Positions 1-64,000 of a DNA stretch of 64,000 bases are shown piece by piece; position 1 is the stretch's first letter, and every line of letters starts with the position of its first letter. The DNA comes from Actinomycetospora sp. NBRC 106375. Lineage in GTDB: Bacteria > Actinomycetota > Actinomycetes > Mycobacteriales > Pseudonocardiaceae. Under the pieces are notes generated by a model. It worked only from the letters and a program-made list of their open reading frames with translations. It was not told the origin of the DNA and searched no databases. The DNA is taken from assembly GCF_030269665.1 (NCBI RefSeq), contig NZ_BSTS01000007.1, positions 124,001 to 188,000 of the forward strand, given 5' to 3'. Position numbers and translations under genes: made by a program.

Positions 1-147
1 GCGCAGGCGGCCCGCGAGGCCGAGCAGGCCGTCCGCGACGCCCACAGCGACGGCGCGGAGGCCGTCCAGAAGGGCTTCGACGACGCGCAGCGCGCCACCG
101 AGCGTGCCTACGAGGAGGCCGCGGCCAAGCACGACCGCATGAGCTGA
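1..147 (+). CDS. C-terminal end of an unknown Ala/Glu-rich protein (5' truncated)
   Basis: The window opens inside a reading frame that runs to a TGA at 145-147. The 48 visible residues are rich in Ala, Glu, Asp, Gln and Arg and look helical, probably coiled coil, ending in KHDRMS. No domain can be named from so short a tail, and the start lies outside the window. Codon use matches the neighbouring genes, so it is probably a real gene end. Confidence 0.5.
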   Translation, partial: AQAAREAEQAVRDAHSDGAEAVQKGFDDAQRATERAYEEAAAKHDRMS

Positions 148-223
148 TGCGCGGTCCCCGGGCGCGGACCGAACCGCCGCGCCGACACCGACGCGCGGCA
201 CGTTCGCACGAGACAGGTGAGAG

Positions 224-601
224 ATGGCGGTCCAGCTCCGCATCACCGCCGACGGCGTGGTGGTGCGCTTCACCGGTAGCGACCGGGTCTGGGCCTGCTG
301 TCGCGGGGTGTACCTCCCGCTGAGCCGCGTGCTGCTCGCCCGTCCGCTGGCGCGCCGCGATGCCGTCTCGGCGAGCCCGCGCGTCCACCTGCCCGGGGTC
401 AGCGTGCCGCGGGTGCTGCGGGCCGGGTCGTTCGGCGTCGGCGAGCGCCGACAGCTCTGGATGGTCCGCCGCGCGGACCAGCTGCTCGCGATCTACCTGC
501 GCGGCGACCCGTACCACCGGGTGGTCGTCGAGGTCCCCGATCCCGCGGAGACCAGCAGGACGATCAACGACGCGCTGCCGCCGCGCCGGCTCCCCGCTTA
601 G
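224..601 (+). CDS. Small hypothetical protein, possibly PH-like fold
   Basis: A 125-residue soluble protein without signal peptide or membrane segment. It starts at ATG 224, with GGTGAGAG just upstream as a weak ribosome site. The C-terminal half (GSFGVGERRQLWMVRR, then a Leu/Ile strand and a VVVEVPDP strand) resembles the beta pattern of small bacterial PH-like proteins, but this is only a pattern impression. Its stop overlaps the stop of convergent prfC by 4 bp. Function unknown. Confidence 0.6.
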   Translation: MAVQLRITADGVVVRFTGSDRVWACCRGVYLPLSRVLLARPLARRDAVSASPRVHLPGVSVPRVLRAGSFGVGERRQLWMVRRADQLLAIYLRGDPYHRVVVEVPDPAETSRTINDALPPRRLPA

Positions 602-2220
602 AGCGAGTCCGCCACCAGGGGGGCCAGCAGCAGGTCGGGGTTGTTCTGGGCGACGGCCTGCAGGCGCCACTTGTGCGGGAAGAGCGCGAGCAGCTCGCCG
701 TCGATCCGGCGGGTGAGCACCTCGATGCCCACCGCGCCCTTGAGCGTCTCCACGCCGGCGGCGTCGGTGCGGCGCGCGATCTGGTAGTCGAGGCGGTCGA
801 GCTTCACCGGCGCGCCGAACTCGTCGGCGAGGCGCGCGGACACGACCTCGAACTGCAGGGGCCCGACGGCGGCCAGCACCGGCGCCTGGTCGCCGCGCAG
901 GTCCGACGACAGCACCTGGATGACGCCCTCGGAGTCGAGCTGCTCGATGCCCTTGCGGAACTGCTTGGTCTTCGACATGTCGGCCACCCGGCACACCGCG
1001 AAGTGCTCCGGGGCGAAGCTCGGGATCGTCGGGAAGGTCACCGGCTCGTCGGCCCACAGCGTGTCGCCGGGGCGCAGGGCGGTGGCGTTGACCAGGCCGA
1101 CGATGTCGCCGGGGAACGCCTCGTCGATCGTCGACCGGTCGCGCCCGAACATCGCTTGCGCGTACTTCGTGGCGAACGGGCGGCCGGTCGCGTCGTGGGT
1201 GAGCACCATGCCGCGCTCGAAGCGCCCGGAGCACACCCGCACGAACGCAACGCGGTCGCGGTGCGACTTGTCCATCGACGCCTGGACCTTGAACACCAGG
1301 CCGGAGAACGGCGCCTCGACCGGCCGCGGCTCCCCCTTCCGGTCCGGGCGCGGGCCCGGCGGCGGGGCCAGCTCCACGAGGGCGTCGAGCAGGCGCGCCA
1401 CGCCGATGTTCGAGAGCGCCGAGCCGAACATCACCGGCGTGGCGGTGCCCGCCTGGAACGCGGCGTCGTCGAACCCGGCGCCGATCTCGTCGAGCAGCGC
1501 GAGCTCCTCGGTGGCGCGCTCCCAGTCCGCGCCCTCCTCGGCGGCGGCGCGGTCGGCGTCGAGCCGCTCCGAGGTGGCCCTCGAGGCGCCGTGGGCGGCC
1601 CGGGTGAAGCGGTGCATCGAGCCGTCGGCGCGCTCGATCAGACCGCGCAGGTCGCCGGCGATGCCGACCGGCCAGGTGATGGGCATCGGGCGCAGGCCGA
1701 TCGTCTGCTCGACCTCGTCGAGCAGCTCCAGCGGCTCGCGGCCCGGCCGGTCCCACTTGTTGACGAACGTCAGCACCGGCACGCCGCGGTCGCGGCAGAC
1801 GTCGAAGAGCTTGAGGGTCTGCGGCTCGAGGCCCTTGGCCGCGTCGAGCAGCATCACCGCGGCGTCGACGGCGGCGAGCACCCGGTAGGTGTCCTCCGAG
1901 AAGTCGCCGTGCCCGGGGGTGTCGAGGAGGTTGACGACCTGGTCGCGGTAGGCGAACTGGAGCACCGCGGACGTCACCGAGATGCCGCGCTCGCGCTCCA
2001 TGTCCATCCAGTCGGACGTGACCCCGCGGCGCCCGCCCTTGCCGTGCACGGCCCCCGCCGCCGAGATCACCTCGGCGTGCAGGGCGAGGGCCTCGGTGAG
2101 CGTGGACTTGCCGGCGTCGGGGTGGCTGATCACGGCGAACGTGCGTCGGCGCCGCGCCTGGGTCCCGGGATCGTCGGCCTCGTTGGCGGCCTCGGTCGAC
2201 GGCGCGGACACCGCGGTCAT
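598..2220 (-). CDS. prfC: Peptide chain release factor 3 (RF3)
   Basis: This is a translational GTPase that recycles RF1/RF2 from the ribosome after termination. The G1 P-loop is SHPDAGKST near the N-terminus, followed by the GHGDF and NKWDR motifs, and the EF-Tu-like domain 2 and RF3 C-terminal domain follow. I chose ATG 2220 because GGAGGA lies 8 nt upstream on the minus strand. An in-frame GTG at 2244 would give eight more residues but would put that Shine-Dalgarno inside the gene. About 540 residues is normal for RF3. It is transcribed away from the repeat block at 2327-2562. Confidence 0.95.
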   Translation of the reverse strand: MTAVSAPSTEAANEADDPGTQARRRRTFAVISHPDAGKSTLTEALALHAEVISAAGAVHGKGGRRGVTSDWMDMERERGISVTSAVLQFAYRDQVVNLLDTPGHGDFSEDTYRVLAAVDAAVMLLDAAKGLEPQTLKLFDVCRDRGVPVLTFVNKWDRPGREPLELLDEVEQTIGLRPMPITWPVGIAGDLRGLIERADGSMHRFTRAAHGASRATSERLDADRAAAEEGADWERATEELALLDEIGAGFDDAAFQAGTATPVMFGSALSNIGVARLLDALVELAPPPGPRPDRKGEPRPVEAPFSGLVFKVQASMDKSHRDRVAFVRVCSGRFERGMVLTHDATGRPFATKYAQAMFGRDRSTIDEAFPGDIVGLVNATALRPGDTLWADEPVTFPTIPSFAPEHFAVCRVADMSKTKQFRKGIEQLDSEGVIQVLSSDLRGDQAPVLAAVGPLQFEVVSARLADEFGAPVKLDRLDYQIARRTDAAGVETLKGAVGIEVLTRRIDGELLALFPHKWRLQAVAQNNPDLLLAPLVADSL

Positions 2221-2326
2221 GCGTTCTCCTCCCTCGCGGGGCACCCACCCGCCCCGTGATCCGAGGTTACGGCCCGGTGGCGCGAGGCCACGGCGGCGCC
2301 CGCCTCCCGTCGAGCGCCCGTCCGAG

Positions 2327-2562
2327 GGGAGCGAGGGTCACCCTCGCTGCGCGGGAGGCAGCCGGGGCGTCCCTCGCTCCGGGGCGGGCGTCACGCCGCG
2401 GCCGCCCGCGGGGGGAGCGAGGGTCACCCTCGCTGCGCGGGAGGCAGCCGGGGCGTCCCTCGCTCCGGGGCGGGCGTCACCCCGCGGGGGGAGCGAGGGT
2501 CACCCTCGCTGCGCGGGACGCAGCCGGGGCGTCCCTCGCTCCGGGGCGGGCGTAACGCCGCG
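2327..2562. repeat. Three tandem copies of a palindromic intergenic repeat
   Basis: Three near-identical units of about 70 bp begin at 2327, 2413 and 2489 (spacings 86 and 76). Each starts GGGAGCGAGGGTCACCCTCG and ends near GGGGCGGGCGT. The segment AGCGAGGGT-C-ACCCTCGCT is a 9-bp-arm palindrome. The outer arms GGAGCGAGGG and CCCTCGCTCC, about 35 nt apart, can also pair, so the two hairpins exclude each other. The block lies between the end of the PASTA gene and the start of prfC. It looks like a REP-type element; copy number elsewhere in the genome cannot be seen here. Confidence 0.85.
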
Positions 2563-2653
2563 GCCGCGGGCGACGACACACGGGTGGCCCGCGGGGCTGG
2601 CGGACCCCCGACCCGTCGGCCCCGCGGCCTTCACCGCCTTGCCGGTGCGGTCC

Positions 2654-2947
2654 TCAGTTGGCCCCGGCGCCGTCGAGCGGCTTGTCGGGCTCGACGCGCG
2701 GGATGTTGCCGCCGCCCCCACCGCCGCCCCCGCCCGAGTCGGGCTCCACCCAGATCGTCACGGCCTCGCCTGCGGGCACCCGCGTGCCGGCCTCGGGCTG
2801 CTGCGCGGTCACCGTGCCCTCGACGGTCGCCGGGGTGTCCGGGTCGGGATCGACGGCCACCACCCTCGCGGCCATGGCGACCTCGTGCGCCTGCGCCGCC
2901 GGGAGCCCGACCAGCGCGGGCACGAGCACCAGCTCGGGTGTCCTCAT
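2654..2947 (-). CDS. Stand-alone PASTA-domain protein
   Basis: A 97-residue protein. One PASTA domain (beta-lactam/muropeptide-binding fold of PknB and PBPs) spans about residues 8-68: VPALVGLPAAQAHEVA, then QQPEAGTRVPAGEAVTIWVE. A Gly-only stretch and a short tail follow. No kinase, transmembrane segment or clear signal peptide is present, so the PASTA unit stands alone. It begins 20 nt after the end of the upstream ATPase gene on the same strand and may be co-transcribed with it. Role uncertain; binding to peptidoglycan fragments is an inference from the domain. Confidence 0.75.
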   Translation of the reverse strand: MRTPELVLVPALVGLPAAQAHEVAMAARVVAVDPDPDTPATVEGTVTAQQPEAGTRVPAGEAVTIWVEPDSGGGGGGGGGNIPRVEPDKPLDGAGAN

Positions 2948-2966
2948 GGCGGGGACGGTAGCCAGC

Positions 2967-3482
2967 TCACGCCGGCCGGTGCCACCACAGCCGCACGCGG
3001 GTGCCCGCGGGCCCGGTGCGCAGGTCGTGGCCGTCGGCGAGCCGCGCGAGCAGCACCAGGCCGCGCCCGCGGTGCCCGGGATCGGTCGGGGCGGGACGCC
3101 AGTCGCCGTGGTCGGCGACCTCGATCTCGAGCCACGGAGGGCCCGGTTCGCGCGCCGGCTCCGGGCCCGGGCGACCGGCCGCGACGCGGGCGGTCACCCG
3201 GACGGGCCCGGCCCCGTGCGGGTAGGCGTGGTCGACGACGTTGGTCAGCGCCTCGTACAGCGCGGTGGCGACGTCGGCGAGCTGGTCGGCGAGGGCGGGG
3301 TCGTCGCGTTCCTCCGCGGCGTCCGGGTCCCCCGCCGCCGCGCGCACGTGGGTCATGAGCTCGGTGCGCAGCGCGCGCAGGTCCTCGGGGCGGACGACAT
3401 CCCGGGTCACCTCGTGCACGATGCGACGGGGACGCGGCGCGGTCCCCGCCCGCTCGAGTCCCGAGCCCGCACCCGTGTCCAT
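2967..3482 (-). CDS. RsbW-like anti-sigma/histidine-kinase-type ATPase
   Basis: A GHKL ATPase of the HATPase_c_2 family. The N-box is ALYEALTNVVDHAYPHG, the G1 box VADHGDW, and a GRGLVLLARLAD segment near the C-terminus matches the G2 region. Proteins of this type bind anti-anti-sigma factors or sigma factors and act as serine kinases in stress-response switches. I used ATG 3482. The frame stays open to 3602, but the extra N-terminus is low complexity. No partner anti-anti-sigma or sigma gene lies next to it, so its target is unknown. Confidence 0.75.
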   Translation of the reverse strand: MDTGAGSGLERAGTAPRPRRIVHEVTRDVVRPEDLRALRTELMTHVRAAAGDPDAAEERDDPALADQLADVATALYEALTNVVDHAYPHGAGPVRVTARVAAGRPGPEPAREPGPPWLEIEVADHGDWRPAPTDPGHRGRGLVLLARLADGHDLRTGPAGTRVRLWWHRPA

Positions 3483-3652
3483 GGCCCCGGGGTCGTCGCC
3501 CCGACGCCGGGCCAACCCCGCACCACCCGCGTGGACCGTGTGATCTGGGTTCACGGAGCGTGCCGGTGGAGCCCTGCGCGACTGCGACGAGCGGACGGGC
3601 ATGATGGGCCGCCCGGCGCAGCCGGGGGCGAGCGCAGACGGCAGGAGAGCTC

Positions 3653-5173
3653 ATGGCGGAGCGGGACGACCGACGGGTGCGACCCGGGAGGGCGCGCTCC
3701 GCTCGGGCCGGGCGCCGGGCCCGTCACGTGCTCGTCCTGGGCACGGCGCTGCTCGCGTTCACCGCGTGCACGCAGCCCCCGGAGCCGACCGTGCCGCCGA
3801 TCCCGATGAGCTCGGAGACGCCCGCGGCGCCCTCGGTCGCCCCGTCCGGGCCCGGGGGCGGGCCGGCGTTCCGGCCCTGCCAGGCCGGGCTGGAGTGCGC
3901 GTCGGTGACCGTGCCGGTCGACTACGCGAACCCCGCCGGCCCGACCATCCCGATCTCGATCGCCCGCCGCCCGGCCACGAACCAGGCCGCGAAGGCCGGC
4001 GTGCTGCTCGTGAACCCCGGGGGACCGGGCGGGTCGGGCATCGAGCTCGTGCAGGCGGGTGTGCTGCCCCGCGAGGTCACCGACCGCTTCGACGTCATCG
4101 GGTTCGACCCGCGCGGCGTCGGCCAGAGCGCGGGGCTCGACTGCCCGCTCGGGCCCGACACCCCCTACCTCGGCGACCCGGACCCCGGCGACCCGGCCGA
4201 CGAGGCCGCGACCAACACCGCGGTCGACAACTACGACGCGGCGTGCGGGCAGCGCTACCGCGACCTCCTGCCGCACCTCGGCACCCGCAACGTCGCCCGC
4301 GACATGGACCGCATCCGCGAATCGCTGGGCCAGGACCGCATCAGCTACCTGGGCTTCTCCTACGGCACGTCGATCGGCCAGACCTACGCGCAGCTCTTCC
4401 CGACCCGGCTGCGCACGATCGTGCTCGACGGGGTCGTCGACGTGACCAAGCCCGGCCTCGACTCGGCGCAGGCGGAGAGCTTCGAGAACTCGCTGCGGCA
4501 GTTCGACACCGCCTGCCGCCTCGACCCGACCTGCCCCGTGCGCACCGACCCGATCGGCACCCTCGACCGCGTGCGCGCCCGCGTGACCGCCGCGCCGATG
4601 CCCGTGGCGGGCACGACCCCGCTCTCGGCGGGCCTGCTCGAGATCGGCGTGGTCTACCCGCTCTACAGCAAGTCGAGCTGGCCGCAGCTGGCCCAGGCGA
4701 TCGCCGCCGCCGACCGGGGCGACGGCGGCCCGATGCGCCGCCTCGCCGACGCCTACTTCCGGGGCAGCAACTCCGACACCTACAACGCCGTGACGTGCCT
4801 GGACAACGCGTGGCCCACCGACGACAACCAGGTGGTCGCGTCCGCCCGCGCCACCGAGGCGCGGGCGCCGCACTTCTCGGGCAACGTGCTCGTCAGCGGC
4901 CTGACCTGCTCGGACTGGCCGGCCCCGCAGCAGCCGCTCACGCCGCTCGAGAACTACGCGGGCCCGCCGATGCTGATCCTGGGCACCACCAACGACCCGG
5001 CGACGCCGTACCAGAACAGCGTCGCGCTGGCGGGACGCCTGCCGGGCTCGGCGCTGCTGACCTACCGGGGCGACGGCCACACCGTCTACACCAACGGCGT
5101 GCCGTGCGTGGACGACGCCGTGAACCGCTACCTCGTCGACGGCACCCTGCCGCCCCCGAACACCACCTGTTAG
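3653..5173 (+). CDS. Secreted lipoprotein alpha/beta hydrolase, TAP-like tripeptidyl aminopeptidase family
   Basis: A 506-residue S33-type hydrolase. The N-terminus has Arg-rich residues, a hydrophobic stretch and a lipobox-like AFTAC, so it is probably a lipoprotein. The nucleophile is Ser236 in GFSYGTS. The acid is probably Asp448 in TTNDPATP and the base His476 in GDGHTVY, within the TAP-like C-terminal domain. GFDPRGVGQS follows the oxyanion region. The start at 3653 has AGGAGAG 3-9 nt upstream. Relatives release N-terminal tripeptides from extracellular substrates; the true substrate is not predictable. Confidence 0.88.
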   Translation: MAERDDRRVRPGRARSARAGRRARHVLVLGTALLAFTACTQPPEPTVPPIPMSSETPAAPSVAPSGPGGGPAFRPCQAGLECASVTVPVDYANPAGPTIPISIARRPATNQAAKAGVLLVNPGGPGGSGIELVQAGVLPREVTDRFDVIGFDPRGVGQSAGLDCPLGPDTPYLGDPDPGDPADEAATNTAVDNYDAACGQRYRDLLPHLGTRNVARDMDRIRESLGQDRISYLGFSYGTSIGQTYAQLFPTRLRTIVLDGVVDVTKPGLDSAQAESFENSLRQFDTACRLDPTCPVRTDPIGTLDRVRARVTAAPMPVAGTTPLSAGLLEIGVVYPLYSKSSWPQLAQAIAAADRGDGGPMRRLADAYFRGSNSDTYNAVTCLDNAWPTDDNQVVASARATEARAPHFSGNVLVSGLTCSDWPAPQQPLTPLENYAGPPMLILGTTNDPATPYQNSVALAGRLPGSALLTYRGDGHTVYTNGVPCVDDAVNRYLVDGTLPPPNTTC

Positions 5174-5267
5174 CGCGCGGGTGGTCAGCGACGGCGCTTC
5201 GCAGACGCTCAGCGTCCGTATCGGGACGTCGATCACGGAGCGCTCGACGACCGGGATGACGTAGGGT

Positions 5268-5328
5268 CACGCGCGGTGCGCCGGGAAGTCTGGTCGGCAG
5301 TCGTTGACGCCTGCCCTCCGGAGGAACC
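5268..5328 (+). promoter_or_regulatory. Possible structured leader of nhaA with sequestered Shine-Dalgarno
   Basis: Between a TAGGGT box (5262-5267, a possible -10) and the GTG start lies a short leader. It has local pairings GCCG/CGGC (around 5280-5298) and GGCAG/CTGCC (around 5296-5315). CCTCC directly precedes and can pair with the GGAGG ribosome site. This arrangement is compatible with translation control of a Na+/H+ antiporter gene, but I cannot assign it to a known riboswitch class by eye. Confidence 0.35.
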
Positions 5329-6624
5329 GTGACCCGGTCGACGCCCCGCCTCTTCGCCCGCCGCTCGTGGCCGGAGACCGCGCGGATCGCCGACATCCTG
5401 CGCCGCGAGACGGTCGGCGGGGTCCTGCTCGTCGGCGCCGCCGCCCTCGCCCTGCTGTGGGCCAACTCGCCGTGGCGCGAGGCCTACACCGCGCTGGCGA
5501 ACCTCACCGTCGGGCCGGCGTCCCTGCACCTCGACCTCACGCTCGCGACGTGGGCCGCCGACGGCCTGCTCGCGATCTTCTTCTTCGTGGCGGGGCTCGA
5601 GCTCAAGCGCGAGTTCGTGGCCGGCGACCTGCGATCCCCGTCGCGTGCCCTGCTGCCCGTCGCGGCCGCGGTCGGCGGCATGATCGCGCCCGCGCTGATC
5701 TACACCGCGATCAACGCCGGCGGTGACGGCCTCGCGGGGTGGGCGATCCCGACCGCCACCGACATCGCGTTCGCGCTCTCGGTGCTCGCGCTGATCGGGT
5801 CGTGCCTGCCCGACGCGCTGCGGACCTTCCTGCTCACCCTGGCGGTGGTCGACGACCTCCTCGCGATCACGATCATCGCGGTCTTCTACACCGAGGAGCT
5901 CGCCTTCGTCCCGCTGCTGCTCGCGCTGCTGCCGCTCGGGGCGTTCACGGTGCTCGTCCAGCGCCGCGTGCGCTCGTGGTGGCTGCTGCTGCCGCTGGCC
6001 GCGCTGACCTGGGGGCTCGTGCACGCATCCGGCGTGCACGCCACCGTCGCGGGCGTGCTCCTGGGCTTCGCGGTGCCCGTGATCCGGCGCAAGGAGGGTC
6101 CGGGGCCGGGCCTCGCCGAGCACTTCGAGCACCGCTGGCGGCCGCTCTCCGCCGGGTTCGCCGTGCCGGTCTTCGCGTTCTTCGCCTCCGGCGTGACGGT
6201 CGTCGGCGGCGGGCTGGGCGCCGCCTTCGGCGACGCGGTCACCTGGGGCATCGTCGCCGGGCTCGTGGCGGGGAAGACCGTCGGCATCCTCGGCGCCACG
6301 TGGGTCGTCCAGCGGGTGACGCGGGCGCGGCTGTCCGAGGACCTGGCCTGGAGCGACGTGCTCGGCCTGGCGCTGCTGTCCGGGATCGGCTTCACGGTGT
6401 CCCTGCTCATCGGCGAGCTCGCCTTCGGCACCGGCAGCGCCGCCGACGATCACGTCAAGATCGGGGTCCTGACGGCCTCCCTGCTCGCCGCCCTGCTCGC
6501 GACGGTCGTGCTGCGCTACCGCAACCGCGTGCACCGCGGGATCCAGGAACGCGAGCGGATCGACCGCGACGCCGACGGCGTGCCCGACGTGTACGAGCGG
6601 GAGGGCCGCGACCCCGCCCCGTGA
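5329..6624 (+). CDS. nhaA: Na+/H+ antiporter NhaA
   Basis: A 431-residue polytopic membrane protein of the NhaA family, exchanging protons for Na+ for pH and salt homeostasis. It shows the family sequences [29 protein letters not shown] and VVDDLLAI, which holds the paired aspartates of the ion-binding site, plus [18 protein letters not shown] near the end. Start GTG 5329 has GGAGGA 5 nt upstream. After the last membrane helix the tail contains DRDADGVPD, a DxDxDGxxD calcium-binding-like loop that is unusual for NhaA. It appears to be a single gene with its own leader. Confidence 0.95.
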
Positions 6625-6774
6625 CGTTCCGTGGCGTCGGTCGGAGTCGACTGACCCGTCGGCACGCGCGACGTGGACCACCCGCGCGGAGCCGTGCGGC
6701 CGCCCGTACCCAAGCGCGCGGCCGGTGCGGGTGTCGCCTTGCCCGGGCGGGGGTCGCGACGCACCCTCCCCCGC

Positions 6775-7842
6775 ATGACCGGACCGGCGGGCCGCCCCCG
6801 CAGCTCCGCCGGACGCCGGGAGCGCGGCATCGGCCGCGTCCGGCCCGTGCGGCCCGCCCCGGAGCCCGCACCGGAGCCCGCACCGGAGCCCGTCGCCCCG
6901 GATCGGGAGGCGCTGGCCCGCACCATCGCGATGGTCAACGACAAGGGCGGGGTCGGGAAGACCTCGCTGGTCGCGAACCTCGCCGGACAGTTCGCCGCCG
7001 CCGGGTACCGGTGCCTGCTGGTCGACCTCAACCGTCAGGCGAACCTGGCCGACGACCTCGGCTTCCGCGACGGGCCCGCGGACGACCAGGGAGCCGGGCT
7101 CCTCATGTCCGTCGTCGCCGGCACGCCGCTGCGCCCGGCCGCGGACGTCCGCCCCGGTCTCGACATCGTGCCGGGCGGGGCACGGCTGGCCGATCTGGTG
7201 CCGGTGATGGTGTCGCGGGTGCAGGAGCGGGGCCGGGACGCGTTCGGGGTGCTCGCCGAGGTCCTCGCGCCCGTGGCCGGCGACTACGACCTCGTCTTCG
7301 TCGACTGCCCTCCCGAGACGACGATCCTCACCGACCTCGCCCTGACCGCGGCCCGCTGGGTGCTGATGCCCACCAAGTCGGACGGCGGCGGGCTGGTCGG
7401 CATGCGCCTGGTCGGGGAGCGGTTCGCGCTCGCCCGCGAGCTCAACCCGGACCTCGGGCTGCTCGGCGCGGTCCTCTTCGCCACCGGCTCGCGCTCGCGC
7501 GTCGTGCACGCCGAGGTCCGCGACGCCGTGGCCCAGGCGTTCGGCGGACACTCCCCGCTGTTCACCACCTCGATCCGGCACGCGGAACGGACGGCCCAGG
7601 ACGCGCGGCGCCTCGGCCGGCTCGCCCACGAGCTCGAGCAGGAGGCGGCGGCCCAGCCCGCGTGGTGGGCGGCCCTGCGCGAGACCGCGGCCGGAGCCCC
7701 GCCACCACGCCGGCTCTCGACGACGGCCGCGAGCGTCGCCGGCGACTACCGCGACCTCGGGGTCGAGCTCCTCACGCTGCTCCGCACCGCCGAGGACCCC
7801 ACCAGCACCGCGGACGCCCGCGGACAGGAGGCCACCCCGTGA
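6775..7842 (+). CDS. ParA/MinD-type Walker ATPase next to the gas-vesicle island
   Basis: A 355-residue deviant-Walker ATPase. Walker A is KGGVGKT at about residues 57-63, with the family's extra lysine; LLVDLNRQANLADDLG is Walker A' and VFVDCPPET is Walker B. The N-terminal 50 residues are Pro/Arg/Glu-rich. ATG 6775 has no ribosome site, and an in-frame GTG 6673 is possible. The stop overlaps the next gene by GTGA, so the pair is coupled. ParA proteins position plasmids, chromosomes and, in some bacteria, gas vesicles. The neighbouring gvp genes make the last attractive, as an inference. Confidence 0.85.
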   Translation: MTGPAGRPRSSAGRRERGIGRVRPVRPAPEPAPEPAPEPVAPDREALARTIAMVNDKGGVGKTSLVANLAGQFAAAGYRCLLVDLNRQANLADDLGFRDGPADDQGAGLLMSVVAGTPLRPAADVRPGLDIVPGGARLADLVPVMVSRVQERGRDAFGVLAEVLAPVAGDYDLVFVDCPPETTILTDLALTAARWVLMPTKSDGGGLVGMRLVGERFALARELNPDLGLLGAVLFATGSRSRVVHAEVRDAVAQAFGGHSPLFTTSIRHAERTAQDARRLGRLAHELEQEAAAQPAWWAALRETAAGAPPPRRLSTTAASVAGDYRDLGVELLTLLRTAEDPTSTADARGQEATP

Positions 7843-8807
7843 CCGCGCCAGCTCCCCAGGAATCCGGCGACGCCGAGGACCGCTCGACGACCGACCTCAG
7901 CGACGCCTTCGGCCGCCCGGCGACGGCCTCCCTGCGCGGCCTGCTGCCGCCGCGGCCCCGCCGCGACACCGACAGCACGCCGATCCGTGCCGCCGACACG
8001 GTGCCCCTGCGCAGCGTCCCGGGTACGCGCACGGAGCCGCCGGTCGACGGGCCGGATGCCCCGACGCCGAGCGAGGCGACGCCGGACGACGCGACACCGG
8101 ACGAGGTGCCGGACGAGGTGCCGGACGATGCGGCGCCGGGCGACGCGGTGCCGCAGGCCTCGACGTCGGATGTCCCCGCGCCCGAGACCACGGAGCCCGA
8201 GGCCTCGACGTCCGATGCCCGGCCCCCGGAGGCGACGGAACCCGACACCACGGAGGCGGAGACCCCGGACGCGGCCGCCGCGACGCCCGACGCCGCGCCC
8301 GACGGTGCGCCCGACGCCGCGCCCGACGGTGCGGCGCCGTCCCCGGCCGCACCCGGCGCCCACCCACCCGAGCGCGCGGCGCCGGAGCAGGCGCCGCGGC
8401 CCGGCGGGCGGCCCACCACGACAGCGCGATCGGCGGGACGGACGACCGGCCGCGAGGCGCGTGCCACGACCGGCAACCGGCGCTGGGGCTCCGTCCGTCT
8501 GGCGTCGCCGGAGCACGTCGAGCTGCTGGTGCTGGTGGCGCTGAGCCGGGGTCCGGCGGACGGTCGCGAGCTCGCGGGGCGGCTCCGGACCGACAGCGCC
8601 GGTGATCTCGCACCGCCGCCGACGACGGTCCAGCGCACCCTGCACCAGCTCGTCCGACACGGTCTCGCCGAGCGTGCGGACGACACCGAACGGCGGTGCT
8701 ACCGGCTCACCGAGCTGGGGAGGCGGATCGTCCGGGCGCGCGTCCGCGCCTGGCGGTCCCTGCGCCGGGCGGTCGACGCGGTCGTGGACACCGTTGACGA
8801 GACCTGA
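7839..8807 (+). CDS. Disordered-linker protein with C-terminal winged helix-turn-helix, partner of ParA
   Basis: A 322-residue protein starting at GTG 7839, overlapping the parA stop. Residues about 1-215 are low complexity, rich in Pro, Asp, Glu, Thr and Ala, with repeats such as DEVPDEVPDD and PDAAPDGAPDAAPDGA. The last ~100 residues form a winged HTH of PadR/MarR type (HVELLVLVALSRGPADGREL, TVQRTLHQLVRHGLAERAD, CYRLTELGR). By position it is the ParB-like or regulatory partner of the ATPase. Alternatively it could be a transcription factor for the gvp operon. No ParB domain is visible. Confidence 0.7.
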   Translation: MTAPAPQESGDAEDRSTTDLSDAFGRPATASLRGLLPPRPRRDTDSTPIRAADTVPLRSVPGTRTEPPVDGPDAPTPSEATPDDATPDEVPDEVPDDAAPGDAVPQASTSDVPAPETTEPEASTSDARPPEATEPDTTEAETPDAAAATPDAAPDGAPDAAPDGAAPSPAAPGAHPPERAAPEQAPRPGGRPTTTARSAGRTTGREARATTGNRRWGSVRLASPEHVELLVLVALSRGPADGRELAGRLRTDSAGDLAPPPTTVQRTLHQLVRHGLAERADDTERRCYRLTELGRRIVRARVRAWRSLRRAVDAVVDTVDET

Positions 8808-9249
8808 GGACGCCGCCCCGGGTTCCGGCCGTGCGCAACTGGACGTAGCGGGTTGCGCCGTTCTTCTCATGACCGAGACGACGACTTGGGCGTACGCTCA
8901 GGTCCTCGTGACCCAGCTCACTGCAACCGGTCACCAGCAGGCAGAGATCGTGTGCTCTCGGTGACCACGACCCGCGTTGAGAACACAGCGCATACGGCCC
9001 ATCACGCTCTGGCGGCGCGCCCATCGGAGAATACGCAAACGGCGGGCGACCAATTCGCAGAAGAATCATGACCTAGACTGTCAAACATCGCCCTCCCCCA
9101 GTGATCGAAAATTGCGTCGTTCGGCGCACCGCCGATTTGATCTTCCTGGTCTAGCGCTTTCCGGAAGGGCGCGATGTAATGTCCGGCTCGCATGGCGGCG
9201 GGCGCGTGGTCCACCGCAGAGGTGAGACCAAACCGTTCGGAGGTGCACG
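8808..9249 (+). promoter_or_regulatory. AT-richer intergenic region upstream of the gas-vesicle operon
   Basis: A 442-bp gap with visibly lower GC content than its surroundings, holding no convincing gene. A dyad with 7-bp arms GGTCACC (8929-8935) and GGTGACC (8960-8966) encloses a shorter AGAG/CTCT pairing. TAGACT at about 9074 and TAATGT at 9178-9183 fit the TAnnnT -10 pattern, but no clear -35 box was found. It is the obvious place for the promoter and operators of the ten-gene run that starts at 9250. Confidence 0.5.
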
Positions 9250-10191
9250 GTGCCTGGAACCGGCCTGAAATTGGCCCTGGCCATCATCGGCGGCTATCTA
9301 CTGGGTCGCACGAAGAAGATGAAGCTCGCGATCATGCTGGGCGGTGCGCTCGCCGGGAAGAAGATCACCACTGATCCGGCGCAGCTGCTGGGTCAGGCCT
9401 CGAAGCTCATCCAGGCGTCGCCCGAGCTCCAGCGGCTCGACTCGGCGGTCCGTGGTCGCCTGCTCGAGGCGGGCAAGGACGCCGCGCTCGCCATCGCGAG
9501 CTCGCGGATGGAGTCGCTGACCGACAACCTCGTCAACCGCGTCGAGAACATCGGCAAGCCGGCGACGGACGCCGCCGGCGCGGCCGGGCAGGCGGTCGGC
9601 GAGACGGCCGGGGCCGCCGGCGACGCGGTCGGTCAGGCCGGCGGTGCGGTCGGGGACGCGGCCGCGAGCACCGGCAGTGCCGTGGGTGGCGCGGTCGGCA
9701 GCACGGCCCGTGGTGTCACGGGACGCAAGCGTCGCGCGGCGGACGAGGAGCCGGCGGACGAGGGCGTGGACGTCGCCGACGAGACCGCCGACACCGGCGA
9801 CGCGGAGGACGCGGAGGACGGCGACGAGTCGGCCCAGGAGCCCGCTCCGGCCCGCGCCGCGTCCGGGTCTGCGTCCGGGTCTGCGTCAGGGTCCTCCGGT
9901 CGTCGCCGCTCGTCGGGGTCGTCCTCGTCGTCCTCGTCGTCCGGGAGCTCCGGACGGTCGTCGGGCTCGTCGGGCAGCTCCTCGGGTGGCGAGCGCAAGC
10001 GCCGGAGCACGTCGTCCGACGACTCGTCCTCCTCCGGCTCGGGCCGCAGCTCGAGCAGCACGAACGGCTCGACTCGCAAGTCGACCTCCGGGTCCGGCGG
10101 GCGCGCGAAGTCCTCGTCGTCCGGCGGCTCGCGCAGCCGGGCCACCGCCGGGACGGGCTCGCGCCGCGGTACGGAGAAGCGCGATGACTGA
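9250..10191 (+). CDS. Gas-vesicle-operon protein with Gly/Ser-rich, Arg-containing low-complexity tail
   Basis: A 313-residue protein; GTG 9250 has GGAGG 7 nt upstream. The N-terminus has a short hydrophobic segment (LALAIIGGYLLGRTKKM, then LAIMLGGALAGKK), followed by a helical part to about residue 105. Next come Ala/Gly repeats of AAGxAVG type, an acidic stretch, and a ~110-residue tail of Ser, Gly and Arg (SGSASGSASGSS and long Ser runs). It occupies the place of the uncharacterised GvpY-like genes of Streptomyces clusters, but I do not assert identity. It overlaps the next gene by 8 bp. Confidence 0.7.
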   Translation: MPGTGLKLALAIIGGYLLGRTKKMKLAIMLGGALAGKKITTDPAQLLGQASKLIQASPELQRLDSAVRGRLLEAGKDAALAIASSRMESLTDNLVNRVENIGKPATDAAGAAGQAVGETAGAAGDAVGQAGGAVGDAAASTGSAVGGAVGSTARGVTGRKRRAADEEPADEGVDVADETADTGDAEDAEDGDESAQEPAPARAASGSASGSASGSSGRRRSSGSSSSSSSSGSSGRSSGSSGSSSGGERKRRSTSSDDSSSSGSGRSSSSTNGSTRKSTSGSGGRAKSSSSGGSRSRATAGTGSRRGTEKRDD

Positions 10192-11422
10192 TGCCGCGAC
10201 GGAGCAGGTCTCCTCGAATGGGCACCGGCCGGACGCCGACGCCGGATCGCTCACCGACATGCTCCCGACCGACCGTCTCAAGCAGGCCGCGACGGCGCTG
10301 CTGAAGGCGGCGGGTGACAAGGCGCTGAACGCTGCGCTCGACCAGGTCGAGGGCCTCACCAACAAGCTCACCGACGTCGCGGAGAACCCGAGCGTCGGTC
10401 TGTCGGCCGCCCTCGGGGGCGGCTCGTCGATGCTGCAGGGCGGCAGCGGCGTCGGGGGCGCACTGAAGGGCGGCCTCTCGGCCGTGAAGGACAAGGCCAT
10501 GGGAGCACTCGGCATGGGCGACGACTCGGACGAGGACTCCGACAGCGAGAGCGAAGGCGGGGGCGGCGGGGGCGGCAACAGCACCGGCCGGGGCAAGTTC
10601 AAGTTCATGAACATCTACGAGGTCCAGGACGTCGGGGTCCCGTTGCGCGTGGTCTACGACCAGTGGACCCAGATGGCCGACTTCCCGAGCTTCATGAAGA
10701 AGGTCGAGACGGTCAACCAGGAGTCCGACGAGAAGGTCACCTGGACCGCGAAGGTCTTCTGGTCGCGGCGTTCCTGGCAGACGACGATTCGGGAGCAGGT
10801 CCCCGACAGTCACATCCTGTGGGTCTCGTCGGGAGCGAAGGGCTCGGCGGACGGAATCGTCACCTTCAGCGAACTGGCGCCGAACCTCACGCGGATCGTG
10901 CTCATCATGGAGTACTACCCGCAGGGATTCTTCGAGAAGACCGGCAATCTCTGGCGGGCGGTCGGCCGACGTGCGCGTCTCGAATTCAAGCATTTCTGCC
11001 GTCACGTCATGATGGACACGCTCATCAATCGTGAGGAGCTCGAGGGCTGGCGCGGCGAGATCCGCGACAGCGAGGTCGTCAAGACCCACGAGGAGGCCCT
11101 CGAGGAGGAGCAGCGGGCAGCCGAGGAGGACGGCGAGACCGACGACCTCGACGAGGGCGAGCTCGCCGACGACGAGCTCGGTGACGACGAGGAGGTCGAC
11201 GACGACCTGGCCGCCGAGGACGAGGAGCTCGACGAGGACGCTGAGGACGATGACCTCGAGGACGACTACGAGGACGACCTCGACGACGTCGACGAGGACC
11301 TCGAGGACGAAGACGAGTACGAGGACGCCGAGGACGCCGAGGACGAGGTGCCCGCGGAGGACGAGGACGGTGGCGAGGACCGTCCGCGTCGCCGCTCGCG
11401 CCGTCAGCGCACGCCGGCCTGA
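10184..11422 (+). CDS. SRPBCC (polyketide-cyclase-like) protein with long acidic tail, gas-vesicle operon
   Basis: A 412-residue protein starting at ATG 10184 with GGAGAAG upstream, inside the end of the previous gene. Residues about 20-120 are helical (DRLKQAATALLKAAGDKAL), followed by an acidic/Gly linker. Residues about 143-290 form an SRPBCC/cyclase-dehydrase fold (YEVQDVGVPLRVVYDQWTQ, DFPSFMKKVETV). The last 120 residues are almost all Glu, Asp and Leu, ending in a basic RRRSRRQRTPA. Cyclase-like proteins occur in Streptomyces gas-vesicle clusters. The acidic tail is the opposite in charge of the GvpO extension. Confidence 0.75.
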   Translation: MTDAATEQVSSNGHRPDADAGSLTDMLPTDRLKQAATALLKAAGDKALNAALDQVEGLTNKLTDVAENPSVGLSAALGGGSSMLQGGSGVGGALKGGLSAVKDKAMGALGMGDDSDEDSDSESEGGGGGGGNSTGRGKFKFMNIYEVQDVGVPLRVVYDQWTQMADFPSFMKKVETVNQESDEKVTWTAKVFWSRRSWQTTIREQVPDSHILWVSSGAKGSADGIVTFSELAPNLTRIVLIMEYYPQGFFEKTGNLWRAVGRRARLEFKHFCRHVMMDTLINREELEGWRGEIRDSEVVKTHEEALEEEQRAAEEDGETDDLDEGELADDELGDDEEVDDDLAAEDEELDEDAEDDDLEDDYEDDLDDVDEDLEDEDEYEDAEDAEDEVPAEDEDGGEDRPRRRSRRQRTPA

Positions 11423-11467
11423 CCGGCCCACCCCCGGTTGAGATCACAGCCGGGTCGACCGTCGCAC

Positions 11468-11498
11468 CACCGGACCCCGACGCCGTCGGGGTCCGGTG
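11468..11498 (+). terminator. Perfect 14-bp-stem hairpin just upstream of gvpA
   Basis: Arms CACCGGACCCCGAC (11468-11481) and GTCGGGGTCCGGTG (11485-11498) are perfectly complementary around a GCC loop. There is no T-run after it. It sits between the acidic-tail gene and gvpA, ending 30 nt before the gvpA start. It could partly terminate upstream transcription. It could also act as a 5' stabiliser that raises gvpA mRNA above that of its neighbours, a common device for genes of abundant structural proteins. Confidence 0.6.
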
Positions 11499-11528
11499 CC
11501 ATTCCTCGTCGCACAGAGAGGGGGCACC

Positions 11529-11915
11529 GTGACCGTCAGCCAACGGCAAGGCGGAGGGGTGCAGAAGGAGCCGCAGGGCGGGCTCGCCGAGGTCCTCGAC
11601 CTGATCCTGGACAAAGGCCTCGTCATCGACGCCTTCGTCAAGGTGTCGCTCGTCGGCATCGAACTGATCACGATCGACGCCCGCATCGTGGTCGCCAGCG
11701 TCGACACCTATCTGAAGTTCGCCGAGGCGACCAACCGCCTCGATCTGCACGCCAAGGGCGGCAAGGACCTGGGCGAGTTCCTGGGCGGCGCCACCGAGGG
11801 CGTGACGCAGGGCGGGGCGAAGGGCAAGACGAAGGGGGTGCTCGACGCCGGTAAGGAGAAGTGGGACGAGGTCCGCGGCGAGCGCCAGAGCCAGAGCCGG
11901 CGCGACAAGGCGTGA
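11529..11915 (+). CDS. gvpA: Gas vesicle major structural protein GvpA
   Basis: A 128-residue member of the GvpA family, the hydrophobic shell protein that polymerises into the ribs of the gas vesicle wall. The conserved core is [18 protein letters not shown], then [19 protein letters not shown] and [16 protein letters not shown]. The C-terminal ~50 residues form a Gly/Lys-rich tail, as in other actinobacterial GvpA proteins and unlike the short cyanobacterial ones. I chose GTG 11529 with GAGAGGGG upstream. The frame is open from 11496, but those residues do not fit the family. gvpF follows after 10 nt. Confidence 0.93.
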
Positions 11916-11925
11916 GGAGGCCGAC

Positions 11926-12732
11926 GTGACCAGCACCGAGAACACCACGCAGGCCCGGGACACGACTCGCGGGTCCTACATCTACGGCATCGTCCCGGCC
12001 GGCATCCGCATCCCCGACGGGCTCGACCCGATCCCCCACGGCGACGACGCCGGGCAGCTGGGCCTGGTGACGGAGGGCAACCTCGCGGCGGTCGTCAGCG
12101 ACGTCGCCGCCGACCGGCCGCTCGGCACGCGTCGCGACCTCATGGCGCACGAGGCCGTGCTCAACGCGATCGCGCAGGAGATCCCCGTGCTCCCGATGCG
12201 CTTCGGCGCGGTCGTCACCGACGACGACGCCGTGGCCGAGGAGCTGCTGGCCCCGCACCAGGACTACTTCGTCCGGGCGCTCGAGCAGCTGAAGGGACAC
12301 CTCGAGTTCCGGCTGCGCGGGGACTACGACCAGGACGCGGTGCTGAGCCGCATCGTCGAGGCCGACCCGCGCATCCAGCAGATGCGCGAGAAGATCGCCG
12401 GCGTCGACGAGGACGCGAGCTACTACGACCGCATCCGCCTCGGCGAGGCGATCTCGAACGCCATGGACCAGTTCCGCGCCGACGACGCGCAGGCCTGCGT
12501 CGATGCGCTCTCGAAGTTCGCGGTCGCGACGGAGGTCAAGGAGGCCGGCGGCGAGAACGGCGCCGTCCACCTCGCGTTCCTGGTCCGCACCGACAATCGC
12601 AGCGACTTCGAGCGTGCGGTCGACGACCTCGGCGACGAATGGTCCGGGCGGGTCGAGCTGCGGCTCATCGGGCCCACCGCGGCGTTCGACTTCCTCCCCG
12701 AGTTCGACGCACCCGACGAGGCCAAGGCCTGA
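11926..12732 (+). CDS. gvpF: Gas vesicle assembly protein GvpF
   Basis: A 268-residue GvpF/GvpL family protein. It has the N-terminal YIYGIVPAG strand, AAVVSDVAADRP, MAHEAVLNAIAQ, VLPMRFGAVV and the C-terminal LRLIGPTAAFDFLPEF. In known gas vesicles GvpF is an assembly factor that binds GvpA and probably starts shell formation. Start GTG 11926 has GGAGG 6 nt upstream. It is the first of two F/L paralogues here (the other is at 14996). Its place directly after gvpA matches the A-F-G order of Streptomyces clusters. Confidence 0.92.
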   Translation: MTSTENTTQARDTTRGSYIYGIVPAGIRIPDGLDPIPHGDDAGQLGLVTEGNLAAVVSDVAADRPLGTRRDLMAHEAVLNAIAQEIPVLPMRFGAVVTDDDAVAEELLAPHQDYFVRALEQLKGHLEFRLRGDYDQDAVLSRIVEADPRIQQMREKIAGVDEDASYYDRIRLGEAISNAMDQFRADDAQACVDALSKFAVATEVKEAGGENGAVHLAFLVRTDNRSDFERAVDDLGDEWSGRVELRLIGPTAAFDFLPEFDAPDEAKA

Positions 12733-12745
12733 GGGCGGCAGCGAC

Positions 12746-12979
12746 GTGGGTTTCTTCACCGAGCTCCTCCTCCTGCCTCTCGCCCCGGTCCGCGGGGTCG
12801 CGTGGGTGGGAGAGAAGATCGCCGACCAGGTCGACCACCAGATGAACGACCCGGCGGTCATCCGCGCGCAGATCGACGAGCTCGACGCGGCGTTCGAGCG
12901 GGGCGAGATCACCGAGGCCGACCGTGACGAGCAGCAGGAGGTCCTGCTGCAGCGTCTCGTCGGCGGAGGTGGGGCGTGA
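12746..12979 (+). CDS. gvpG: Gas vesicle protein GvpG
   Basis: A 77-residue GvpG protein: hydrophobic FFTELLLLPLAPVRGVAWVG, then an amphipathic helical part with DPAVIRAQIDELDAAFERGE. GvpG is a small accessory protein thought to work with GvpF and GvpL in nucleating the vesicle. It starts at GTG 12746, 13 nt after gvpF, and its stop overlaps the start of the extended gvpO by GTGA, so translation is coupled. Length is normal for the family. Confidence 0.9.
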   Translation: MGFFTELLLLPLAPVRGVAWVGEKIADQVDHQMNDPAVIRAQIDELDAAFERGEITEADRDEQQEVLLQRLVGGGGA

Positions 12980-14418
12980 CGCGCTCCGCCGACCGCGAGG
13001 CCGCACCCGAGGACCAGGACACCCGCGACGACGAACCGCCACCCCTGACCGACCAGGAGCGGCCCCGCCGCCGACGGTCGAACGGCGACGGTGCTGACGA
13101 CGGTGAGCGGCCGCGCCGGCGTCGGTCGAACGGCGACGAGGTGGGCGGCGACGACGCGGACACCGAGTCGCCGCGTCGGCGTCGGCGCACCGCGGAGACC
13201 GCGGAGACCGCGGAGGCCTCGGCGACCTCGGAGACCTCGGAGACCTCGGCCACCGAGGGCGAGGGGCGTCCGCGACGTCGCCGCCGGTCGGCGGAGGACG
13301 GCTCCAGCGCCGAGGAACGCCCGCGCCGACGGCGCACGCAGGCGGCGTCGTCCGACGAGGAGCGGCCCCGGCGCCGCCGGTCCTCCGACGAGCAGGAGGG
13401 CGAGGCGGAACGGCCTCGGCGGCGACGGGCGAGCGGCGAGGGCGACGGCGAGTCGGACCGTCCGCGACGGCGCCGGGCCGATGCCGGCGGTGACGAGGAG
13501 GCCCGGCCGCGGAAGCGACGCCGCACCGACGATGCGGCCGACGAGAGCACCGATGGCGATACCCGGCCGCGCACGCGGCGGCGCACCGACGACGCGGCCG
13601 AGGGCACCGACGGCGAGGCCACGCCGCGGAAGCGCAGGCGCACCAACGACGCGGCGGAGGGCACCGACGGCGAGGCCCGGCCGCAGCGCCGGCGCCGCAC
13701 GGACACGTCGGACGGCGAGCAGCCGCGCCGGCGTCGCCGGGCCGCGAGCGACGGAACGTCGGACGCCGACCGTCCGCCGCGCCGTCGCTCGGCCGACGGG
13801 GGTGCCGATGCGGACGACCCTCCCCGGAGGCGCCGCCGGGCACCCGACGAGGAGGCACCGGACCAGGAACGTGCGCGCCGGCGACGGCGCCCGTCCGCGG
13901 CGGCGTCCGACGCGGAGCCCGAGACGGAGGCCGGTGACGTGTCGGAGGACGAGCTGCCCCGTCGGCGGCGCCGGCCGGCCGGTGACGGCGACGCGGACCA
14001 GGAGCGGCCCCGCCGCCGCACCCGCGAACCCGAACCCGAGCCCGACCCCGAACCGGAGGACCTCGAGGACGACGTCGACGACGCCGAGGACGAGGTCGAG
14101 GACGAGCCGGAACCCGAACCCGAACCGGAGCCCGAACCCGAACCCGAACCGCAGCCCAAGAAGATTTCCGCGCGGAAGATCGCGCGGTGGGCGGCGGAGC
14201 AGGTGCAGGAGATGAGCGGCAAGGAGAGCGAGGCCGTCACGTCGGTGCGCAAGACCGACGACGGCTGGGTGGTGGGTCTCGAGGTGGTGGAGAGCCGCAA
14301 GATCCCCGAGACCAGCGACCTGCTCGCCACCTACGAGGCCGAGATGGACGCGGACGGCGACCTGGTCAGCTACCACCGGGTCAAGCGCTACACCCGCGGC
14401 CGCGGCGACGACGACTGA
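12976..14418 (+). CDS. gvpO: GvpO with a ~390-residue Arg-block polyampholyte N-terminal extension
   Basis: The C-terminal ~86 residues (395-480: KKISARKIARWAAEQVQEM, DDGWVVGLEVVESRKIPET, MDADGDLVSYHRVKRYTRG) are a GvpO domain, a family required for gas vesicle production in haloarchaea and actinobacteria. Before it lie about 390 residues with around 18 blocks like RPRRRR, spaced 15-30 residues apart by Asp/Glu/Ser/Thr-rich linkers. An EPEPEP stretch precedes the domain. Ordinary GvpO proteins are roughly 100-150 residues. The frame is continuous from GTG 12976, and the alternating basic and acidic pattern makes an artefact unlikely. The extension should be disordered and could bind nucleic acid or the acidic tails encoded nearby. 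Confidence 0.85.
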   Translation: MTRSADREAAPEDQDTRDDEPPPLTDQERPRRRRSNGDGADDGERPRRRRSNGDEVGGDDADTESPRRRRRTAETAETAEASATSETSETSATEGEGRPRRRRRSAEDGSSAEERPRRRRTQAASSDEERPRRRRSSDEQEGEAERPRRRRASGEGDGESDRPRRRRADAGGDEEARPRKRRRTDDAADESTDGDTRPRTRRRTDDAAEGTDGEATPRKRRRTNDAAEGTDGEARPQRRRRTDTSDGEQPRRRRRAASDGTSDADRPPRRRSADGGADADDPPRRRRRAPDEEAPDQERARRRRRPSAAASDAEPETEAGDVSEDELPRRRRRPAGDGDADQERPRRRTREPEPEPDPEPEDLEDDVDDAEDEVEDEPEPEPEPEPEPEPEPQPKKISARKIARWAAEQVQEMSGKESEAVTSVRKTDDGWVVGLEVVESRKIPETSDLLATYEAEMDADGDLVSYHRVKRYTRGRGDDD

Positions 14419-14447
14419 CCGTCCAGGGGGCACGAGAGGGAGTGACC

Positions 14448-14999
14448 ATGAGTGACCCGGTGCGCTGGACCGGGCAGATGCCGTCCGCACCCCAGCAGGG
14501 GCGGCAGCCCGCGAGCCAGAACGGCGGCGGGGACGGCACGAACCTCGCCGACATCCTCGAGCGGGTCCTCGACAAGGGGATCGTGATCGCCGGCGACGTC
14601 CAGATCAACCTGCTCGACATCGAGCTGCTGACGATCAAACTGCGGCTGGTCGTAGCCTCGGTGGACCGGGCCAAGGAGATGGGCATCGACTGGTGGGAAC
14701 GCGACCCCACCCTGTCGTCCGGGCACCGCGAGCTCGAGGAGGAGAACCAGCGGCTCCGCGACCGTCTCGAGGCGCTGGAGAACGGCCGGGCGCCGGCCGC
14801 CCTCGACCGCGGTGACGACGCCGAGCGCGCGGACGAGCCCGACGACGAGGCCGGCGACGACCTCGAGGAGGACCTCGAGGACGAGCCCGACGACGCCGGG
14901 GACGAGCCTGTCGACGAGGAGCCGGAGCCCGCTCCCGCCCGGAAGCGCTCGAGCCAGCAGCGCTCGGGCCAGCAGCGCCGGCGGAGGACCACGCGGTGA
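14448..14999 (+). CDS. gvpJ: Gas vesicle protein GvpJ
   Basis: A 183-residue GvpA-like minor protein of the GvpJ type: LADILERVLDKGIVIAGDVQ, NLLDIELLTIKLRLVVASVD and KAKEMGIDWW-like RAKEMGIDWW. These are the hallmarks that separate GvpJ from GvpA. A coiled-coil segment (HRELEEENQRLRDRLEALE), an acidic stretch and a basic Ser/Gln/Arg end follow. The start at ATG 14448 is preceded by GAGAGGGAG. It lies 29 nt after gvpO, and its stop overlaps gvpL by GTGA. GvpJ probably forms part of the conical vesicle ends. Confidence 0.9.
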   Translation: MSDPVRWTGQMPSAPQQGRQPASQNGGGDGTNLADILERVLDKGIVIAGDVQINLLDIELLTIKLRLVVASVDRAKEMGIDWWERDPTLSSGHRELEEENQRLRDRLEALENGRAPAALDRGDDAERADEPDDEAGDDLEEDLEDEPDDAGDEPVDEEPEPAPARKRSSQQRSGQQRRRRTTR

Positions 15000-15763
15000 G
15001 CGACACGTTGACCTACGTCTACGCGATCGCGAGGGACGTCGACCCGGCGGCGGTCGCCGCGCTCCAGGGCGTCGGCGGTGGTGCCGTCCGGACGCTCGAC
15101 GCGGGCGGGGTTCTCGCGGTGGTGAGCGACGTCGACCGCGGGGAGTTCGAGGAGCGGGCGCTGGAGGAGCGCCTCGAGGACCTCGAGTGGCTCGCCGCCA
15201 CCGCCCGGGCGCACCACCACGTGGTCGACACCCTCGGCCACGACCACCTCGTCGCCCCGCTCGCCCTGGCCACCGTGTACTTCGACGACGACCGGGTCCG
15301 CGCCGTCCTCGACGAGGGGCGCGCGACGTTCGCGGCGGTGCTCGACCAGCTCTCGGGCCGGGCGGAGTGGGGCGTCAAGGTCTACGGCCGTCCGGGCGGC
15401 GCCGCGGCCGCCGCGACGCAGGAAAAGCCGGGGTCGGGCGCCGAGTACCTGCGACGACGCCGCCAGGCGCTCCGCGAGACCGACACCGCGCTCGACGACG
15501 CGCGTGACGCCGCCGCGGAGGTGGACGCCGCGGTCACCACGCTCGCCGCCGCGTCGCGCAGCCACCGTCTCCAGGACGCGACGCTGTCCGGCGAGTCCGA
15601 CCCGATGGTGCTCAACCGCGCCTACCTCGTGCCCATCGATCGGGCCGCCGACCTGCGGGAGGTCGTCGCGTCCCTCGAGGGCCACCCGCGCATCCGGGTC
15701 GAGCTCACCGGGCCGTGGGTGCCGTACTCCTTCGCGCAGGCCCCGGAGGGAGCGGCCCCGTGA
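14996..15763 (+). CDS. gvpL: Gas vesicle assembly protein GvpL
   Basis: The second GvpF/GvpL family protein, 255 residues: LTYVYAIARDVDP at the start, VLAVVSDVDRGEF, ATARAHHHVVDTL, and LTGPWVPYSFA at the end. The position between gvpJ and gvpS matches gvpL in Streptomyces. The start GTG 14996 overlaps the gvpJ stop and the end overlaps gvpS, so J, L and S are translationally coupled. GvpL is an accessory protein that bridges several Gvp proteins during assembly. Confidence 0.9.
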   Translation: MSDTLTYVYAIARDVDPAAVAALQGVGGGAVRTLDAGGVLAVVSDVDRGEFEERALEERLEDLEWLAATARAHHHVVDTLGHDHLVAPLALATVYFDDDRVRAVLDEGRATFAAVLDQLSGRAEWGVKVYGRPGGAAAAATQEKPGSGAEYLRRRRQALRETDTALDDARDAAAEVDAAVTTLAAASRSHRLQDATLSGESDPMVLNRAYLVPIDRAADLREVVASLEGHPRIRVELTGPWVPYSFAQAPEGAAP

Positions 15764-16017
15764 CGGCACCGCACTCCGGGGAGCTCGAGCCGCGGGCGAC
15801 GTCGCTGTTCGGTGACCAGGAGGTCGCCCTCGTCGACCTGCTCGACCGACTCCTCGCCGGCGGTGTGGTGCTGGCCGGCGACCTGACGATCTCGCTCGCC
15901 GGGGTCGACCTCGTGCGGGTCTCCCTGCGGGCGCTGATCACGTCGATCGCACCGGTCGAGCGCCAGGGGACTCTCGAGCAACGCGCGCAGCGGGAGCTGG
16001 AGGCCGGCGATGGTTGA
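15760..16017 (+). CDS. gvpS: Gas vesicle protein GvpS (GvpA-like)
   Basis: An 85-residue GvpA-superfamily protein. The core ALVDLLDRLLAGGVVLAGDL, then SLAGVDLVRVSLRALITSI, follows the GvpA/J helix-strand-strand-helix pattern but is more divergent. Its place between gvpL and gvpK matches gvpS of actinobacterial clusters. GTG 15760 overlaps the gvpL stop, and its last 8 bp overlap the gvpK start. It is a minor shell or accessory component. Confidence 0.85.
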   Translation: MTAPHSGELEPRATSLFGDQEVALVDLLDRLLAGGVVLAGDLTISLAGVDLVRVSLRALITSIAPVERQGTLEQRAQRELEAGDG

Positions 16018-16297
16018 CCGGCCGAACCGGATCGAGATCGACAAGGACGAGGTCCGCCGGGATCTCATGAAGCTCGTGCTGACGATCGTGGAGCTGCTGC
16101 GCCAGCTCATGGAGCGGCAGGCGATCCGCCGGGTGGACCAGGGCGACCTCACCGAGCAGGAGGAGGAGGACCTCGGCACGTCGCTGATGCTCCTCGCCGA
16201 GGCGATGGACGAGCTCACCGAGCAGTTCGGGCTCACCCCGGCCGACCTCAACCTCGACCTGGGCCCGCTCGGCCCGCTGCTCCCGCGCGACCGCTGA
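16010..16297 (+). CDS. gvpK: Gas vesicle protein GvpK
   Basis: A 95-residue GvpK protein. LMKLVLTIVELLRQLMERQA is followed by IRRVDQGDLTEQEEEDLGTS, a typical family segment, and LNLDLGPLGPLL at the end. GvpK is a small accessory protein needed for vesicle formation. The start ATG 16010 has GGAGG about 8 nt upstream, inside gvpS. It closes the contiguous gvp run. The following gene starts 51 nt later and may have its own promoter. Confidence 0.92.
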   Translation: MVDRPNRIEIDKDEVRRDLMKLVLTIVELLRQLMERQAIRRVDQGDLTEQEEEDLGTSLMLLAEAMDELTEQFGLTPADLNLDLGPLGPLLPRDR

Positions 16298-16348
16298 CCC
16301 CGCCGATCGGGCGGACTCCGGGCGGGCGCCTCGGGGTACTCCCGGGGC

Positions 16349-16852
16349 ATGACCAGCGCTCAGCGTCCGAGCAGCACCCCCGACAGCCCGACCCCCACCG
16401 CGACCTCCGTCGGTGGCGCCGCGGGCGACCCGACCACGGTCGAGGGCACCACTGAGGTCCTCCCCTCGGTGGTGCAGAAGGTGACCGCCTTCGCGGCGCG
16501 CGAGATCCCCGGGGTCGCGGCCCTCGGCGGCAGCGCCTCGCGCGCCGTCGGCGCCGTGCGCCAGACCCTGACGGGCAACACCGAGAACACAGCGGGCGTC
16601 CGCGTCGAGCTCGAGGAGCAGACCGCCCGCATCGGCGTCGACGTCGCCATCGAGTACGGCGTCGGCGCCCGCGAGCTGGTCCGCGCCCTGCGCCGCCACA
16701 TCCCGCGCGCGGTGGAGGAGATCGCCGGCGTCACGGTCGTCGAGCTCAACGTCGTCATCACCGACGTGCAGCTCCCCGGCGGCGAGGACGCCGACGCCGG
16801 CGCCACCCCGCCCCCGCCCCCGCCTCCGCCCCGGCCGGGCGCGACCCTCTGA
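16349..16852 (+). CDS. Asp23/Gls24 family envelope-stress protein
   Basis: A 167-residue protein with an Asp23/Gls24 domain at about residues 38-145 (VLPSVVQKVTAFAAREIPGV, then VRVELEEQTARIGVDVAIEY and RAVEEIAGVTVVELNVVITD) between low-complexity ends, the last with a run of prolines. Members are alkaline-shock or envelope-stress proteins of unclear biochemistry. It is co-directional with the gvp genes, 51 nt after gvpK, and convergent with rmlC 12 nt away. Whether it belongs to the gas-vesicle unit is unknown. Confidence 0.85.
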   Translation: MTSAQRPSSTPDSPTPTATSVGGAAGDPTTVEGTTEVLPSVVQKVTAFAAREIPGVAALGGSASRAVGAVRQTLTGNTENTAGVRVELEEQTARIGVDVAIEYGVGARELVRALRRHIPRAVEEIAGVTVVELNVVITDVQLPGGEDADAGATPPPPPPPPRPGATL

Positions 16853-16864
16853 GGTCGGGCCGAC

Positions 16865-17473
16865 TCACTCGGCGAGTGCGTCGAGGCGGGTCCGGCAGGC
16901 GGCCATGGTCGGTAGAGCTCCGGCAGCCCTGGCGTCGGCGAGGGACGGCGCCTCGCGGTCCTTCGCAGACACGATCAGGTCGGCGGCTGCGACGAACCTG
17001 TCCCACGGCAGCCCGAGCGCCGGGTCGAGGGCGTTGACTCCGTGCTCGGCGCTCGGGTTGTAGGGGGTCGAGCACAGGTAGCTGGCCACGGTGTCCTCCT
17101 CGAGGGCGAGGAAGGCATGACCGAGGCCTTCGGACACGTAGACCGCGGACATGGTGCCGGGATCCAGGCGCACCGCGTCCCACCGTCCGAAGGTGTCCGA
17201 GCCGAGGCGGATGTCGACGACGACGTCGAGCAGGGAACCGGCGACGCACTGGACGTACTTGGCCTGGCCGGGTGGGACGTCGGCGTAGTGCACGCCCCGC
17301 AGCACGCCGCGACGGGAGACGCTGGTGTTGGCCTGCGCCAGCGGGAACGTGTGGCCTACCACCGCGCGGAACTCGCGTGCCTGGAAGGGAGCCGCGAAGG
17401 CGCCGCGGTCGTCCGGGAAGACCGGCGGCGTGAAGCGCCACGCACCCGGAACGGCTAGCTGCTCGATGTCCAC
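16865..17473 (-). CDS. rfbC: dTDP-4-dehydrorhamnose 3,5-epimerase
   Basis: A 202-residue RmlC cupin enzyme that epimerises dTDP-4-keto-6-deoxyglucose in dTDP-L-rhamnose synthesis. It has VFPDDRGAFAAPF, the catalytic His in LRGVHYADVPPGQAKYVQC, GSLLDVVVDIR with the conserved Asp, and Tyr in VYVSEGLGHAFLALEE. It is divergent from rmlB and rmlA across a 62-bp gap. In this type of organism dTDP-rhamnose is needed for the linker between peptidoglycan and arabinogalactan. No rmlD is visible in the window. Confidence 0.93.
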   Translation of the reverse strand: MDIEQLAVPGAWRFTPPVFPDDRGAFAAPFQAREFRAVVGHTFPLAQANTSVSRRGVLRGVHYADVPPGQAKYVQCVAGSLLDVVVDIRLGSDTFGRWDAVRLDPGTMSAVYVSEGLGHAFLALEEDTVASYLCSTPYNPSAEHGVNALDPALGLPWDRFVAAADLIVSAKDREAPSLADARAAGALPTMAACRTRLDALAE

Positions 17474-17535
17474 CGGCGGGCAGCCTAGGCGCGCGCCCGT
17501 GGCAGGATCGCCGGGACGTCTCTCCGAGGGGAACG

Positions 17536-18561
17536 ATGGCTTCGGTTCTGGTGACCGGTGCGGCGGGGTTCATCGGGTCGAACTTCGTGCGGTACTGGCG
17601 GGCGGCGCACCCGGGTGACCGTGTGGTGGCGCTGGATGCGCTGACCTATGCCGGGGTGCGGGGCAACGTCGAGGGTCTCGACGGGGTGGAGTTCGTCCAC
17701 GGCTCGATCGCGAACACCGAGCTGGTGGAGCACCTGCTGCGGACCTGCGCGGTGGACGTGGTGGTGAACTTCGCCGCGGAGTCGCACAACAGCCTGGCGA
17801 TCCTGCGGCCCGGGGAGTTCTTCGCGACCAACGTGATGGGCACCCAGGGGCTGTTGGAGGCGGTGCGCCGGGTCGGGGTGGGGCGGTTCCACCACATCTC
17901 GACCTGCGAGGTCTACGGCGACCTGCCCCTGGACGTGGACGGTCCCGGCACGGCGTTCACCGAGGACTCCCCGTATCGGCCGCGGACCCCGTACAACGCG
18001 GCGAAGGCCGGCGGCGATCACGTGGTGCGCGCCTACGGGCTGACCTACGACGTGCCGGTGACGATCACCAACTGCAGCAACAACTACGGGCCCTTCCAGT
18101 TCCCGGAGAAGGTGATCCCGCTGTTCACGACCCGGGCGCTGGCCGGGGAGGCGTTGCCGCTGTACGCGTCGACGAAGAACCGCCGGGAGTGGCTGCACGT
18201 CGACGACCACGCCCGCGCGATCGACGCGGTGATCGGTCACGGGCGGGTGGGGGAGACCTACAACGTGGGGTCCGGGCACGAGGTCGACATCGAGGGCATC
18301 GCCGACACGATCCTGGGGGCGCTCGGGCTGGGCCCGGAGTACAAGACGATCGTGCCCGACCGGCCCAGCCACGACCGGCGCTACCTGCTCGACTCCTCGA
18401 AGCTGCGCGCCGAGCTGGGCTGGGCCCCGCAGGTGGGCTGGGACGAGGGCATCGCGGCCACGGTGGACTGGTACCGCGCGAACGAGGCCTGGTGGCGCCC
18501 CCTGATCGGCCGTTCCCCGGTGGTCGAGGGCGCCGACGCGAACTGGAGCCAGAGCCGGTGA
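17536..18561 (+). CDS. rfbB: dTDP-glucose 4,6-dehydratase
   Basis: A 341-residue extended SDR enzyme that converts dTDP-glucose to dTDP-4-keto-6-deoxyglucose. The Rossmann motif GAAGFIGS lies near residue 8; the catalytic pair is Tyr153/Lys157 in PYNAAKAGGD; TNCSNNYGPFQFPEKVIP and the REWLHVDDH substrate region are present. Start ATG 17536 has GAGGGG upstream. The stop overlaps the rmlA start by GTGA, so the two are coupled. The RPGEFFATN stretch and the rest match RmlB rather than other epimerases. Confidence 0.95.
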   Translation: MASVLVTGAAGFIGSNFVRYWRAAHPGDRVVALDALTYAGVRGNVEGLDGVEFVHGSIANTELVEHLLRTCAVDVVVNFAAESHNSLAILRPGEFFATNVMGTQGLLEAVRRVGVGRFHHISTCEVYGDLPLDVDGPGTAFTEDSPYRPRTPYNAAKAGGDHVVRAYGLTYDVPVTITNCSNNYGPFQFPEKVIPLFTTRALAGEALPLYASTKNRREWLHVDDHARAIDAVIGHGRVGETYNVGSGHEVDIEGIADTILGALGLGPEYKTIVPDRPSHDRRYLLDSSKLRAELGWAPQVGWDEGIAATVDWYRANEAWWRPLIGRSPVVEGADANWSQSR

Positions 18562-19451
18562 AGGGGATCGTGCTCGCCGGTGGGTCGGGGACGCGGCTGC
18601 ACCCGGTGACGCGGGCGGTGTCCAAGCAGCTGCTGCCGGTCTACGACAAGCCGATGATCTACTACCCGATCTCGGTGCTCATGCTGGCCGGGATCACCGA
18701 CATCCTGGTCATCTCCACCCCGGTCGACCTGCCGGCGTTCCAGCGGCTGCTCGGCGACGGCAGCGAGCTGGGGGTGCGGTTCTCCTATGCCGAACAGCAG
18801 GCGCCGAACGGGCTGGCCGAGGCGTTCCTCATCGGCGCCGAGCACGTCGGTGACGACACCGCCGCGCTGGTGCTGGGCGACAACATCTTCCACGGCCAGA
18901 ACTTCTCCACGATCCTCGCCCACGAGCGGGCGCGGCTGGAGGCGGAGAAGGGCTGCGTGCTGTTCGGTTACCCGGTGCGTGACCCCGGCCGCTACGGGGT
19001 CGGGGAGGCCGACGAGGCGGGCCGGCTGCTCTCGATCGAGGAGAAACCCGAGAGACCCAGGAGCAATCGGGCGATCACCGGGCTGTACTTCTACGACAAC
19101 GACGTGCTCGACATCGCCCGCGGCCTGACCCCGTCGGCGCGGGGCGAGCTCGAGATCACCGACGTCAACCGGGCCTACGTGGCCCGAGGCAACGCCCGGT
19201 TGCTCGACCTCGGGCGCGGGTTCGCCTGGCTCGACACCGGCACCCACGAATCACTGATCGAGGCCAGCCAGTACGTGCAGGTCCTGGAGCACCGCCAGGG
19301 CGTGCGGTTCGCGTGTCTCGAGGAGATCGCCCTGGTCAAGGGCTGGATCAGCCCGGAGCAGGCACTGGCGCTCGGCGAACGCCAGGCCAGCTCCGGCTAC
19401 GGCGCCTACGTCGTCGACGTCGCGACCCGGGCGCTGTCGACCAGCAGTTAG
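18558..19451 (+). CDS. rfbA: Glucose-1-phosphate thymidylyltransferase
   Basis: A 297-residue RmlA that makes dTDP-glucose from glucose-1-phosphate and dTTP, the first step of dTDP-rhamnose synthesis. It has IVLAGGSGTRLHPVT at the nucleotide site, PMIYYPISVLMLAGI, LVLGDNIFHG and IEEKPERP with the conserved Lys. GTG 18558 overlaps the end of rmlB. The stop overlaps the stop of the convergent DUF2267 gene. Length is normal for the family. Confidence 0.96.
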   Translation: MKGIVLAGGSGTRLHPVTRAVSKQLLPVYDKPMIYYPISVLMLAGITDILVISTPVDLPAFQRLLGDGSELGVRFSYAEQQAPNGLAEAFLIGAEHVGDDTAALVLGDNIFHGQNFSTILAHERARLEAEKGCVLFGYPVRDPGRYGVGEADEAGRLLSIEEKPERPRSNRAITGLYFYDNDVLDIARGLTPSARGELEITDVNRAYVARGNARLLDLGRGFAWLDTGTHESLIEASQYVQVLEHRQGVRFACLEEIALVKGWISPEQALALGERQASSGYGAYVVDVATRALSTSS

Positions 19452-19843
19452 TGCTTCTCGACCGGCTCGGTGCCGAGGAAGTCCTGGAAGTCCTTCGGGA
19501 GCTGGCTGGTGAAGTTCTGCCACTCGCCGTCGGTCAGCGCGGTCTCCAGGCCCTTCGCGATGGCGCGGGCGTGCTGGCGGGCCTGGGCGACGGTGACGCC
19601 GTCACCCTCCTGGTCGGCGATGCGCTGGTAGAAGGTGTCGACGTCGAAGCGCTCGCCCGCGCCCTCGTCCGGCAGGGCCTCCTTCAGCCCGGCGGGGAGC
19701 TGGGAGGCCAGGTCCTTGGCCTCGCCGCCCTCGAGCCGCTGCCCGAGGACGGTGAGCGTGGCGCGGACGGCGCGCTCGGCGCTCTGGTTGTCGGGGAGAT
19801 CGAGGCTCTCCTTGACCGCACTGACGAATTCCTGCTGCTGCAT
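19448..19843 (-). CDS. DUF2267 family protein
   Basis: A 131-residue soluble acidic protein with the DUF2267 pattern: FVSAVKESLDLPDNQSAERA, VLGQRLEGGEAKDLASQLP, then a second half resembling a repeat of the first (QHARAIAKGLETALTDGEWQ, SQLPKDFQDFLG). The family is widespread in actinobacteria and has no known reaction. ATG 19843 has a purine-rich GAGAGGAGA on the minus strand just upstream. It is convergent with rmlA. Confidence 0.85.
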   Translation of the reverse strand: MQQQEFVSAVKESLDLPDNQSAERAVRATLTVLGQRLEGGEAKDLASQLPAGLKEALPDEGAGERFDVDTFYQRIADQEGDGVTVAQARQHARAIAKGLETALTDGEWQNFTSQLPKDFQDFLGTEPVEKH

Positions 19844-19940
19844 CGTTCTCCTCTCGCGTGTTCACGGGTCCGTGACGCGCGCGGGTGCCCGACAGCCCCG
19901 GACGTTCACACGTGGGGGCGTGCGGGAGAGGACGTGCAGC

Positions 19941-20093
19941 TCAGACGAGGGCCTGGAAGAAGTCGATGATCGACTCGGCGAAGCTCGCCAGGATCGCGAG
20001 GATGCTGGTCACCGTCGCCGCGGCCGTGGCCGGGGAGTCGATGATCCAGAACAGCACAAGGGCCAGGACGATCAGCCCTACCACCCGTTGCAT
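19941..20093 (-). CDS. Small hydrophobic membrane protein
   Basis: A 50-residue protein with two hydrophobic segments (VVGLIVLALVLFWIID and VTSILAILASFAESIIDFF) and almost no loops, typical of small actinobacterial membrane peptides. I used ATG 20093. It lies between the DUF2267 gene and the next small minus-strand gene. No function can be assigned. The codon pattern and hydrophobic design support it as real, with moderate confidence. Confidence 0.5.
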   Translation of the reverse strand: MQRVVGLIVLALVLFWIIDSPATAAATVTSILAILASFAESIIDFFQALV

Positions 20094-20203
20094 GCTCCGT
20101 ACCGTAACCGCCACCGTCGTGTCCGTCACGCGCGGTGCGGCGAGCGGTGCTCTCGTTGACCACAAAGGATGATCAGGATGCGCCGGGCGGCGCAGGTTCC
20201 GGG

Positions 20204-20452
20204 TCAGGCGTCGTCGATCCGGGCCGACAGCCCCCGGTTCAGTTCGGACACCTCGAGCGTGCGTGGCCCCTCCGAGAACGTCGCCGAGGCGATGACGCCG
20301 TAATTGACGAGCACCGCCTGGCTGTCGGCGAACGCGTAGCGGTGGACCTCGCCGTCCCGGATCAGTTCCTGGAAGCGGGTGACGACCCTCTCGAGGTCCT
20401 CCTCGAATTTCAGTGTCAGCGGAATCTGGGGCAGCGACACGTAGACCGTCAT
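20204..20452 (-). CDS. Small hypothetical protein
   Basis: An 82-residue soluble protein (TVYVSLPQIPLTLKFEEDLE, VHRYAFADSQAVLVNYGVIA) with no membrane segment. It starts at ATG 20452 with a strong GGAGGAG 4 nt upstream on the minus strand, which supports it as real. A GCGCC/GGCGC hairpin lies just past its stop at about 20178-20191. I do not recognise the family. Confidence 0.6.
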   Translation of the reverse strand: MTVYVSLPQIPLTLKFEEDLERVVTRFQELIRDGEVHRYAFADSQAVLVNYGVIASATFSEGPRTLEVSELNRGLSARIDDA

Positions 20453-20605
20453 GGTTCTCCTCCACCTCGTTCCGTCCGGCGGCGGGGACATTGCGCCGGG
20501 CGCCGGTGCGAAATTGCTCCGGTTGCCACGCATGCGAACCACGGCGGCCACCGATCCTAGATCGCGGAGCCTGCACCGCAGGGTCCCGATGGAGAGGCGG
20601 GTGCC

Positions 20606-20866
20606 ATGGAGATCGACGGCGTGGAGGTCTTCGAGCAGTCGGAGGACTACGGCTATTCGTGGCACTGGGACGACCCGCGCGGATTCCAGTCGGAGATTCT
20701 CTGGCAGCGCGAGGTGGGATATCTCGTCCTCGGCACCCGGCAATTGCCGGGTGGATGGACCCACAACCGCCTCGACCCCAACGCGTGGGGCAGTGCCCGC
20801 ACCGTCTACGACGCCCGCCAGGTCGTCGAGACCTACGTGACGCAGGCGGCCGCGAAGCCGGGCTGA
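20606..20866 (+). CDS. Small hypothetical protein
   Basis: An 86-residue Trp/Tyr-rich soluble protein (GYSWHWDDPRGFQSEILW, VGYLVLGTRQLPGGWTHNR). It starts at ATG 20606, preceded by GGAGAGG. The composition is less GC-biased at the amino-acid level than in shadow frames, and the start has a ribosome site, so I take it as a gene. No known domain. It is divergent from the minus-strand small gene at 20452, and the gap may hold promoters for both. Confidence 0.55.
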   Translation: MEIDGVEVFEQSEDYGYSWHWDDPRGFQSEILWQREVGYLVLGTRQLPGGWTHNRLDPNAWGSARTVYDARQVVETYVTQAAAKPG

Positions 20867-20943
20867 CACCGGGGCGGCCGTGCAGGGCCTGGGGAAAGAT
20901 CGGGTACCCGGGTCCTCACCGCCGCACGTCCCCGGGAGGCCCG

Positions 20944-22896
20944 ATGTCGCACGGTGTTGCTCAGCAGCTGATCGCGTCCCACCTGGTCGAGGGCGAGATG
21001 ACCCCCGGCGAGGAGATCGCCCTGCGGATCGACCAGACGCTCACGCAGGACGCCACCGGCACGCTCGTCATGCAGGAGCTGGAGTCGCTCGGCCTCGACC
21101 GGGTGCGCACCGAGGTGTCGGTGCAGTACGTCGACCACAACCTGCTGCAGGCCGACGAGAAGAACGCCGAGGACCACGCCTACCTGCGCTCGGCGAGCCG
21201 GCGGTTCGGGCTCTGGTACTCCCAGCCGGGCAACGGTGTCTCGCACCCCACCCACATGCAGCGCTTCGGTGCGCCGGGCAAGACGATGATCGGGTCGGAC
21301 TCCCACACGCCGGCGTGCGGTTCCCTGGGCATGCTCGCGATCGGGGTGGGCGGCCTCGAGGTCGCGCTCGCGATCACCGGGAAGCCGCTCTCGATCCGGA
21401 TGCCGGAGATCTGGGGGATCGAGCTGACCGGCGAGCTCCCGCCCTGGTGCTCGGCCAAGGACGTCATCCTCGAGATGCTGCGCCGCCACGGCACGAAGGG
21501 CGGGACCAACCGCATCCTCGAGTACCACGGGCCCGGGCTCGCGGGGCTCAGCGCGATGGACCGCCACGTCATCACCAACATGGGTGCCGAGCTCGGCGCG
21601 ACGACGAGCGTCTTCCCCGCCGACGACGCGGTGCGTCGCTTCCTCGCTGGCGAGGGCCGTGAGGACGACTTCACCGAGCTGCTCGCCGAGGAGGGGACCG
21701 CCTACGACGTCACCGAGCACATCGAGCTCTCGGAGCTCGAGCCCCTGATCGCGCAGCCGTCGTCGCCCGGCGACGTCGTGCCGGTCCGCGAGGTCGTCGG
21801 CACGCCGGTGGGGCAGGTGGTCATCGGCTCCTCGGCGAACCCGGGGCTGCGCGACTTCGCGATCGCCGCGCGGATCGTCGACGGCCGTCAGACGCACACC
21901 GGCGTCAGCTTCGACGTCAACCCGACCTCGCGCCCGATCCTCGTGGACCTCACGCGCTGGGGCGGTACGACCTCGCTCGTCGCCGCCGGCGCGCGCATCC
22001 ACCAGTCCGGCTGCATGGGCTGCATCGGCATGGGGCAGGCGCCGGCCCCGGGCACGAACTCGCTGCGGACGTTCCCCCGCAACTTCCCCGGCCGCTCCGG
22101 CGGCGGCGTCGACGACCGGGTCTGGCTGTGCTCGCCCGAGACGGCGGCCGCCAGTGCGCTGCGCGGGGAGATCACCGACCCGCGGGCGCTCGCCGACGAG
22201 CTCGGCCTCGCGTGGGACGGGCTGGACCTGCCCGAACCGACGGTCATCCCGGGGATGCTCGAGGAGCCGCCGCCCGCGGAGGAGGCGCGGGAGGTGGAGC
22301 TGGTCAAGGGCCCGAACATCTCCGGGCTGCCGGAGTTCGACCCGTTCCCGGACTCCCTCGAGGTGCCGGTGCTGCTCGCGGTCGGCGACGACATCTCCAC
22401 CGACGACATCTCGCCGGCCGGGGCGGAGGCGCTGCCCTACCGGTCGAACATCCCCGCGCTTGCGCGCTTCGCCTTCATCCGCATCGACCCGGACTACCCG
22501 GCGAACGCGGAGGAGATCAAGGACAGCACCGGTCACGCCATCGTCGGCGGCGCGAACTACGGCCAGGGCTCGTCGCGCGAGCACGCGGCGATCTGCCCGC
22601 GCTACCTCGGGCTACGTGTCGTGGTGGCCGAGTCCTTCGCCCGCATCCACTGGCAGAACCTGGCCAACTTCGGGATCCTCGCCCTCGAGTTCGCCTCCGA
22701 CGGCGATCGCGAGGGCATCGAGCAGGGCGCCACGCTGTCGTTCGAGAACCTCCACGAGCAGCTGCAGCAGGGACACGAGGTCACCGGCCACGTCGACGGC
22801 AAGGAGATGACGTTCCGTCACCAGCTCTCCGAGCGCCAGGTCCGGATGGTCCTCGACGGCGGGCTCATCCGTCAGCTGGCGGAGCAGGACGGCTGA
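20944..22896 (+). CDS. Aconitate hydratase, short Aquifex-type
   Basis: A 650-residue aconitase-superfamily enzyme interconverting citrate and isocitrate. The 4Fe-4S cysteines appear in GSDSHTPACGSLGML and SGCMGCIGMGQ. Substrate-binding regions include VIGSSANPGLRDF and the swivelling-domain motif GGANYGQGSSREHAA. About 650 residues is shorter than the usual ~900-residue AcnA and fits the putative Aquifex-type aconitase subfamily. ATG 20944 has GGGAGG 5 nt upstream. It overlaps the stop of the convergent arabinosyltransferase gene by 32 bp. Confidence 0.88.
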   Translation: MSHGVAQQLIASHLVEGEMTPGEEIALRIDQTLTQDATGTLVMQELESLGLDRVRTEVSVQYVDHNLLQADEKNAEDHAYLRSASRRFGLWYSQPGNGVSHPTHMQRFGAPGKTMIGSDSHTPACGSLGMLAIGVGGLEVALAITGKPLSIRMPEIWGIELTGELPPWCSAKDVILEMLRRHGTKGGTNRILEYHGPGLAGLSAMDRHVITNMGAELGATTSVFPADDAVRRFLAGEGREDDFTELLAEEGTAYDVTEHIELSELEPLIAQPSSPGDVVPVREVVGTPVGQVVIGSSANPGLRDFAIAARIVDGRQTHTGVSFDVNPTSRPILVDLTRWGGTTSLVAAGARIHQSGCMGCIGMGQAPAPGTNSLRTFPRNFPGRSGGGVDDRVWLCSPETAAASALRGEITDPRALADELGLAWDGLDLPEPTVIPGMLEEPPPAEEAREVELVKGPNISGLPEFDPFPDSLEVPVLLAVGDDISTDDISPAGAEALPYRSNIPALARFAFIRIDPDYPANAEEIKDSTGHAIVGGANYGQGSSREHAAICPRYLGLRVVVAESFARIHWQNLANFGILALEFASDGDREGIEQGATLSFENLHEQLQQGHEVTGHVDGKEMTFRHQLSERQVRMVLDGGLIRQLAEQDG

Positions 22897-25800
22897 GCGT
22901 CGGCTCGAGGTCCAGGCCCTCGTCGGGCAGGCCGGACACCACCTGCCGCTCCCGGACGAGCGAGTACCCGTTACTCCGGTAGGGCGGGCGCAGGTCGAAG
23001 ACGTAGACGTCGTCGACGGTCTCCCCGACGTCGCGGACGCGGGTGATGAGCGCGGTCGCGCCGCCGACCTCGCGGTCAGCGTGACCCAGAAGCCCGCCAC
23101 GGGTGGGGTCGAACGTCCAGTCCTGGAGCGCCTGCTCGGGGGTCGAGCCGAAGCCGATCGCCCCGACGGCCGGTTCGGTGATCCCGGCCTGCTGGCGGGG
23201 CTGGCGCAGGCACGGGAAGAGCGTGCGGATCGCCCACGACACGCCCACGGGGGCGGTGGCGGGGAAGAACTGCGGCAGCGGCACCCACGAGCGGGCGACC
23301 GGCGCCGAGAACGCCAGCCATCCCCCCGTGGTGGTGCTCGAGTCCTGGGCGACTAGCCGGACGGCGTCCGCCCCGGGCGGGGCGGCGGCCCCGTCGAGCA
23401 GCGGCACGTCGCGCCATGCGAGCGACTCGGGCTCCCCGTCCCCGACCGGTGCCCCGGCGACGGGGGTGACGCCGTCGGGCACGAGCCGCCCGTACTCCAC
23501 TCGCAGGGAGACGTCGCCGGTCGTGCGGCCGGACACGGAGACGGCGAGGCCCGTGCCCGCCGGATCCGGCGGGAGTCGCGACCACGGAGTGGTGAACGTC
23601 CCCGTGCGTGCGTCGGCGTTGGCGCCGGGCTCGGGCACCAGGAAGCTTCCCCAGACCGGGACACCGGCGGGGATGTCCGGCGGTGGCGGGCTGGCGGAGA
23701 AGAACGCGCCGGGCAGGAAGGGTTCGGTGCGCAGCTCGGGTAGCGGGGCATCGGCGGCGTCGAGGGGGAGCGGCGCGGGCTCGGGCGGTCCGGCGGGCGA
23801 CAGCCCGCGGGGACTCGCGGGGTCCAGGACGTCGATCTGCCCGGCCAGCCCGCAGCGGGTAGCGGCGGGGTCGGCGAGGGCGTCGACCTGCGGGGACCAG
23901 CTGGTCGCGGTCCGGTCGGCGGCGCGGACGAAGTCGCCGACCGTCCACACCGTCGTCGCCGTGAGGAGCACCAGGACGAGCACGGGCACCGAGAACCCGA
24001 GGGCCAGGCGCTGGAGTTCGGGGGCCCGCCGCCGGGCGACGAGCAGCGCGGCCACGGACGCCACGGCCAGACCGAGCGCCCACCACAGCGGCTGGTCGAA
24101 ATCGATCCCCCGGACCGAGGGGTAGTCACCGAACGCCGGCCGCCCGAGACCCCAGTCGTAGGGCCACATCGCCCGACCGTGACCGGCGAGGGCGGCGACG
24201 AGGACGGTCGCCAGGGCGGCCGCCACCAGCGCGGGCTGGGACACCCGCCGTCCGCGGTCCAGGGCCGCGAGCAGTCGTGGGCCGGCCGCCAGGACGAGTG
24301 CGATCAGGATCGCGCCGAGGCCCGCGAAGGCGCCGAGGTGGTGGGTCGGCTTACTGGGGGTGGGCAGCAGCAGGACAAACGCCAGCAGCGTGCTCCACCC
24401 GGCGAGCAGGAGGCGTGCGGGAACGACGAGGTCGCGGGCGCGGGCGGCGACGACGAGCACGAGGAACCAGACCAGCGCCAGCAGGCAGACCAGCACGGCG
24501 GTCCGCCGGGCGTAGGAGCCGTGGTGCGAGGTGGTGTCGAGGAGTGCGGTGTAGCGCAGGACCTCCTGATACCAGGTCTGCGCACGCTGGACGGGGGCGA
24601 AGATGTCCCGGGCCCGGGCGAAGTCGCGGTACGCGCCGTCGGCGAAGCCGAGCAGGCTCCCCACGGCGAGCGGGGCCAGGACGACGGTCCAGCACCCCGC
24701 AACCGCCCACCAGCCGCGCACGCGTTCGCGCACGAGACGCCAGGTCGCGGGCGCCGCGGCGACGAGCGGGGCGAGCGCGATGAACCCGGTGGGTGCGGCC
24801 ATCAGCCCGGCCGAGGAGAGCCCGACCCCGAGACCGAGCAGCGGCAGACGACGGCGCTCCAGTCCCTCGGCGACGGCGACGAGTGCGGCGACCGTGAAGA
24901 AGCCGACGACCGGTTCCGGTCGCACGCCCATGTCGTAGGCCGTGAACCACGCGAGGAACGCCGCGGCGAGGGCCGCACGCGCGCCCGTGTCCGCCAGACG
25001 ACCGGAGCCACCGATCGGGGTCCGCGCCACGAACGCCCGCGCGAGGAACCACGTGCCGAGACCCAGCACCAGGGCCGGGCCACCCAGAACCACGCGCGCG
25101 GTGCCGAAGGTGGTCTGCCACCAGGACAGGACGTAGTAGGGCCAGGAGAAGGGCGTGAAGCCCTGGTCGTAGAGCTGGTAGTAGTTCGTGACGTACCCGG
25201 AGAACGGCACGTTGGCCGCCATCGCGCTGTAGTACCCGTCGTCGTCGGTGATGGGCGCGAGGAACAGCCACGCGACCAGGACCGCCGGCACCACGGCGTC
25301 CACGACACGAGGGCGCAGCGTTCGCAGCCGCGTCCCCGCCCGCACGAACCGGCGGCGCGCCCACTGTAGGAGCCGCTGTTGTCCGCGGGTGCCCCACTCG
25401 GGGGCGGCGCGTCCGACCGGGATCGCCAGGGCCCCGACGGCAAGCGCGATGACGATGACGGCGATGAGCACCGACTTGACGGGTGTCGGGGTGTGGTCGA
25501 AGGAGTTGTCGAGGCTCATGCGCACCGACAGGTCGTCGGACGTCGGGGCCGGCAGCGACGGCACCGATGACCGCAGGGCGTCGACCTCGGGCAGGGGCGT
25601 GATCGGGGCGACCTCGGGCCGGGAGTCGGGGAGGATCTCGGAGCGGTCGCCGTCGGTCGGGAGGTCAGGGGTGGGCAGGGTGGTCGGCGTCGTGGTCACT
25701 ACCGCGCCGTCGAGCACCACCCGCATCCCTGCGGGGTCGCCGGTGACGAGGAAGCGGCAGTCGCCCGTCGGCAGGGGACCGGCGAACAGCTGGGCTCCGC

Positions 25801-26200
25801 CGCTGCGGACGGTCACCGTCTCGCCGCGGGCCACCACGGTCAGCGCCTCGGCCGCCGCATCGTCCGACGCCGGCCCCATCGTCGAGAGGACCACGCCGTC
25901 CGGGGTGGCCGCAGCGGCACGCGCGCTCCGGCAGCTGAAGCGGACATCGATGTCGGCGGGCTCGTAGGCCGTGAGCATGAGCATCGTCGGCGCGGGGTCG
26001 CTCACGTCGACCGGCCAGGTCACCTCCGGGGTGCTCATGGCGACGGGCGCGAACGGCAGGAGCACGGCGCCCACGAGGGCCACGAGTCCGGAGACCACCG
26101 TGACAGCCCACGCGAGCGAGCCGGCCCGGCCGGGAGCGTGCAGGTCCGGGGACGGGTCGGTCGCCGGAGCCGACACCTCCGGCGGCGCGTCCGTGCTCAC
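22865..26200 (-). CDS. Arabinosyltransferase, EmbA/B/C family (copy 1)
   Basis: A 1,111-residue GT53 arabinofuranosyltransferase that adds arabinose from decaprenylphosphoryl-arabinose to wall arabinan. The N-terminus has one membrane helix and an exported jelly-roll-like region, then a polytopic core with ITDDDGYYSAMAANV at about residue 317. That Asp cluster is the proposed catalytic site, and NYYQLYDQGFTPF follows. A large C-terminal carbohydrate-binding domain completes it. Start GTG 26200. A second copy lies at 33304-36570. Which Emb (A, B or C) it represents cannot be told by eye. Confidence 0.92.
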   Translation of the reverse strand: MSTDAPPEVSAPATDPSPDLHAPGRAGSLAWAVTVVSGLVALVGAVLLPFAPVAMSTPEVTWPVDVSDPAPTMLMLTAYEPADIDVRFSCRSARAAAATPDGVVLSTMGPASDDAAAEALTVVARGETVTVRSGGAQLFAGPLPTGDCRFLVTGDPAGMRVVLDGAVVTTTPTTLPTPDLPTDGDRSEILPDSRPEVAPITPLPEVDALRSSVPSLPAPTSDDLSVRMSLDNSFDHTPTPVKSVLIAVIVIALAVGALAIPVGRAAPEWGTRGQQRLLQWARRRFVRAGTRLRTLRPRVVDAVVPAVLVAWLFLAPITDDDGYYSAMAANVPFSGYVTNYYQLYDQGFTPFSWPYYVLSWWQTTFGTARVVLGGPALVLGLGTWFLARAFVARTPIGGSGRLADTGARAALAAAFLAWFTAYDMGVRPEPVVGFFTVAALVAVAEGLERRRLPLLGLGVGLSSAGLMAAPTGFIALAPLVAAAPATWRLVRERVRGWWAVAGCWTVVLAPLAVGSLLGFADGAYRDFARARDIFAPVQRAQTWYQEVLRYTALLDTTSHHGSYARRTAVLVCLLALVWFLVLVVAARARDLVVPARLLLAGWSTLLAFVLLLPTPSKPTHHLGAFAGLGAILIALVLAAGPRLLAALDRGRRVSQPALVAAALATVLVAALAGHGRAMWPYDWGLGRPAFGDYPSVRGIDFDQPLWWALGLAVASVAALLVARRRAPELQRLALGFSVPVLVLVLLTATTVWTVGDFVRAADRTATSWSPQVDALADPAATRCGLAGQIDVLDPASPRGLSPAGPPEPAPLPLDAADAPLPELRTEPFLPGAFFSASPPPPDIPAGVPVWGSFLVPEPGANADARTGTFTTPWSRLPPDPAGTGLAVSVSGRTTGDVSLRVEYGRLVPDGVTPVAGAPVGDGEPESLAWRDVPLLDGAAAPPGADAVRLVAQDSSTTTGGWLAFSAPVARSWVPLPQFFPATAPVGVSWAIRTLFPCLRQPRQQAGITEPAVGAIGFGSTPEQALQDWTFDPTRGGLLGHADREVGGATALITRVRDVGETVDDVYVFDLRPPYRSNGYSLVRERQVVSGLPDEGLDLEPTLSRPAPPADG

Positions 26201-26287
26201 CCTGCCGCTGCTCCTCTGCCTCGTGTCGGGACGTTCACCTCGCCGACGCCACCCGTGAGGGCGGGGCGTCGGGACGACCGACCCTCG

Positions 26288-27337
26288 TCACCGACTGACG
26301 GCGCGACGCAGCCGCCGGACCGCAGCCCTCGCCAGCTCCTTCGGCGGGCGGGGCTCGGGTTCCGGGCGCGGTGCCCTCGCCTCGTCGAGCTCCCGGCGCG
26401 TCCGGGCGAGTTCCCGGTCGAGATCCTCGATCCGACGCGTCCGCTCGACCAGGGCCTCGGCCATGGCGTCGGCGTCGTCCGCGTGGCGCCCCGCCTCGTA
26501 CTGCATCTCCAGCACCCGCGTGTAGAGCGCGAGGCGGTTGTTCTCCAGGGTGGCCAGCATCGTCGACGAGGCGAAGGGCTCGACGCCGCGCAGGATCTCC
26601 TGCGCGCCGGGCGCCCCCTCGCGGACCACGACGCCGAGGCCGAACACGGCGGGGACGATGCGCAGGGTCCACGTGCCCGCCGCGTCCTCGAGCGCGTCTT
26701 CGACGGCGGTGAGGACGCCGTTGCGCTCGCCGCCGGCAGTCAGGGCGGCCGTGAAGGCCCCGAGCCCGACGAATCCCGCCGGGGTGAGGTCGTCGTGCCA
26801 GACGGTCGCGCCCTCCTCCGAGGACGGGTGACGCTCCCCCTCCGGGACGGTGGAGGGCGCGTAGTACTGGTCGCGCCGCCCGCAGGGCCACAGCACGTCG
26901 TGGAGCACGATCAGCGCGTCGGGCGCGTGGCGGAGCACCCAGTCCACCTCCCGCCGCACGACCGCGTAGTTGTGATCGCCGTCGATGACGTAGAGGTCGG
27001 CGACGGGAAGGTCGTCGAGGGCGGCGGGCGAGTGGCGCGACACGAGGTGAAGGCGCTCGTCGCCTTCGTAGCGCTCCTGTAGATCGACGGTCGGCGAGGG
27101 GTCGACGGCGAAGACGTCGGTCGCGCCGAGGTCGGCGTACATAGCCGTGACCGCGCCCGACTCGACACCGACCTCGACCACCGTGGTGATCCGCCGGGCG
27201 GCGAACAGCGTGACGAACACGTCGCGGAAGAACGTGAGGGAGTGCAGGAGCAGGGGTCCGGTGCGCGCGGCGCGGGCCTGAGCGTGGGGGTCGTCCCGGG
27301 AGCCGAGAGCGGCCGGCACCGGTCGCGATGCGGTCAT
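26288..27337 (-). CDS. Class I SAM-dependent methyltransferase with C-terminal coiled coil
   Basis: A 349-residue protein. Residues about 35-200 form a Methyltransf_24-like fold with the SAM motif TVVEVGVESGAVTAMYADLG, VDPSP, and DLYVIDGDHNYAVVRREVDW in the catalytic region. The C-terminal 90 residues are helical and coiled coil (RTRRIEDLDRELARTRRELD), ending basic. It starts at ATG 27337, overlapping the stop of the HAD gene by ATGA. The locus suggests sugar O-methylation in a surface glycan; the acceptor is unknown. Confidence 0.8.
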   Translation of the reverse strand: MTASRPVPAALGSRDDPHAQARAARTGPLLLHSLTFFRDVFVTLFAARRITTVVEVGVESGAVTAMYADLGATDVFAVDPSPTVDLQERYEGDERLHLVSRHSPAALDDLPVADLYVIDGDHNYAVVRREVDWVLRHAPDALIVLHDVLWPCGRRDQYYAPSTVPEGERHPSSEEGATVWHDDLTPAGFVGLGAFTAALTAGGERNGVLTAVEDALEDAAGTWTLRIVPAVFGLGVVVREGAPGAQEILRGVEPFASSTMLATLENNRLALYTRVLEMQYEAGRHADDADAMAEALVERTRRIEDLDRELARTRRELDEARAPRPEPEPRPPKELARAAVRRLRRAVSR

Positions 27338-30099
27338 CCGCGATCCACCACCCGCCGGAGGGCGAGGCGGGTCGCCCCCGACGCGACGCCGCGCACGCCG
27401 CCGCGGCGGAACTCGGCCAGCAGGCGTCCCGACATCCGCGCCGTCGTGGGCGCCCCGCGCGTCACCGGGGACAGACCGGAGGGGGACTGGGGGAGCATGG
27501 CGAACGCCACGGTCACGCGGGCGTGGACCACGGGCGCGCCGGCGCGGGCCGCCAGCGGGAGGACGACGGCCGACGTCGCCGACCGGAGCTCCACGAGGTT
27601 GCCGCCGAGCCAGGCGGCGTCCGCGAGGTGGAGGCCGGCGAGGTCCGCGGGGGTCTCCCAGCGGTGCTCCTGCTCGACCCCGTCGACGGTGCGCAGGGAG
27701 ACGATCACGCGGTCGACGCGGACGACCGCGGGGCGCCCGGTGAGCTCGACGGACACGTCGAGCACGTGCGGGGTGGACCGGGGCGCGTCGTCCGCGGCAC
27801 GGGGCTCCAGCGCGAGCCGCGCAAAGCTCAGCCCGTGGTGGTTGATCCGGACCTGGTGCTCCGACCCGGGGGACCAGCGGTCGTCCACTGTGTGGACCAT
27901 CAGCCGGGCCCGCGACGGCTCGGCGGCCTCGAACGCGTCCGCGTCGATCGCCCCGGCGGCCAGGGCCCGGGCCGCGGCGGCGAGGCCGGCGTCGCCCGGC
28001 GCGAGCAGCTGCGGCCAGAAGGCGTCGCGCATGCCCAGATCGGCGAGGTCGTTCGGGGACAGGTAAGGCAGGACCCCCTCGAGGTCGTCGGGCACGAGGC
28101 GGGCCGCGTGGTCCGACCCGAGGTTGTCCTCGTGCGACCACAGCGCGAACAGCGACGCCTCCTGCTCTGTCGGCGCGCAGATCGCGGCACGCAGGACCTC
28201 ACCGAGGTGGTCCCGTGCCGACGGGATGAGCAGGGAGGGCCAGTCCCGGTCCGTCGCCCGGTAGGCGTGCCACCGACGTTGGAAGTCGACGATGCCGGTC
28301 TGGACCGCCCGCCGTTCGGCGTGCTGGTCCTCGGTCCCGACGGTGGGCCCGAGGATCGGCGTGCCGTCCTCCGAGAAGTCGAGCAGCGAGCCGCACAGCG
28401 CGTTCACCGACATCTCCAGCGCCTCGGGACTGCGCGCCAGGCTCTCGACGAGGGGCGCGGGACGGCCGGCGGCCCCGAGGTAGCCCTCGACGCGCAGGCC
28501 GCGCGCGAGGAGCCGGAGCGAGCGGAAGTCGGTGGCCACGTACATGCCGCTCGGGACCACGTCGACGCCCGCCTTGTCGAGGGCGGCGGCGAGCTGGAGC
28601 TGGATGGTCGCCCCCCACCCGAGATCGACCAGCACCATCTCGGGCTCGTCGAGCGCGCCGGCATCCCGCAGGGCCCGCACGAGCCGGCGCCGCTTCCCGG
28701 TGGCGGTGACCGCGAGCCGGTGGCGCAGGTGGGGCGCCTCGACGAGGGCCGCGGCGACCCGGTCCACCATCTCCTGGTCGTCCAGCACCCGGTCGAGGTG
28801 CGGCGCGAGGGACGGGACGTCGCCCGGCCGCAGCGCGAGGGTGGACAGCAGCGAGCGGACCGTGGCGCCGTAGCTGCGGCGGATCATGTCCGCGACGGAG
28901 TCCGCGTCGAGCTCGTCGACGGTGGCGAGCCACACGACGTGGCGCGAGAGCCAGAGGGGCCGGGCCTCGACCTCGAGGCCGTGGGCGCGCGCCGCGTCGT
29001 TCACCAGCGCCGCCAGCAGCTCGCCCTCCCGCATCGGGCACCACGCGGTCCGGACACGCCGGGCGGCGCACGAGCGCGCGACCCACTCCGCGAAGCCGGT
29101 GAGCACCGGTCCGAGGACGCCGGCCCCGAAGCGGCGGGCGACGTCGGTACGGCGTCCGTCCCGCCCGGCGAGCCCGACCGCGCGGGCCCGCATCGTGGTC
29201 AGCCCGGCGTCGCCGTGCTCGGGATCGACGAGGGTGCCCGCCGTCGATAGGGCGGTCGGGGTGGTCCGCTCCCGCTCGAGGACGCGCGCGAACTCCTCGT
29301 CGACGCGCTCGTAGTGCACGGTGCGGATCCCGTGCCGGGCGGGGACCTCGTCGTCGGCCACCGGGTTGTCCCCGATGTGCACGATCTCGTCGGGAGCGAC
29401 CCCCAGGGCGGTGAGCACGGCCGGCCAGAGGCCGTCACCCTTCGCCGTGCCGTACTCCTGCGAGCGGAAGATGCGGGTCCCTGGCGGCAGCTCGAGCTGG
29501 GGGCGGTCGAGCAGGTACCGCAGCTGCTCGTCGTCGAAGTAGGTGTCCGACACCAGCACCAGCGGCAGCCCGGCGTGGCGCGCGGCGTCCACGAGCCGGC
29601 GGGTGTCGAGGTCGACGACGGTGAACTCCCGCTCGACCTGCATCTCCACACCCATGAGGATGTCCACCGGCACGTCGCTGAAGGGCTCCGGCGGCATGGC
29701 CAGCCAGATCTCACGCAGCGAGACCTCGGGCCCCAGGGGGCCGCGCGCGTCGCGGGCCAGACCCTCGACCCGGGCGCGCAGGCCGACGAAGGCGCTGTCG
29801 GTCACCCACTCCGCGAGGAGCCCTTCGCTCCGTAGCCGGTGGGCGACCACCGCGAACAGCTCCACGGGCCGGGGCACCCGCCGCCACAGCAGCGTGTCGA
29901 ACACGTCGAGCGACAGCACCCGCAGCGAGCCGTCGGTGACGAGCCGCAGGAGTCGCGTGACCAGCCGAGAGGTGACGCTCTCTGCCGGCCCGTCGACGGC
30001 GGCGGGGTCCGCGTGTCCGGGGGCATCGGCCCGACCGGGAGGGTGCACCGACAACGATCCCGTCCTCTCCACCGACCTCGGGGTCGACCCGAACAGCAT
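27334..30099 (-). CDS. HAD-superfamily hydrolase fused to a large C-terminal region
   Basis: A 921-residue protein. Residues about 60-290 are a HAD domain: the nucleophile motif DVFDT (65-69), LVLVSDTYF as motif II, and IVHIGDNPVADDEV as motif IV. The remaining ~600 residues contain a second segment (RTAWCPMREGELLAALVNDA, LVDLGWGATIQLQLAAALDK) typical of large HAD proteins in surface-polysaccharide loci. Their reaction is unknown. ATG 30099 has GAGGAGAGG upstream. It is coupled to the methyltransferase after it and divergent from the methyltransferase at 30274. Confidence 0.75.
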   Translation of the reverse strand: MLFGSTPRSVERTGSLSVHPPGRADAPGHADPAAVDGPAESVTSRLVTRLLRLVTDGSLRVLSLDVFDTLLWRRVPRPVELFAVVAHRLRSEGLLAEWVTDSAFVGLRARVEGLARDARGPLGPEVSLREIWLAMPPEPFSDVPVDILMGVEMQVEREFTVVDLDTRRLVDAARHAGLPLVLVSDTYFDDEQLRYLLDRPQLELPPGTRIFRSQEYGTAKGDGLWPAVLTALGVAPDEIVHIGDNPVADDEVPARHGIRTVHYERVDEEFARVLERERTTPTALSTAGTLVDPEHGDAGLTTMRARAVGLAGRDGRRTDVARRFGAGVLGPVLTGFAEWVARSCAARRVRTAWCPMREGELLAALVNDAARAHGLEVEARPLWLSRHVVWLATVDELDADSVADMIRRSYGATVRSLLSTLALRPGDVPSLAPHLDRVLDDQEMVDRVAAALVEAPHLRHRLAVTATGKRRRLVRALRDAGALDEPEMVLVDLGWGATIQLQLAAALDKAGVDVVPSGMYVATDFRSLRLLARGLRVEGYLGAAGRPAPLVESLARSPEALEMSVNALCGSLLDFSEDGTPILGPTVGTEDQHAERRAVQTGIVDFQRRWHAYRATDRDWPSLLIPSARDHLGEVLRAAICAPTEQEASLFALWSHEDNLGSDHAARLVPDDLEGVLPYLSPNDLADLGMRDAFWPQLLAPGDAGLAAAARALAAGAIDADAFEAAEPSRARLMVHTVDDRWSPGSEHQVRINHHGLSFARLALEPRAADDAPRSTPHVLDVSVELTGRPAVVRVDRVIVSLRTVDGVEQEHRWETPADLAGLHLADAAWLGGNLVELRSATSAVVLPLAARAGAPVVHARVTVAFAMLPQSPSGLSPVTRGAPTTARMSGRLLAEFRRGGVRGVASGATRLALRRVVDRG

Positions 30100-30130
30100 G
30101 GCATCGACCTCTCCTCGGCCTCCCGACGCC

Positions 30131-30158
30131 CGCCGACGGCGCGTCCTGCGCGTCGGCG
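30131..30158. promoter_or_regulatory. Bulged hairpin in the divergent HAD/methyltransferase intergenic region
   Basis: Arms CGCCGACG and CGTCGGCG (8 bp) enclose a further CGC/GCG pairing with one bulged base and a short loop. The element lies in the 174-bp gap between genes transcribed away from each other at 30099 and 30274. A TATGTT box at 30173-30178 could be a -10 for the plus-strand gene. An operator role is plausible but unproven. Confidence 0.35.
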
Positions 30159-30273
30159 ACCGACTCGTCCGTTATGTTGGCCGGCCACTCGCCCCGGTCT
30201 GACCGGACACCGTCGGATGCGACGTGGCGGGCTCCATCACCCAGCCACGGACGACACCCACGGAGGCCCGCGC

Positions 30274-31221
30274 ATGGCGGATGCGGTCGGCGAGTTCCTC
30301 GAGCCCGACCCGGCGCTCGAACACGTGACCAGCCTCCACGACCATCTCGAGATCGAGATCAAGAGCGGGCACCGCGCGGACCTGCGATCGGCCGACGAGC
30401 GCGGCGGGATCCTCACCCGGGTCGCCGACGCCATCGACCGGTCCGGGGTGGGTTACGAAGACCAGTGCTCGGCGCGCCACTACGCCGACGTCGTCCGCTG
30501 CATCGAGCAGCTCCAGGCGGGGCCGGTGGCGGGGGCCGCCGGTGGAAGCTCCTGGCCGGCGCGCTGGTCCCGATGGCGGACGTCGCGCCGGGCCGCTGCC
30601 ACACCGGCACCGGCACCTGCACCGGCGACCAGGATCGTCGACGTCGGCGTCTTCATGGGCGGGACCTCGGCCGTCTTCGCCGGGTGCGCCGAGGAGCTCG
30701 GGCTCTCGCTCGACCTCGTCGACACCAGCCCGACCTACCTGCGGTTCACCCACGAGCGCCTCCGCCGCGCGTTCCCGAAGGTCGCGAAGCGGGTGCGCAT
30801 GTTCCACGGCGACCTCCCCACCTACGTGCGGGAGGTCCTCATGGTCGAGACCGCCGAGCGGGCGGTCGTGCACCACGACGGGGCCCACGAGTTCGACCAG
30901 GTGGTGCGGGATCTTGCATCGCTGTGGTTCGTGCGCGACCGGGTGCCGGCCCTGGCCGTGCAGGACACGCACCTGCGCTGCAGCGACCTGCGCTTCATGT
31001 GCTTCGTCGACGCGGCCGTCTTCGCGGTGTTCGGGCCCGACCCGACGTACCGGGAGCTGGGCGTCGTGCACGAGGAGGTGGCGCCGTTGACGTCGCCCGA
31101 CCGGTACTTCGGCAACTACTGTCTGCCGGGTGTCGCCGAGGGGATGTTCCTCGAGCTGGCGCAGAACCGCTTCCGCTTCCCCCATCCCACGATGCCGCTC
31201 GAGGCACTCCTGCGCCGGTGA
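30274..31221 (+). CDS. Class I SAM-dependent methyltransferase
   Basis: A 315-residue protein with an N-terminal helical part (DHLEIEIKSGHRADLRSADE), an Ala/Pro linker and a Rossmann fold from about residue 120. Motif I is IVDVGVFMGGTSAVFAGCA, with LVDTSPTYL and VVHHDGAHEFDQVVRDLASL following, as in the TylF/Methyltransf_24 group that O-methylates sugars. ATG 30274 has GGAGG 8 nt upstream. The stop overlaps the flippase start by GTGA. Acceptor unknown; glycan methylation is inferred from context. Confidence 0.75.
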   Translation: MADAVGEFLEPDPALEHVTSLHDHLEIEIKSGHRADLRSADERGGILTRVADAIDRSGVGYEDQCSARHYADVVRCIEQLQAGPVAGAAGGSSWPARWSRWRTSRRAAATPAPAPAPATRIVDVGVFMGGTSAVFAGCAEELGLSLDLVDTSPTYLRFTHERLRRAFPKVAKRVRMFHGDLPTYVREVLMVETAERAVVHHDGAHEFDQVVRDLASLWFVRDRVPALAVQDTHLRCSDLRFMCFVDAAVFAVFGPDPTYRELGVVHEEVAPLTSPDRYFGNYCLPGVAEGMFLELAQNRFRFPHPTMPLEALLRR

Positions 31222-32612
31222 CGACAACCCGCACCGACGGTGTGGCGGCCGACGGCGTCCCCTCGTCGAGGCCGTATCGTGGCGCCATCGCTGCAGCACC
31301 GAGTGAGGAGTCGCTCGCCGTGGGCGACCGGGCACCCGGGAAGGTCGGGGCCAGACGACTGGTCGGCGCGGCGAGCCTCGGCGTGCTCGTCTCCGGCATC
31401 GTCGTCAACATCTATCTGGCCGTGGTCGCGCGGGCGCTGCCGCCGGCGGAGTACGCCACCTTCGGGTCCTTCTGGGCCCTCGCCCTCGTGCTCGGGTTCG
31501 GCGCCTTCCTGCCCCTGGAGCAGGAGCTCGCGCGGCGGCTCCCCCTGCCCGGTGACCGGCGCGCGCTCCTGCGGGCCGCGACTGGCGCGACCGGGGTCCT
31601 CACCGTCCTCGCCCTGCTCGTGCTGGGCGGGGCGCTCCCGATCCTCTACCGCGCCCTCGACGACGACTTTTCGGTGCTGCTGGCCCTCGCCGCCCTGTGC
31701 GTCGTGTCGGCCGGGCAGTTCCTCGTCCGCGGCACCCTGATCGGCACCGACCGGCTCGTCCGGCACGCCGCGGTGATGGTGCTCGACGCGGTGGTCCGCC
31801 TCGGGCTGGCCGTGGTCCTCTTCGTCGCCGCGGGAGCCGACGCCGCCGCGTTCTGCTGGGCCCTGGTCGCCGCCATCGCCCTGGCCCACGTGCCCCAGCT
31901 GCCGGGCGCCTGGCGGCGCGCCGTGGCCTGGGGACGGCCCGCCGCGGACCCGAGCGCCCCGCGGGCGACCACCCGCGACGTCACCCGGGCCGCGCTGCCG
32001 TTGCTGGTCGGCTCGGTGTGCGCCCAGCTGCTCCTCAACGGGCTGCCGGTCCTCGTCGTGGCCCAGGCCGCCGACGGCCCGCAGATGGCCGCCGCGGGCG
32101 TGTTCGTCGCGGCCTTCACCTTGGCCAAGGCCCCCCTGTCCATGGTGGTGCCCCTGCAGTCGGCGGTCGTCCCGACGCTGACCCGGCTCATCGCGGGCGG
32201 GCGCCGGCGCGAGGTGCTCGTCCTGCTCGTCAAGGGGGCGGCGGGGCTGCTCGCCACGGCCGCCGTCGGCGTGCCCCTCGCGTGGTGGGCGGGGCCGACG
32301 ATCATCTCGCTGGTCTTCGGCGACGACTACGTCATCGCCGGTATCGACCTCGCGCTCATCATCTGCGGGGTGCTTGCCCACATCGGGCTCGTCGTCGTCA
32401 CCCAGGTCCACGTCGCCCGGGGCCGGCACGTCGACGTCGCCCTGAGCTGGCTCGCGGGGCTGCTCGCGGCCGGGGTGACGTTCTGGTCGGTGCCCGGGGT
32501 CATCCTCTCCGGCGAGGTCGCCTTCCTCGTCGGATCGGTGGTCGGCGCCGCTACGAGCTGCTCGATCCTGGCGGTCTCGCGCCGCCGTTCCCCATGGGAA
32601 GGAAGGCCGTGA
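31218..32612 (+). CDS. Wzx-like polysaccharide flippase (MOP superfamily)
   Basis: A 464-residue protein with about 12-14 hydrophobic helices (GAASLGVLVSGIVVNIYLAV, FGSFWALALVLGFGAFLPLE, LPLLVGSVCAQLLLNGLPVL). The pattern is that of lipid-linked oligosaccharide exporters. It would move a glycan intermediate across the membrane for the surrounding glycosyltransferases. Start GTG 31218 is coupled to the methyltransferase before it, and the end overlaps the next methyltransferase start. The first ~45 residues are polar and could be trimmed by a later start. Confidence 0.8.
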   Translation: MTTTRTDGVAADGVPSSRPYRGAIAAAPSEESLAVGDRAPGKVGARRLVGAASLGVLVSGIVVNIYLAVVARALPPAEYATFGSFWALALVLGFGAFLPLEQELARRLPLPGDRRALLRAATGATGVLTVLALLVLGGALPILYRALDDDFSVLLALAALCVVSAGQFLVRGTLIGTDRLVRHAAVMVLDAVVRLGLAVVLFVAAGADAAAFCWALVAAIALAHVPQLPGAWRRAVAWGRPAADPSAPRATTRDVTRAALPLLVGSVCAQLLLNGLPVLVVAQAADGPQMAAAGVFVAAFTLAKAPLSMVVPLQSAVVPTLTRLIAGGRRREVLVLLVKGAAGLLATAAVGVPLAWWAGPTIISLVFGDDYVIAGIDLALIICGVLAHIGLVVVTQVHVARGRHVDVALSWLAGLLAAGVTFWSVPGVILSGEVAFLVGSVVGAATSCSILAVSRRRSPWEGRP

Positions 32613-33295
32613 GCCTGGAGTACGACGAGCAGTACTACCGCTCCAACGGGCAGGCCGACGACCGTCCGGCGCTGCGGTACTACACGCGTCTGGTGCGTCG
32701 CTACACCGCCGGCGGTCCCTACCTCGACTTCGGGTGCGGCACCGGCCACCTCGTGCGACGGCTCTCGGCGCTGGGCCCGGCGGCGGGCTTCGAGGTCTCG
32801 GAGTACTCGGCACGCACGGCGCGGCGCAACGCGCCGGGCTGCGTCGTCTCGACCGACCCCGCCGAGCTCGAGGACGCCGCGTTCGGGGCGCTGACGGCCA
32901 TCCACGTCCTCGAGCACCTCGACGACGCCATGGCGTCGGAGACCCTGGCGACGTGGCGACGCGTCCTGCGTCCGGGCGGCCGCGCCCTGGTCGTCATGCC
33001 GGACCCGGCGGGCCGGGGTCGGCGGCTGGCGGGCGAGCGGTGGATGGGTTTCGCCGACCCGACGCACATCAACCTCAAGACACACGCGCAGTGGCGCCGG
33101 TTCGTCACCGACCACGGCCTGGAGGTCGAGCGCGAGGGCACCGACGGGCTCTGGGACGTCCCGTACTCGCGCCTGCCGAAGCTCGTCGACGCGGCACGCT
33201 ACGCGGTGCCCGCGTTCCTGCAGTTCCTGTCCGGCCGGCTCGTCCTGCCGCCCGGTCGTGGCGAGTCCTCGATCTTCGTCCTGCGCCGGCCCTGA
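32609..33295 (+). CDS. Class I SAM-dependent methyltransferase
   Basis: A 228-residue methyltransferase with motif I YLDFGCGTGHLVRRLSALG, IHVLEHLDD and VLRPGGRALVVMPDP, the Methyltransf_11/23 pattern. The SLEYDEQYYRSN opening is common in methyltransferases of glycan loci. I prefer GTG 32609 over ATG 32594 because GGAAGG lies just before it and the GTGA overlap with the flippase stop gives coupling. It is the last gene of the plus-strand set, convergent with the second emb gene after 8 bp. Confidence 0.82.
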   Translation: MSLEYDEQYYRSNGQADDRPALRYYTRLVRRYTAGGPYLDFGCGTGHLVRRLSALGPAAGFEVSEYSARTARRNAPGCVVSTDPAELEDAAFGALTAIHVLEHLDDAMASETLATWRRVLRPGGRALVVMPDPAGRGRRLAGERWMGFADPTHINLKTHAQWRRFVTDHGLEVEREGTDGLWDVPYSRLPKLVDAARYAVPAFLQFLSGRLVLPPGRGESSIFVLRRP

Positions 33296-33303
33296 CGAGC
33301 TCG

Positions 33304-36300
33304 CTAGCCGCCGTCGACCGGGACCGACATCGTGGTGTTCGGCGCGGGTGACCACCCCGCGACACGCGTGGTCCCCCGCTCGAGACGGAAGGCGCCCGTG
33401 TCCGGGACGTACGGTCGCAGCCGGTAGACCGTGCCCGCCTCGGCCTCCGGGGCGTCGCGCAGGCGCGTGACCATGCCGGTCATGACGGAGTCCCGCGCGC
33501 TCTGGGCGAACAGGCCGCCGCGGCCGATCTGCCAGATGCCGTCGAGGGTGTAGGCGAGCTGCTGGTCGCCCCAGACGACCGCAAGGGTCGAGGGCTCGTT
33601 GATGCCGTCGGCCTGCACCGGCTTGCGCTGGCAGGGGAAGAGGAAGGCGTACTGCCAGCTGACCGCCGAGGCCTCGCCCGGCCGCGCGACGTCCTGCAGG
33701 GAGGTCCAGGGCGCGACCCCGGGGGCCGTGAAGGCGAGCCACCCGCCCGCCGCCGTCGACGTGTCCTCGGCGACGAGGCGCATCGCGGTGGCGCCCTCCG
33801 GCGGCCCGTTGCCGACCTCGAGGAGGAGCCCTCGCCAGGTCGGCGAGTCGACGGCGGACCCGTCCGGGTCGAGGCCGAGCACCCGGTTCGCCACGGGCAC
33901 GAGCCGGCCGCCCTCGGGACGGGCGTACTCGACCCGCAGCACGTTGCCCCCGCCGGTGCGTCCCGAGACCGACGTGGTCATCGCGGCGCCAGGTCGGTCG
34001 GGGATGGCGTACCACGGGGTGGCGAAGGTGCCGATCGATCCGTCGTTGCCGCCCGCGGCGCCCGATCCCGGGGCGGGAGGCGTGAAGCTGCCCCAGGTGA
34101 CCGCGCCGGAGGGCGGCGGGCTGGCCGGGAACCACCCGCCGGGAACGAAGCCGGAGCCGCCCGGCGGCGGGAACCCGGGGAGCGGGGCCATCGGCCGGGC
34201 GCTCGCGGGGTCGAGGACCTGCATCTGGGACGCGGCCACGCAGTCGCGGCCCAGCGGGTCACGGAGCGCGTCCGCCCACGGGGACCAGGTGTCGGCGGTC
34301 CGGGCGGTCGCCAGGACGAAGCTCCCGACGAGGTAGGTGGACGTGACGAGGAGGACCGACGCGGCGGCGACGGCGACCGCGACCACGCCGACCATCGGCC
34401 GCCACGTGCGCGCCCACCGGCGGGTTAGCAGGACCAGGGCGGCGGCCGCGACGATCCCGGCGAGGACCCACCACGCCGGCTGGTCGAGGGAGACGGAGGC
34501 GACCGTGGGGATCTCGCCGGGATCGGGCAGACCGAGCAGCCACGAGTACGGCCAGGAGTTGCGACCGTGCCCGGCGAGGGCCCCGACGACGGCGACCGCC
34601 AGGCCGGCAGCGGCGACGACCGACGTGCGGATGGGCGGGCGGGGCGAGCGGTCGGCGCTCACGAGGTCGTGCAGCAGGACGGGCGTCCCGACGAGCACGA
34701 GGGCGAGGACGGCGCCGCCGACCCCGGCGAGGGTGCCGAAGTGGTGGGTCCACTTGCTCGGCGTGAGCCAGAGCAGGGCGAGACCGAGCAGCAGTGTGGT
34801 GCCGGCGAGCCCGGTACGGGCCGGCAGCCGTCGGCCCCGGCCCCGCAGGAAGGCGGCGAGGAGTCCGAGGACGACCAGCGCGAGGAGCCCCAGGAGGACC
34901 GGGGCTCGCTTGGCGTAGGCGCCCATCGGCTCGTTCGAGAGCAGGAAGGTCCAGCGGACGATCTCGGTGTACCAGGTCTCCTGGGACTGCATGCCGAGGA
35001 AGATCTGCTGGGCCCGCAGGAAGTCGCGCAGGGACCCGTCGGCGAACGCCAGCACGCCGACGAGCGCTCCCGGTCCGGCGAGCCCGACCAGGTGGGCCAG
35101 CGCGCGTGACCGGGTCGCGCGGGCCCGCAGGCGGCGCCAGACCGCCGGGAGGCAGGCCAGGAGCGGAGCGAGGGCGACGAACCCCGTCGGCGCGGCGGTT
35201 GCGCCGAAGGCGGCGATCCCGACGGCCAGCGCGAGCAGGCTCCACCGGTCGCGCTCCAGCCCGACCGCCAGCGCGAGGAGGCTGCCCACCATGCTGGTCG
35301 CCACCACCGCCTCGGCGCGGACACCCACGTCGTAGGGCAGCCACCAGGCGAGGAACCCGACGGCCAGCGCGGCGTGCAGGGCGACCGCCCGGCCACGACC
35401 CGTGCCGGCGGGGAGAGCCCGGGCGACGTAGGCGCGCAGCAGCACCCAGGTGACCAGGCCCAGCACGAGAGACGGCACCCGCAGCAGCACGGGCGACACG
35501 CCGACCTCGGTCTGCCAGCCCGCGAGGACGTAGTAGATCCACGTGAAGGGTGTGAAGCCCTGGTTGTAGAGCTGGTAGTAGTTCGCGACGTAGCCGGTGA
35601 ACGGCACGTTGGCCGCCATCGCGGCGTAGTAGCCGTCGTCGTCGGTCATCGGGGCGAGAACGGTCCAGAGCGCCAGCAGCGCGGGCACCACCGCGTCCAC
35701 CGCCCGCGGGCGGGGAATGCGCGGTCGGCCCAGCTCCTGCCACCAGCCCAGCTCCCGCCACCGGCCCAGCTCCCGCCACCGGCGCCAGCCGCGCGCCCCT
35801 GCGCCCGCGGGCGGCGCGTGCACCGCCCGGTCCCGGCGATGGAGGGCGGCCACGCCCACCGCGACCGCGACCAGCAGCAGCACCGTCACCGCGATCTTGA
35901 CTGGGGTGGAGGAGGTCGCGAACTGGTCGTCGAGGGTCAGCCGGACGGCGAGACCGGCCCCGCCCGGCGCCGGTGGCACCGAGGTCACCAGCGCGTCGAC
36001 GTCGGGGAGGGCGTCGAGGCCCGCCGCCGCGACGACCTGCCCGTCCAGCGTCACGGTCGTCGACCGGAGGTCGCCGACGATCCCGATCGTGCACGGGCCG
36101 GCGGGGAGGGGTCGGTCCACGAGGGGCACGCCGCGGGAGACGACCGACAGCCGGCCGTCCCGGACCGCGGCGAGCAGGCCGGCCCCCGCCGCCGGGGAGA
36201 CCGGGGGCAGCGTCGCGAGCAGAAGGCCGTCGCCGGGTTCCCCGAGCGCCCGGCCCGTGTCCGCCGACGCGGCCGCGCGGGCCGCGCGGCAGTCGGCGCG

Positions 36301-36570
36301 GACGTCGAGGGTGAGCGGACGTTGCGTCGTGAGCTGCAGGGCCGTCGACCGCGGGACCCCGGGGTCGAGCGGCCAGGCGACTCCCGGTGTCGAGACGTCG
36401 ACCGGCAGCAGCGGCAGCAGCACCGCGCAGACCAGGGCGAGGAGTCCCGCCAGCGTGGGGAGGGTCGGCCAGGACGGCCGATGCCCCTCGGTCGAGCCAC
36501 CCCGCGGTGCCCCGACACGGTCGAGGTCGTCCTCGTCGGTCGGGGACGAGGATCGCGAGGTCGCGGTCAC
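33304..36570 (-). CDS. Arabinosyltransferase, EmbA/B/C family (copy 2)
   Basis: A 1,088-residue GT53 protein with the same layout as the copy at 22865: MTDDDGYYAAMAANVPFTGY at about residue 310, NYYQLYNQGFTPF, polytopic core and a C-terminal carbohydrate-binding domain. Start GTG 36570. The frame is open to 37248, but that part is the shadow of the opposite gene. A loop before the catalytic helix carries three copies of RWRELG encoded by 18-bp repeats. It probably builds arabinan together with copy 1. Confidence 0.92.
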   Translation of the reverse strand: MTATSRSSSPTDEDDLDRVGAPRGGSTEGHRPSWPTLPTLAGLLALVCAVLLPLLPVDVSTPGVAWPLDPGVPRSTALQLTTQRPLTLDVRADCRAARAAASADTGRALGEPGDGLLLATLPPVSPAAGAGLLAAVRDGRLSVVSRGVPLVDRPLPAGPCTIGIVGDLRSTTVTLDGQVVAAAGLDALPDVDALVTSVPPAPGGAGLAVRLTLDDQFATSSTPVKIAVTVLLLVAVAVGVAALHRRDRAVHAPPAGAGARGWRRWRELGRWRELGWWQELGRPRIPRPRAVDAVVPALLALWTVLAPMTDDDGYYAAMAANVPFTGYVANYYQLYNQGFTPFTWIYYVLAGWQTEVGVSPVLLRVPSLVLGLVTWVLLRAYVARALPAGTGRGRAVALHAALAVGFLAWWLPYDVGVRAEAVVATSMVGSLLALAVGLERDRWSLLALAVGIAAFGATAAPTGFVALAPLLACLPAVWRRLRARATRSRALAHLVGLAGPGALVGVLAFADGSLRDFLRAQQIFLGMQSQETWYTEIVRWTFLLSNEPMGAYAKRAPVLLGLLALVVLGLLAAFLRGRGRRLPARTGLAGTTLLLGLALLWLTPSKWTHHFGTLAGVGGAVLALVLVGTPVLLHDLVSADRSPRPPIRTSVVAAAGLAVAVVGALAGHGRNSWPYSWLLGLPDPGEIPTVASVSLDQPAWWVLAGIVAAAALVLLTRRWARTWRPMVGVVAVAVAAASVLLVTSTYLVGSFVLATARTADTWSPWADALRDPLGRDCVAASQMQVLDPASARPMAPLPGFPPPGGSGFVPGGWFPASPPPSGAVTWGSFTPPAPGSGAAGGNDGSIGTFATPWYAIPDRPGAAMTTSVSGRTGGGNVLRVEYARPEGGRLVPVANRVLGLDPDGSAVDSPTWRGLLLEVGNGPPEGATAMRLVAEDTSTAAGGWLAFTAPGVAPWTSLQDVARPGEASAVSWQYAFLFPCQRKPVQADGINEPSTLAVVWGDQQLAYTLDGIWQIGRGGLFAQSARDSVMTGMVTRLRDAPEAEAGTVYRLRPYVPDTGAFRLERGTTRVAGWSPAPNTTMSVPVDGG
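35729..35782. repeat. Three in-frame 18-bp tandem repeats within the second emb gene
   Basis: Units of the form CCCAGCTCCYGCCACCRG occur at 35729-35746, 35747-35764 and 35765-35782. The second and third are identical. Because the unit is a multiple of three, the gene stays open and encodes RWRELG-RWRELG-WWQELG on the minus strand, in a loop between two predicted membrane helices. Slippage could vary the copy number between strains. Confidence 0.85.
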
Positions 36571-36709
36571 CGAGCGCGCTCCGGGGTCCGGCGGTGGATG
36601 ACGCACCGTAGCAACGCCACCGCGCCGTCGGCCGATGTGGCCCCGCCGCGGCCGTGCACGCGATCCCCGGGTGGGGGTTGCCCACGCCGAGCGCGACGCC
36701 GCCCGACGG

Positions 36710-36773
36710 CACGTCGGACGTGTCGTCCCCTCTACAGTGGCCGCTCTACAGTGGCCGCGCGGGACCGTCCCGC
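36710..36773. promoter_or_regulatory. Dense regulatory cluster: two palindromes and a 14-bp tandem repeat
   Basis: The 252-bp gap between the divergent emb gene (from 36570) and the GT4 gene holds several elements. CACGTC-G-GACGTG lies at 36710-36722. Two exact copies of TCTACAGTGGCCGC lie at 36731-36744 and 36745-36758. GCGGGAC-C-GTCCCGC lies at 36759-36773. Each 14-bp unit contains TACAGT, which fits the TAnnnT -10 pattern, so tandem promoters flanked by operators are possible. Confidence 0.55.
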
Positions 36774-36822
36774 ATCCCCGACCCGACGCGGCGGGGCCGA
36801 CGCGGAGGACGCGGAACAGGCG

Positions 36823-37965
36823 TTGGACGAGCACCCGGACCACGACCTCTGCCTCGTCCTGACCTACTACAGCCCGTACGTCTCCGGACTGACCAACGTC
36901 GCCCGCGACCTGGCTGAGGGGCTCGCCGCTCGCGGGTGGCGGGTGTGCGTCGTCGCCTCCAAGCACGACCCCGCGCTGCCCACCCACGAGGTGGTCAACG
37001 GGGTGCAGGTGGTCCGTGCGCCCGTCCTCGCGAAGGTGGGCAAGGGCACGATCGGTCTCAACCTCACCCGCCTCGCGCTGCGGGAGATGGCGCGCTCGAG
37101 GGTGGCGAACCTGCACCTCCCGCTGGTGGAGGCCGGGCTGCTCGCGCGCCTGTCCCCAGTGCCGGTGGTGTCGACCTACCACTGCGACGTGTCGCTGCCC
37201 ACGGGCGACGGCCCGCTGACCCGTCGCCTGGTCAACGCCGCGCAGCACCGGGCGATCGACCTGTCCAGCCGCGTGGCGCTGCGCCGGTCGGCCTCAGTGG
37301 TCGTCTCCAGCGAGGACTACGCGCGGCACAGCCGACTGTGGCCGGCGATCCGTGGCGGCATGGTGGCGGTCCCCCCGCCCTGCCCGCCCCGCCGCGCGGG
37401 CCGGCCGTCGTTCCGGCGCACCGGCGGGTTCCACGTCGGCTTCCTCGGACGCATCGTGGAGGAGAAAGGCGTCGAGCACCTGGTCGACGCGTTCCTCGCC
37501 CTCGACGACCCGGACGCCCGCCTGCTCGTCGGGGGCGACTACGTCGACGTCGCCGGGGGCAGCGTCGTGGAGCGGGTGCGTCGCCACATCGGCGACGACC
37601 CGCGCGTCGAGATGCTCGGTTTCGTGCCCGAGGAGGACCTTGACGACTTCTACGCCTCGCTCGACGTGTTCGCCCTGCCCTCGGTGAATGCCTTCGAGGC
37701 CTTCGGGATCGTGCAGGTGGTCGCGATGATGGCGGGCGTCCCGGCCGTGGTCAGCGACTTGCCAGGGGTGCGGACCGTCGTCCACAACACCGGCTTCGGC
37801 GCGGTCGTGTCGCCGCGCGACGTGCCGGGGCTGACGTCGGCGCTGGCGCGCCTGCGCGACGACCCGCCCGATGTCGCGGAGGGCGCCGCGTCCGCGGCGT
37901 CGCTCTACAGCGTCGACGCTGTGCTCGACGCCTACGAGGCGGTTCTCGCCAAGACCGGCCAGTGA
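36823..37965 (+). CDS. Glycosyltransferase family 4 protein
   Basis: A 380-residue GT-B enzyme. The N-terminal domain starts DLCLVLTYYSPYVSGLTNVA, with the Gly loop used by GT4 enzymes. The C-terminal domain has FHVGFLGRIVEEKGVEHLVD and the EX7E-like SVNAFEAFGIVQVVAMMAG. It transfers a sugar from a nucleotide donor on the cytoplasmic side; donor and acceptor are unknown. I placed the start at TTG 36823. GTG 36751, inside the tandem repeat, is an alternative that would add 24 residues. The methyltransferase at 37989 follows closely. Confidence 0.82.
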   Translation: MDEHPDHDLCLVLTYYSPYVSGLTNVARDLAEGLAARGWRVCVVASKHDPALPTHEVVNGVQVVRAPVLAKVGKGTIGLNLTRLALREMARSRVANLHLPLVEAGLLARLSPVPVVSTYHCDVSLPTGDGPLTRRLVNAAQHRAIDLSSRVALRRSASVVVSSEDYARHSRLWPAIRGGMVAVPPPCPPRRAGRPSFRRTGGFHVGFLGRIVEEKGVEHLVDAFLALDDPDARLLVGGDYVDVAGGSVVERVRRHIGDDPRVEMLGFVPEEDLDDFYASLDVFALPSVNAFEAFGIVQVVAMMAGVPAVVSDLPGVRTVVHNTGFGAVVSPRDVPGLTSALARLRDDPPDVAEGAASAASLYSVDAVLDAYEAVLAKTGQ

Positions 37966-37988
37966 GCCCGGCACACGGAGGAGGAAAC

Positions 37989-38708
37989 GTGGGCATCGAC
38001 GAGGTCTCCCGGACCTGGACGCGGTTGGGTCGGGAGGATCCCATGTGGGCGGTGCTGACCGAGCGCGACAAGGCAGGGGGCGGCTGGACGCCCGAGGCCT
38101 TCCTGGCGACCGGCAGGTCCGAGATCGAGGCGCTGCTCGCCCGCCTCGGGCAGCTCGGCCTCGACCTGGAGCGCGGCCGTGCGGTGGACTTCGGCTGTGG
38201 CGCCGGGCGCCTGACGCACGGACTGTGCCGAGCGGGCTTCGCCGACGTCGTTGGCCTCGACATCTCGCCGACGATGCTGGAGAAGGCCCGGGAGATCGTC
38301 GACGACCCCGCCGCCCGGTTCCAGCTGGCCGAGGGCCCCGAGCTCGACGGCGTCGCCGCGGGGAGCGCCGACCTCGTCTACACGAACCGCGTGCTCCAGC
38401 ACATGCCCGCCGATCTCGCGCACCGCTATGTCCGGCGGTTCTTCGCCCTCGCGAAGCCGAGCGCCCTTGTCGTCTTCCAGCTGCCCACCGCCCCGGCGGC
38501 AAACCTCGCCGGCACCGTCCTGCGCCTGCTGCCCGCCGCGCTGGCGCGACGTCTGCGCCGCGGCATGGAGATGCACGGCACCCCGGAAGAGGAGGTGCGC
38601 GCCCTCGTCGCGGCGAGCGGGGGCGAGGTGCTCGCCGCCGATCCCGACACGAGCGCAGGCCCCCGGTGGGCGAGCCGGCTCTACGTCGCCCGCGCGGCGG
38701 CCGGCTGA
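37989..38708 (+). CDS. Class I SAM-dependent methyltransferase
   Basis: A 239-residue methyltransferase. Motif I is RAVDFGCGAGRLTHGLCRAG, then VVGLDISPTMLEKAREIV, and VYTNRVLQHMP at motif IV. The EVSRTWTRLGREDPMWAVLT opening is shared with methyltransferases next to glycosyltransferases. GTG 37989 has GGAGGAGG 5 nt upstream, clearly better than the earlier ATG/GTG options. It follows the GT4 gene by 23 nt and precedes a membrane protein by 21 nt. It is the fourth methyltransferase of the locus. Confidence 0.82.
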   Translation: MGIDEVSRTWTRLGREDPMWAVLTERDKAGGGWTPEAFLATGRSEIEALLARLGQLGLDLERGRAVDFGCGAGRLTHGLCRAGFADVVGLDISPTMLEKAREIVDDPAARFQLAEGPELDGVAAGSADLVYTNRVLQHMPADLAHRYVRRFFALAKPSALVVFQLPTAPAANLAGTVLRLLPAALARRLRRGMEMHGTPEEEVRALVAASGGEVLAADPDTSAGPRWASRLYVARAAAG

Positions 38709-38729
38709 GGACGGCGGGAGGACGGGCCC

Positions 38730-40184
38730 ATGACGGCGACCGCGGGAGCGGACCAGCGGACGGGCCGCGCGGCTCCCTCGGCGGACTCCGCGGCGGCCCG
38801 GGGATGGACCGGCGCCGACACCGCGTTGGCCGTGGCGTTGTTCCTCGGGGCCGCGATCTGGTTCCACTGGCTCGCGGCGGGCGCCTCGACCCAAGGCGTC
38901 CTGACCGGCGAGGAGGCGTCGATCACGCATCGGGACACCCTCGCCCTGCGGCTGGGGTGGCAGCCCTCGGTCTGGAGCACGAACGTCGGGGCGCAGCTCT
39001 ACTACTGGGCGGCCGGTCACCTGAGCAGCGACTACGGCCTCTTCTACGCACGGCCGTGGAAGGCGCTCGGCACCGCGCTGCTGGCGCCGCTCGTGTTCGG
39101 CACCGCGCGGAGGCGCCTCGCGTGCCGCCGGGGCCCCGCCGCCCTGGCGGCCGTGCTCACGGTCGCGTTGCCCGGTGTCTCCATGCTCGCCTGGGTGGCT
39201 ATCGAGACGCCGCTCGACGTCGTCGTCGGTCTCGCGGCGCTGCTGGTCGTGACCTCCTCCCGGCGGGGCTGGTGGGCCGGCCCGACGATCGCCGGCCTCG
39301 CGGTCTCCACCTACACCGCCGGCCTGGCGGGCGCCGCCGCCGTGGTCCTCGTCGCCCTCTCCCGCATCCGCGGGTGGCGGGACGCGGTGGCCGTCGCGGC
39401 GGGCGTGGCGGGGGGCCTCGCCATCGTCCTCGCGCCGCTGGCGTGGTGGAGCAACGGCGGGATCGTCGTGACCGGTGGGGGCCGCGCGGGCGCCGACCCG
39501 GCGCAGGCGGGGGCGCACCTTGCGGAGATGCTCGGCTACGCCGTCCGATCCGGGGCGTCCTACTACTACTTCTCCGACCTCCCCGCGCTCGGCGGGCCCG
39601 TGATCGCCGTGGTCCTCCTCGCCGGCGCGGCCGTGGCCACGTGGTCCCGCCCGGCGCTGGTGTGGCCCTGGGCCGCTGCCCTCGGCGCCTCGCTGGTGCT
39701 CTACGCGGTCTCCAGCGGTGTCCCCGGCACCCGGCGCCTCGTCCTCGCCGTGGTGGTGCTAGCCCTGCTGGCCGGCGTCGGGCTGGACGTCGTGCTCGCC
39801 GGGCGCCTCCCCGCCCTCGTCGCGGCCGTCGTCACCGTGGTGGCCGCCGTCGCCGTGGTCGCTCCGCTGGTCGGACCGACGACGACCTGGCGGGCCCAGG
39901 TGGCCTCCGGCGAGCGACCACTGCCGATCGACTGGCCGTTCCCGCTCGACCCCGGCGGGGACCAGACGTCGACCCTGGCCCGCCTCGCCGAGGACCTGCG
40001 CGCCGGACGCCTGACCGTCGACCAGGTCGGCGACGGCTGGGGTGGCACGCGCACCCTCGCGATGCTCTACATGCTCGACGAGCGCAACGGGCGGACGCCG
40101 CCGCTCACGCCCGCTGACGTCCTCGCCTACTACCGCGTCTCGGAGGACTGCCCGCCGCTTGACGGCACCGCCTGCTCCCGGTGA
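38730..40184 (+). CDS. Polytopic membrane protein, possible GT-C glycosyltransferase
   Basis: A 484-residue protein with about ten hydrophobic helices (TALAVALFLGAAIWFHWLAA, ALAAVLTVALPGVSMLAWVA and later segments) and a soluble C-terminus of about 90 residues. Loop residues GVLTGEEASITHRD after the first helix place acidic residues where GT39/GT-C enzymes keep their catalytic Asp/Glu. That is suggestive only. ATG 38730 has a purine-rich GGCGGGAGGA upstream. It is followed by a second membrane protein. Confidence 0.65.
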   Translation: MTATAGADQRTGRAAPSADSAAARGWTGADTALAVALFLGAAIWFHWLAAGASTQGVLTGEEASITHRDTLALRLGWQPSVWSTNVGAQLYYWAAGHLSSDYGLFYARPWKALGTALLAPLVFGTARRRLACRRGPAALAAVLTVALPGVSMLAWVAIETPLDVVVGLAALLVVTSSRRGWWAGPTIAGLAVSTYTAGLAGAAAVVLVALSRIRGWRDAVAVAAGVAGGLAIVLAPLAWWSNGGIVVTGGGRAGADPAQAGAHLAEMLGYAVRSGASYYYFSDLPALGGPVIAVVLLAGAAVATWSRPALVWPWAAALGASLVLYAVSSGVPGTRRLVLAVVVLALLAGVGLDVVLAGRLPALVAAVVTVVAAVAVVAPLVGPTTTWRAQVASGERPLPIDWPFPLDPGGDQTSTLARLAEDLRAGRLTVDQVGDGWGGTRTLAMLYMLDERNGRTPPLTPADVLAYYRVSEDCPPLDGTACSR

Positions 40185-40229
40185 CCGTTGCGGGGACCCC
40201 CGGCGCTCCGCCGGCCGACCTCCGGGACC

Positions 40230-41717
40230 ATGGACCCCGTGAGCGCAGTCGAGGAGCTGGCCGTCGACCGGACGCCCCCGGTCGACGGAGATCGGCGCGG
40301 CGCCCGGCTCGCCCGGCGGTGGCTGGTCTTCGGATGGCCGGCCGCCTGGGGCGCAGCTCTCGGCGCCGCCCTGTTCCTGGTGGCGCGCGACGCGATGCCC
40401 GACGACGGCCTGATCAGCCTCTCCTTCGCGCGCAACCTGGCCGAGCACGGGCAGTGGGCGATCACGACGGGCATCGAGACGAACACGGCGACCTCGCCGC
40501 TGAACGTCTGGATGCTCGCGGCGCTGCACATCGCCACCGGGTACCGGGCCGTCGTCGCGGCCGCCGTGCTCCTGTGCGTGAGCCTCGCGCTCGTCGGCCT
40601 GGGGCTGCGGCGGCTCGGGGGCGCGCCGGCGGCCGTGCTCGGCCCGGCGCTCCTCGCGACCTCCCCGGTGTTCACCTCCTCCCTCGGGCTGGAGACCTAC
40701 CTCGCCGCCGCGGTCCTGGTGTGGCTGCTGGTCCAGGCGGCCGAGGGCCGCTGGAGCACCGCCGGGGTGCTGGTCGGCGCGTCGTACCTGGCCCGGCCCG
40801 ACCTGGTGATCCCCGCGGTCGTCGTCGTGCTCGTCCTCGCCGTGACGTCCCGCCGTCGCCTGCTCCTCGCCCTGCCCCTCGGCGCGGCCGTCGTGGCCCC
40901 CTGGGTCCTGTTCTCGTGGGTCCACTTCGGATCCGCCTGGTCCAACAGCGTGGCGGTCAAGTGGGCCAACGGGTCGTGGGGAGGCGAGACGCTCACCGTC
41001 CCGGGCTACTGGTGGGGGACGTTCCCGGGGCCCGCGCTGACGATTGCGGCGACGCTCGTGGCCGGCGGCGTCGCCGTGGCCGTCGCCGCGTGGCGACGGC
41101 AGTGGGACGCCGCGGCGATCGGGCTCGGCGGCGCCGCGCATCTCGGCGCGCTGGCCTGCACCGAGACCCCACCCATCGAGTACTACCTCGGCCCCTCGAT
41201 CGCCGGACTCGCGACGGCGCTCCTCCTGGTGACGGCCCGTGGTCCACGGTGGGCGCTCGCGGTCCCGACGGGCATCCTCGCCGGTTGCGTCGTCCTGTCC
41301 GTCGCGCACGGCCCGCTGTGGGCGGAGGGCCTCGCCCCGATGCGGCAGAACATCGCCACGGTCGCGGAGTACCGGGCGATCATCGCGGAGCTCCCGACGG
41401 ACGGCGTCGTGATGGGAGGCGAGATCGGCTCCTACGCCTTCTACTGCCAGGACCGCGTGCCGGAGTGTCACGTCGTCGACCCCGTGCTCTCCGACCCGGG
41501 CCGTGTGGACGGGCTGGTGTCCCGGTGGCGCCGGTTCCATCCCGGGTGGGAGGTGAACTACCGGTACTACCGCGTCCCGCCCCCAGTGCCGGTGCGCTAC
41601 CGCGTGGATCTCGGCGATCCCGACCACCAGCCCGGAGACTGGCCGATCACCCGCGCCCCCGGCGTGCACCAGTGGGGGCGACTCTCGCCCGAGCCCGACC
41701 CGATGGTGCCGAGGTGA
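40230..41717 (+). CDS. Polytopic membrane protein, possible GT-C glycosyltransferase
   Basis: A 495-residue membrane protein with the first helix at about residue 35, then DAMPDDGLISLSFARNLAEH, an Asp-rich loop like the catalytic loop of GT-C glycosyltransferases, and GIETNTATSPLNVWMLAAL. About ten helices follow, then a ~100-residue soluble end. The same DD-then-R pattern occurs in arabinofuranosyl- and mannosyltransferases. ATG 40230 or GTG 40239 could be the start. It ends 6 bp from the convergent GlfT2-like gene. Confidence 0.68.
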   Translation: MDPVSAVEELAVDRTPPVDGDRRGARLARRWLVFGWPAAWGAALGAALFLVARDAMPDDGLISLSFARNLAEHGQWAITTGIETNTATSPLNVWMLAALHIATGYRAVVAAAVLLCVSLALVGLGLRRLGGAPAAVLGPALLATSPVFTSSLGLETYLAAAVLVWLLVQAAEGRWSTAGVLVGASYLARPDLVIPAVVVVLVLAVTSRRRLLLALPLGAAVVAPWVLFSWVHFGSAWSNSVAVKWANGSWGGETLTVPGYWWGTFPGPALTIAATLVAGGVAVAVAAWRRQWDAAAIGLGGAAHLGALACTETPPIEYYLGPSIAGLATALLLVTARGPRWALAVPTGILAGCVVLSVAHGPLWAEGLAPMRQNIATVAEYRAIIAELPTDGVVMGGEIGSYAFYCQDRVPECHVVDPVLSDPGRVDGLVSRWRRFHPGWEVNYRYYRVPPPVPVRYRVDLGDPDHQPGDWPITRAPGVHQWGRLSPEPDPMVPR

Positions 41718-41723
41718 CCGCGC

Positions 41724-43604
41724 TCAGGAGCCGAACAGGCGGCGCCAGTTCGCGGCGGAGGTGAGCTCCGGGGCGGCCTCGCGCCACCGCTGCGCGGCCC
41801 CGCTGCCCTCGCGTACGAGACGCCACAGCACCCGTGCACCCTCAGCGCTGAGGGCACGGAGCTGGTCGGGGTCGCGCCGGCGTACCCGCACCCCACCCTG
41901 ACCGGCGTCGGTCACCGCGACCCGGTCGAACAGGGCGACGTGCCACCAGTCCGCCTCACCGGCCCCGACGAGCCCCTCGTGGCGCGGGGTTCGGCCGAGG
42001 GCCTGCTGCGCGACGCGCTTGGCCATGACGAGCGCGGTGCGTGACGGCGCGGGACCGGGACGTGCGATCGGCATCTCGGTGGGACCCATCCCGGGCGCCT
42101 CGGTGATCCGGTGCGGCACGGTCTCCCCGTACTCGGCGCGCAGACGTCGGACGGCGGCAGTCGCGGACACCCCGCCGTCGTCGAGCACCGCGGGTCCCGC
42201 GAGGAAGTCCGCCACGGCGCGCACCAGCGTCGCAGCGAGTCCGTAGTTCATCGCGACCAGGTAGCGGGACAGGAGGGTTCCAACCGTCCTCGCGATGCGG
42301 CGCACGGGGAAGGGGGAGTGCAATGCGGCCGTGATCATGGCGTTGCGCAAGTTGAAGTACCGGTGCCAGTCGTCCCAGTCCTTCCAGGGGAAGTCGGCGT
42401 GCCACACCCCGGCACTCGGGAGCGTCACGGTCGGCACGCCGTGGGCGCGGGCGCGGAGGCAGTACTCGACGTCGTCCCACTGGAAGAAGAACGGCAGCGG
42501 GTACCCGGCGGCGCAGACGAGCTCGGCGGGGATCAGGCAGGTCCACCAGCCGGTGTACCCCGCGTCGACCCGACGGTCCTGGACGTTCTTGGTGCCGTCG
42601 GGGAAGTAGGTGGTCACGTCCGACTCGCCCACCGCTCCGGGACTGACGCGACCGTTGGCCAGCTCGTCGAGCACCGCGTATTCGGCGCCCGCCAGCACCT
42701 GAGTCGGGTGGAGGAGGTTGAGCATCTGCGCGCCAACGATCGTCGGGTCGGCGGTGTGCCGGGCGAAGGCGGCCAGCCGGACCACGACCTCGGGCTCGCA
42801 CCGGATGTCGTCGTCCATGAACAGGACGTCGGTGTCGGGCCGGCCGCGCTCCACGACCTCGAACAGCCCCCGGGTGAAGCCGCCGGACCCCCCGAGGTTG
42901 GGCTGGGTGATGTACCGGAAGCCGGCGCCCATGCGCGAGGCGACCTCCTCGAACGCGGGCCGGGTCTCGACCCGGTCCGTGCCCTGGTCGACGACGATCA
43001 CCCCGTCGAGCATGTCCAGGACGGTCTGCTCCGCGCCGAGGGTCTGCAGGGTGGCGAGGCAGTCGTCGGCCCGGTTGTGGGTGCAGATGACCACCGAGGT
43101 CGCGCGGGAGCGCTGCGGCGTGCGGACGGTCCACCGGGCGTCGCGGAGGACCAGCTCGTCGTCCTCCGTGACGATCTCGATCCAGAGGCCGCCGCCGTCC
43201 AGGAACCGGTCGAGGGTCGCGGCGAGGACAACGTGATCGTCCGCACGGGCGTCGTGGACGGCCACCGTGCGGGGCACGCCGTTGGTGTCGGAGGCCCGCA
43301 GCAGCACACGACCGGAACCGGTGGTCCGTCCCTCGAAGCGAACGTCCTTCGCCGTGGTCCACCGCTGCCAGTAGCTGGCCGGGAAACGCCCGAAGTAGGT
43401 GTTGGTGCCGACGTGGCTGTTCGTGCCCACGCGGATGCGGTCCCGGCGCCGTTCTGCCCGTCCACGGTGCACCTCGGCGTAGAGCTCCTCCGGCGTATCG
43501 ACGGTCGGACCGAGGTAGAGCCCGCGGCCGACCACGGACCACTCGCCTCGGGCCGTGGACAGGTCCGTGGGCGGTGCCGTGGACGAGGTCTGCACGTCGG
43601 TCAT
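41724..43604 (-). CDS. GlfT2-like galactofuranosyltransferase (paralogue 1)
   Basis: A 626-residue GT2 enzyme of the mycobacterial GlfT2 type, which builds the galactan of arabinogalactan from UDP-galactofuranose. It has the N-terminal beta domain (SHVGTNTYFGRFPASYWQRW), QPNLGGSGGFTRGLFE, the metal-binding LFMDDDIRCEPE, and WDDVEYCLRA with WHADF further on. ATG 43604 gives a length close to GlfT2 (about 640). A second paralogue lies at 58263. Sequence differences suggest a different acceptor or linkage, which is an inference. Confidence 0.88.
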   Translation of the reverse strand: MTDVQTSSTAPPTDLSTARGEWSVVGRGLYLGPTVDTPEELYAEVHRGRAERRRDRIRVGTNSHVGTNTYFGRFPASYWQRWTTAKDVRFEGRTTGSGRVLLRASDTNGVPRTVAVHDARADDHVVLAATLDRFLDGGGLWIEIVTEDDELVLRDARWTVRTPQRSRATSVVICTHNRADDCLATLQTLGAEQTVLDMLDGVIVVDQGTDRVETRPAFEEVASRMGAGFRYITQPNLGGSGGFTRGLFEVVERGRPDTDVLFMDDDIRCEPEVVVRLAAFARHTADPTIVGAQMLNLLHPTQVLAGAEYAVLDELANGRVSPGAVGESDVTTYFPDGTKNVQDRRVDAGYTGWWTCLIPAELVCAAGYPLPFFFQWDDVEYCLRARAHGVPTVTLPSAGVWHADFPWKDWDDWHRYFNLRNAMITAALHSPFPVRRIARTVGTLLSRYLVAMNYGLAATLVRAVADFLAGPAVLDDGGVSATAAVRRLRAEYGETVPHRITEAPGMGPTEMPIARPGPAPSRTALVMAKRVAQQALGRTPRHEGLVGAGEADWWHVALFDRVAVTDAGQGGVRVRRRDPDQLRALSAEGARVLWRLVREGSGAAQRWREAAPELTSAANWRRLFGS

Positions 43605-43683
43605 GGGAACACGCTCCGGTCGGACGGGCTGTGGGTCGAGCCGCCGCGCCGTAGCCAGCTCCGGCGGGAAGCGGAAGGCCCGG

Positions 43684-45789
43684 TCACGACAGCAGCTCCT
43701 CGAGCGCCGGACTGACCACCGGGGCGAGGGACGCCGCGAAGGTGGCCGTGAGGTGCCGCTCGTCGAGGTAGACCGAGACACGTCCGACCTCAGGTCGGCA
43801 GACGGCCGGCTCGCAGACCAGGTCGGCCAGGTCGAGCACGCTCACCGAGCTCGGTGTGTCCAGGAGCACCGGCGGATCGGAGGGATAGAACGCGGTCCGC
43901 GGGACGTCGCAGGCGGGGCTGTCCCGACCGTTCCGGTCCGAGCACGTCGCGGGCGCCTCGTCGAAGCGGGGGGTGCCTCGCACCGCGAGCATCGGGATCC
44001 CGGCGTCGGAGAGCCGGTCCCAGGCCTCGACCATCTCAGGCGTCGAGCGCTCCGTCAGGCCGGCGTGCACGTCGAGGGTGGCCTGGGCGACGACAGCGTC
44101 GGGCGTCGTGGTGGCGAGGTAGTCGATCGCCAGCTGGTTCCAGCGGACGCAGCCCTCGTCATGCGGGGCGAGCTCGGAGACCGTGGAGAACGGGCAACTG
44201 GACTTCAGGAGCGCCTCGAGGCGCCAGCCCCGCTCCCGGGCCACGGGGATGACCGCGCCGAGGAACTGCGACATGTTCGAGTCGCCGACCACCGCGACCG
44301 TCGGTGCGTCGGGACGGGGCTGGGGAACGACGGAGCACAGCGACAGATCGGGGTGGGTGGGGACCTCGGAGCACCCGTCCCCCATGTCCTGGTAGTACAC
44401 CCAGTCCTCCGCGGCCCGCACCGCCGGCGGGAGCGGCTCGGCGTCCGGCAAGCCCCGCTCGACGTAGCCCGCCATGTGCACGGCCGCCCCGGGATGGTCG
44501 GGGTCACCGACGGCTCCCACCGTTCGGCCCTGCGTCGTGGCCAAGCCCTGCCAGCAGAGCGCGGCGACCAGGACCGGGGCCAGGAAGAGGGCGGCCACCC
44601 GGTACTCCCGCGACCGCCCACCCCTGCCTCCGGAGAATCGCTGCACCGGCTCCTCCACCCACCGCCCCGTCGCCACGGCCAGAGCGAGGGAGACGGCGAT
44701 GATGACGACACCGAGCAGGAGGCCCGGCTCCTCGCGACCCGCGAGGTGGAGCGTGACGAGAAGGACCGGCCAGTGCCAGAGGTAGAGAGGGAAGCTGACC
44801 CGGCCGAGGTACTGCATCAGAGGTGCGTTCAGGGTCCTGTCGGCGGCGAGTCGACGGCCGGTGGTCCCGGCGACGAGCACGGCCATGGCGCAGGCGACGG
44901 GCCAGGCCGCGAGGTACCCCGGGAACCCTCCTTCGACGTCCAGCACGAGCCCGCAGGCCACCAGACCCACGACGCCAACCCAGCCGACCACGACACGCGC
45001 CGCCAGCGGCAGGGTGATGCGGTCGATGACGAGGGCCAGGAGCGCGCCGAGCATGAACTCCCACACCCGGGTCAGGGAATGGAAGTAGGCGAGCTGCTGA
45101 TCCGCGGCGGTCAACCAGACGGAGAAGGCGAATGACAGGGCGGCGGCCAGGGCGACCGCTCCGGCGATCGCCCTGCGGGAGGTCCACCCGCATCGTCGGC
45201 CGAGCGCGATCGCGCCGAGGAGCATCAGGGGGAAGAGGACGGCGAACTGCCCCTGGATGCTGAGGGACCAGAAGTGCTGGACGACGCTCGCCGTGTCGTG
45301 GGAGGCGTAGTAGTCGACCGAGTCGGCGGCGAGCTTCCAGTTCTCCATGAAGGAGGCCGAGGCGACGACCTCGACAATCGTCTGCGACCACCGCGTCTGG
45401 GGCAGGACCAGGAGGCATGCGGCCACGGTCCCCACCAGCACGACGGCCGCCGCGGGCACCAGACGTCGCAGCGTACGGCCCCAATGGGCCAGCAGGTCGA
45501 TACCGCCGCGCTCCGTTGCACGCAGGAGCTGGCCGAGAGCCAGGAACCCGGTGAGGACGAAGAAGACGTCGACGCCCCCGGAGACGCGCCCGATCCAGAC
45601 GTGGTAGACGACGACCAGAAGGGCCGCGAGCGCACGGAGCCCCTCGATCTCTGGTCGGAAGCGTGCCCTGGAGCTGCCCGCGCCGGCAGCGGCGCAGCCG
45701 TGACGGGTGCCGGTGGGCGAGGCCGCTCCGTTGCCCGGCCACTCGTCGACCTTCGGAGTCATCAGACCGGACTGTGCCCTCCTCCTCAT
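43684..45789 (-). CDS. Acyltransferase-3 membrane protein with C-terminal SGNH domain
   Basis: A 701-residue OafA/YrhL-type O-acyltransferase. The N-terminal acyltransferase-3 domain has RPEIEGLRALAALLVVVYHV and GGVDVFFVLTGFLAL, with about ten membrane helices. A periplasmic SGNH hydrolase-like domain follows, with TVAVVGDSNMSQFLGAVIP and a C-terminal DERHLT segment. Such enzymes acetylate or otherwise acylate extracellular glycans. ATG 45789 was taken; ATG 45762 is possible. It is the last gene of the envelope glycan region. Confidence 0.87.
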   Translation of the reverse strand: MRRRAQSGLMTPKVDEWPGNGAASPTGTRHGCAAAGAGSSRARFRPEIEGLRALAALLVVVYHVWIGRVSGGVDVFFVLTGFLALGQLLRATERGGIDLLAHWGRTLRRLVPAAAVVLVGTVAACLLVLPQTRWSQTIVEVVASASFMENWKLAADSVDYYASHDTASVVQHFWSLSIQGQFAVLFPLMLLGAIALGRRCGWTSRRAIAGAVALAAALSFAFSVWLTAADQQLAYFHSLTRVWEFMLGALLALVIDRITLPLAARVVVGWVGVVGLVACGLVLDVEGGFPGYLAAWPVACAMAVLVAGTTGRRLAADRTLNAPLMQYLGRVSFPLYLWHWPVLLVTLHLAGREEPGLLLGVVIIAVSLALAVATGRWVEEPVQRFSGGRGGRSREYRVAALFLAPVLVAALCWQGLATTQGRTVGAVGDPDHPGAAVHMAGYVERGLPDAEPLPPAVRAAEDWVYYQDMGDGCSEVPTHPDLSLCSVVPQPRPDAPTVAVVGDSNMSQFLGAVIPVARERGWRLEALLKSSCPFSTVSELAPHDEGCVRWNQLAIDYLATTTPDAVVAQATLDVHAGLTERSTPEMVEAWDRLSDAGIPMLAVRGTPRFDEAPATCSDRNGRDSPACDVPRTAFYPSDPPVLLDTPSSVSVLDLADLVCEPAVCRPEVGRVSVYLDERHLTATFAASLAPVVSPALEELLS

Positions 45790-45870
45790 CCTGCCGCGCG
45801 TCGACCTGGCCGAAAAGCCGTCTCGGAACCTCCGCAGCCTAGCTACCGGTTGGTCGCCGACTGCGGAGGT

Positions 45871-46533
45871 CTACGAACCGCTCATCGACCGTCCGGCTGC
45901 AGCGTGACCGCCCGAGGTCGACACCATCGCCGACCGGCGCCGGGACGCCGCGACCGCGAGCAGGGTGAGCCCGATCGCAAGCATGACCATCGTCGCGACG
46001 CCGTAGGGGTAGTAGATGTGGCTGGTCAGGAACGACCAGGCGCCGACGACGGCGAACAGCGCCCCGATGCCGGCGGCCAGGCGCCAGAGCCCCGGGGCGC
46101 GGACGAGGGCCAGGACCGCGGCGAGCAGCGTCGCGGCGAGGTAGGCGTAGGACCCGACGACACCGAGCTCGTCGGCGATCTCGAACAGCCACCCGACCCA
46201 GGGCCCGGGGCCCATGCGCATCGTCTCGTGACCGCCGCCCACGCCGGCCAGTGCGTCGAGCGCGCCGTAGAAGCCCGCGTAGACGAGCCCGAGGACGGCG
46301 GCGAGCCCCGAGAGCACCCACCCGAGCGGGCCCGCCGGCCGGGACACGTGCACGACCGCCCAGGGCCCGAGCGCGAGCAGCGGGAACAGGACGAGGCCGA
46401 TGACGTGCAGGTCGCGCCACCACGGCGCCGTCTCGGGGGTCAGCATCGCGGGGTGGGTGCTGCCGAGGAACGCCAGCGCGAGGGCCGGGAGAGCGGTGGC
46501 GGTCACGGCGGTCACCGCAGGGGTCGCGCGCAT
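45871..46533 (-). CDS. Six-helix integral membrane protein of unknown function
   Basis: A 220-residue protein with about six hydrophobic helices (AVTATALPALALAFLGSTHP, VIGLVLFPLLALGPWAVVHV, LGWVLSGLAAVLGLVYAGFY). ATG 46533 is chosen because GGGAGG lies 9 nt upstream, whereas it would abut the ATG at 46542. The C-terminus is Ser/Gly-rich. No family is recognised. It is divergent from the DMT-type transporter across a gap with a 7-bp-arm dyad. Confidence 0.65.
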   Translation of the reverse strand: MRATPAVTAVTATALPALALAFLGSTHPAMLTPETAPWWRDLHVIGLVLFPLLALGPWAVVHVSRPAGPLGWVLSGLAAVLGLVYAGFYGALDALAGVGGGHETMRMGPGPWVGWLFEIADELGVVGSYAYLAATLLAAVLALVRAPGLWRLAAGIGALFAVVGAWSFLTSHIYYPYGVATMVMLAIGLTLLAVAASRRRSAMVSTSGGHAAAGRSMSGS

Positions 46534-46589
46534 CCGGCGCATCCTCCCAAACGCGGCATCCCGCCCCGGTAATGCGCCGACCGCGTACA

Positions 46590-46611
46590 CGCTGTCATGA
46601 TCACGACAGCG
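46590..46611. promoter_or_regulatory. Operator-like dyad between divergent genes
   Basis: CGCTGTC (46590-46596) and GACAGCG (46604-46610) flank an 8-bp centre containing TGATCA. It lies in the 186-bp gap between the minus-strand membrane gene (start 46533) and the plus-strand transporter (46720). The spacing and symmetry suit a dimeric repressor. The in-frame ATG at 46597 sits inside this dyad, which argues against that codon as the transporter start. Confidence 0.5.
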
Positions 46612-46719
46612 GAATCGGACGCCCGTGCACCGATCGGGTGGCGTGATCGTCCGGATATCGCGCTGCGTACCACCCCGATGTTGCACTGTCCGGGTGACGG
46701 CCGGCGACGGGACGACGTG

Positions 46720-47595
46720 GTGACGCTGCTCGCGGGCGCGCTCGCGGTCCTCGCCGCCCTGCTCTTCGCGATCGCGTCGGTCGCCCAGCGGGGCGCGGCG
46801 GCCGACGTGCCCGACGAGGAGGCGCGCGGCGGGCGCCTGATCGCCCGCCTCGTGCGCTCCCCGCGCTGGTGGGCGGGCACAGTTGGCGACACCGGCGGGT
46901 TCGTGGTGCAGGCCGCGGCGCTCGGACTCGGCGCCCTGCTGCTCGTGCAGCCGCTGCTCGTCACCACCGTGCTGTTCGCGCTGCCGCTCGAGGCGCGCCT
47001 GACCGGGCGGCGCATCGGGCGGGCCGAGGTCGTGTGGGCGGGCGTCCTCGTCGCCGCGCTCGCGCTGTTCGTCGTCGTGGGCGAGCCCGCGGCCGGGGCC
47101 GACCGGGCCCCGCTGCGCACCTGGGCGCCGTCGCTGGTCGTGCTCCTCGCGCTCGTCGCCGCGTGCGTGCTGCTGGCCGGGCGCCGCCGCGGCCCGCGCC
47201 GCGCCGCGATGCTCGCGGTGGCGACGGGCCTCGTCTACGGGCTGGTCGCGGCGCTGACGAAGTCGGTGGTCGACGCGCTCGGCGACGGCCCGGTCGCGCT
47301 GCTGACCTCCTGGGAGACGTGGGCCCTCGTCGCCGCCGTGGCCGGGGGCACGTTCCTGCAGCAGACGGCGTTCGGCGCCGGCCCGCTCGCGGCGTCGCTG
47401 CCGGCCGTGACCGTGGGCGAGCCGGTCGTCGCGGCCGTGCTCGGCGTCGTCGTCCTGTCCGAGCAGGTGCGCGCCGACGGCGTGGAGTGGGGGCTCATCG
47501 CCGTGCTCGTCGCGCTCATGATCGCCGCGACCGCGGCGCTGTCGCGGTCCTCCGCGGCGGCGACCCCGGCGCCCGTCCCCGTGGAGGTGCCGTGA
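46720..47595 (+). CDS. DMT-superfamily (EamA-like) transporter
   Basis: A 291-residue protein with about nine hydrophobic helices (LLAGALAVLAALLFAIASVA, FVVQAAALGLGALLLVQPLL, AAVLGVVVLSEQVRADGVEW). The VLSEQ-then-helix ending is typical of drug/metabolite transporters. GTG 46720 (or 46717) begins at the first helix. The frame extends back to 46597, but that part is polar. The stop overlaps the next gene by GTGA. Substrate unknown. Confidence 0.7.
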   Translation: MTLLAGALAVLAALLFAIASVAQRGAAADVPDEEARGGRLIARLVRSPRWWAGTVGDTGGFVVQAAALGLGALLLVQPLLVTTVLFALPLEARLTGRRIGRAEVVWAGVLVAALALFVVVGEPAAGADRAPLRTWAPSLVVLLALVAACVLLAGRRRGPRRAAMLAVATGLVYGLVAALTKSVVDALGDGPVALLTSWETWALVAAVAGGTFLQQTAFGAGPLAASLPAVTVGEPVVAAVLGVVVLSEQVRADGVEWGLIAVLVALMIAATAALSRSSAAATPAPVPVEVP

Positions 47596-48392
47596 CCATC
47601 ACCCTCGACATCGAGCACCGCGCGGCGGCGGCCTGGATGCTCGGGTCGTTCGTCGCCGTCTTCGTGCTCACGCGCGTGATCGTGCGGATGATCCGGGCCG
47701 GCAGGGGGCCGTTCCGCAACCAGTCGGTGGGCGGCGTCCACCTGCACCACCTGGTCTGGGGCATCTTCCTCATGCTCCTGGCGGGCGTCGGCGAGTTCAC
47801 CTACCAGCCCGAGCCGCCGTGGCTCTACGTCCTGGCCGCCGCGTTCGGCGCCGGCGCCGCGCTGACCCTCGACGAGTTCGCGCTCTGGCTGCACCTCTCC
47901 GACGTCTACTGGGAGCGCGAGGGCCGGGTCTCGGTCGACGCCGTGCTCGTCGTCGGCGCACTGATGGCCCTGCTCGTGGTCGGCGCCAACCCGTTCGACT
48001 CCGACACGAACGACGGCGTCGTGGCGGTGGTCGTGACGATCGTCGTCGGCGGCCTGCTCTCGGTCGTCGCCCTGTTCAAGGGCCGCCCGCTGCTCGGCCT
48101 GCTCGGCCTGCTCGTGCCGGTGTTCTCGCTCGTCGGCGCCCTGCGCCTGGCCCGTCCGACGTCGCCGTGGGCGCGCTGGCGCTACCCGGAGGGCTCGCGG
48201 AAGGCGGCGCGGGCGCGACGCCGCTTCCCCGAGCGCGACCGCCGGCGCTGGGACGCCGTCGTGGAGGCGATCGCCGGCGCGCCCGACGACCCCGACCCGA
48301 CCGCCCCGACCGCCCCGACCACCCCGGCCACGCCCGCCACCCCGAGCCCGGCGCCGGAGGAGGCGCCGAAGGAGCAGGAGGGAGCGCGCTGA
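47592..48392 (+). CDS. Integral membrane protein of unknown function
   Basis: A 266-residue protein with five or six helices (AAAWMLGSFVAVFVLTRVIV, VHLHHLVWGIFLMLLAGVGE) and His-rich GGVHLHHLVWG. The sequence TLDEFALWLHLSDVYWEREG follows. The C-terminus is an Arg-rich then Pro/Ala/Thr-rich tail. It is coupled to the transporter (GTG 47592) and directly precedes the LysX-like gene by one base, so it may serve in lipid or envelope modification. Family not recognised. Confidence 0.65.
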   Translation: MTITLDIEHRAAAAWMLGSFVAVFVLTRVIVRMIRAGRGPFRNQSVGGVHLHHLVWGIFLMLLAGVGEFTYQPEPPWLYVLAAAFGAGAALTLDEFALWLHLSDVYWEREGRVSVDAVLVVGALMALLVVGANPFDSDTNDGVVAVVVTIVVGGLLSVVALFKGRPLLGLLGLLVPVFSLVGALRLARPTSPWARWRYPEGSRKAARARRRFPERDRRRWDAVVEAIAGAPDDPDPTAPTAPTTPATPATPSPAPEEAPKEQEGAR

Positions 48393-48393
48393 C

Positions 48394-51300
48394 ATGGACG
48401 CCCCGACGGACGCCCACCTCACGCACCTCGGACAGCAGGAGCTTCGCGCGGCCAAGCTCGCGGCACGCCGGGCGGCCGGTGAGACCGAGCCCTACCGGTG
48501 GCCGGTGGACCACGCGATCGCGGCGATCCGCGAGGAGCACACCGACCTGGCCCCGGACACCGTCACCGACGTCCGCGTCCGGATCGCGGGCCGCCTGACC
48601 GGTCTCCGCCGCCAGGGCGGGCTGAGCTTCGGGACACTGCGCGACCGCACCGTCACCATCCAGCTCTTCGTCGACACCGCGGTGGTCGGGCAGGACGTCC
48701 ACGCGGCGATCGACGACCTCGACCGCGGCGACTGGGTCGGCGTCGCCGGTGTCGTCATGACCACCCGGCGCGGCGAGCTCTCGATCCGCGTCGAGCAGGC
48801 CGCGCTGCTGGCCAAGGCGCTGCGCCCACCCGCAGGAGGCCACCACGGCCTCACCGACGTCGAGACCCGCTACCGGCAGCGCTACGCCGACCTGCAGGTC
48901 AACGAGCGCACCCGCGAGATCTTCCGCATCCGCCACGCCGCCGTGCACGCCATCCGCGGCCACCTCGCCGACCAGGGCTTCACCGAGGTCGAGGGGCCGG
49001 TGCTGCAGAGCATCCAGGGCGGGGCGTCCGCGCGGCCGTTCGTCACCCACCACAACGCGCTCGACCTCGACATGTACCTGCGGATCGCCCTCGAGCTGCA
49101 CCTCAAGCGCCTGATCGTCGGCGGCATGGAGCGGGTCTTCGAGATCGGGCGGGTGTTCCGCAACGAGGGCGTCGACACCCGGCACAACCCCGAGTTCACG
49201 ATGCTCGAGGCCTACCAGGCCTTCGCCGACTACCACGACATGATGGACCTGACCGAGGGCATGGTCACCGCGGCGGCGCGCGCCGCGCTCGGCGACGAGC
49301 TGACGGTCCGCTACCAGGGCCAGGAGATCGACCTGCGCCCGCCGTGGCCGCGCCGTCGCTTCGCCGACATGATCGCGGAGAAGACCGGCGAGGTGATGCA
49401 CCCGGAGATGCCGATCGCGGACGCCCGGGCCGCCCTCGACCGCCTCGGGCTCGCGTGGGAGCAGGGCTGGGGCGCCGGCCGGCTGATGAAGGAGGTCTAC
49501 GACGAGCGCGTCCAGCACGACGTCGTCGGCCCGGTGTTCTGCATCGCCTACCCGCGCGAGGTGTCCCCGCTCGCCCGCGCCCACCGCGACGACCCGGCCT
49601 ACAGCGAGCGCTTCGAGCTGATCGTCGCCGGGTTCGAGCTGTGCAACGCGTACTCGGAGCAGAACGACCCGGGCGAGCAGATGACGGCGTTCGAGGAGGA
49701 GGCGCAGGCCAAGCGAGACGGCGACCCCGAGGCCGGCGACATCGACCTCGACTACGTCCGCGCGCTCGAGTACGGCCTGCCGCCCACCGGCGGGCTCGGC
49801 ATCGGCATCGACCGCCTCGTCATGCTGCTCGCGAGCGTCGACTCGATCCGTGAGGTCATCCTCTTCCCGACCCTGCGCCCCGAGTTCGCCCCGCCGCCCG
49901 GCGGCGGCCCGGGCGGGGCCCACCGGCCGGTCCTGCCGCCGACGCCGATGCCCGCGGCCGCGCTGGCCGCGGCGACCCCGCCCGTGCCGGTCGGCGCCGG
50001 CGTCGGCGGGGCGGCCCTCGCGGCCGCGCCGGCCCCACCACCGCCGGAGGAGACCGAGCGCCGGCCGTGGGTGGTGTCGGTCGTCGCCGGGCTGACGGCG
50101 CTGGCCGGGCTGCTGCACCTGCTGGTGCACCTCCCGATCGTCCACGAGCGCCTCGGCGACCGGGTGGGCCTCGACCTGGTGCCGCCGTGGTTCGCGGTCA
50201 CCGGGCACGTCCTCTCCGCCGCGATCGGGCTGCTCCTGCTGCTGCTGGCCGACCAGCTCGCCAAGCGCAAGCGGGCGGCGTGGCGCGTGGCCGTCGCGCT
50301 CTCCGCGCTCGCTGTGCTCGCGCACGTGCTCAAGGGCCCGCACCAGGTGGGGCTCGCCATCAGCGTGGCGCTGCTGGCGCTGCTCGTGGTCGCCCGCGGC
50401 TACTTCCGGGCACCCGCCGACCCGCCGTCGCTGCTGCGGCTGGTGCGGTTCGTCCCGATCTACCTGGCCGCCGTGCTGGCGTTCGGCTTCGTCTCGCTCG
50501 GCCTGCAGAGCGGCCGGATGACGCCGCCGCTGACCTTCGGCGGCGGCCTCGAGACGATCTTCGGGGGACTGGTCGGGCTCGACGGGCCCTACACGTTCTC
50601 CCGGCGGCTGTTCGCCGACACCTTCCCCGCCGCGCTGCTCACCCTGGGCGTGGTCGGGCTGGTCGTCTTCCTCGTCCTGCTGTTCCGGCCGCTCACCGCC
50701 CGCGACCCGCACACCCGCGACGACTGGACGCGGGCGGAGACGCTCGTGCACACCTACGGGTGGGACACCCTCGCCGCCTTCGCGCTGCGCGACGACAAGA
50801 GCTTCTTCTTCGGTGCCGACGGCCGCGCGATGATCGCCTACACCTACCTCGGCGGCTACGCCCTCGCCGCGGGCGACCCGATCGGCGACGAGGCCTCGCT
50901 GCCGGCCGTGGTCGACGAGTTCCTCGCCATGTGCGCGCAGCGGGCCTGGACGCCCGCCTTCCTCGCGGCCCGCGAGGAGGACACCCGCGAGGGCGGGCTG
51001 CTCGCGTCGCGAGGCTTCCGGTCGTTCTACCTGGGCGACGAGGCGATCATCGACTGCCCGTCGTTCACGCTCGAGGGCCGGGACCGCAAGAGCGTGCGGG
51101 CGGCCGTGCGGCGCGTCGAGCGCACCCACCGGTTCCAGATGATCGCCGAGTCGGCGGCGTCGCCGAAGCTCGTCGATGCGCTGAACGCGATCTCGGAGAA
51201 GTGGCGGGGCAAGGACCCCGAGCGCGGCTTCACGATGTCGCTCTCCCAGGACATCACCGGCTCGCAGGCCAACCGCGACTTCCTGCTCTGCGTCGCCCTC

Positions 51301-51810
51301 GACGCCGGCGGCGTGCCCGGCGGCTTCCTGCGCCTGGTCCCGGCCTACGGCGGCCCGGCCACCGGCACGACCTTCGGCTACACGCTCGACCTCATGCGCC
51401 ACGACCCGGGCGCGCCGAACGGGATGACCGAGTTCCTCATCGCGCGGAGCGCGACGGCGCTGGGCGAGCGGGGTGTCACGCGGCTGTCGATGAACTTCGC
51501 GATGTGGGGGCGGCTGTTCGCCGACGACGTGCCGTTCACCGCCACACAGAAGCTCGCGCGGCGCGCCGTCGGTGTGCTCAACCCGTTCTTCCAGGTCCGC
51601 TCGCTGCACGACTTCAACGCGAAGTTCGGTCCGCAGTGGCTGCCGCGGGTCCTCGCCTACCGCAGCCCCGCCGACCTGCCGCGGGTCGGGCTGCTCTACG
51701 CCGGCGCCGAGGGCTTCCTCGCGGTGCCGGGTCTCGGACCGATGTTCGTGCCCGCGGCCGTCGGCGGCGCGCCGTCGCCGTCGAGCACCGCGCCTCCGGC
51801 CGCTGCATGA
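48394..51810 (+). CDS. LysX-like lysyl-tRNA synthetase/lysyl-phosphatidylglycerol synthase fusion in reversed order
   Basis: A 1,138-residue protein. Residues about 1-495 are a class II lysyl-tRNA synthetase with OB fold, motif 2 [20 protein letters not shown] and motif 3 [14 protein letters not shown] Pro/Ala linker follows, then membrane helices (about 556-765) and a DUF2156/MprF catalytic domain (about 770-1085). The enzyme would charge tRNA with Lys and pass it to phosphatidylglycerol, lowering membrane negative charge. In mycobacterial LysX the MprF part comes first and LysRS last; here it is the reverse. ATG 48394 has GGAGGGAG upstream. It is probably the organism's second LysRS. Confidence 0.88.
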   Translation: [1138 protein letters not shown]

Positions 51811-51817
51811 GCCGACC

Positions 51818-52951
51818 GTGACGGTCGACAGCATCGGCGAGATCGACATCACGACCGACTCGTTCCTCGGTCTGGGCGCGATCCTCGCGCTGCTCGTGGT
51901 GGTCGTGCTGGCCGTCGTGATGCGCACCAGGCTGGGCCGGATCACGCGGGCCGGGAAGGTCGCGCTGGTCTCGGTGACCACGCTGCTGCTGCTCGTCGGC
52001 TCCGGCGCCGGGGTGAACGCGCACTTCGACTACTTCCGCACACTCGGCGACGTCCTGGGGCTCCCGCCGTCCGACGAGGTCGAGCTGGCCGCGCTGCTGG
52101 CCCGCAAGGACCGCCCCGACCGCGGCGTCGTCACGACGATCACCATCCCGGGACCGGAGTCGGCGTTCTCCGGGCGGCCGGCGACCGTCTACGTGCCGCC
52201 CGCGTGGTTCGCGCGCCCGCGCCCGTCGTTGCCGGTGGTGATGCTGCTGCACGGCACGCCCGGGACGCCGCAGGACTGGCTCGACGGCGGCCAGGCGGCG
52301 GCGACCGCCGACGCCTACGCGGCCGCGCACGGCGGCCGCGCGCCGATCCTCGTCATGCCGGACGTCAACGGCACCGTCGACGGCGACACCGAGTGCGTCG
52401 ACAGCCTCGCGGGCCGGGCGGAGACCTACCTGACCGTCGACGTCCCCGGCTTCGTCCGCGACGTCTTCCACACCGCCGCCCCCGGGCGTCCGTGGGCGGT
52501 CGCCGGCCTGTCCGAGGGCGGGTCCTGCTCGCTGATGCTCGCCCTGCGCCACCCGGACCTGTTCGCGACGTTCGGCGACTACGCAGGCCTCGCGGGCCCG
52601 CGCGCCGGCGACACCAACGCCGACACCGACTCGGCGGTGGCGACGCTGTTCGGCGGGTCCGCGGCCGCGTTCGCCGCCCACGAACCGGCGTCGCTGCTCG
52701 CCGCCCACCGGTTCCCCCAGCTCGGGGGCTGGTTCGAGGTGGGCGACGCCGACCCCGAACCCGCCGCGGCGGCGGGTGCCCTGGTCCCGGTGGCGCGGCA
52801 GGCGGGCATCGCGACGTGCTCGGTCGTGATCCCGGGCGGCGGGCACACGTTCGCGGTCTTCTCGCAGGCCTTCGCCGACTCGCTGCCGTGGATGGCCGGG
52901 CGGATCGGGGCGGGGCCGCCCGCGCGGACCTGCCCGTCGTCAGTGCCCTGA
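51818..52951 (+). CDS. Membrane-anchored alpha/beta esterase
   Basis: A 377-residue protein with two N-terminal hydrophobic helices (LGLGAILALLVVVVLAVVMR and VALVSVTTLLLLVGSGAGVN) and an exported esterase domain of the esterase D/antigen 85-like fold. The nucleophile is Ser in AVAGLSEGGSC, and a late GGGHTF holds the His. PVVMLLHGTPGTPQDWL supplies the oxyanion region. GTG 51818 is 7 nt after the LysX-like gene, so the two may be co-expressed. It overlaps the convergent luxR-type gene by 12 bp. Confidence 0.8.
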   Translation: MTVDSIGEIDITTDSFLGLGAILALLVVVVLAVVMRTRLGRITRAGKVALVSVTTLLLLVGSGAGVNAHFDYFRTLGDVLGLPPSDEVELAALLARKDRPDRGVVTTITIPGPESAFSGRPATVYVPPAWFARPRPSLPVVMLLHGTPGTPQDWLDGGQAAATADAYAAAHGGRAPILVMPDVNGTVDGDTECVDSLAGRAETYLTVDVPGFVRDVFHTAAPGRPWAVAGLSEGGSCSLMLALRHPDLFATFGDYAGLAGPRAGDTNADTDSAVATLFGGSAAAFAAHEPASLLAAHRFPQLGGWFEVGDADPEPAAAAGALVPVARQAGIATCSVVIPGGGHTFAVFSQAFADSLPWMAGRIGAGPPARTCPSSVP

Positions 52952-53905
52952 GCCGGCCGCTGAGCCCGTCACGAGACCCCACTGCGTCGCGCACCGCGCC
53001 GCGGCGGCGCGGTTCCGTGCGCCGGTCTTCGCGAGGACGTGCTCGACGTGCGTGGCGACCGTGCGCGGCCGGATCCCCAGTCGTCGGGCGATCTCGGGAT
53101 TGCTCATGCCGTGGGCGACGCCGTCGAGCACCTCCAGCTCCCGCACCGTCAGCCCGGCGGGCGGGTCGATCTCGCGGTGCAGGACGAGCACGCCGCGGGG
53201 CGTGGGGTGCAGCTCCACCCCGACGACCTCGCCGGCCGTGACGACGAGGAGCGGACCGCGCGGCGGGCGCGCGACGAGGGCCGCGATCGGCGAGGGCGGT
53301 CGCACCAGCTCCGGCCGCGCCCCCGCCGAGAGGGCGACGACGCGCCCGGAGCGCTCGACGAGCAGACCGTCCCCGCCGTCCCCGCCGAGGGCACCTGTCC
53401 GCGGCGCGGGCACGGGCACCGGGTCGATCGCGGTGGCGAGATCGGGGCCGAGGAGCTCGAGCAGCGCGATCGTGTCGTCGTCGGGGTGCCGGGCGTCGAG
53501 GGTGCTGGCGTTGAGCATGCCGACGTAGCGGTCGTCCGCCGCGAACAGGCACAGCGTGACGCCGTCGCGGAAGCCGAGCGGGTGGATGATCCGCTCGAAG
53601 ATCTCACCGCGGCGACGGCGGGGCTCGAGGTCGCGCACGCGCACGGCGTGCCGGCCGTCCCGGACTACCGCGAACAGGCGATCGGTGTGCATCCGGGTGT
53701 CGATGAGGTCCGTGATCCCGGCGGGGTAGGACGACGCGAGCGTCCGGTGCCCGCCCGTCGCTGGCGCCGCGACCGAGAGCGCGAGGCAGTCGGCGGGGAT
53801 GACGTCGCTCAGCGACGCGAGCACGGCCCGGGCCGCGCCGGGGGAGCGGCTCCCGTGGCGCCGGAGGAACGACCGCAGCTCGCGGGCGGCCGCGACCGCG
53901 GACAT
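52940..53905 (-). CDS. LuxR-family transcriptional regulator
   Basis: A 321-residue regulator. A C-terminal LuxR-type HTH runs LTVRELEVLDGVAHGMSNPE, then IARRLGIRPRTVATHVEHVL. The N-terminal ~200 residues look like a GAF-type sensor (LASSYPAGITDLIDTRM, GFRDGVTLCLFAADDRYVGM). No receiver domain is seen. It starts at ATG 53905, divergent from an amidase gene across a gap with a perfect palindrome. It probably controls that gene. Confidence 0.85.
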   Translation of the reverse strand: MSAVAAARELRSFLRRHGSRSPGAARAVLASLSDVIPADCLALSVAAPATGGHRTLASSYPAGITDLIDTRMHTDRLFAVVRDGRHAVRVRDLEPRRRRGEIFERIIHPLGFRDGVTLCLFAADDRYVGMLNASTLDARHPDDDTIALLELLGPDLATAIDPVPVPAPRTGALGGDGGDGLLVERSGRVVALSAGARPELVRPPSPIAALVARPPRGPLLVVTAGEVVGVELHPTPRGVLVLHREIDPPAGLTVRELEVLDGVAHGMSNPEIARRLGIRPRTVATHVEHVLAKTGARNRAAAARCATQWGLVTGSAAGSGH

Positions 53906-53965
53906 GCCCGGGACGCTACGCGGCGGCACCCGCCGAGACCAGGAACCGGACCCCTCCTGACCTGC

Positions 53966-53987
53966 GCATCGGTCGATCGACCGATGC
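53966..53987. promoter_or_regulatory. Perfect 22-bp palindrome between luxR-type and amidase genes
   Basis: The half-site GCATCGGTCGA is followed immediately by its exact reverse complement, with no spacer. It lies 61 bp from the regulator start and 53 bp from the amidase start, ideal for a dimeric regulator acting on both promoters. The adjacent regulator is the natural candidate; binding is inferred. Confidence 0.7.
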
Positions 53988-54039
53988 CGGCGCGGGCCGA
54001 TCGGGCCAGCATCGGCGGCCCGACGAACCTGGAGGCCCG

Positions 54040-55463
54040 ATGACACCCAACGAGTACGCCGAGCTCGACGCGACCGGCCTGGCCGCGCTGATGAGCAAGG
54101 GCGAGGTCAGCGCCGAGGAGGTGCGCGCCGCCGCGACCACCGCACTGGACGTCGTCGGGCCCCGCCTGAACGCGATCATCGGAGAGCGCTTCGCGTCGCC
54201 GCTCGACCACGACCCGGACGGGCCGTTCGCCGGCGTCCCCTTCGCGATCAAGGACCTGATCGTCCACGCCGCCGGGGTCCCGCAGGCCGCGGGCAGCCGC
54301 CTGCTCGGCGAGGGCGTGCCGATGCCGGCCGATACGCACCTCATGGCCCGTTTCCGTCGCGCCGGGCTCGCGACGCTCGCCCGCACCGCGACTCCCGAGC
54401 TCGGGTTCAACGCCACCACCGAACCCGTCGCGACCGGTCCGGTCCACAACCCCTGGGACACGACCCGCAGCCCCGGCGGATCGTCCGGCGGCTCGGCGGC
54501 CCTGGTCGCCGCGCGGGCGCTGCCCGTCGCGCACGCCAACGACGGCGGCGGCTCGATCCGCATCCCGGCCGCCGCCTGCGGCCTGGTCGGGCTCAAGCCC
54601 TCCCAGGGCCGGACGTCTCCCGGGCCGGACTACGCCGACCCCCTGCTCGGCATGGGCGTGGAGTTCGTGGTCACCCGGACCGTCCGCGACGCCGCGGGGC
54701 TGCTCGATGAGGTCCACGGCTACGAGCCGGGCGACCGCTATCTGCTACCGGACCCGCCGCGGCCCTACGCCGAGGAGGTCGGCCGGGGGAGCCGGCCGTT
54801 GCGGGTGGCACTGTGCACCACGCCGTTCACCGGCGGCGGCGCGGTCGATCCCCGCTGCACCGCGGCGACGGAGGCGGTGGCGGGGACGCTCGAGGGCATG
54901 GGACACGGGGTGGAGGTCGCGGCGCCGGACCTGGACGCGGCCGCGTTCGACGCCGCCAACCTGGTGGCCTGGACGAGCTTCCTCGCCGACGGCGTGGACG
55001 TCCTCGCGGGCGCGCTCGGCGTCGAGCCCGGCCTGGACGTCCTCGAGGCGGCGACACTCGCGTGCGCCGAGTATGGCCGGACCCTCACGGCGGGCGACCT
55101 GTTCGCCGCCGACCGCGTCTTCAACGCGACCCGCCGCGCCGTCGCGGGCTTCCACCAGCGATACGACGTCGTCCTCACGCCGACCATGAACGTCCCGAAC
55201 ACCGCGCTCGGACACCTCGACCAGAACGACCCGTCCCGGGACGCGCGGGGCTGGTACGACCACATCTTCGCCACGGCGGGCTTCACCGCGCTGTCCAACT
55301 CCACCGGCAACCCGGCGATCTCGCTGCCGCTGGGGCGGACCGCGGAGGGCTGGCCGGTCGGCGTCCAGGTGATGGCGCCCTACGGCGACGAGTCCACGCT
55401 GCTGGCGCTCGCCGCCGACCTGGAGCGGGCGATGCCGTGGGCCGGCCACCGCCCGCCGACCGG

Positions 55464-55467
<4 letters not shown>
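54040..55467 (+). CDS. Amidase signature family hydrolase
   Basis: A 475-residue amidase with the Ser-cisSer-Lys triad visible: Lys in GVPFAIKDLIV, the Gly/Ser-rich RSPGGSSGGSAALVAARA and the nucleophile in NDGGGSIRIPAAACGLVGLK. Members hydrolyse carboxamides or aryl acylamides; the substrate is not predictable. It starts at ATG 54040 with GGAGG 6 nt upstream. It is divergent from the LuxR-type regulator, and its stop overlaps the convergent SRPBCC gene by 4 bp. Confidence 0.92.
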
Positions 55468-57157
<1,690 letters not shown>

Positions 57158-57246
57158 CGCCCGTCACCCTGACGGACGCTCCGTCCGGCTCGACGATTCC
57201 GTAGCGTCACCGCATTCGCGTGCGTCGTCGCCTCGGAGGTCCTGTC

Positions 57247-57523
57247 GTGTCCGCCCCCCGTCCCCCGGCGACGCTCCGTCGCCGGCCTCCTGGCGCTGCT
57301 CTCCCGCGCGGCCGTCCTGACGCTCTCGGCCTGTGACACGTCCTCGGAGTCAGGCGGGGGCTCCGGTGGCGGGACCGCCGAGCACGGCGGCGCCCACCCG
57401 TCCGAGCACGGCGGCGGTCACCCGACGAGCGAGCACCACACCACGGCGCCGACGTCGCGGCCCTCGGAGTACAACCCGGCGAACTGCCCGACCGGCCTGG
57501 TCTGCTCGCCGTCGACCCCCTGA
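57247..57523 (+). pseudogene. Frameshifted small lipoprotein gene
   Basis: A GTG at 57247 with GGAGG 7 nt upstream starts MSAP and then runs into a stop after about 30 codons. Skipping one C in the six-C run at 57254-57259 joins it to a frame encoding VPRRRSVAGLLALLSRAAVL and the lipobox LSAC. A Gly/Ser/His/Thr-rich tail with two Cys then runs to TGA 57521-57523, in all about 91 residues. That second frame has no usable start of its own. It is either a true frameshift, phase variation in the C run, or a sequencing error. Confidence 0.6.
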
Positions 57524-57538
57524 ACAGCCGGAGCCCGA

Positions 57539-58162
57539 TCAGGAGAAGTCGATCTCTCCGGAGCGGGTGCGCTTGAGCTCGGTGAAGCCCGGTGTCCGGG
57601 CCAGCAGGAGGGCGCCGTCGAAGGCGTCGAGGGCGTCCTGACCGCGGGGGACGCGTTCGAGGATCGGACCGAAGAAAGCGACGGTCCCGGCGTCGGTGCG
57701 CACGTGCAGGGTCGGCGTGCCGACGTCGAGGCCGACGGGCGCCATGCCCTCCTCGTGGCGGGCGCGGACGTCGTCGTCGCGGTCGGTCACGTCCGCGGCG
57801 GCGTAGAGCGTCCGCGCGTCGAGATCGGGGCCGGCGAGCTCCTCGCACACCTCGCGCAGCACGCGATCGCGTCCCCGCAGCCCCCCGTCGTGGAAGCGGG
57901 TGCCGAACGCCTCGACGAACCCGGCCCACGCGCCAGCACCCCGCGCCGCGACGAGCCGGGCGCCGACCCGCGCGGGTCGCCACGCGCTGTCCTCCCCGCG
58001 CTCGGGCGCCACCGGGTCCTCGCCGTTCAGCACCGCGAGGCTCATGCGGCGCACCTGCAGGTCGATCGGCCGCTGCCACCCGACCTCGCGCAACCACCGC
58101 AGCGCCAGCCACGCGAACGGACAGACCGGGTCGACGTAGACGTCGACGTGGGAGGCGCGCAC
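57539..58162 (-). CDS. DsbA-fold protein, mycothiol-dependent nitroreductase (Rv2466c) family
   Basis: A 207-residue thioredoxin-fold protein: VYVDPVCPFAWLALRWLREV at the N-terminus, MSLAVLNGED, GTPTLHV, AFFGPILERVPRG and FTELKRTRSGE at the end, matching the Rv2466c group. In that enzyme the active site is CPWC; here it is CPFA, so the second (resolving) cysteine is missing. It starts at GTG 58162, divergent from the second GlfT2 gene. It probably works through mixed disulfides with mycothiol. Confidence 0.8.
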   Translation of the reverse strand: MRASHVDVYVDPVCPFAWLALRWLREVGWQRPIDLQVRRMSLAVLNGEDPVAPERGEDSAWRPARVGARLVAARGAGAWAGFVEAFGTRFHDGGLRGRDRVLREVCEELAGPDLDARTLYAAADVTDRDDDVRARHEEGMAPVGLDVGTPTLHVRTDAGTVAFFGPILERVPRGQDALDAFDGALLLARTPGFTELKRTRSGEIDFS

Positions 58163-58262
58163 CCCCGGACGGTAGGCCCGTGCGGCCCCGACGGATGGAA
58201 TCGCGCACGGCGCCGACGGGGGGTCCCGGGCGCGCGGCCGCCTCGCCGTTACCGTCGTCCGT

Positions 58263-60329
58263 GTGACGAGCACGGTCGGCAGGAGCGGGACGGTGGCGAT
58301 GACGGCGAGGCCCGCGGGGCCTGTGGGTGCCGCGCTGTTGCAGCGCGTCATCCTGCCGCGGCCGGCCGACCCCACGTCGGTGCGCGCGCTGTACCTGGAC
58401 GAGGGCACGGCGACGTCGGTGAAGACCACGGCGCCGACGGCCCACCGTCCCGGCACCTACGACGAGACCGCCGACGAGTACGTCATGCACGTGCGCCGCA
58501 GCGGCCACCGCGTGGCCGAGGTGGTCTCGCGCACCGGGGTGCGGCTGCCCGAGCGCAGCGACGTGTCGTTCGCCGCCTACTTCAACGCCTTCCCCGCCGC
58601 GTACTGGCGGCGCTGGTCGGTGCTCCACGGGATCACCCTGCGCCTGCGGGTGCGCGGTCACGGCCGCGTCGACGTCTACCGCTCGACGGCGAAGGGCGTC
58701 GCCGTGCACCTCGCGGGCGAGGTCGTGGGCCCCACCGACGCCGCCGACACCGCCGGCTCCTCCGCGCCCGACGACGGTGCCGAGCGCGAGGTCACCGTCC
58801 CGGTGTCGCTGACGCCCTTCGGCGACGGCGGCTGGGTGTGGTTCGACCTCTCCAGCGACAACGCGCCGCTCGAGCTACTCTCCGGCGGCTGGTACGCCGA
58901 CCAGGAGGCGCCCGGGCGGGCGGCGGTCGCCGTGGGCATGCCGACGTTCAACCGCCCGTCCGACTGCGTGGCCACGCTGCGGGCCCTGGGCGAGGACCCG
59001 CTGGTCCGCGACGCCCTCACCGCGGTGATCATCCCCGACCAGGGTTCGTCGAAGGTGCGCGAGCAGCCCGGCTTCGACGCCGCCGCCGCCGCGCTCGGCG
59101 ACCGTCTGCGGATCATCGACCAGCCGAACCTCGGTGGTTCGGGCGGCTACGCGCGGATCATGTACGAGGCGCTCGAGACCACCGACTGCGAGCAGATCCT
59201 GTTCATGGACGACGACATCGTCCTCGAGCCGGACTCGCTGCTGCGCGCGCTCGCGTTCTCGCGGTTCTCGCGCGACGAGATGCTCGTGGGCGGCCAGATG
59301 CTCTCGCTGCAGGCGCGCTCGCACCTGCACGCGATGGGCGAGGTCGTCGACCGCGGCACGTTCTTCTGGCAGATCGCCCCGCACACCGCCGACGACCACG
59401 ACTTCGGCGTCGACTCCTTGCGCGAGACGCTGTGGATGCACCGGCGCGTCGACGTCGACTACAACGCCTGGTGGATGTGCATGATCCCCCGCTCGGTCGC
59501 CGAGCGGATCGGGCTGCCGCTGCCGCTGTTCATCAAGTGGGACGACTGCGAGTACGGCCTGCGCGCGGGCAGCCACGGCGTCCCGACGGCCACGGTGCCC
59601 GGCGTGGGGATCTGGCACATGTCGTTCGTCGAGAAGGACGACAGCTCGGACTGGCAGGCCTATTTCCACGTCCGCAACCGGCTCGTCGTCGGTGCCCTGC
59701 ACGGCCCGGACAACCCGCGGGCGATGCTCGCCGACTCCCTCAAGCGCACGCTGCGCCACCTGTTCCTGCTCGAGTACTCGACGATCGCGCTGCACCACAT
59801 GGCGATGCGCGACTTCCTGTCCGGGCCGAAGGCGCTGTTCGGGGCGCTGCCCACCGCGCTCGGGGCCGTGCGGGCCACCCGCGCCGAGTTCCCCGATGGC
59901 ACCGTCCACCGCGACGCGGCCGATCTCCCGCACCCGGACATCGGTGCCCGCGAGGCCCAGCTCTGGCCGAAGCCGCCGACGAACAAGATCACCCAGATCG
60001 CGTCGCTCGCCCGCGGGCTCGCGCACCAGCTGCGTCCCGTGGACCCGCACGCCCACGAGCGTCCGCAGCGCGACGTGCCCGCCGAGCACGGGCAGTGGTT
60101 CCTGCTCTCGCGGCTCGACGGCGCCGCGGTCACGACCTCGGACGGCTCCGGCGTCACCTTCCGCAAGCGTGACCGCGAGATGTTCTGGGCGATGCTGCGC
60201 GAGTCGGTGCGCCTGCACACCGAGATCGCCAAGGCCTGGCCGTCCCTGCGCCACCGGTACCAGGAGTCCATGGGCGAGCTGGTCAGCCGCACCGCCTGGC
60301 GCGAGCAGGTCTTCGACCGCTTCCGCTGA
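58263..60329 (+). CDS. GlfT2-like galactofuranosyltransferase (paralogue 2)
   Basis: A 688-residue GT2 enzyme. An N-terminal beta-rich domain (SFAAYFNAFPAAYWRRW) is followed by QPNLGGSGGYARIMYEALE, the metal-binding MDDDIVLEPDS, and IKWDDCEYGLRAGSHGVPTA with WHMSF. It extends the galactan with galactofuranose from UDP-Galf made by nearby glf. Compared with the paralogue at 41724 it is longer at both ends and looks closer to the standard galactan polymerase. GTG 58263 is the first start. A hairpin follows at 60343. Confidence 0.92.
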   Translation: MTSTVGRSGTVAMTARPAGPVGAALLQRVILPRPADPTSVRALYLDEGTATSVKTTAPTAHRPGTYDETADEYVMHVRRSGHRVAEVVSRTGVRLPERSDVSFAAYFNAFPAAYWRRWSVLHGITLRLRVRGHGRVDVYRSTAKGVAVHLAGEVVGPTDAADTAGSSAPDDGAEREVTVPVSLTPFGDGGWVWFDLSSDNAPLELLSGGWYADQEAPGRAAVAVGMPTFNRPSDCVATLRALGEDPLVRDALTAVIIPDQGSSKVREQPGFDAAAAALGDRLRIIDQPNLGGSGGYARIMYEALETTDCEQILFMDDDIVLEPDSLLRALAFSRFSRDEMLVGGQMLSLQARSHLHAMGEVVDRGTFFWQIAPHTADDHDFGVDSLRETLWMHRRVDVDYNAWWMCMIPRSVAERIGLPLPLFIKWDDCEYGLRAGSHGVPTATVPGVGIWHMSFVEKDDSSDWQAYFHVRNRLVVGALHGPDNPRAMLADSLKRTLRHLFLLEYSTIALHHMAMRDFLSGPKALFGALPTALGAVRATRAEFPDGTVHRDAADLPHPDIGAREAQLWPKPPTNKITQIASLARGLAHQLRPVDPHAHERPQRDVPAEHGQWFLLSRLDGAAVTTSDGSGVTFRKRDREMFWAMLRESVRLHTEIAKAWPSLRHRYQESMGELVSRTAWREQVFDRFR

Positions 60330-60342
60330 CCCGGCGGTCCCC

Positions 60343-60363
60343 CTCGCACACGGGGTGTGCGAG
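60343..60363. terminator. Perfect 9-bp-stem hairpin after the GlfT2 gene
   Basis: CTCGCACAC and GTGTGCGAG pair perfectly around a GGG loop, 14 bp after the GlfT2 stop. No T-run follows, which is common in high-GC actinobacterial terminators. It separates glfT2 from the dinB-type gene. Confidence 0.6.
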
Positions 60364-60426
60364 CAATGCGGCTTTGCTGGCGTGTGACGCCAGGATCACC
60401 ACATTCTCGGCGGAGCGACTCGCCGA

Positions 60427-60449
60427 AGGCGGACCGGACCTGTCCGCCT
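60427..60449. promoter_or_regulatory. Hairpin in the leader of the DinB-type gene
   Basis: AGGCGGA (60427-60433) and TCCGCCT (60443-60449) pair around a 9-nt loop. A smaller TCGGCG/CGCCGA pairing lies just upstream and CTTCGAAG lies downstream. The 136-bp region before ATG 60500 carries several short palindromes, which may be operator or leader structures. Confidence 0.35.
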
Positions 60450-60499
60450 CCCTTCGTAGCTTCGAAGTCATCAGGGACGACGAGGAAAGTGGGCCCCCG

Positions 60500-61099
60500 A
60501 TGACGACGACCGCCGCCCAGGAGACCGCCATGACCAGCATCGACACCGATGAGCGCGACGACCTCCTCGCCGAGCTCGGCCAGGCCCGGCACTGGCTGGT
60601 CTTCCCCACCCGCGACCTCACCGACGAGCAGGCCGCCTCCCGTCCCACCGCGTCGCAGCTGACCCTCGGAGGGCTGATCAAGCACGTCACCAAGGTCGAG
60701 GAGGGCTGGATGCGCTTCGCGGTCGAGGGCGACAACGGCGAGGAGGGCTTCGAGCTCCCAGAGGGCATGACCCTCGACGACTTCGAGGGATACATCGCGA
60801 GCCTCGACGAGAAGCCCGACTGGCTGGTCGAGCGCGAGAACGAGTTCAAGCTCCTGCCGGGCGAGACGCTCGCCGGCGTTATCGCCAAATACCACGAGAC
60901 CGCCGCCCGCACCGAGGCGACGCTCGCGTCGCTCCCCGACCTCAACGCCCGCCACGAGCTGCCGAAGGCCCCGTGGCACGAGCCCGGCACGTCCTGGTCG
61001 GTGCGCCGCGTGATGCTCCACATCATCGCCGAGACCACCCAGCACGCCGGCCACGCCGACATGCTGCGCGAGCACATCGACGGCGCCACCTCGATGTAG
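60500..61099 (+). CDS. DinB-family protein (mycothiol-transferase-like)
   Basis: A 199-residue four-helix-bundle protein of the DinB/DUF664 group. Metal-ligand histidines appear in GGLIKHVTKVEEGWMRF and HIIAETTQHAGHADMLREHI. Several actinobacterial members are mycothiol- or bacillithiol-dependent S-transferases, and this organism appears to make mycothiol. I chose ATG 60500; AGGAAAG lies upstream at a slightly long distance. The frame is open back to 60374, but that stretch overlaps the hairpins. Function in detoxification is inferred. Confidence 0.82.
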   Translation: MTTTAAQETAMTSIDTDERDDLLAELGQARHWLVFPTRDLTDEQAASRPTASQLTLGGLIKHVTKVEEGWMRFAVEGDNGEEGFELPEGMTLDDFEGYIASLDEKPDWLVERENEFKLLPGETLAGVIAKYHETAARTEATLASLPDLNARHELPKAPWHEPGTSWSVRRVMLHIIAETTQHAGHADMLREHIDGATSM

Positions 61100-61126
61100 G
61101 GGCGCCCGCCGGGCCTGCTCCGGCAC

Positions 61127-61861
61127 GTGAGTGCCAAGATGCCGAGCGTGACGGAGCAGGCCGGTGGGCAGCGCACCGAGAGCGGCAGCGACCAGAAGGA
61201 CGAGGCCACGGGCCAGCAGGCCGGTGAGGCCTCGGGCCAGGAGACCGCGACTGAGTCGTCGGGGTCGTCGGGGTCGTCGGGGTCGTCGGGGTCGGCGGAA
61301 TCGGCGGAATCGGCGGGCGCGAACGGGTCGGCCACGTCGTCGACGCAGTCCGAGTCGTCCGAGTCGTCGGACGACTCGGGCCAGACCCAACAGACCCAGA
61401 ACGCCGAGAGCTCTCAGAGCAGCAGCGAGAGCTCGCAGTCTCAGAGCACCCACTCTCAGAGCACCCAGGCGACGCAGACGATCGAGCGCCCCGAGCAGCG
61501 GCCGTCGTCGGAGTCGGCGCCGCAGGGCCGGGCGGACCGGACGCCGGTGAACGTCGGCGAGCTGGTGTGGAAGGGCGCCCGCATCCTCGCCTCGGTCGTG
61601 CGCGTGGTCGGCCTCGTCCTGGCGGTCGTGCTGGTGGCGTTCATCGTCCTGACGATCGTCGGGGTGAACCCCCTGAACGCCGTCGCGCAGGTGATCGGCG
61701 GGGTCGCGAACGCCGCCGTCCTCGCCTTCCGCGACCTGTTCCTGCTCGCCGACCCGACGTTCGCCGTCGTGGTGAACTACGGGCTCGCTGCTGTGTTCTG
61801 GCTGCTCGTCGGCGAGTTCGGCTCGCGGCTCATCCGCTGGCTCGGCGCCCGCCTGGCCTGA
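61127..61861 (+). CDS. Ser/Gln-rich protein with C-terminal membrane helices
   Basis: A 244-residue protein. Residues about 5-130 are low complexity: GSSGSSGSSGS, then Ser/Glu/Gln-rich repeats such as SQSTHSQSTQ. The last 100 residues contain two or three membrane helices (LASVVRVVGLVLAVVLVAFI and FAVVVNYGLAAVFWLLVGEF). It starts at GTG 61127. The disordered part would sit on one side of the membrane. No family is recognised. It is convergent with the MFS gene after 10 bp. Confidence 0.65.
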   Translation: MSAKMPSVTEQAGGQRTESGSDQKDEATGQQAGEASGQETATESSGSSGSSGSSGSAESAESAGANGSATSSTQSESSESSDDSGQTQQTQNAESSQSSSESSQSQSTHSQSTQATQTIERPEQRPSSESAPQGRADRTPVNVGELVWKGARILASVVRVVGLVLAVVLVAFIVLTIVGVNPLNAVAQVIGGVANAAVLAFRDLFLLADPTFAVVVNYGLAAVFWLLVGEFGSRLIRWLGARLA

Positions 61862-61870
61862 CGCGGTCGC

Positions 61871-63202
61871 TCACACGGCCACCGCCGCCTGGCCCGCCGC
61901 CGCCCCACCCGGCACCGCACGGACGGGGATCAGCGTGGCCAGCCCGAGCAGGAGCACGAGCCCGATGCCGAGGATGCCCCAGCGCTGGGCGCCGAACACG
62001 GCGATGAACAGCGCGAACATCGCCGGCGCCAGGAAGCTGACCGCCCGGCCCGTCGTGGCGTAGAGGCCGAAGAGCTCGCCCTCGCGGCCCGGCGGCACGA
62101 TGCGGGCGAGGTAGCTGCGTGAGCAGGCCTGGGCGGGCCCGACGAACAGCGACAGGAACGTCCCGCCGATCCAGAACGCGGTCGGGCCCGACGAGAACAG
62201 CATGACGGCGGCGGTGACGACCAGGGCCGCCAGGCAGACGAGGATGACGATCTTCGGGCCGATCCTGTCGTCGAGCCAGCCGCCGAGCACGGCGCCGAGG
62301 GCGGAGACGACGTTCGCGACGATCGCGAAGATGATGACGTCGCCGGGGCTCAGCCCGAAGGTCCCCGCGGCCAGGACGCCGCCGAAGGTGAAGACCGCGG
62401 TGAGCCCGTCCCGGTAGATCGCGCTCGAGACCAGGAAGCCGAGCAGGTGGCGGTCGTCGTGGTAGAGGCGGACGAGCCGGCGGACGAGGAGCTTGTAGGA
62501 CGCGGCCCACCCGACGGCCGCTTCGGTGTCGCCGGGCGGCGGCGGGAACGGGAAGCGCATCCGCAGCACCGGGATCGTCGACACGGCGAACCACACCGCC
62601 GCGACGATCACGACCACCCGCACGGCCGTGCCCTCGCCCTCGAACCGGATGACCGGTGAGTCGGCGAGGAAGAGGACGAAGCTGATGAGCAGCAGGACGA
62701 TGCCGCCGACGTAGCCGGCGGCCCACCCGATGCCCGACACCCGCCCGGTCCGCCCGGGCGGCGCGAGGCGGTAGATCATCGCGTTGTACTCGACTTGCGC
62801 GAGCTCGTAGGCGAACGTGCCGACGCCCAGCAGGAGCAGGCCCCACCACAGGTAGGACGGCTCCGGCGCGATGAACGCCATGAGCGCCGTGCAGGCGATG
62901 ATCACGGCGGTGAGGACGCCCAGCCGCCGCTGGCGGCCGGTCTCGGCGCCCGCCGCGTCGCTGCGCTGCCCGTAGACGGGCGCGACGAGCGCGACCAGGA
63001 CCCCGGAGACGCTGATCGCCGTGGCCAGCGCCGACGACCCGGACGCCTCGTCGGCCGCGACCGAGCCGGTGAGGTACACGGTGAAGACGAACGTCGTGAC
63101 GATGTGGTTGAAGGCCGCGGAGCCCCAGTCCCACGCGGCCCAGGCCGCGAGCGGGCGTCCGATGCGGACCGTGGATTCCGGCGGCGTGGTCGAGGACGAC
63201 AC
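61871..63202 (-). CDS. MFS permease, Atg22/UMF1-like
   Basis: A 443-residue 12-helix major facilitator protein. WAAWDWGSAAFNHIVTTFVF at the first helix and YNAMIYRLAPPGRTGRVSGI are features of the Atg22/UMF1 group of permeases with unknown substrates. It starts at GTG 63202 (VSSSTTPPES). The frame extends to 63307, but the extra residues are polar and unlike the family, and there is no ribosome site, so it may be leaderless. Confidence 0.82.
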   Translation of the reverse strand: MSSSTTPPESTVRIGRPLAAWAAWDWGSAAFNHIVTTFVFTVYLTGSVAADEASGSSALATAISVSGVLVALVAPVYGQRSDAAGAETGRQRRLGVLTAVIIACTALMAFIAPEPSYLWWGLLLLGVGTFAYELAQVEYNAMIYRLAPPGRTGRVSGIGWAAGYVGGIVLLLISFVLFLADSPVIRFEGEGTAVRVVVIVAAVWFAVSTIPVLRMRFPFPPPPGDTEAAVGWAASYKLLVRRLVRLYHDDRHLLGFLVSSAIYRDGLTAVFTFGGVLAAGTFGLSPGDVIIFAIVANVVSALGAVLGGWLDDRIGPKIVILVCLAALVVTAAVMLFSSGPTAFWIGGTFLSLFVGPAQACSRSYLARIVPPGREGELFGLYATTGRAVSFLAPAMFALFIAVFGAQRWGILGIGLVLLLGLATLIPVRAVPGGAAAGQAAVAV

Positions 63203-63307
63203 GCGGGCACGGTAGCCGGAGCGGCCGGCCTGCGCGGCTCGTCCGAAGGATGCATGGCTGCTCGGCGGGTGACCGCTGACGTCGTCCGTGCCGCTGAGCG
63301 CGGGCAT

Positions 63308-63628
63308 CGAACCACTCGGCGTTCGCCCGTTCGGCCCAGTATCTCCACTCAGGTGACGGCACGTGTCCTCAAGGATCCTCCGACCGTGGCGCCTGCCGGA
63401 GCGCGTGCACAGTCAGTTCGAAGATCCGGAGCATACGTCTCGTTGATCATCCGGGCGCGCGACATTGCATGATCACCGTGGAGTGACGACGACCGGCGTC
63501 GCAAAGATCCTCCGGGGTCTGAAGGTTCTCAGCTCGCTGGCTACTGTCCGCCCCGCGGCGTCATCGCCGCCGGTGAAGGCTCCCCGTCACCGATCCGGGG
63601 CGGGGTGGACCACGTGAAAGGAAGCACT
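63308..63628 (+). promoter_or_regulatory. AT-richer intergenic region before a small secreted protein gene
   Basis: A 320-bp gap (426 bp from the permease GTG) with lower GC and no convincing gene. The motif AAGATCC or its variant AAGGATCC occurs three times (near 63374, 63420 and 63504), two of them followed by TCCG. TTGATCAT and GCATGATCA also recur. These may be binding sites for the promoter of the downstream secreted protein. AAAGGAAG just before 63629 is the ribosome site. Confidence 0.4.
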
Positions 63629-63937
63629 GTGGGAATTCTGCGCAAGTCCGTGCTGGCGACCACGCTCATCGGTGCCGGTCTGGCCGCTACGACCGGTTCT
63701 GCCTTCGCGCAGGACGGCGACACCCAGTCCGGGATGGGAAATGTCGACGACGTCCAGACGATCACTCCGGCGAACGCGTGCAACAACAATGTCCCGGTGA
63801 ATGTGCTCGGGGTCCAGGTGCCGGTTCAGGACGTGGCCGGCACGATCCCGGTGCTGAGCCCGGCCGAGCACGGCAGCGAGCAGGCTGCCGGTGTCTCCAA
63901 GAAGTGCGGGAACGAGGTCGGCGCCGAGAACGGCTGA
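63629..63937 (+). CDS. Small secreted protein, chaplin-like motif
   Basis: A 102-residue protein with a signal peptide (LRKSVLATTLIGAGLAATTG, cleavage near AFA-QDG). The mature ~70 residues contain ACNNNVPVNVLGVQVPVQDV and a second Cys near the end (KKCGNE). The Val/Asn-rich part loosely resembles the beta-prone cores of actinobacterial chaplin- and rodlin-type surface proteins. The match is weak and I do not assert it. GTG 63629 has AAAGGAAG 5 nt upstream. Confidence 0.7.
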   Translation: MGILRKSVLATTLIGAGLAATTGSAFAQDGDTQSGMGNVDDVQTITPANACNNNVPVNVLGVQVPVQDVAGTIPVLSPAEHGSEQAAGVSKKCGNEVGAENG

Positions 63938-64000
63938 GTGCTCCCGTCGGTGCGGCACGTCGGGTGGGTCAGGTCCTGATCGCTCGCGGCCGGCCGGTCC
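63938..64000. other. Window end, no feature seen
   Basis: The last 63 bases follow the stop of the secreted protein gene. They hold short GC-rich pairings such as GGCCGGCC but no convincing gene, terminator or operator. Confidence 0.4.

Follow-up and report, generated by a model that had tools for sequence, protein, structure and literature searches.

A GvpO-Family Gas Vesicle Protein of Actinomycetospora with a Long N-Terminal Arm of Alternating Charged Blocks

GvpO proteins are normally about 100 to 150 residues long. A gvpO gene of Actinomycetospora sp. NBRC 106375, located in the 64,000-nucleotide stretch analyzed here (referred to as the window; contig NZ_BSTS01000007.1, positions 124,001 to 188,000), has a much longer reading frame, which raises the question of whether the N-terminal extension is a real part of the protein and, if so, what it may do. 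The GvpO of Halobacterium is essential and binds GvpA monomers and multimers as well as GvpN, GvpC, GvpF, GvpI, and GvpL (PMC9372576). Both that interaction study and a review (PMC9501494) describe what GvpO does as not yet known or clear. In the Bacillus megaterium system, GvpU and GvpT are reported to cluster vesicles, and GvpU to bind more of the GvpO homolog GvpR without the other Gvps (PMC11445434). GvpR is reported as nonessential there, and three of four GvpR fusions disturbed vesicle formation, suggesting that added mass on GvpR is not harmless in the Bacillus system (PMC11445434).

The window protein is a genuine GvpO by homology and gene context (Table 1). The Pfam profile PF05800 matches it over model positions 5 to 94 of 94 (100.9 bits against a cutoff of 25; E value of 4e-29), and the gene is flanked by those for GvpG, GvpF/L, GvpA-like proteins, and GvpK. 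At 480 residues, the protein exceeds the usual size, which is a length norm rather than a defining feature of homology. There is a single GvpO match across this genome assembly. The structural model of the domain is of moderate quality (mean pLDDT of 78.8 and pTM of 0.62, from seven close sequences). Foldseek retrieved no fold relatives of the domain at an E value of up to 0.001 (the best hit was a designed cystatin-fold protein with an E value of 0.044), a profile search of the PDB returned nothing convincing (best E value of 0.27), and the full protein had no NCBIfam match at an E value of up to 0.001. The protein thus shares with haloarchaeal and actinobacterial GvpO a domain above the Pfam cutoff and an operon with gvpF/L, gvpG, gvpK, and gvpA-family genes, but differs from them in its blocky N-terminal arm of 388 residues. 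We found no description of such an architecture in the open-license literature, and no open-license paper linking GvpO with the term "intrinsically disordered"; a single paper there mentions both Actinomycetospora and gas vesicles.

Table 1. Gas vesicle cluster of the window and parts of its gvpO gene
Feature	Position in window	Strand	Remarks
First gene of the cluster, 313 aa	9250..10191	+	Ser/Arg-rich tail; no Pfam/NCBIfam match
SRPBCC (PF03364) protein	10184..11422	+	123-residue tail with 67 acidic and 11 basic residues; basic cluster at very end
GvpA-like shell protein	11496..11915	+	
GvpF/GvpL family protein	11926..12732	+	
GvpG	12746..12979	+	
gvpO, 480 aa	12976..14418	+	GTG start overlapping gvpG stop; Pfam GvpO match
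Block region, residues 1-349	12976..14022	+	18 Pro-Arg blocks; acidic Ser/Thr/Gly linkers; net charge +5; predicted disordered
Local DNA duplication in block region	13498..13684	+	57-bp unit; 3.2 copies; 82% matches
Acidic EPEP spacer, residues 350-388	14023..14139	+	Net charge -22
GvpO domain (PF05800), residues 389-478	14140..14409	+	Pfam match; model with one helix and four strands
GvpA-family protein	14448..14999	+	C-terminal tail acidic, then basic
GvpF/GvpL family protein	14996..15763	+	
GvpA-family protein	15715..16017	+	
GvpK	16010..16297	+	
Asp23-family protein	16349..16852	+	Adjoins the cluster

The original prediction of a GvpO of unusual length with about 18 RPRRRR-like blocks and an EPEP repeat was confirmed, and the extension is also predicted to be disordered; the domain, which it placed at residues 395 to 480, has somewhat different limits in Pfam. 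The blocks (PRRRR, PRKRRR, PQRRRR, and similar) are spaced 14 to 33 residues apart (median, 17), and all but two of the 17 intervals fall in the range of 14 to 20 residues. The arm contains 93 Arg, 57 Glu, 55 Asp, 45 Ala, and 39 Pro residues and is devoid of Phe, Trp, Tyr, Ile, His, and Cys; Met occurs only as the start. Positive and negative charges are nearly balanced in the block region (94 versus 89), and together with the acidic spacer the arm has a net charge of -17, i.e., it is not a simple polycationic tail. Its charge patterning exceeds chance, with a kappa of about 0.40 for the whole arm versus 0.135 in shuffled sequences (z score of 12) and of 0.378 versus 0.137 for the block region alone (z score of 10.5). 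AlphaFold assigned residues 1 to 340 mostly pLDDT values of 35 to 50 and no secondary structure, from a shallow alignment of five sequences. The arm is therefore a blocky and probably disordered polyampholyte. Rho, RNase E, and IF2 of actinobacteria also have Arg-rich disordered arms, which are likewise long, charged, and of low complexity and likewise belong to GC-rich organisms, but which act on RNA or ribosomes.

Each of the 18 genus genomes examined has a GvpO (25 matches in total), and 16 of these genomes carry a gvpO copy in a gvp cluster. The extension is present in all 16 copies; it could be followed from a start codon in 14 and contains Arg blocks in 15. One copy (L057) is cut by a contig end within the acidic part, and in another (L061) the extension follows a stop close to the contig end and lacks a start codon. 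With the start taken as the first in-frame start codon preceded by a Shine-Dalgarno-like sequence, or else as the first start, the arms of the 14 copies that have one range from 142 to 395 residues in length. In the two other genomes (G012 and G014; 84 and 83% complete), only a second, short-armed GvpO type was found. This paralog occurs in the genus at L017 to L025 (nine loci in eight genomes) and at L105 and L106; profiles found no other gvp gene in the 16-kb stretches around the latter two, where it looks like an orphan GvpO.

Long extensions are less common outside the genus. GvpO was detected in 89 of 249 genomes of the family, and 43 of the 77 matches outside the genus were examined: 8 have an extension of at least 120 residues (the start of one, L080, is doubtful), whereas in 35 the domain is preceded by at most 98 residues. 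Surveys of the order and the phylum identified GvpO in 71 of 397 and 22 of 396 genomes, respectively, and none of the 20 loci followed from these surveys encodes an Arg-block arm. A GvpO of the same class (L119) has a 161-residue extension that is basic first and then strongly acidic. Among plasmid records, all 12 matches fell inside query residues 395 to 480, i.e., in the domain alone, and none to the arm. In a tree of seven concatenated Gvp proteins (47 rows; arm left out), the 16 genus rows and four of the eight rows of genus g5 form one clade with an SH-aLRT support of 100. Arg blocks are present in 19 of its 20 rows, the twentieth being the cut L057. At least three changes of the long-arm trait (at least 120 residues and at least two blocks) are needed on this tree, L057 and L080 being left out of the count.

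The charge pattern recurs across this clade despite varying lengths and linkers. The 17 tabulated clade rows have kappa values of 0.33 to 0.49 versus 0.14 to 0.19 in shuffled sequences (z scores of 4.6 to 15.2); the table leaves out L049 (over-called start), L057 (cut by the contig end), and L061 (no start codon; stop near the contig end), and the L050 arm contains unread bases (N). Long extensions are net negative in all 20 tabulated cases, with charges of -4 to -98. Because kappa is kept while length varies and all long extensions are net negative, the conserved property is the alternation of charged blocks, not a net positive charge. Two long extensions of genus g13 are not blocky (kappa of 0.16 and 0.18; z scores of 1.0 and 1.4).

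The genes around gvpO encode further charged tails. The cluster runs from the first gene through those for SRPBCC, GvpA-like, GvpF/L, GvpG, GvpO, GvpA-like, GvpF/L, GvpA-like, and GvpK proteins to an Asp23-family gene, and the operon context of the long-armed gvpO is conserved among the loci mapped. The N-terminal part of the first gene product recurs in most mapped clusters. The Asp23-family gene directly follows gvpK in the window, and profiles detected this family in 8 of 16 genus stretches, the window among them, some of these stretches being short. In 42 of 44 loci, the SRPBCC tail has a net excess of at least 15 acidic charges, even at loci whose GvpO N-terminus has 5 to 30 residues. In most loci, this tail ends in a small basic cluster. 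At one locus (L115), it consists of near-identical SDDQATAE-like repeats and is net acidic by 82, and the same stretch encodes a GvpO with GGDQSK repeats. The GvpA-like protein encoded after gvpO has an acidic-then-basic tail in the window and in many congeners. Five armed congeners, three read directly (L050, L051, and L052) and two by tail measure (L049 and L053), do not have its long acidic tail, and the next GvpA-like protein was rejected as an obligatory partner of the arm.

The prediction that the arm binds the acidic SRPBCC tail is weakened by these data. Arm length correlates with SRPBCC tail length across 44 loci (rho of 0.68; rows not independent) and across genus means (n = 17; rho of 0.59; P value of 0.012), but not significantly within genera (g1, rho of 0.41 and P value of 0.15; g5, rho of 0.45 and P value of 0.27). 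When the tail of the first gene product is included, all three lengths correlate with one another (rho of 0.71 to 0.73, the arm with the SRPBCC tail at 0.71 and with the first-gene tail at 0.73), with partial correlations of 0.37 and 0.44. The correlation was rejected as evidence for a specific pairing of arm and SRPBCC tail, since the first-gene tail correlates as well, the acidic tail also occurs without the arm, the within-genus tests are not significant, and the rows are not independent. As the correlation with the SRPBCC tail (0.71) is no better than that with the first-gene tail, a lineage-wide growth of disordered tails is suggested rather than one specific pair.

What, then, may the arm do? 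The best-supported reading, which we hold tentatively and at somewhat less than an even chance, is that the arm is a multivalent electrostatic scaffold that concentrates assembly factors or clusters vesicles. The folded C-terminal domain would do the usual work of GvpO, i.e., bind GvpA and other accessory Gvps. The Arg blocks would adhere to acidic stretches, both within further arm copies and in the acidic tails of neighboring proteins (SRPBCC and, in many species, the next GvpA-like protein). Such block-wise contacts could concentrate assembly factors or could cluster finished vesicles, as GvpU does in Bacillus megaterium, while the EPEP spacer would keep these adhesive blocks at a distance from the GvpO domain. 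We favor the scaffold because of the charge segregation in 17 clade members, the protein-level constraint on the blocks, the predicted disorder, the acidic tails on other operon proteins, and the conserved operon context, together with the binding of GvpO to GvpA and accessory proteins (PMC9372576), the binding of GvpU to GvpR, and the clustering by GvpU and GvpT (PMC11445434). The likeness to GvpU lies in a proposed role in the spatial organization of vesicles and in the binding of GvpU to a GvpO homolog (PMC11445434); it is one of described role, and the arm differs in being fused to GvpO itself, where clustering is inferred. Counted against the scaffold are the SRPBCC acidic tails at loci without an arm, the nonsignificant correlations within genera, the five armed congeners without a long acidic tail on the next GvpA-like protein, the two nonblocky extensions of genus g13, and the published findings on GvpR, which is reported as nonessential and most of whose fusions disturbed vesicle formation (PMC11445434).

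Alternatively, the arm may be a product of low-complexity growth across the lineage, in which repeat expansion in a GC-rich genome produced a generic solubility tail or spacer, a reading we consider unlikely, yet a serious competitor. The local duplication (57-bp unit; 3.2 copies) shows that part of the arm grew in this way. The range of arm lengths inside one genus points in the same direction, as do the tails of the first two cluster genes, which lengthen in the same lineages (rho of 0.71 to 0.73), and an N-terminus common to only half of the genus copies. Pairwise dN/dS values are 0.22 to 0.52 for the arm versus 0 to 0.27 for the domain in 11 comparisons that were chosen by hand (one including L049, one the cut L057, and one from genus g13); the values are rough, given the uncertain alignment of repeats, and suggest weaker constraint on the arm than on the domain. 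However, the block pattern has been retained. No two of the 18 blocks have the same DNA sequence in their five-codon cores, and the blocks differ from one another at 14.5%, 14.5%, and 62.5% of first, second, and third codon positions, respectively. Because these differences lie mostly at third positions, the codon patterns point to selection at the protein level. Furthermore, a DNA pattern for E-R-P-R-R-R-R has 23 matches genome-wide, 5 within gvpO and 18 single and scattered, and no second site with more than one match was found; looser repeats may exist elsewhere, since this strict pattern catches only 5 of the 18 blocks here. A reversed control pattern has four matches, indicating that single Arg blocks are commoner elsewhere in the genome than that control.

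A further reading, that the Arg blocks bind DNA or RNA and GvpO thereby anchors the assembly complex, or else the vesicles, on the nucleoid or on mRNA, is in our view doubtful, but it draws on GvpO proteins of another class of the phylum. Among 66 genomes of that class, 10 have GvpO, and in 7 of these 10 loci (L114, L116, L117, L125, L133, L134, and L136) an N-terminal SAP domain (PF02037) scored above the Pfam cutoff. SAP is a putative DNA-binding motif. One of the loci encodes two SAP domains and one a Lys-rich linker; as for the other three GvpO loci, SAP is absent in two, and a stop interrupts the frame of the third, whose N-terminus could not be judged. Three of the four SAP loci mapped (L114, L116, and L117) share with the window a gvpG directly ahead of gvpO. 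In L125/L142, the start codon preceding SAP is the sole in-frame start ahead of the GvpO domain, and the only other in-frame start in L117/L141 lies upstream of SAP, so that SAP and GvpO domains form one protein there. These proteins thus resemble the window GvpO in having the same folded domain with an N-terminal elaboration, but carry a folded SAP module where the window protein has Arg blocks. SAP modules and Arg-block arms are likely of separate origin, and the comparison indicates that the GvpO N-terminus is a site where lineages attach modules. No open-license paper joining "SAP domain" with "gas vesicle" was found.

GvpO N-termini have accordingly been fitted with modules resembling nucleic-acid-binding ones at least once elsewhere, which makes a nucleic-acid role worth testing and provides no evidence that Arg blocks bind DNA. 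SAP differs from Arg blocks, so that the parallel is only suggestive, and a Pfam search of the window protein at an E value of up to 0.1 returned neither SAP nor any other family that binds nucleic acid. The net negative charge of the window arm, shared by every long arm tabulated, makes simple DNA or RNA binding less obvious. The extension put forward in the original prediction is real, genus-wide as far as seen, and predicted to be disordered, while the proposed binding to nucleic acid, like that to the SRPBCC tail, has lost ground. A broader variant would make GvpO a modular positioning adaptor whose domain holds the nascent shell and whose arm docks onto a cellular polyanion or condensate, lineages having independently added SAP or Arg-block arms; we regard it as improbable, though worth stating.

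Several observations bear on whether the extension is translated. The gvpO frame comprises 480 uninterrupted codons with no internal stop, its GTG start shares the sequence GTGA with the gvpG stop, and GGAGG lies upstream of this start. VTRSAD is the N-terminus of 7 of the 14 genus copies in which a start codon is present, and the other 7 begin differently; in an alignment of five Actinomycetospora species, all of the VTRSAD type, four share PPLTDQERPRRRR as well. In 7 of the 14 copies, there is no alternative in-frame ATG, GTG, or TTG between the start used and the GvpO domain, which makes a shorter GvpO product impossible in those 7. That the extension is an untranslated artefact of annotation or assembly, with the true start near the domain, is therefore very improbable despite two further in-frame GTG codons in the window gene, one of them (13939) with GGAGG upstream, since the extension also recurs in further genus assemblies, including six that are named Actinomycetospora records.

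The patterned arm and the SAP-bearing relatives offer a handle on this accessory protein, as they suggest that GvpO connects the gas vesicle shell with another component of the cell. If GvpO acted as a positioning adaptor, the nucleoid or a dedicated condensate would be the place to which gas vesicle assembly is tethered. The arm could also supply a naturally occurring module with which to cluster or position engineered vesicles.
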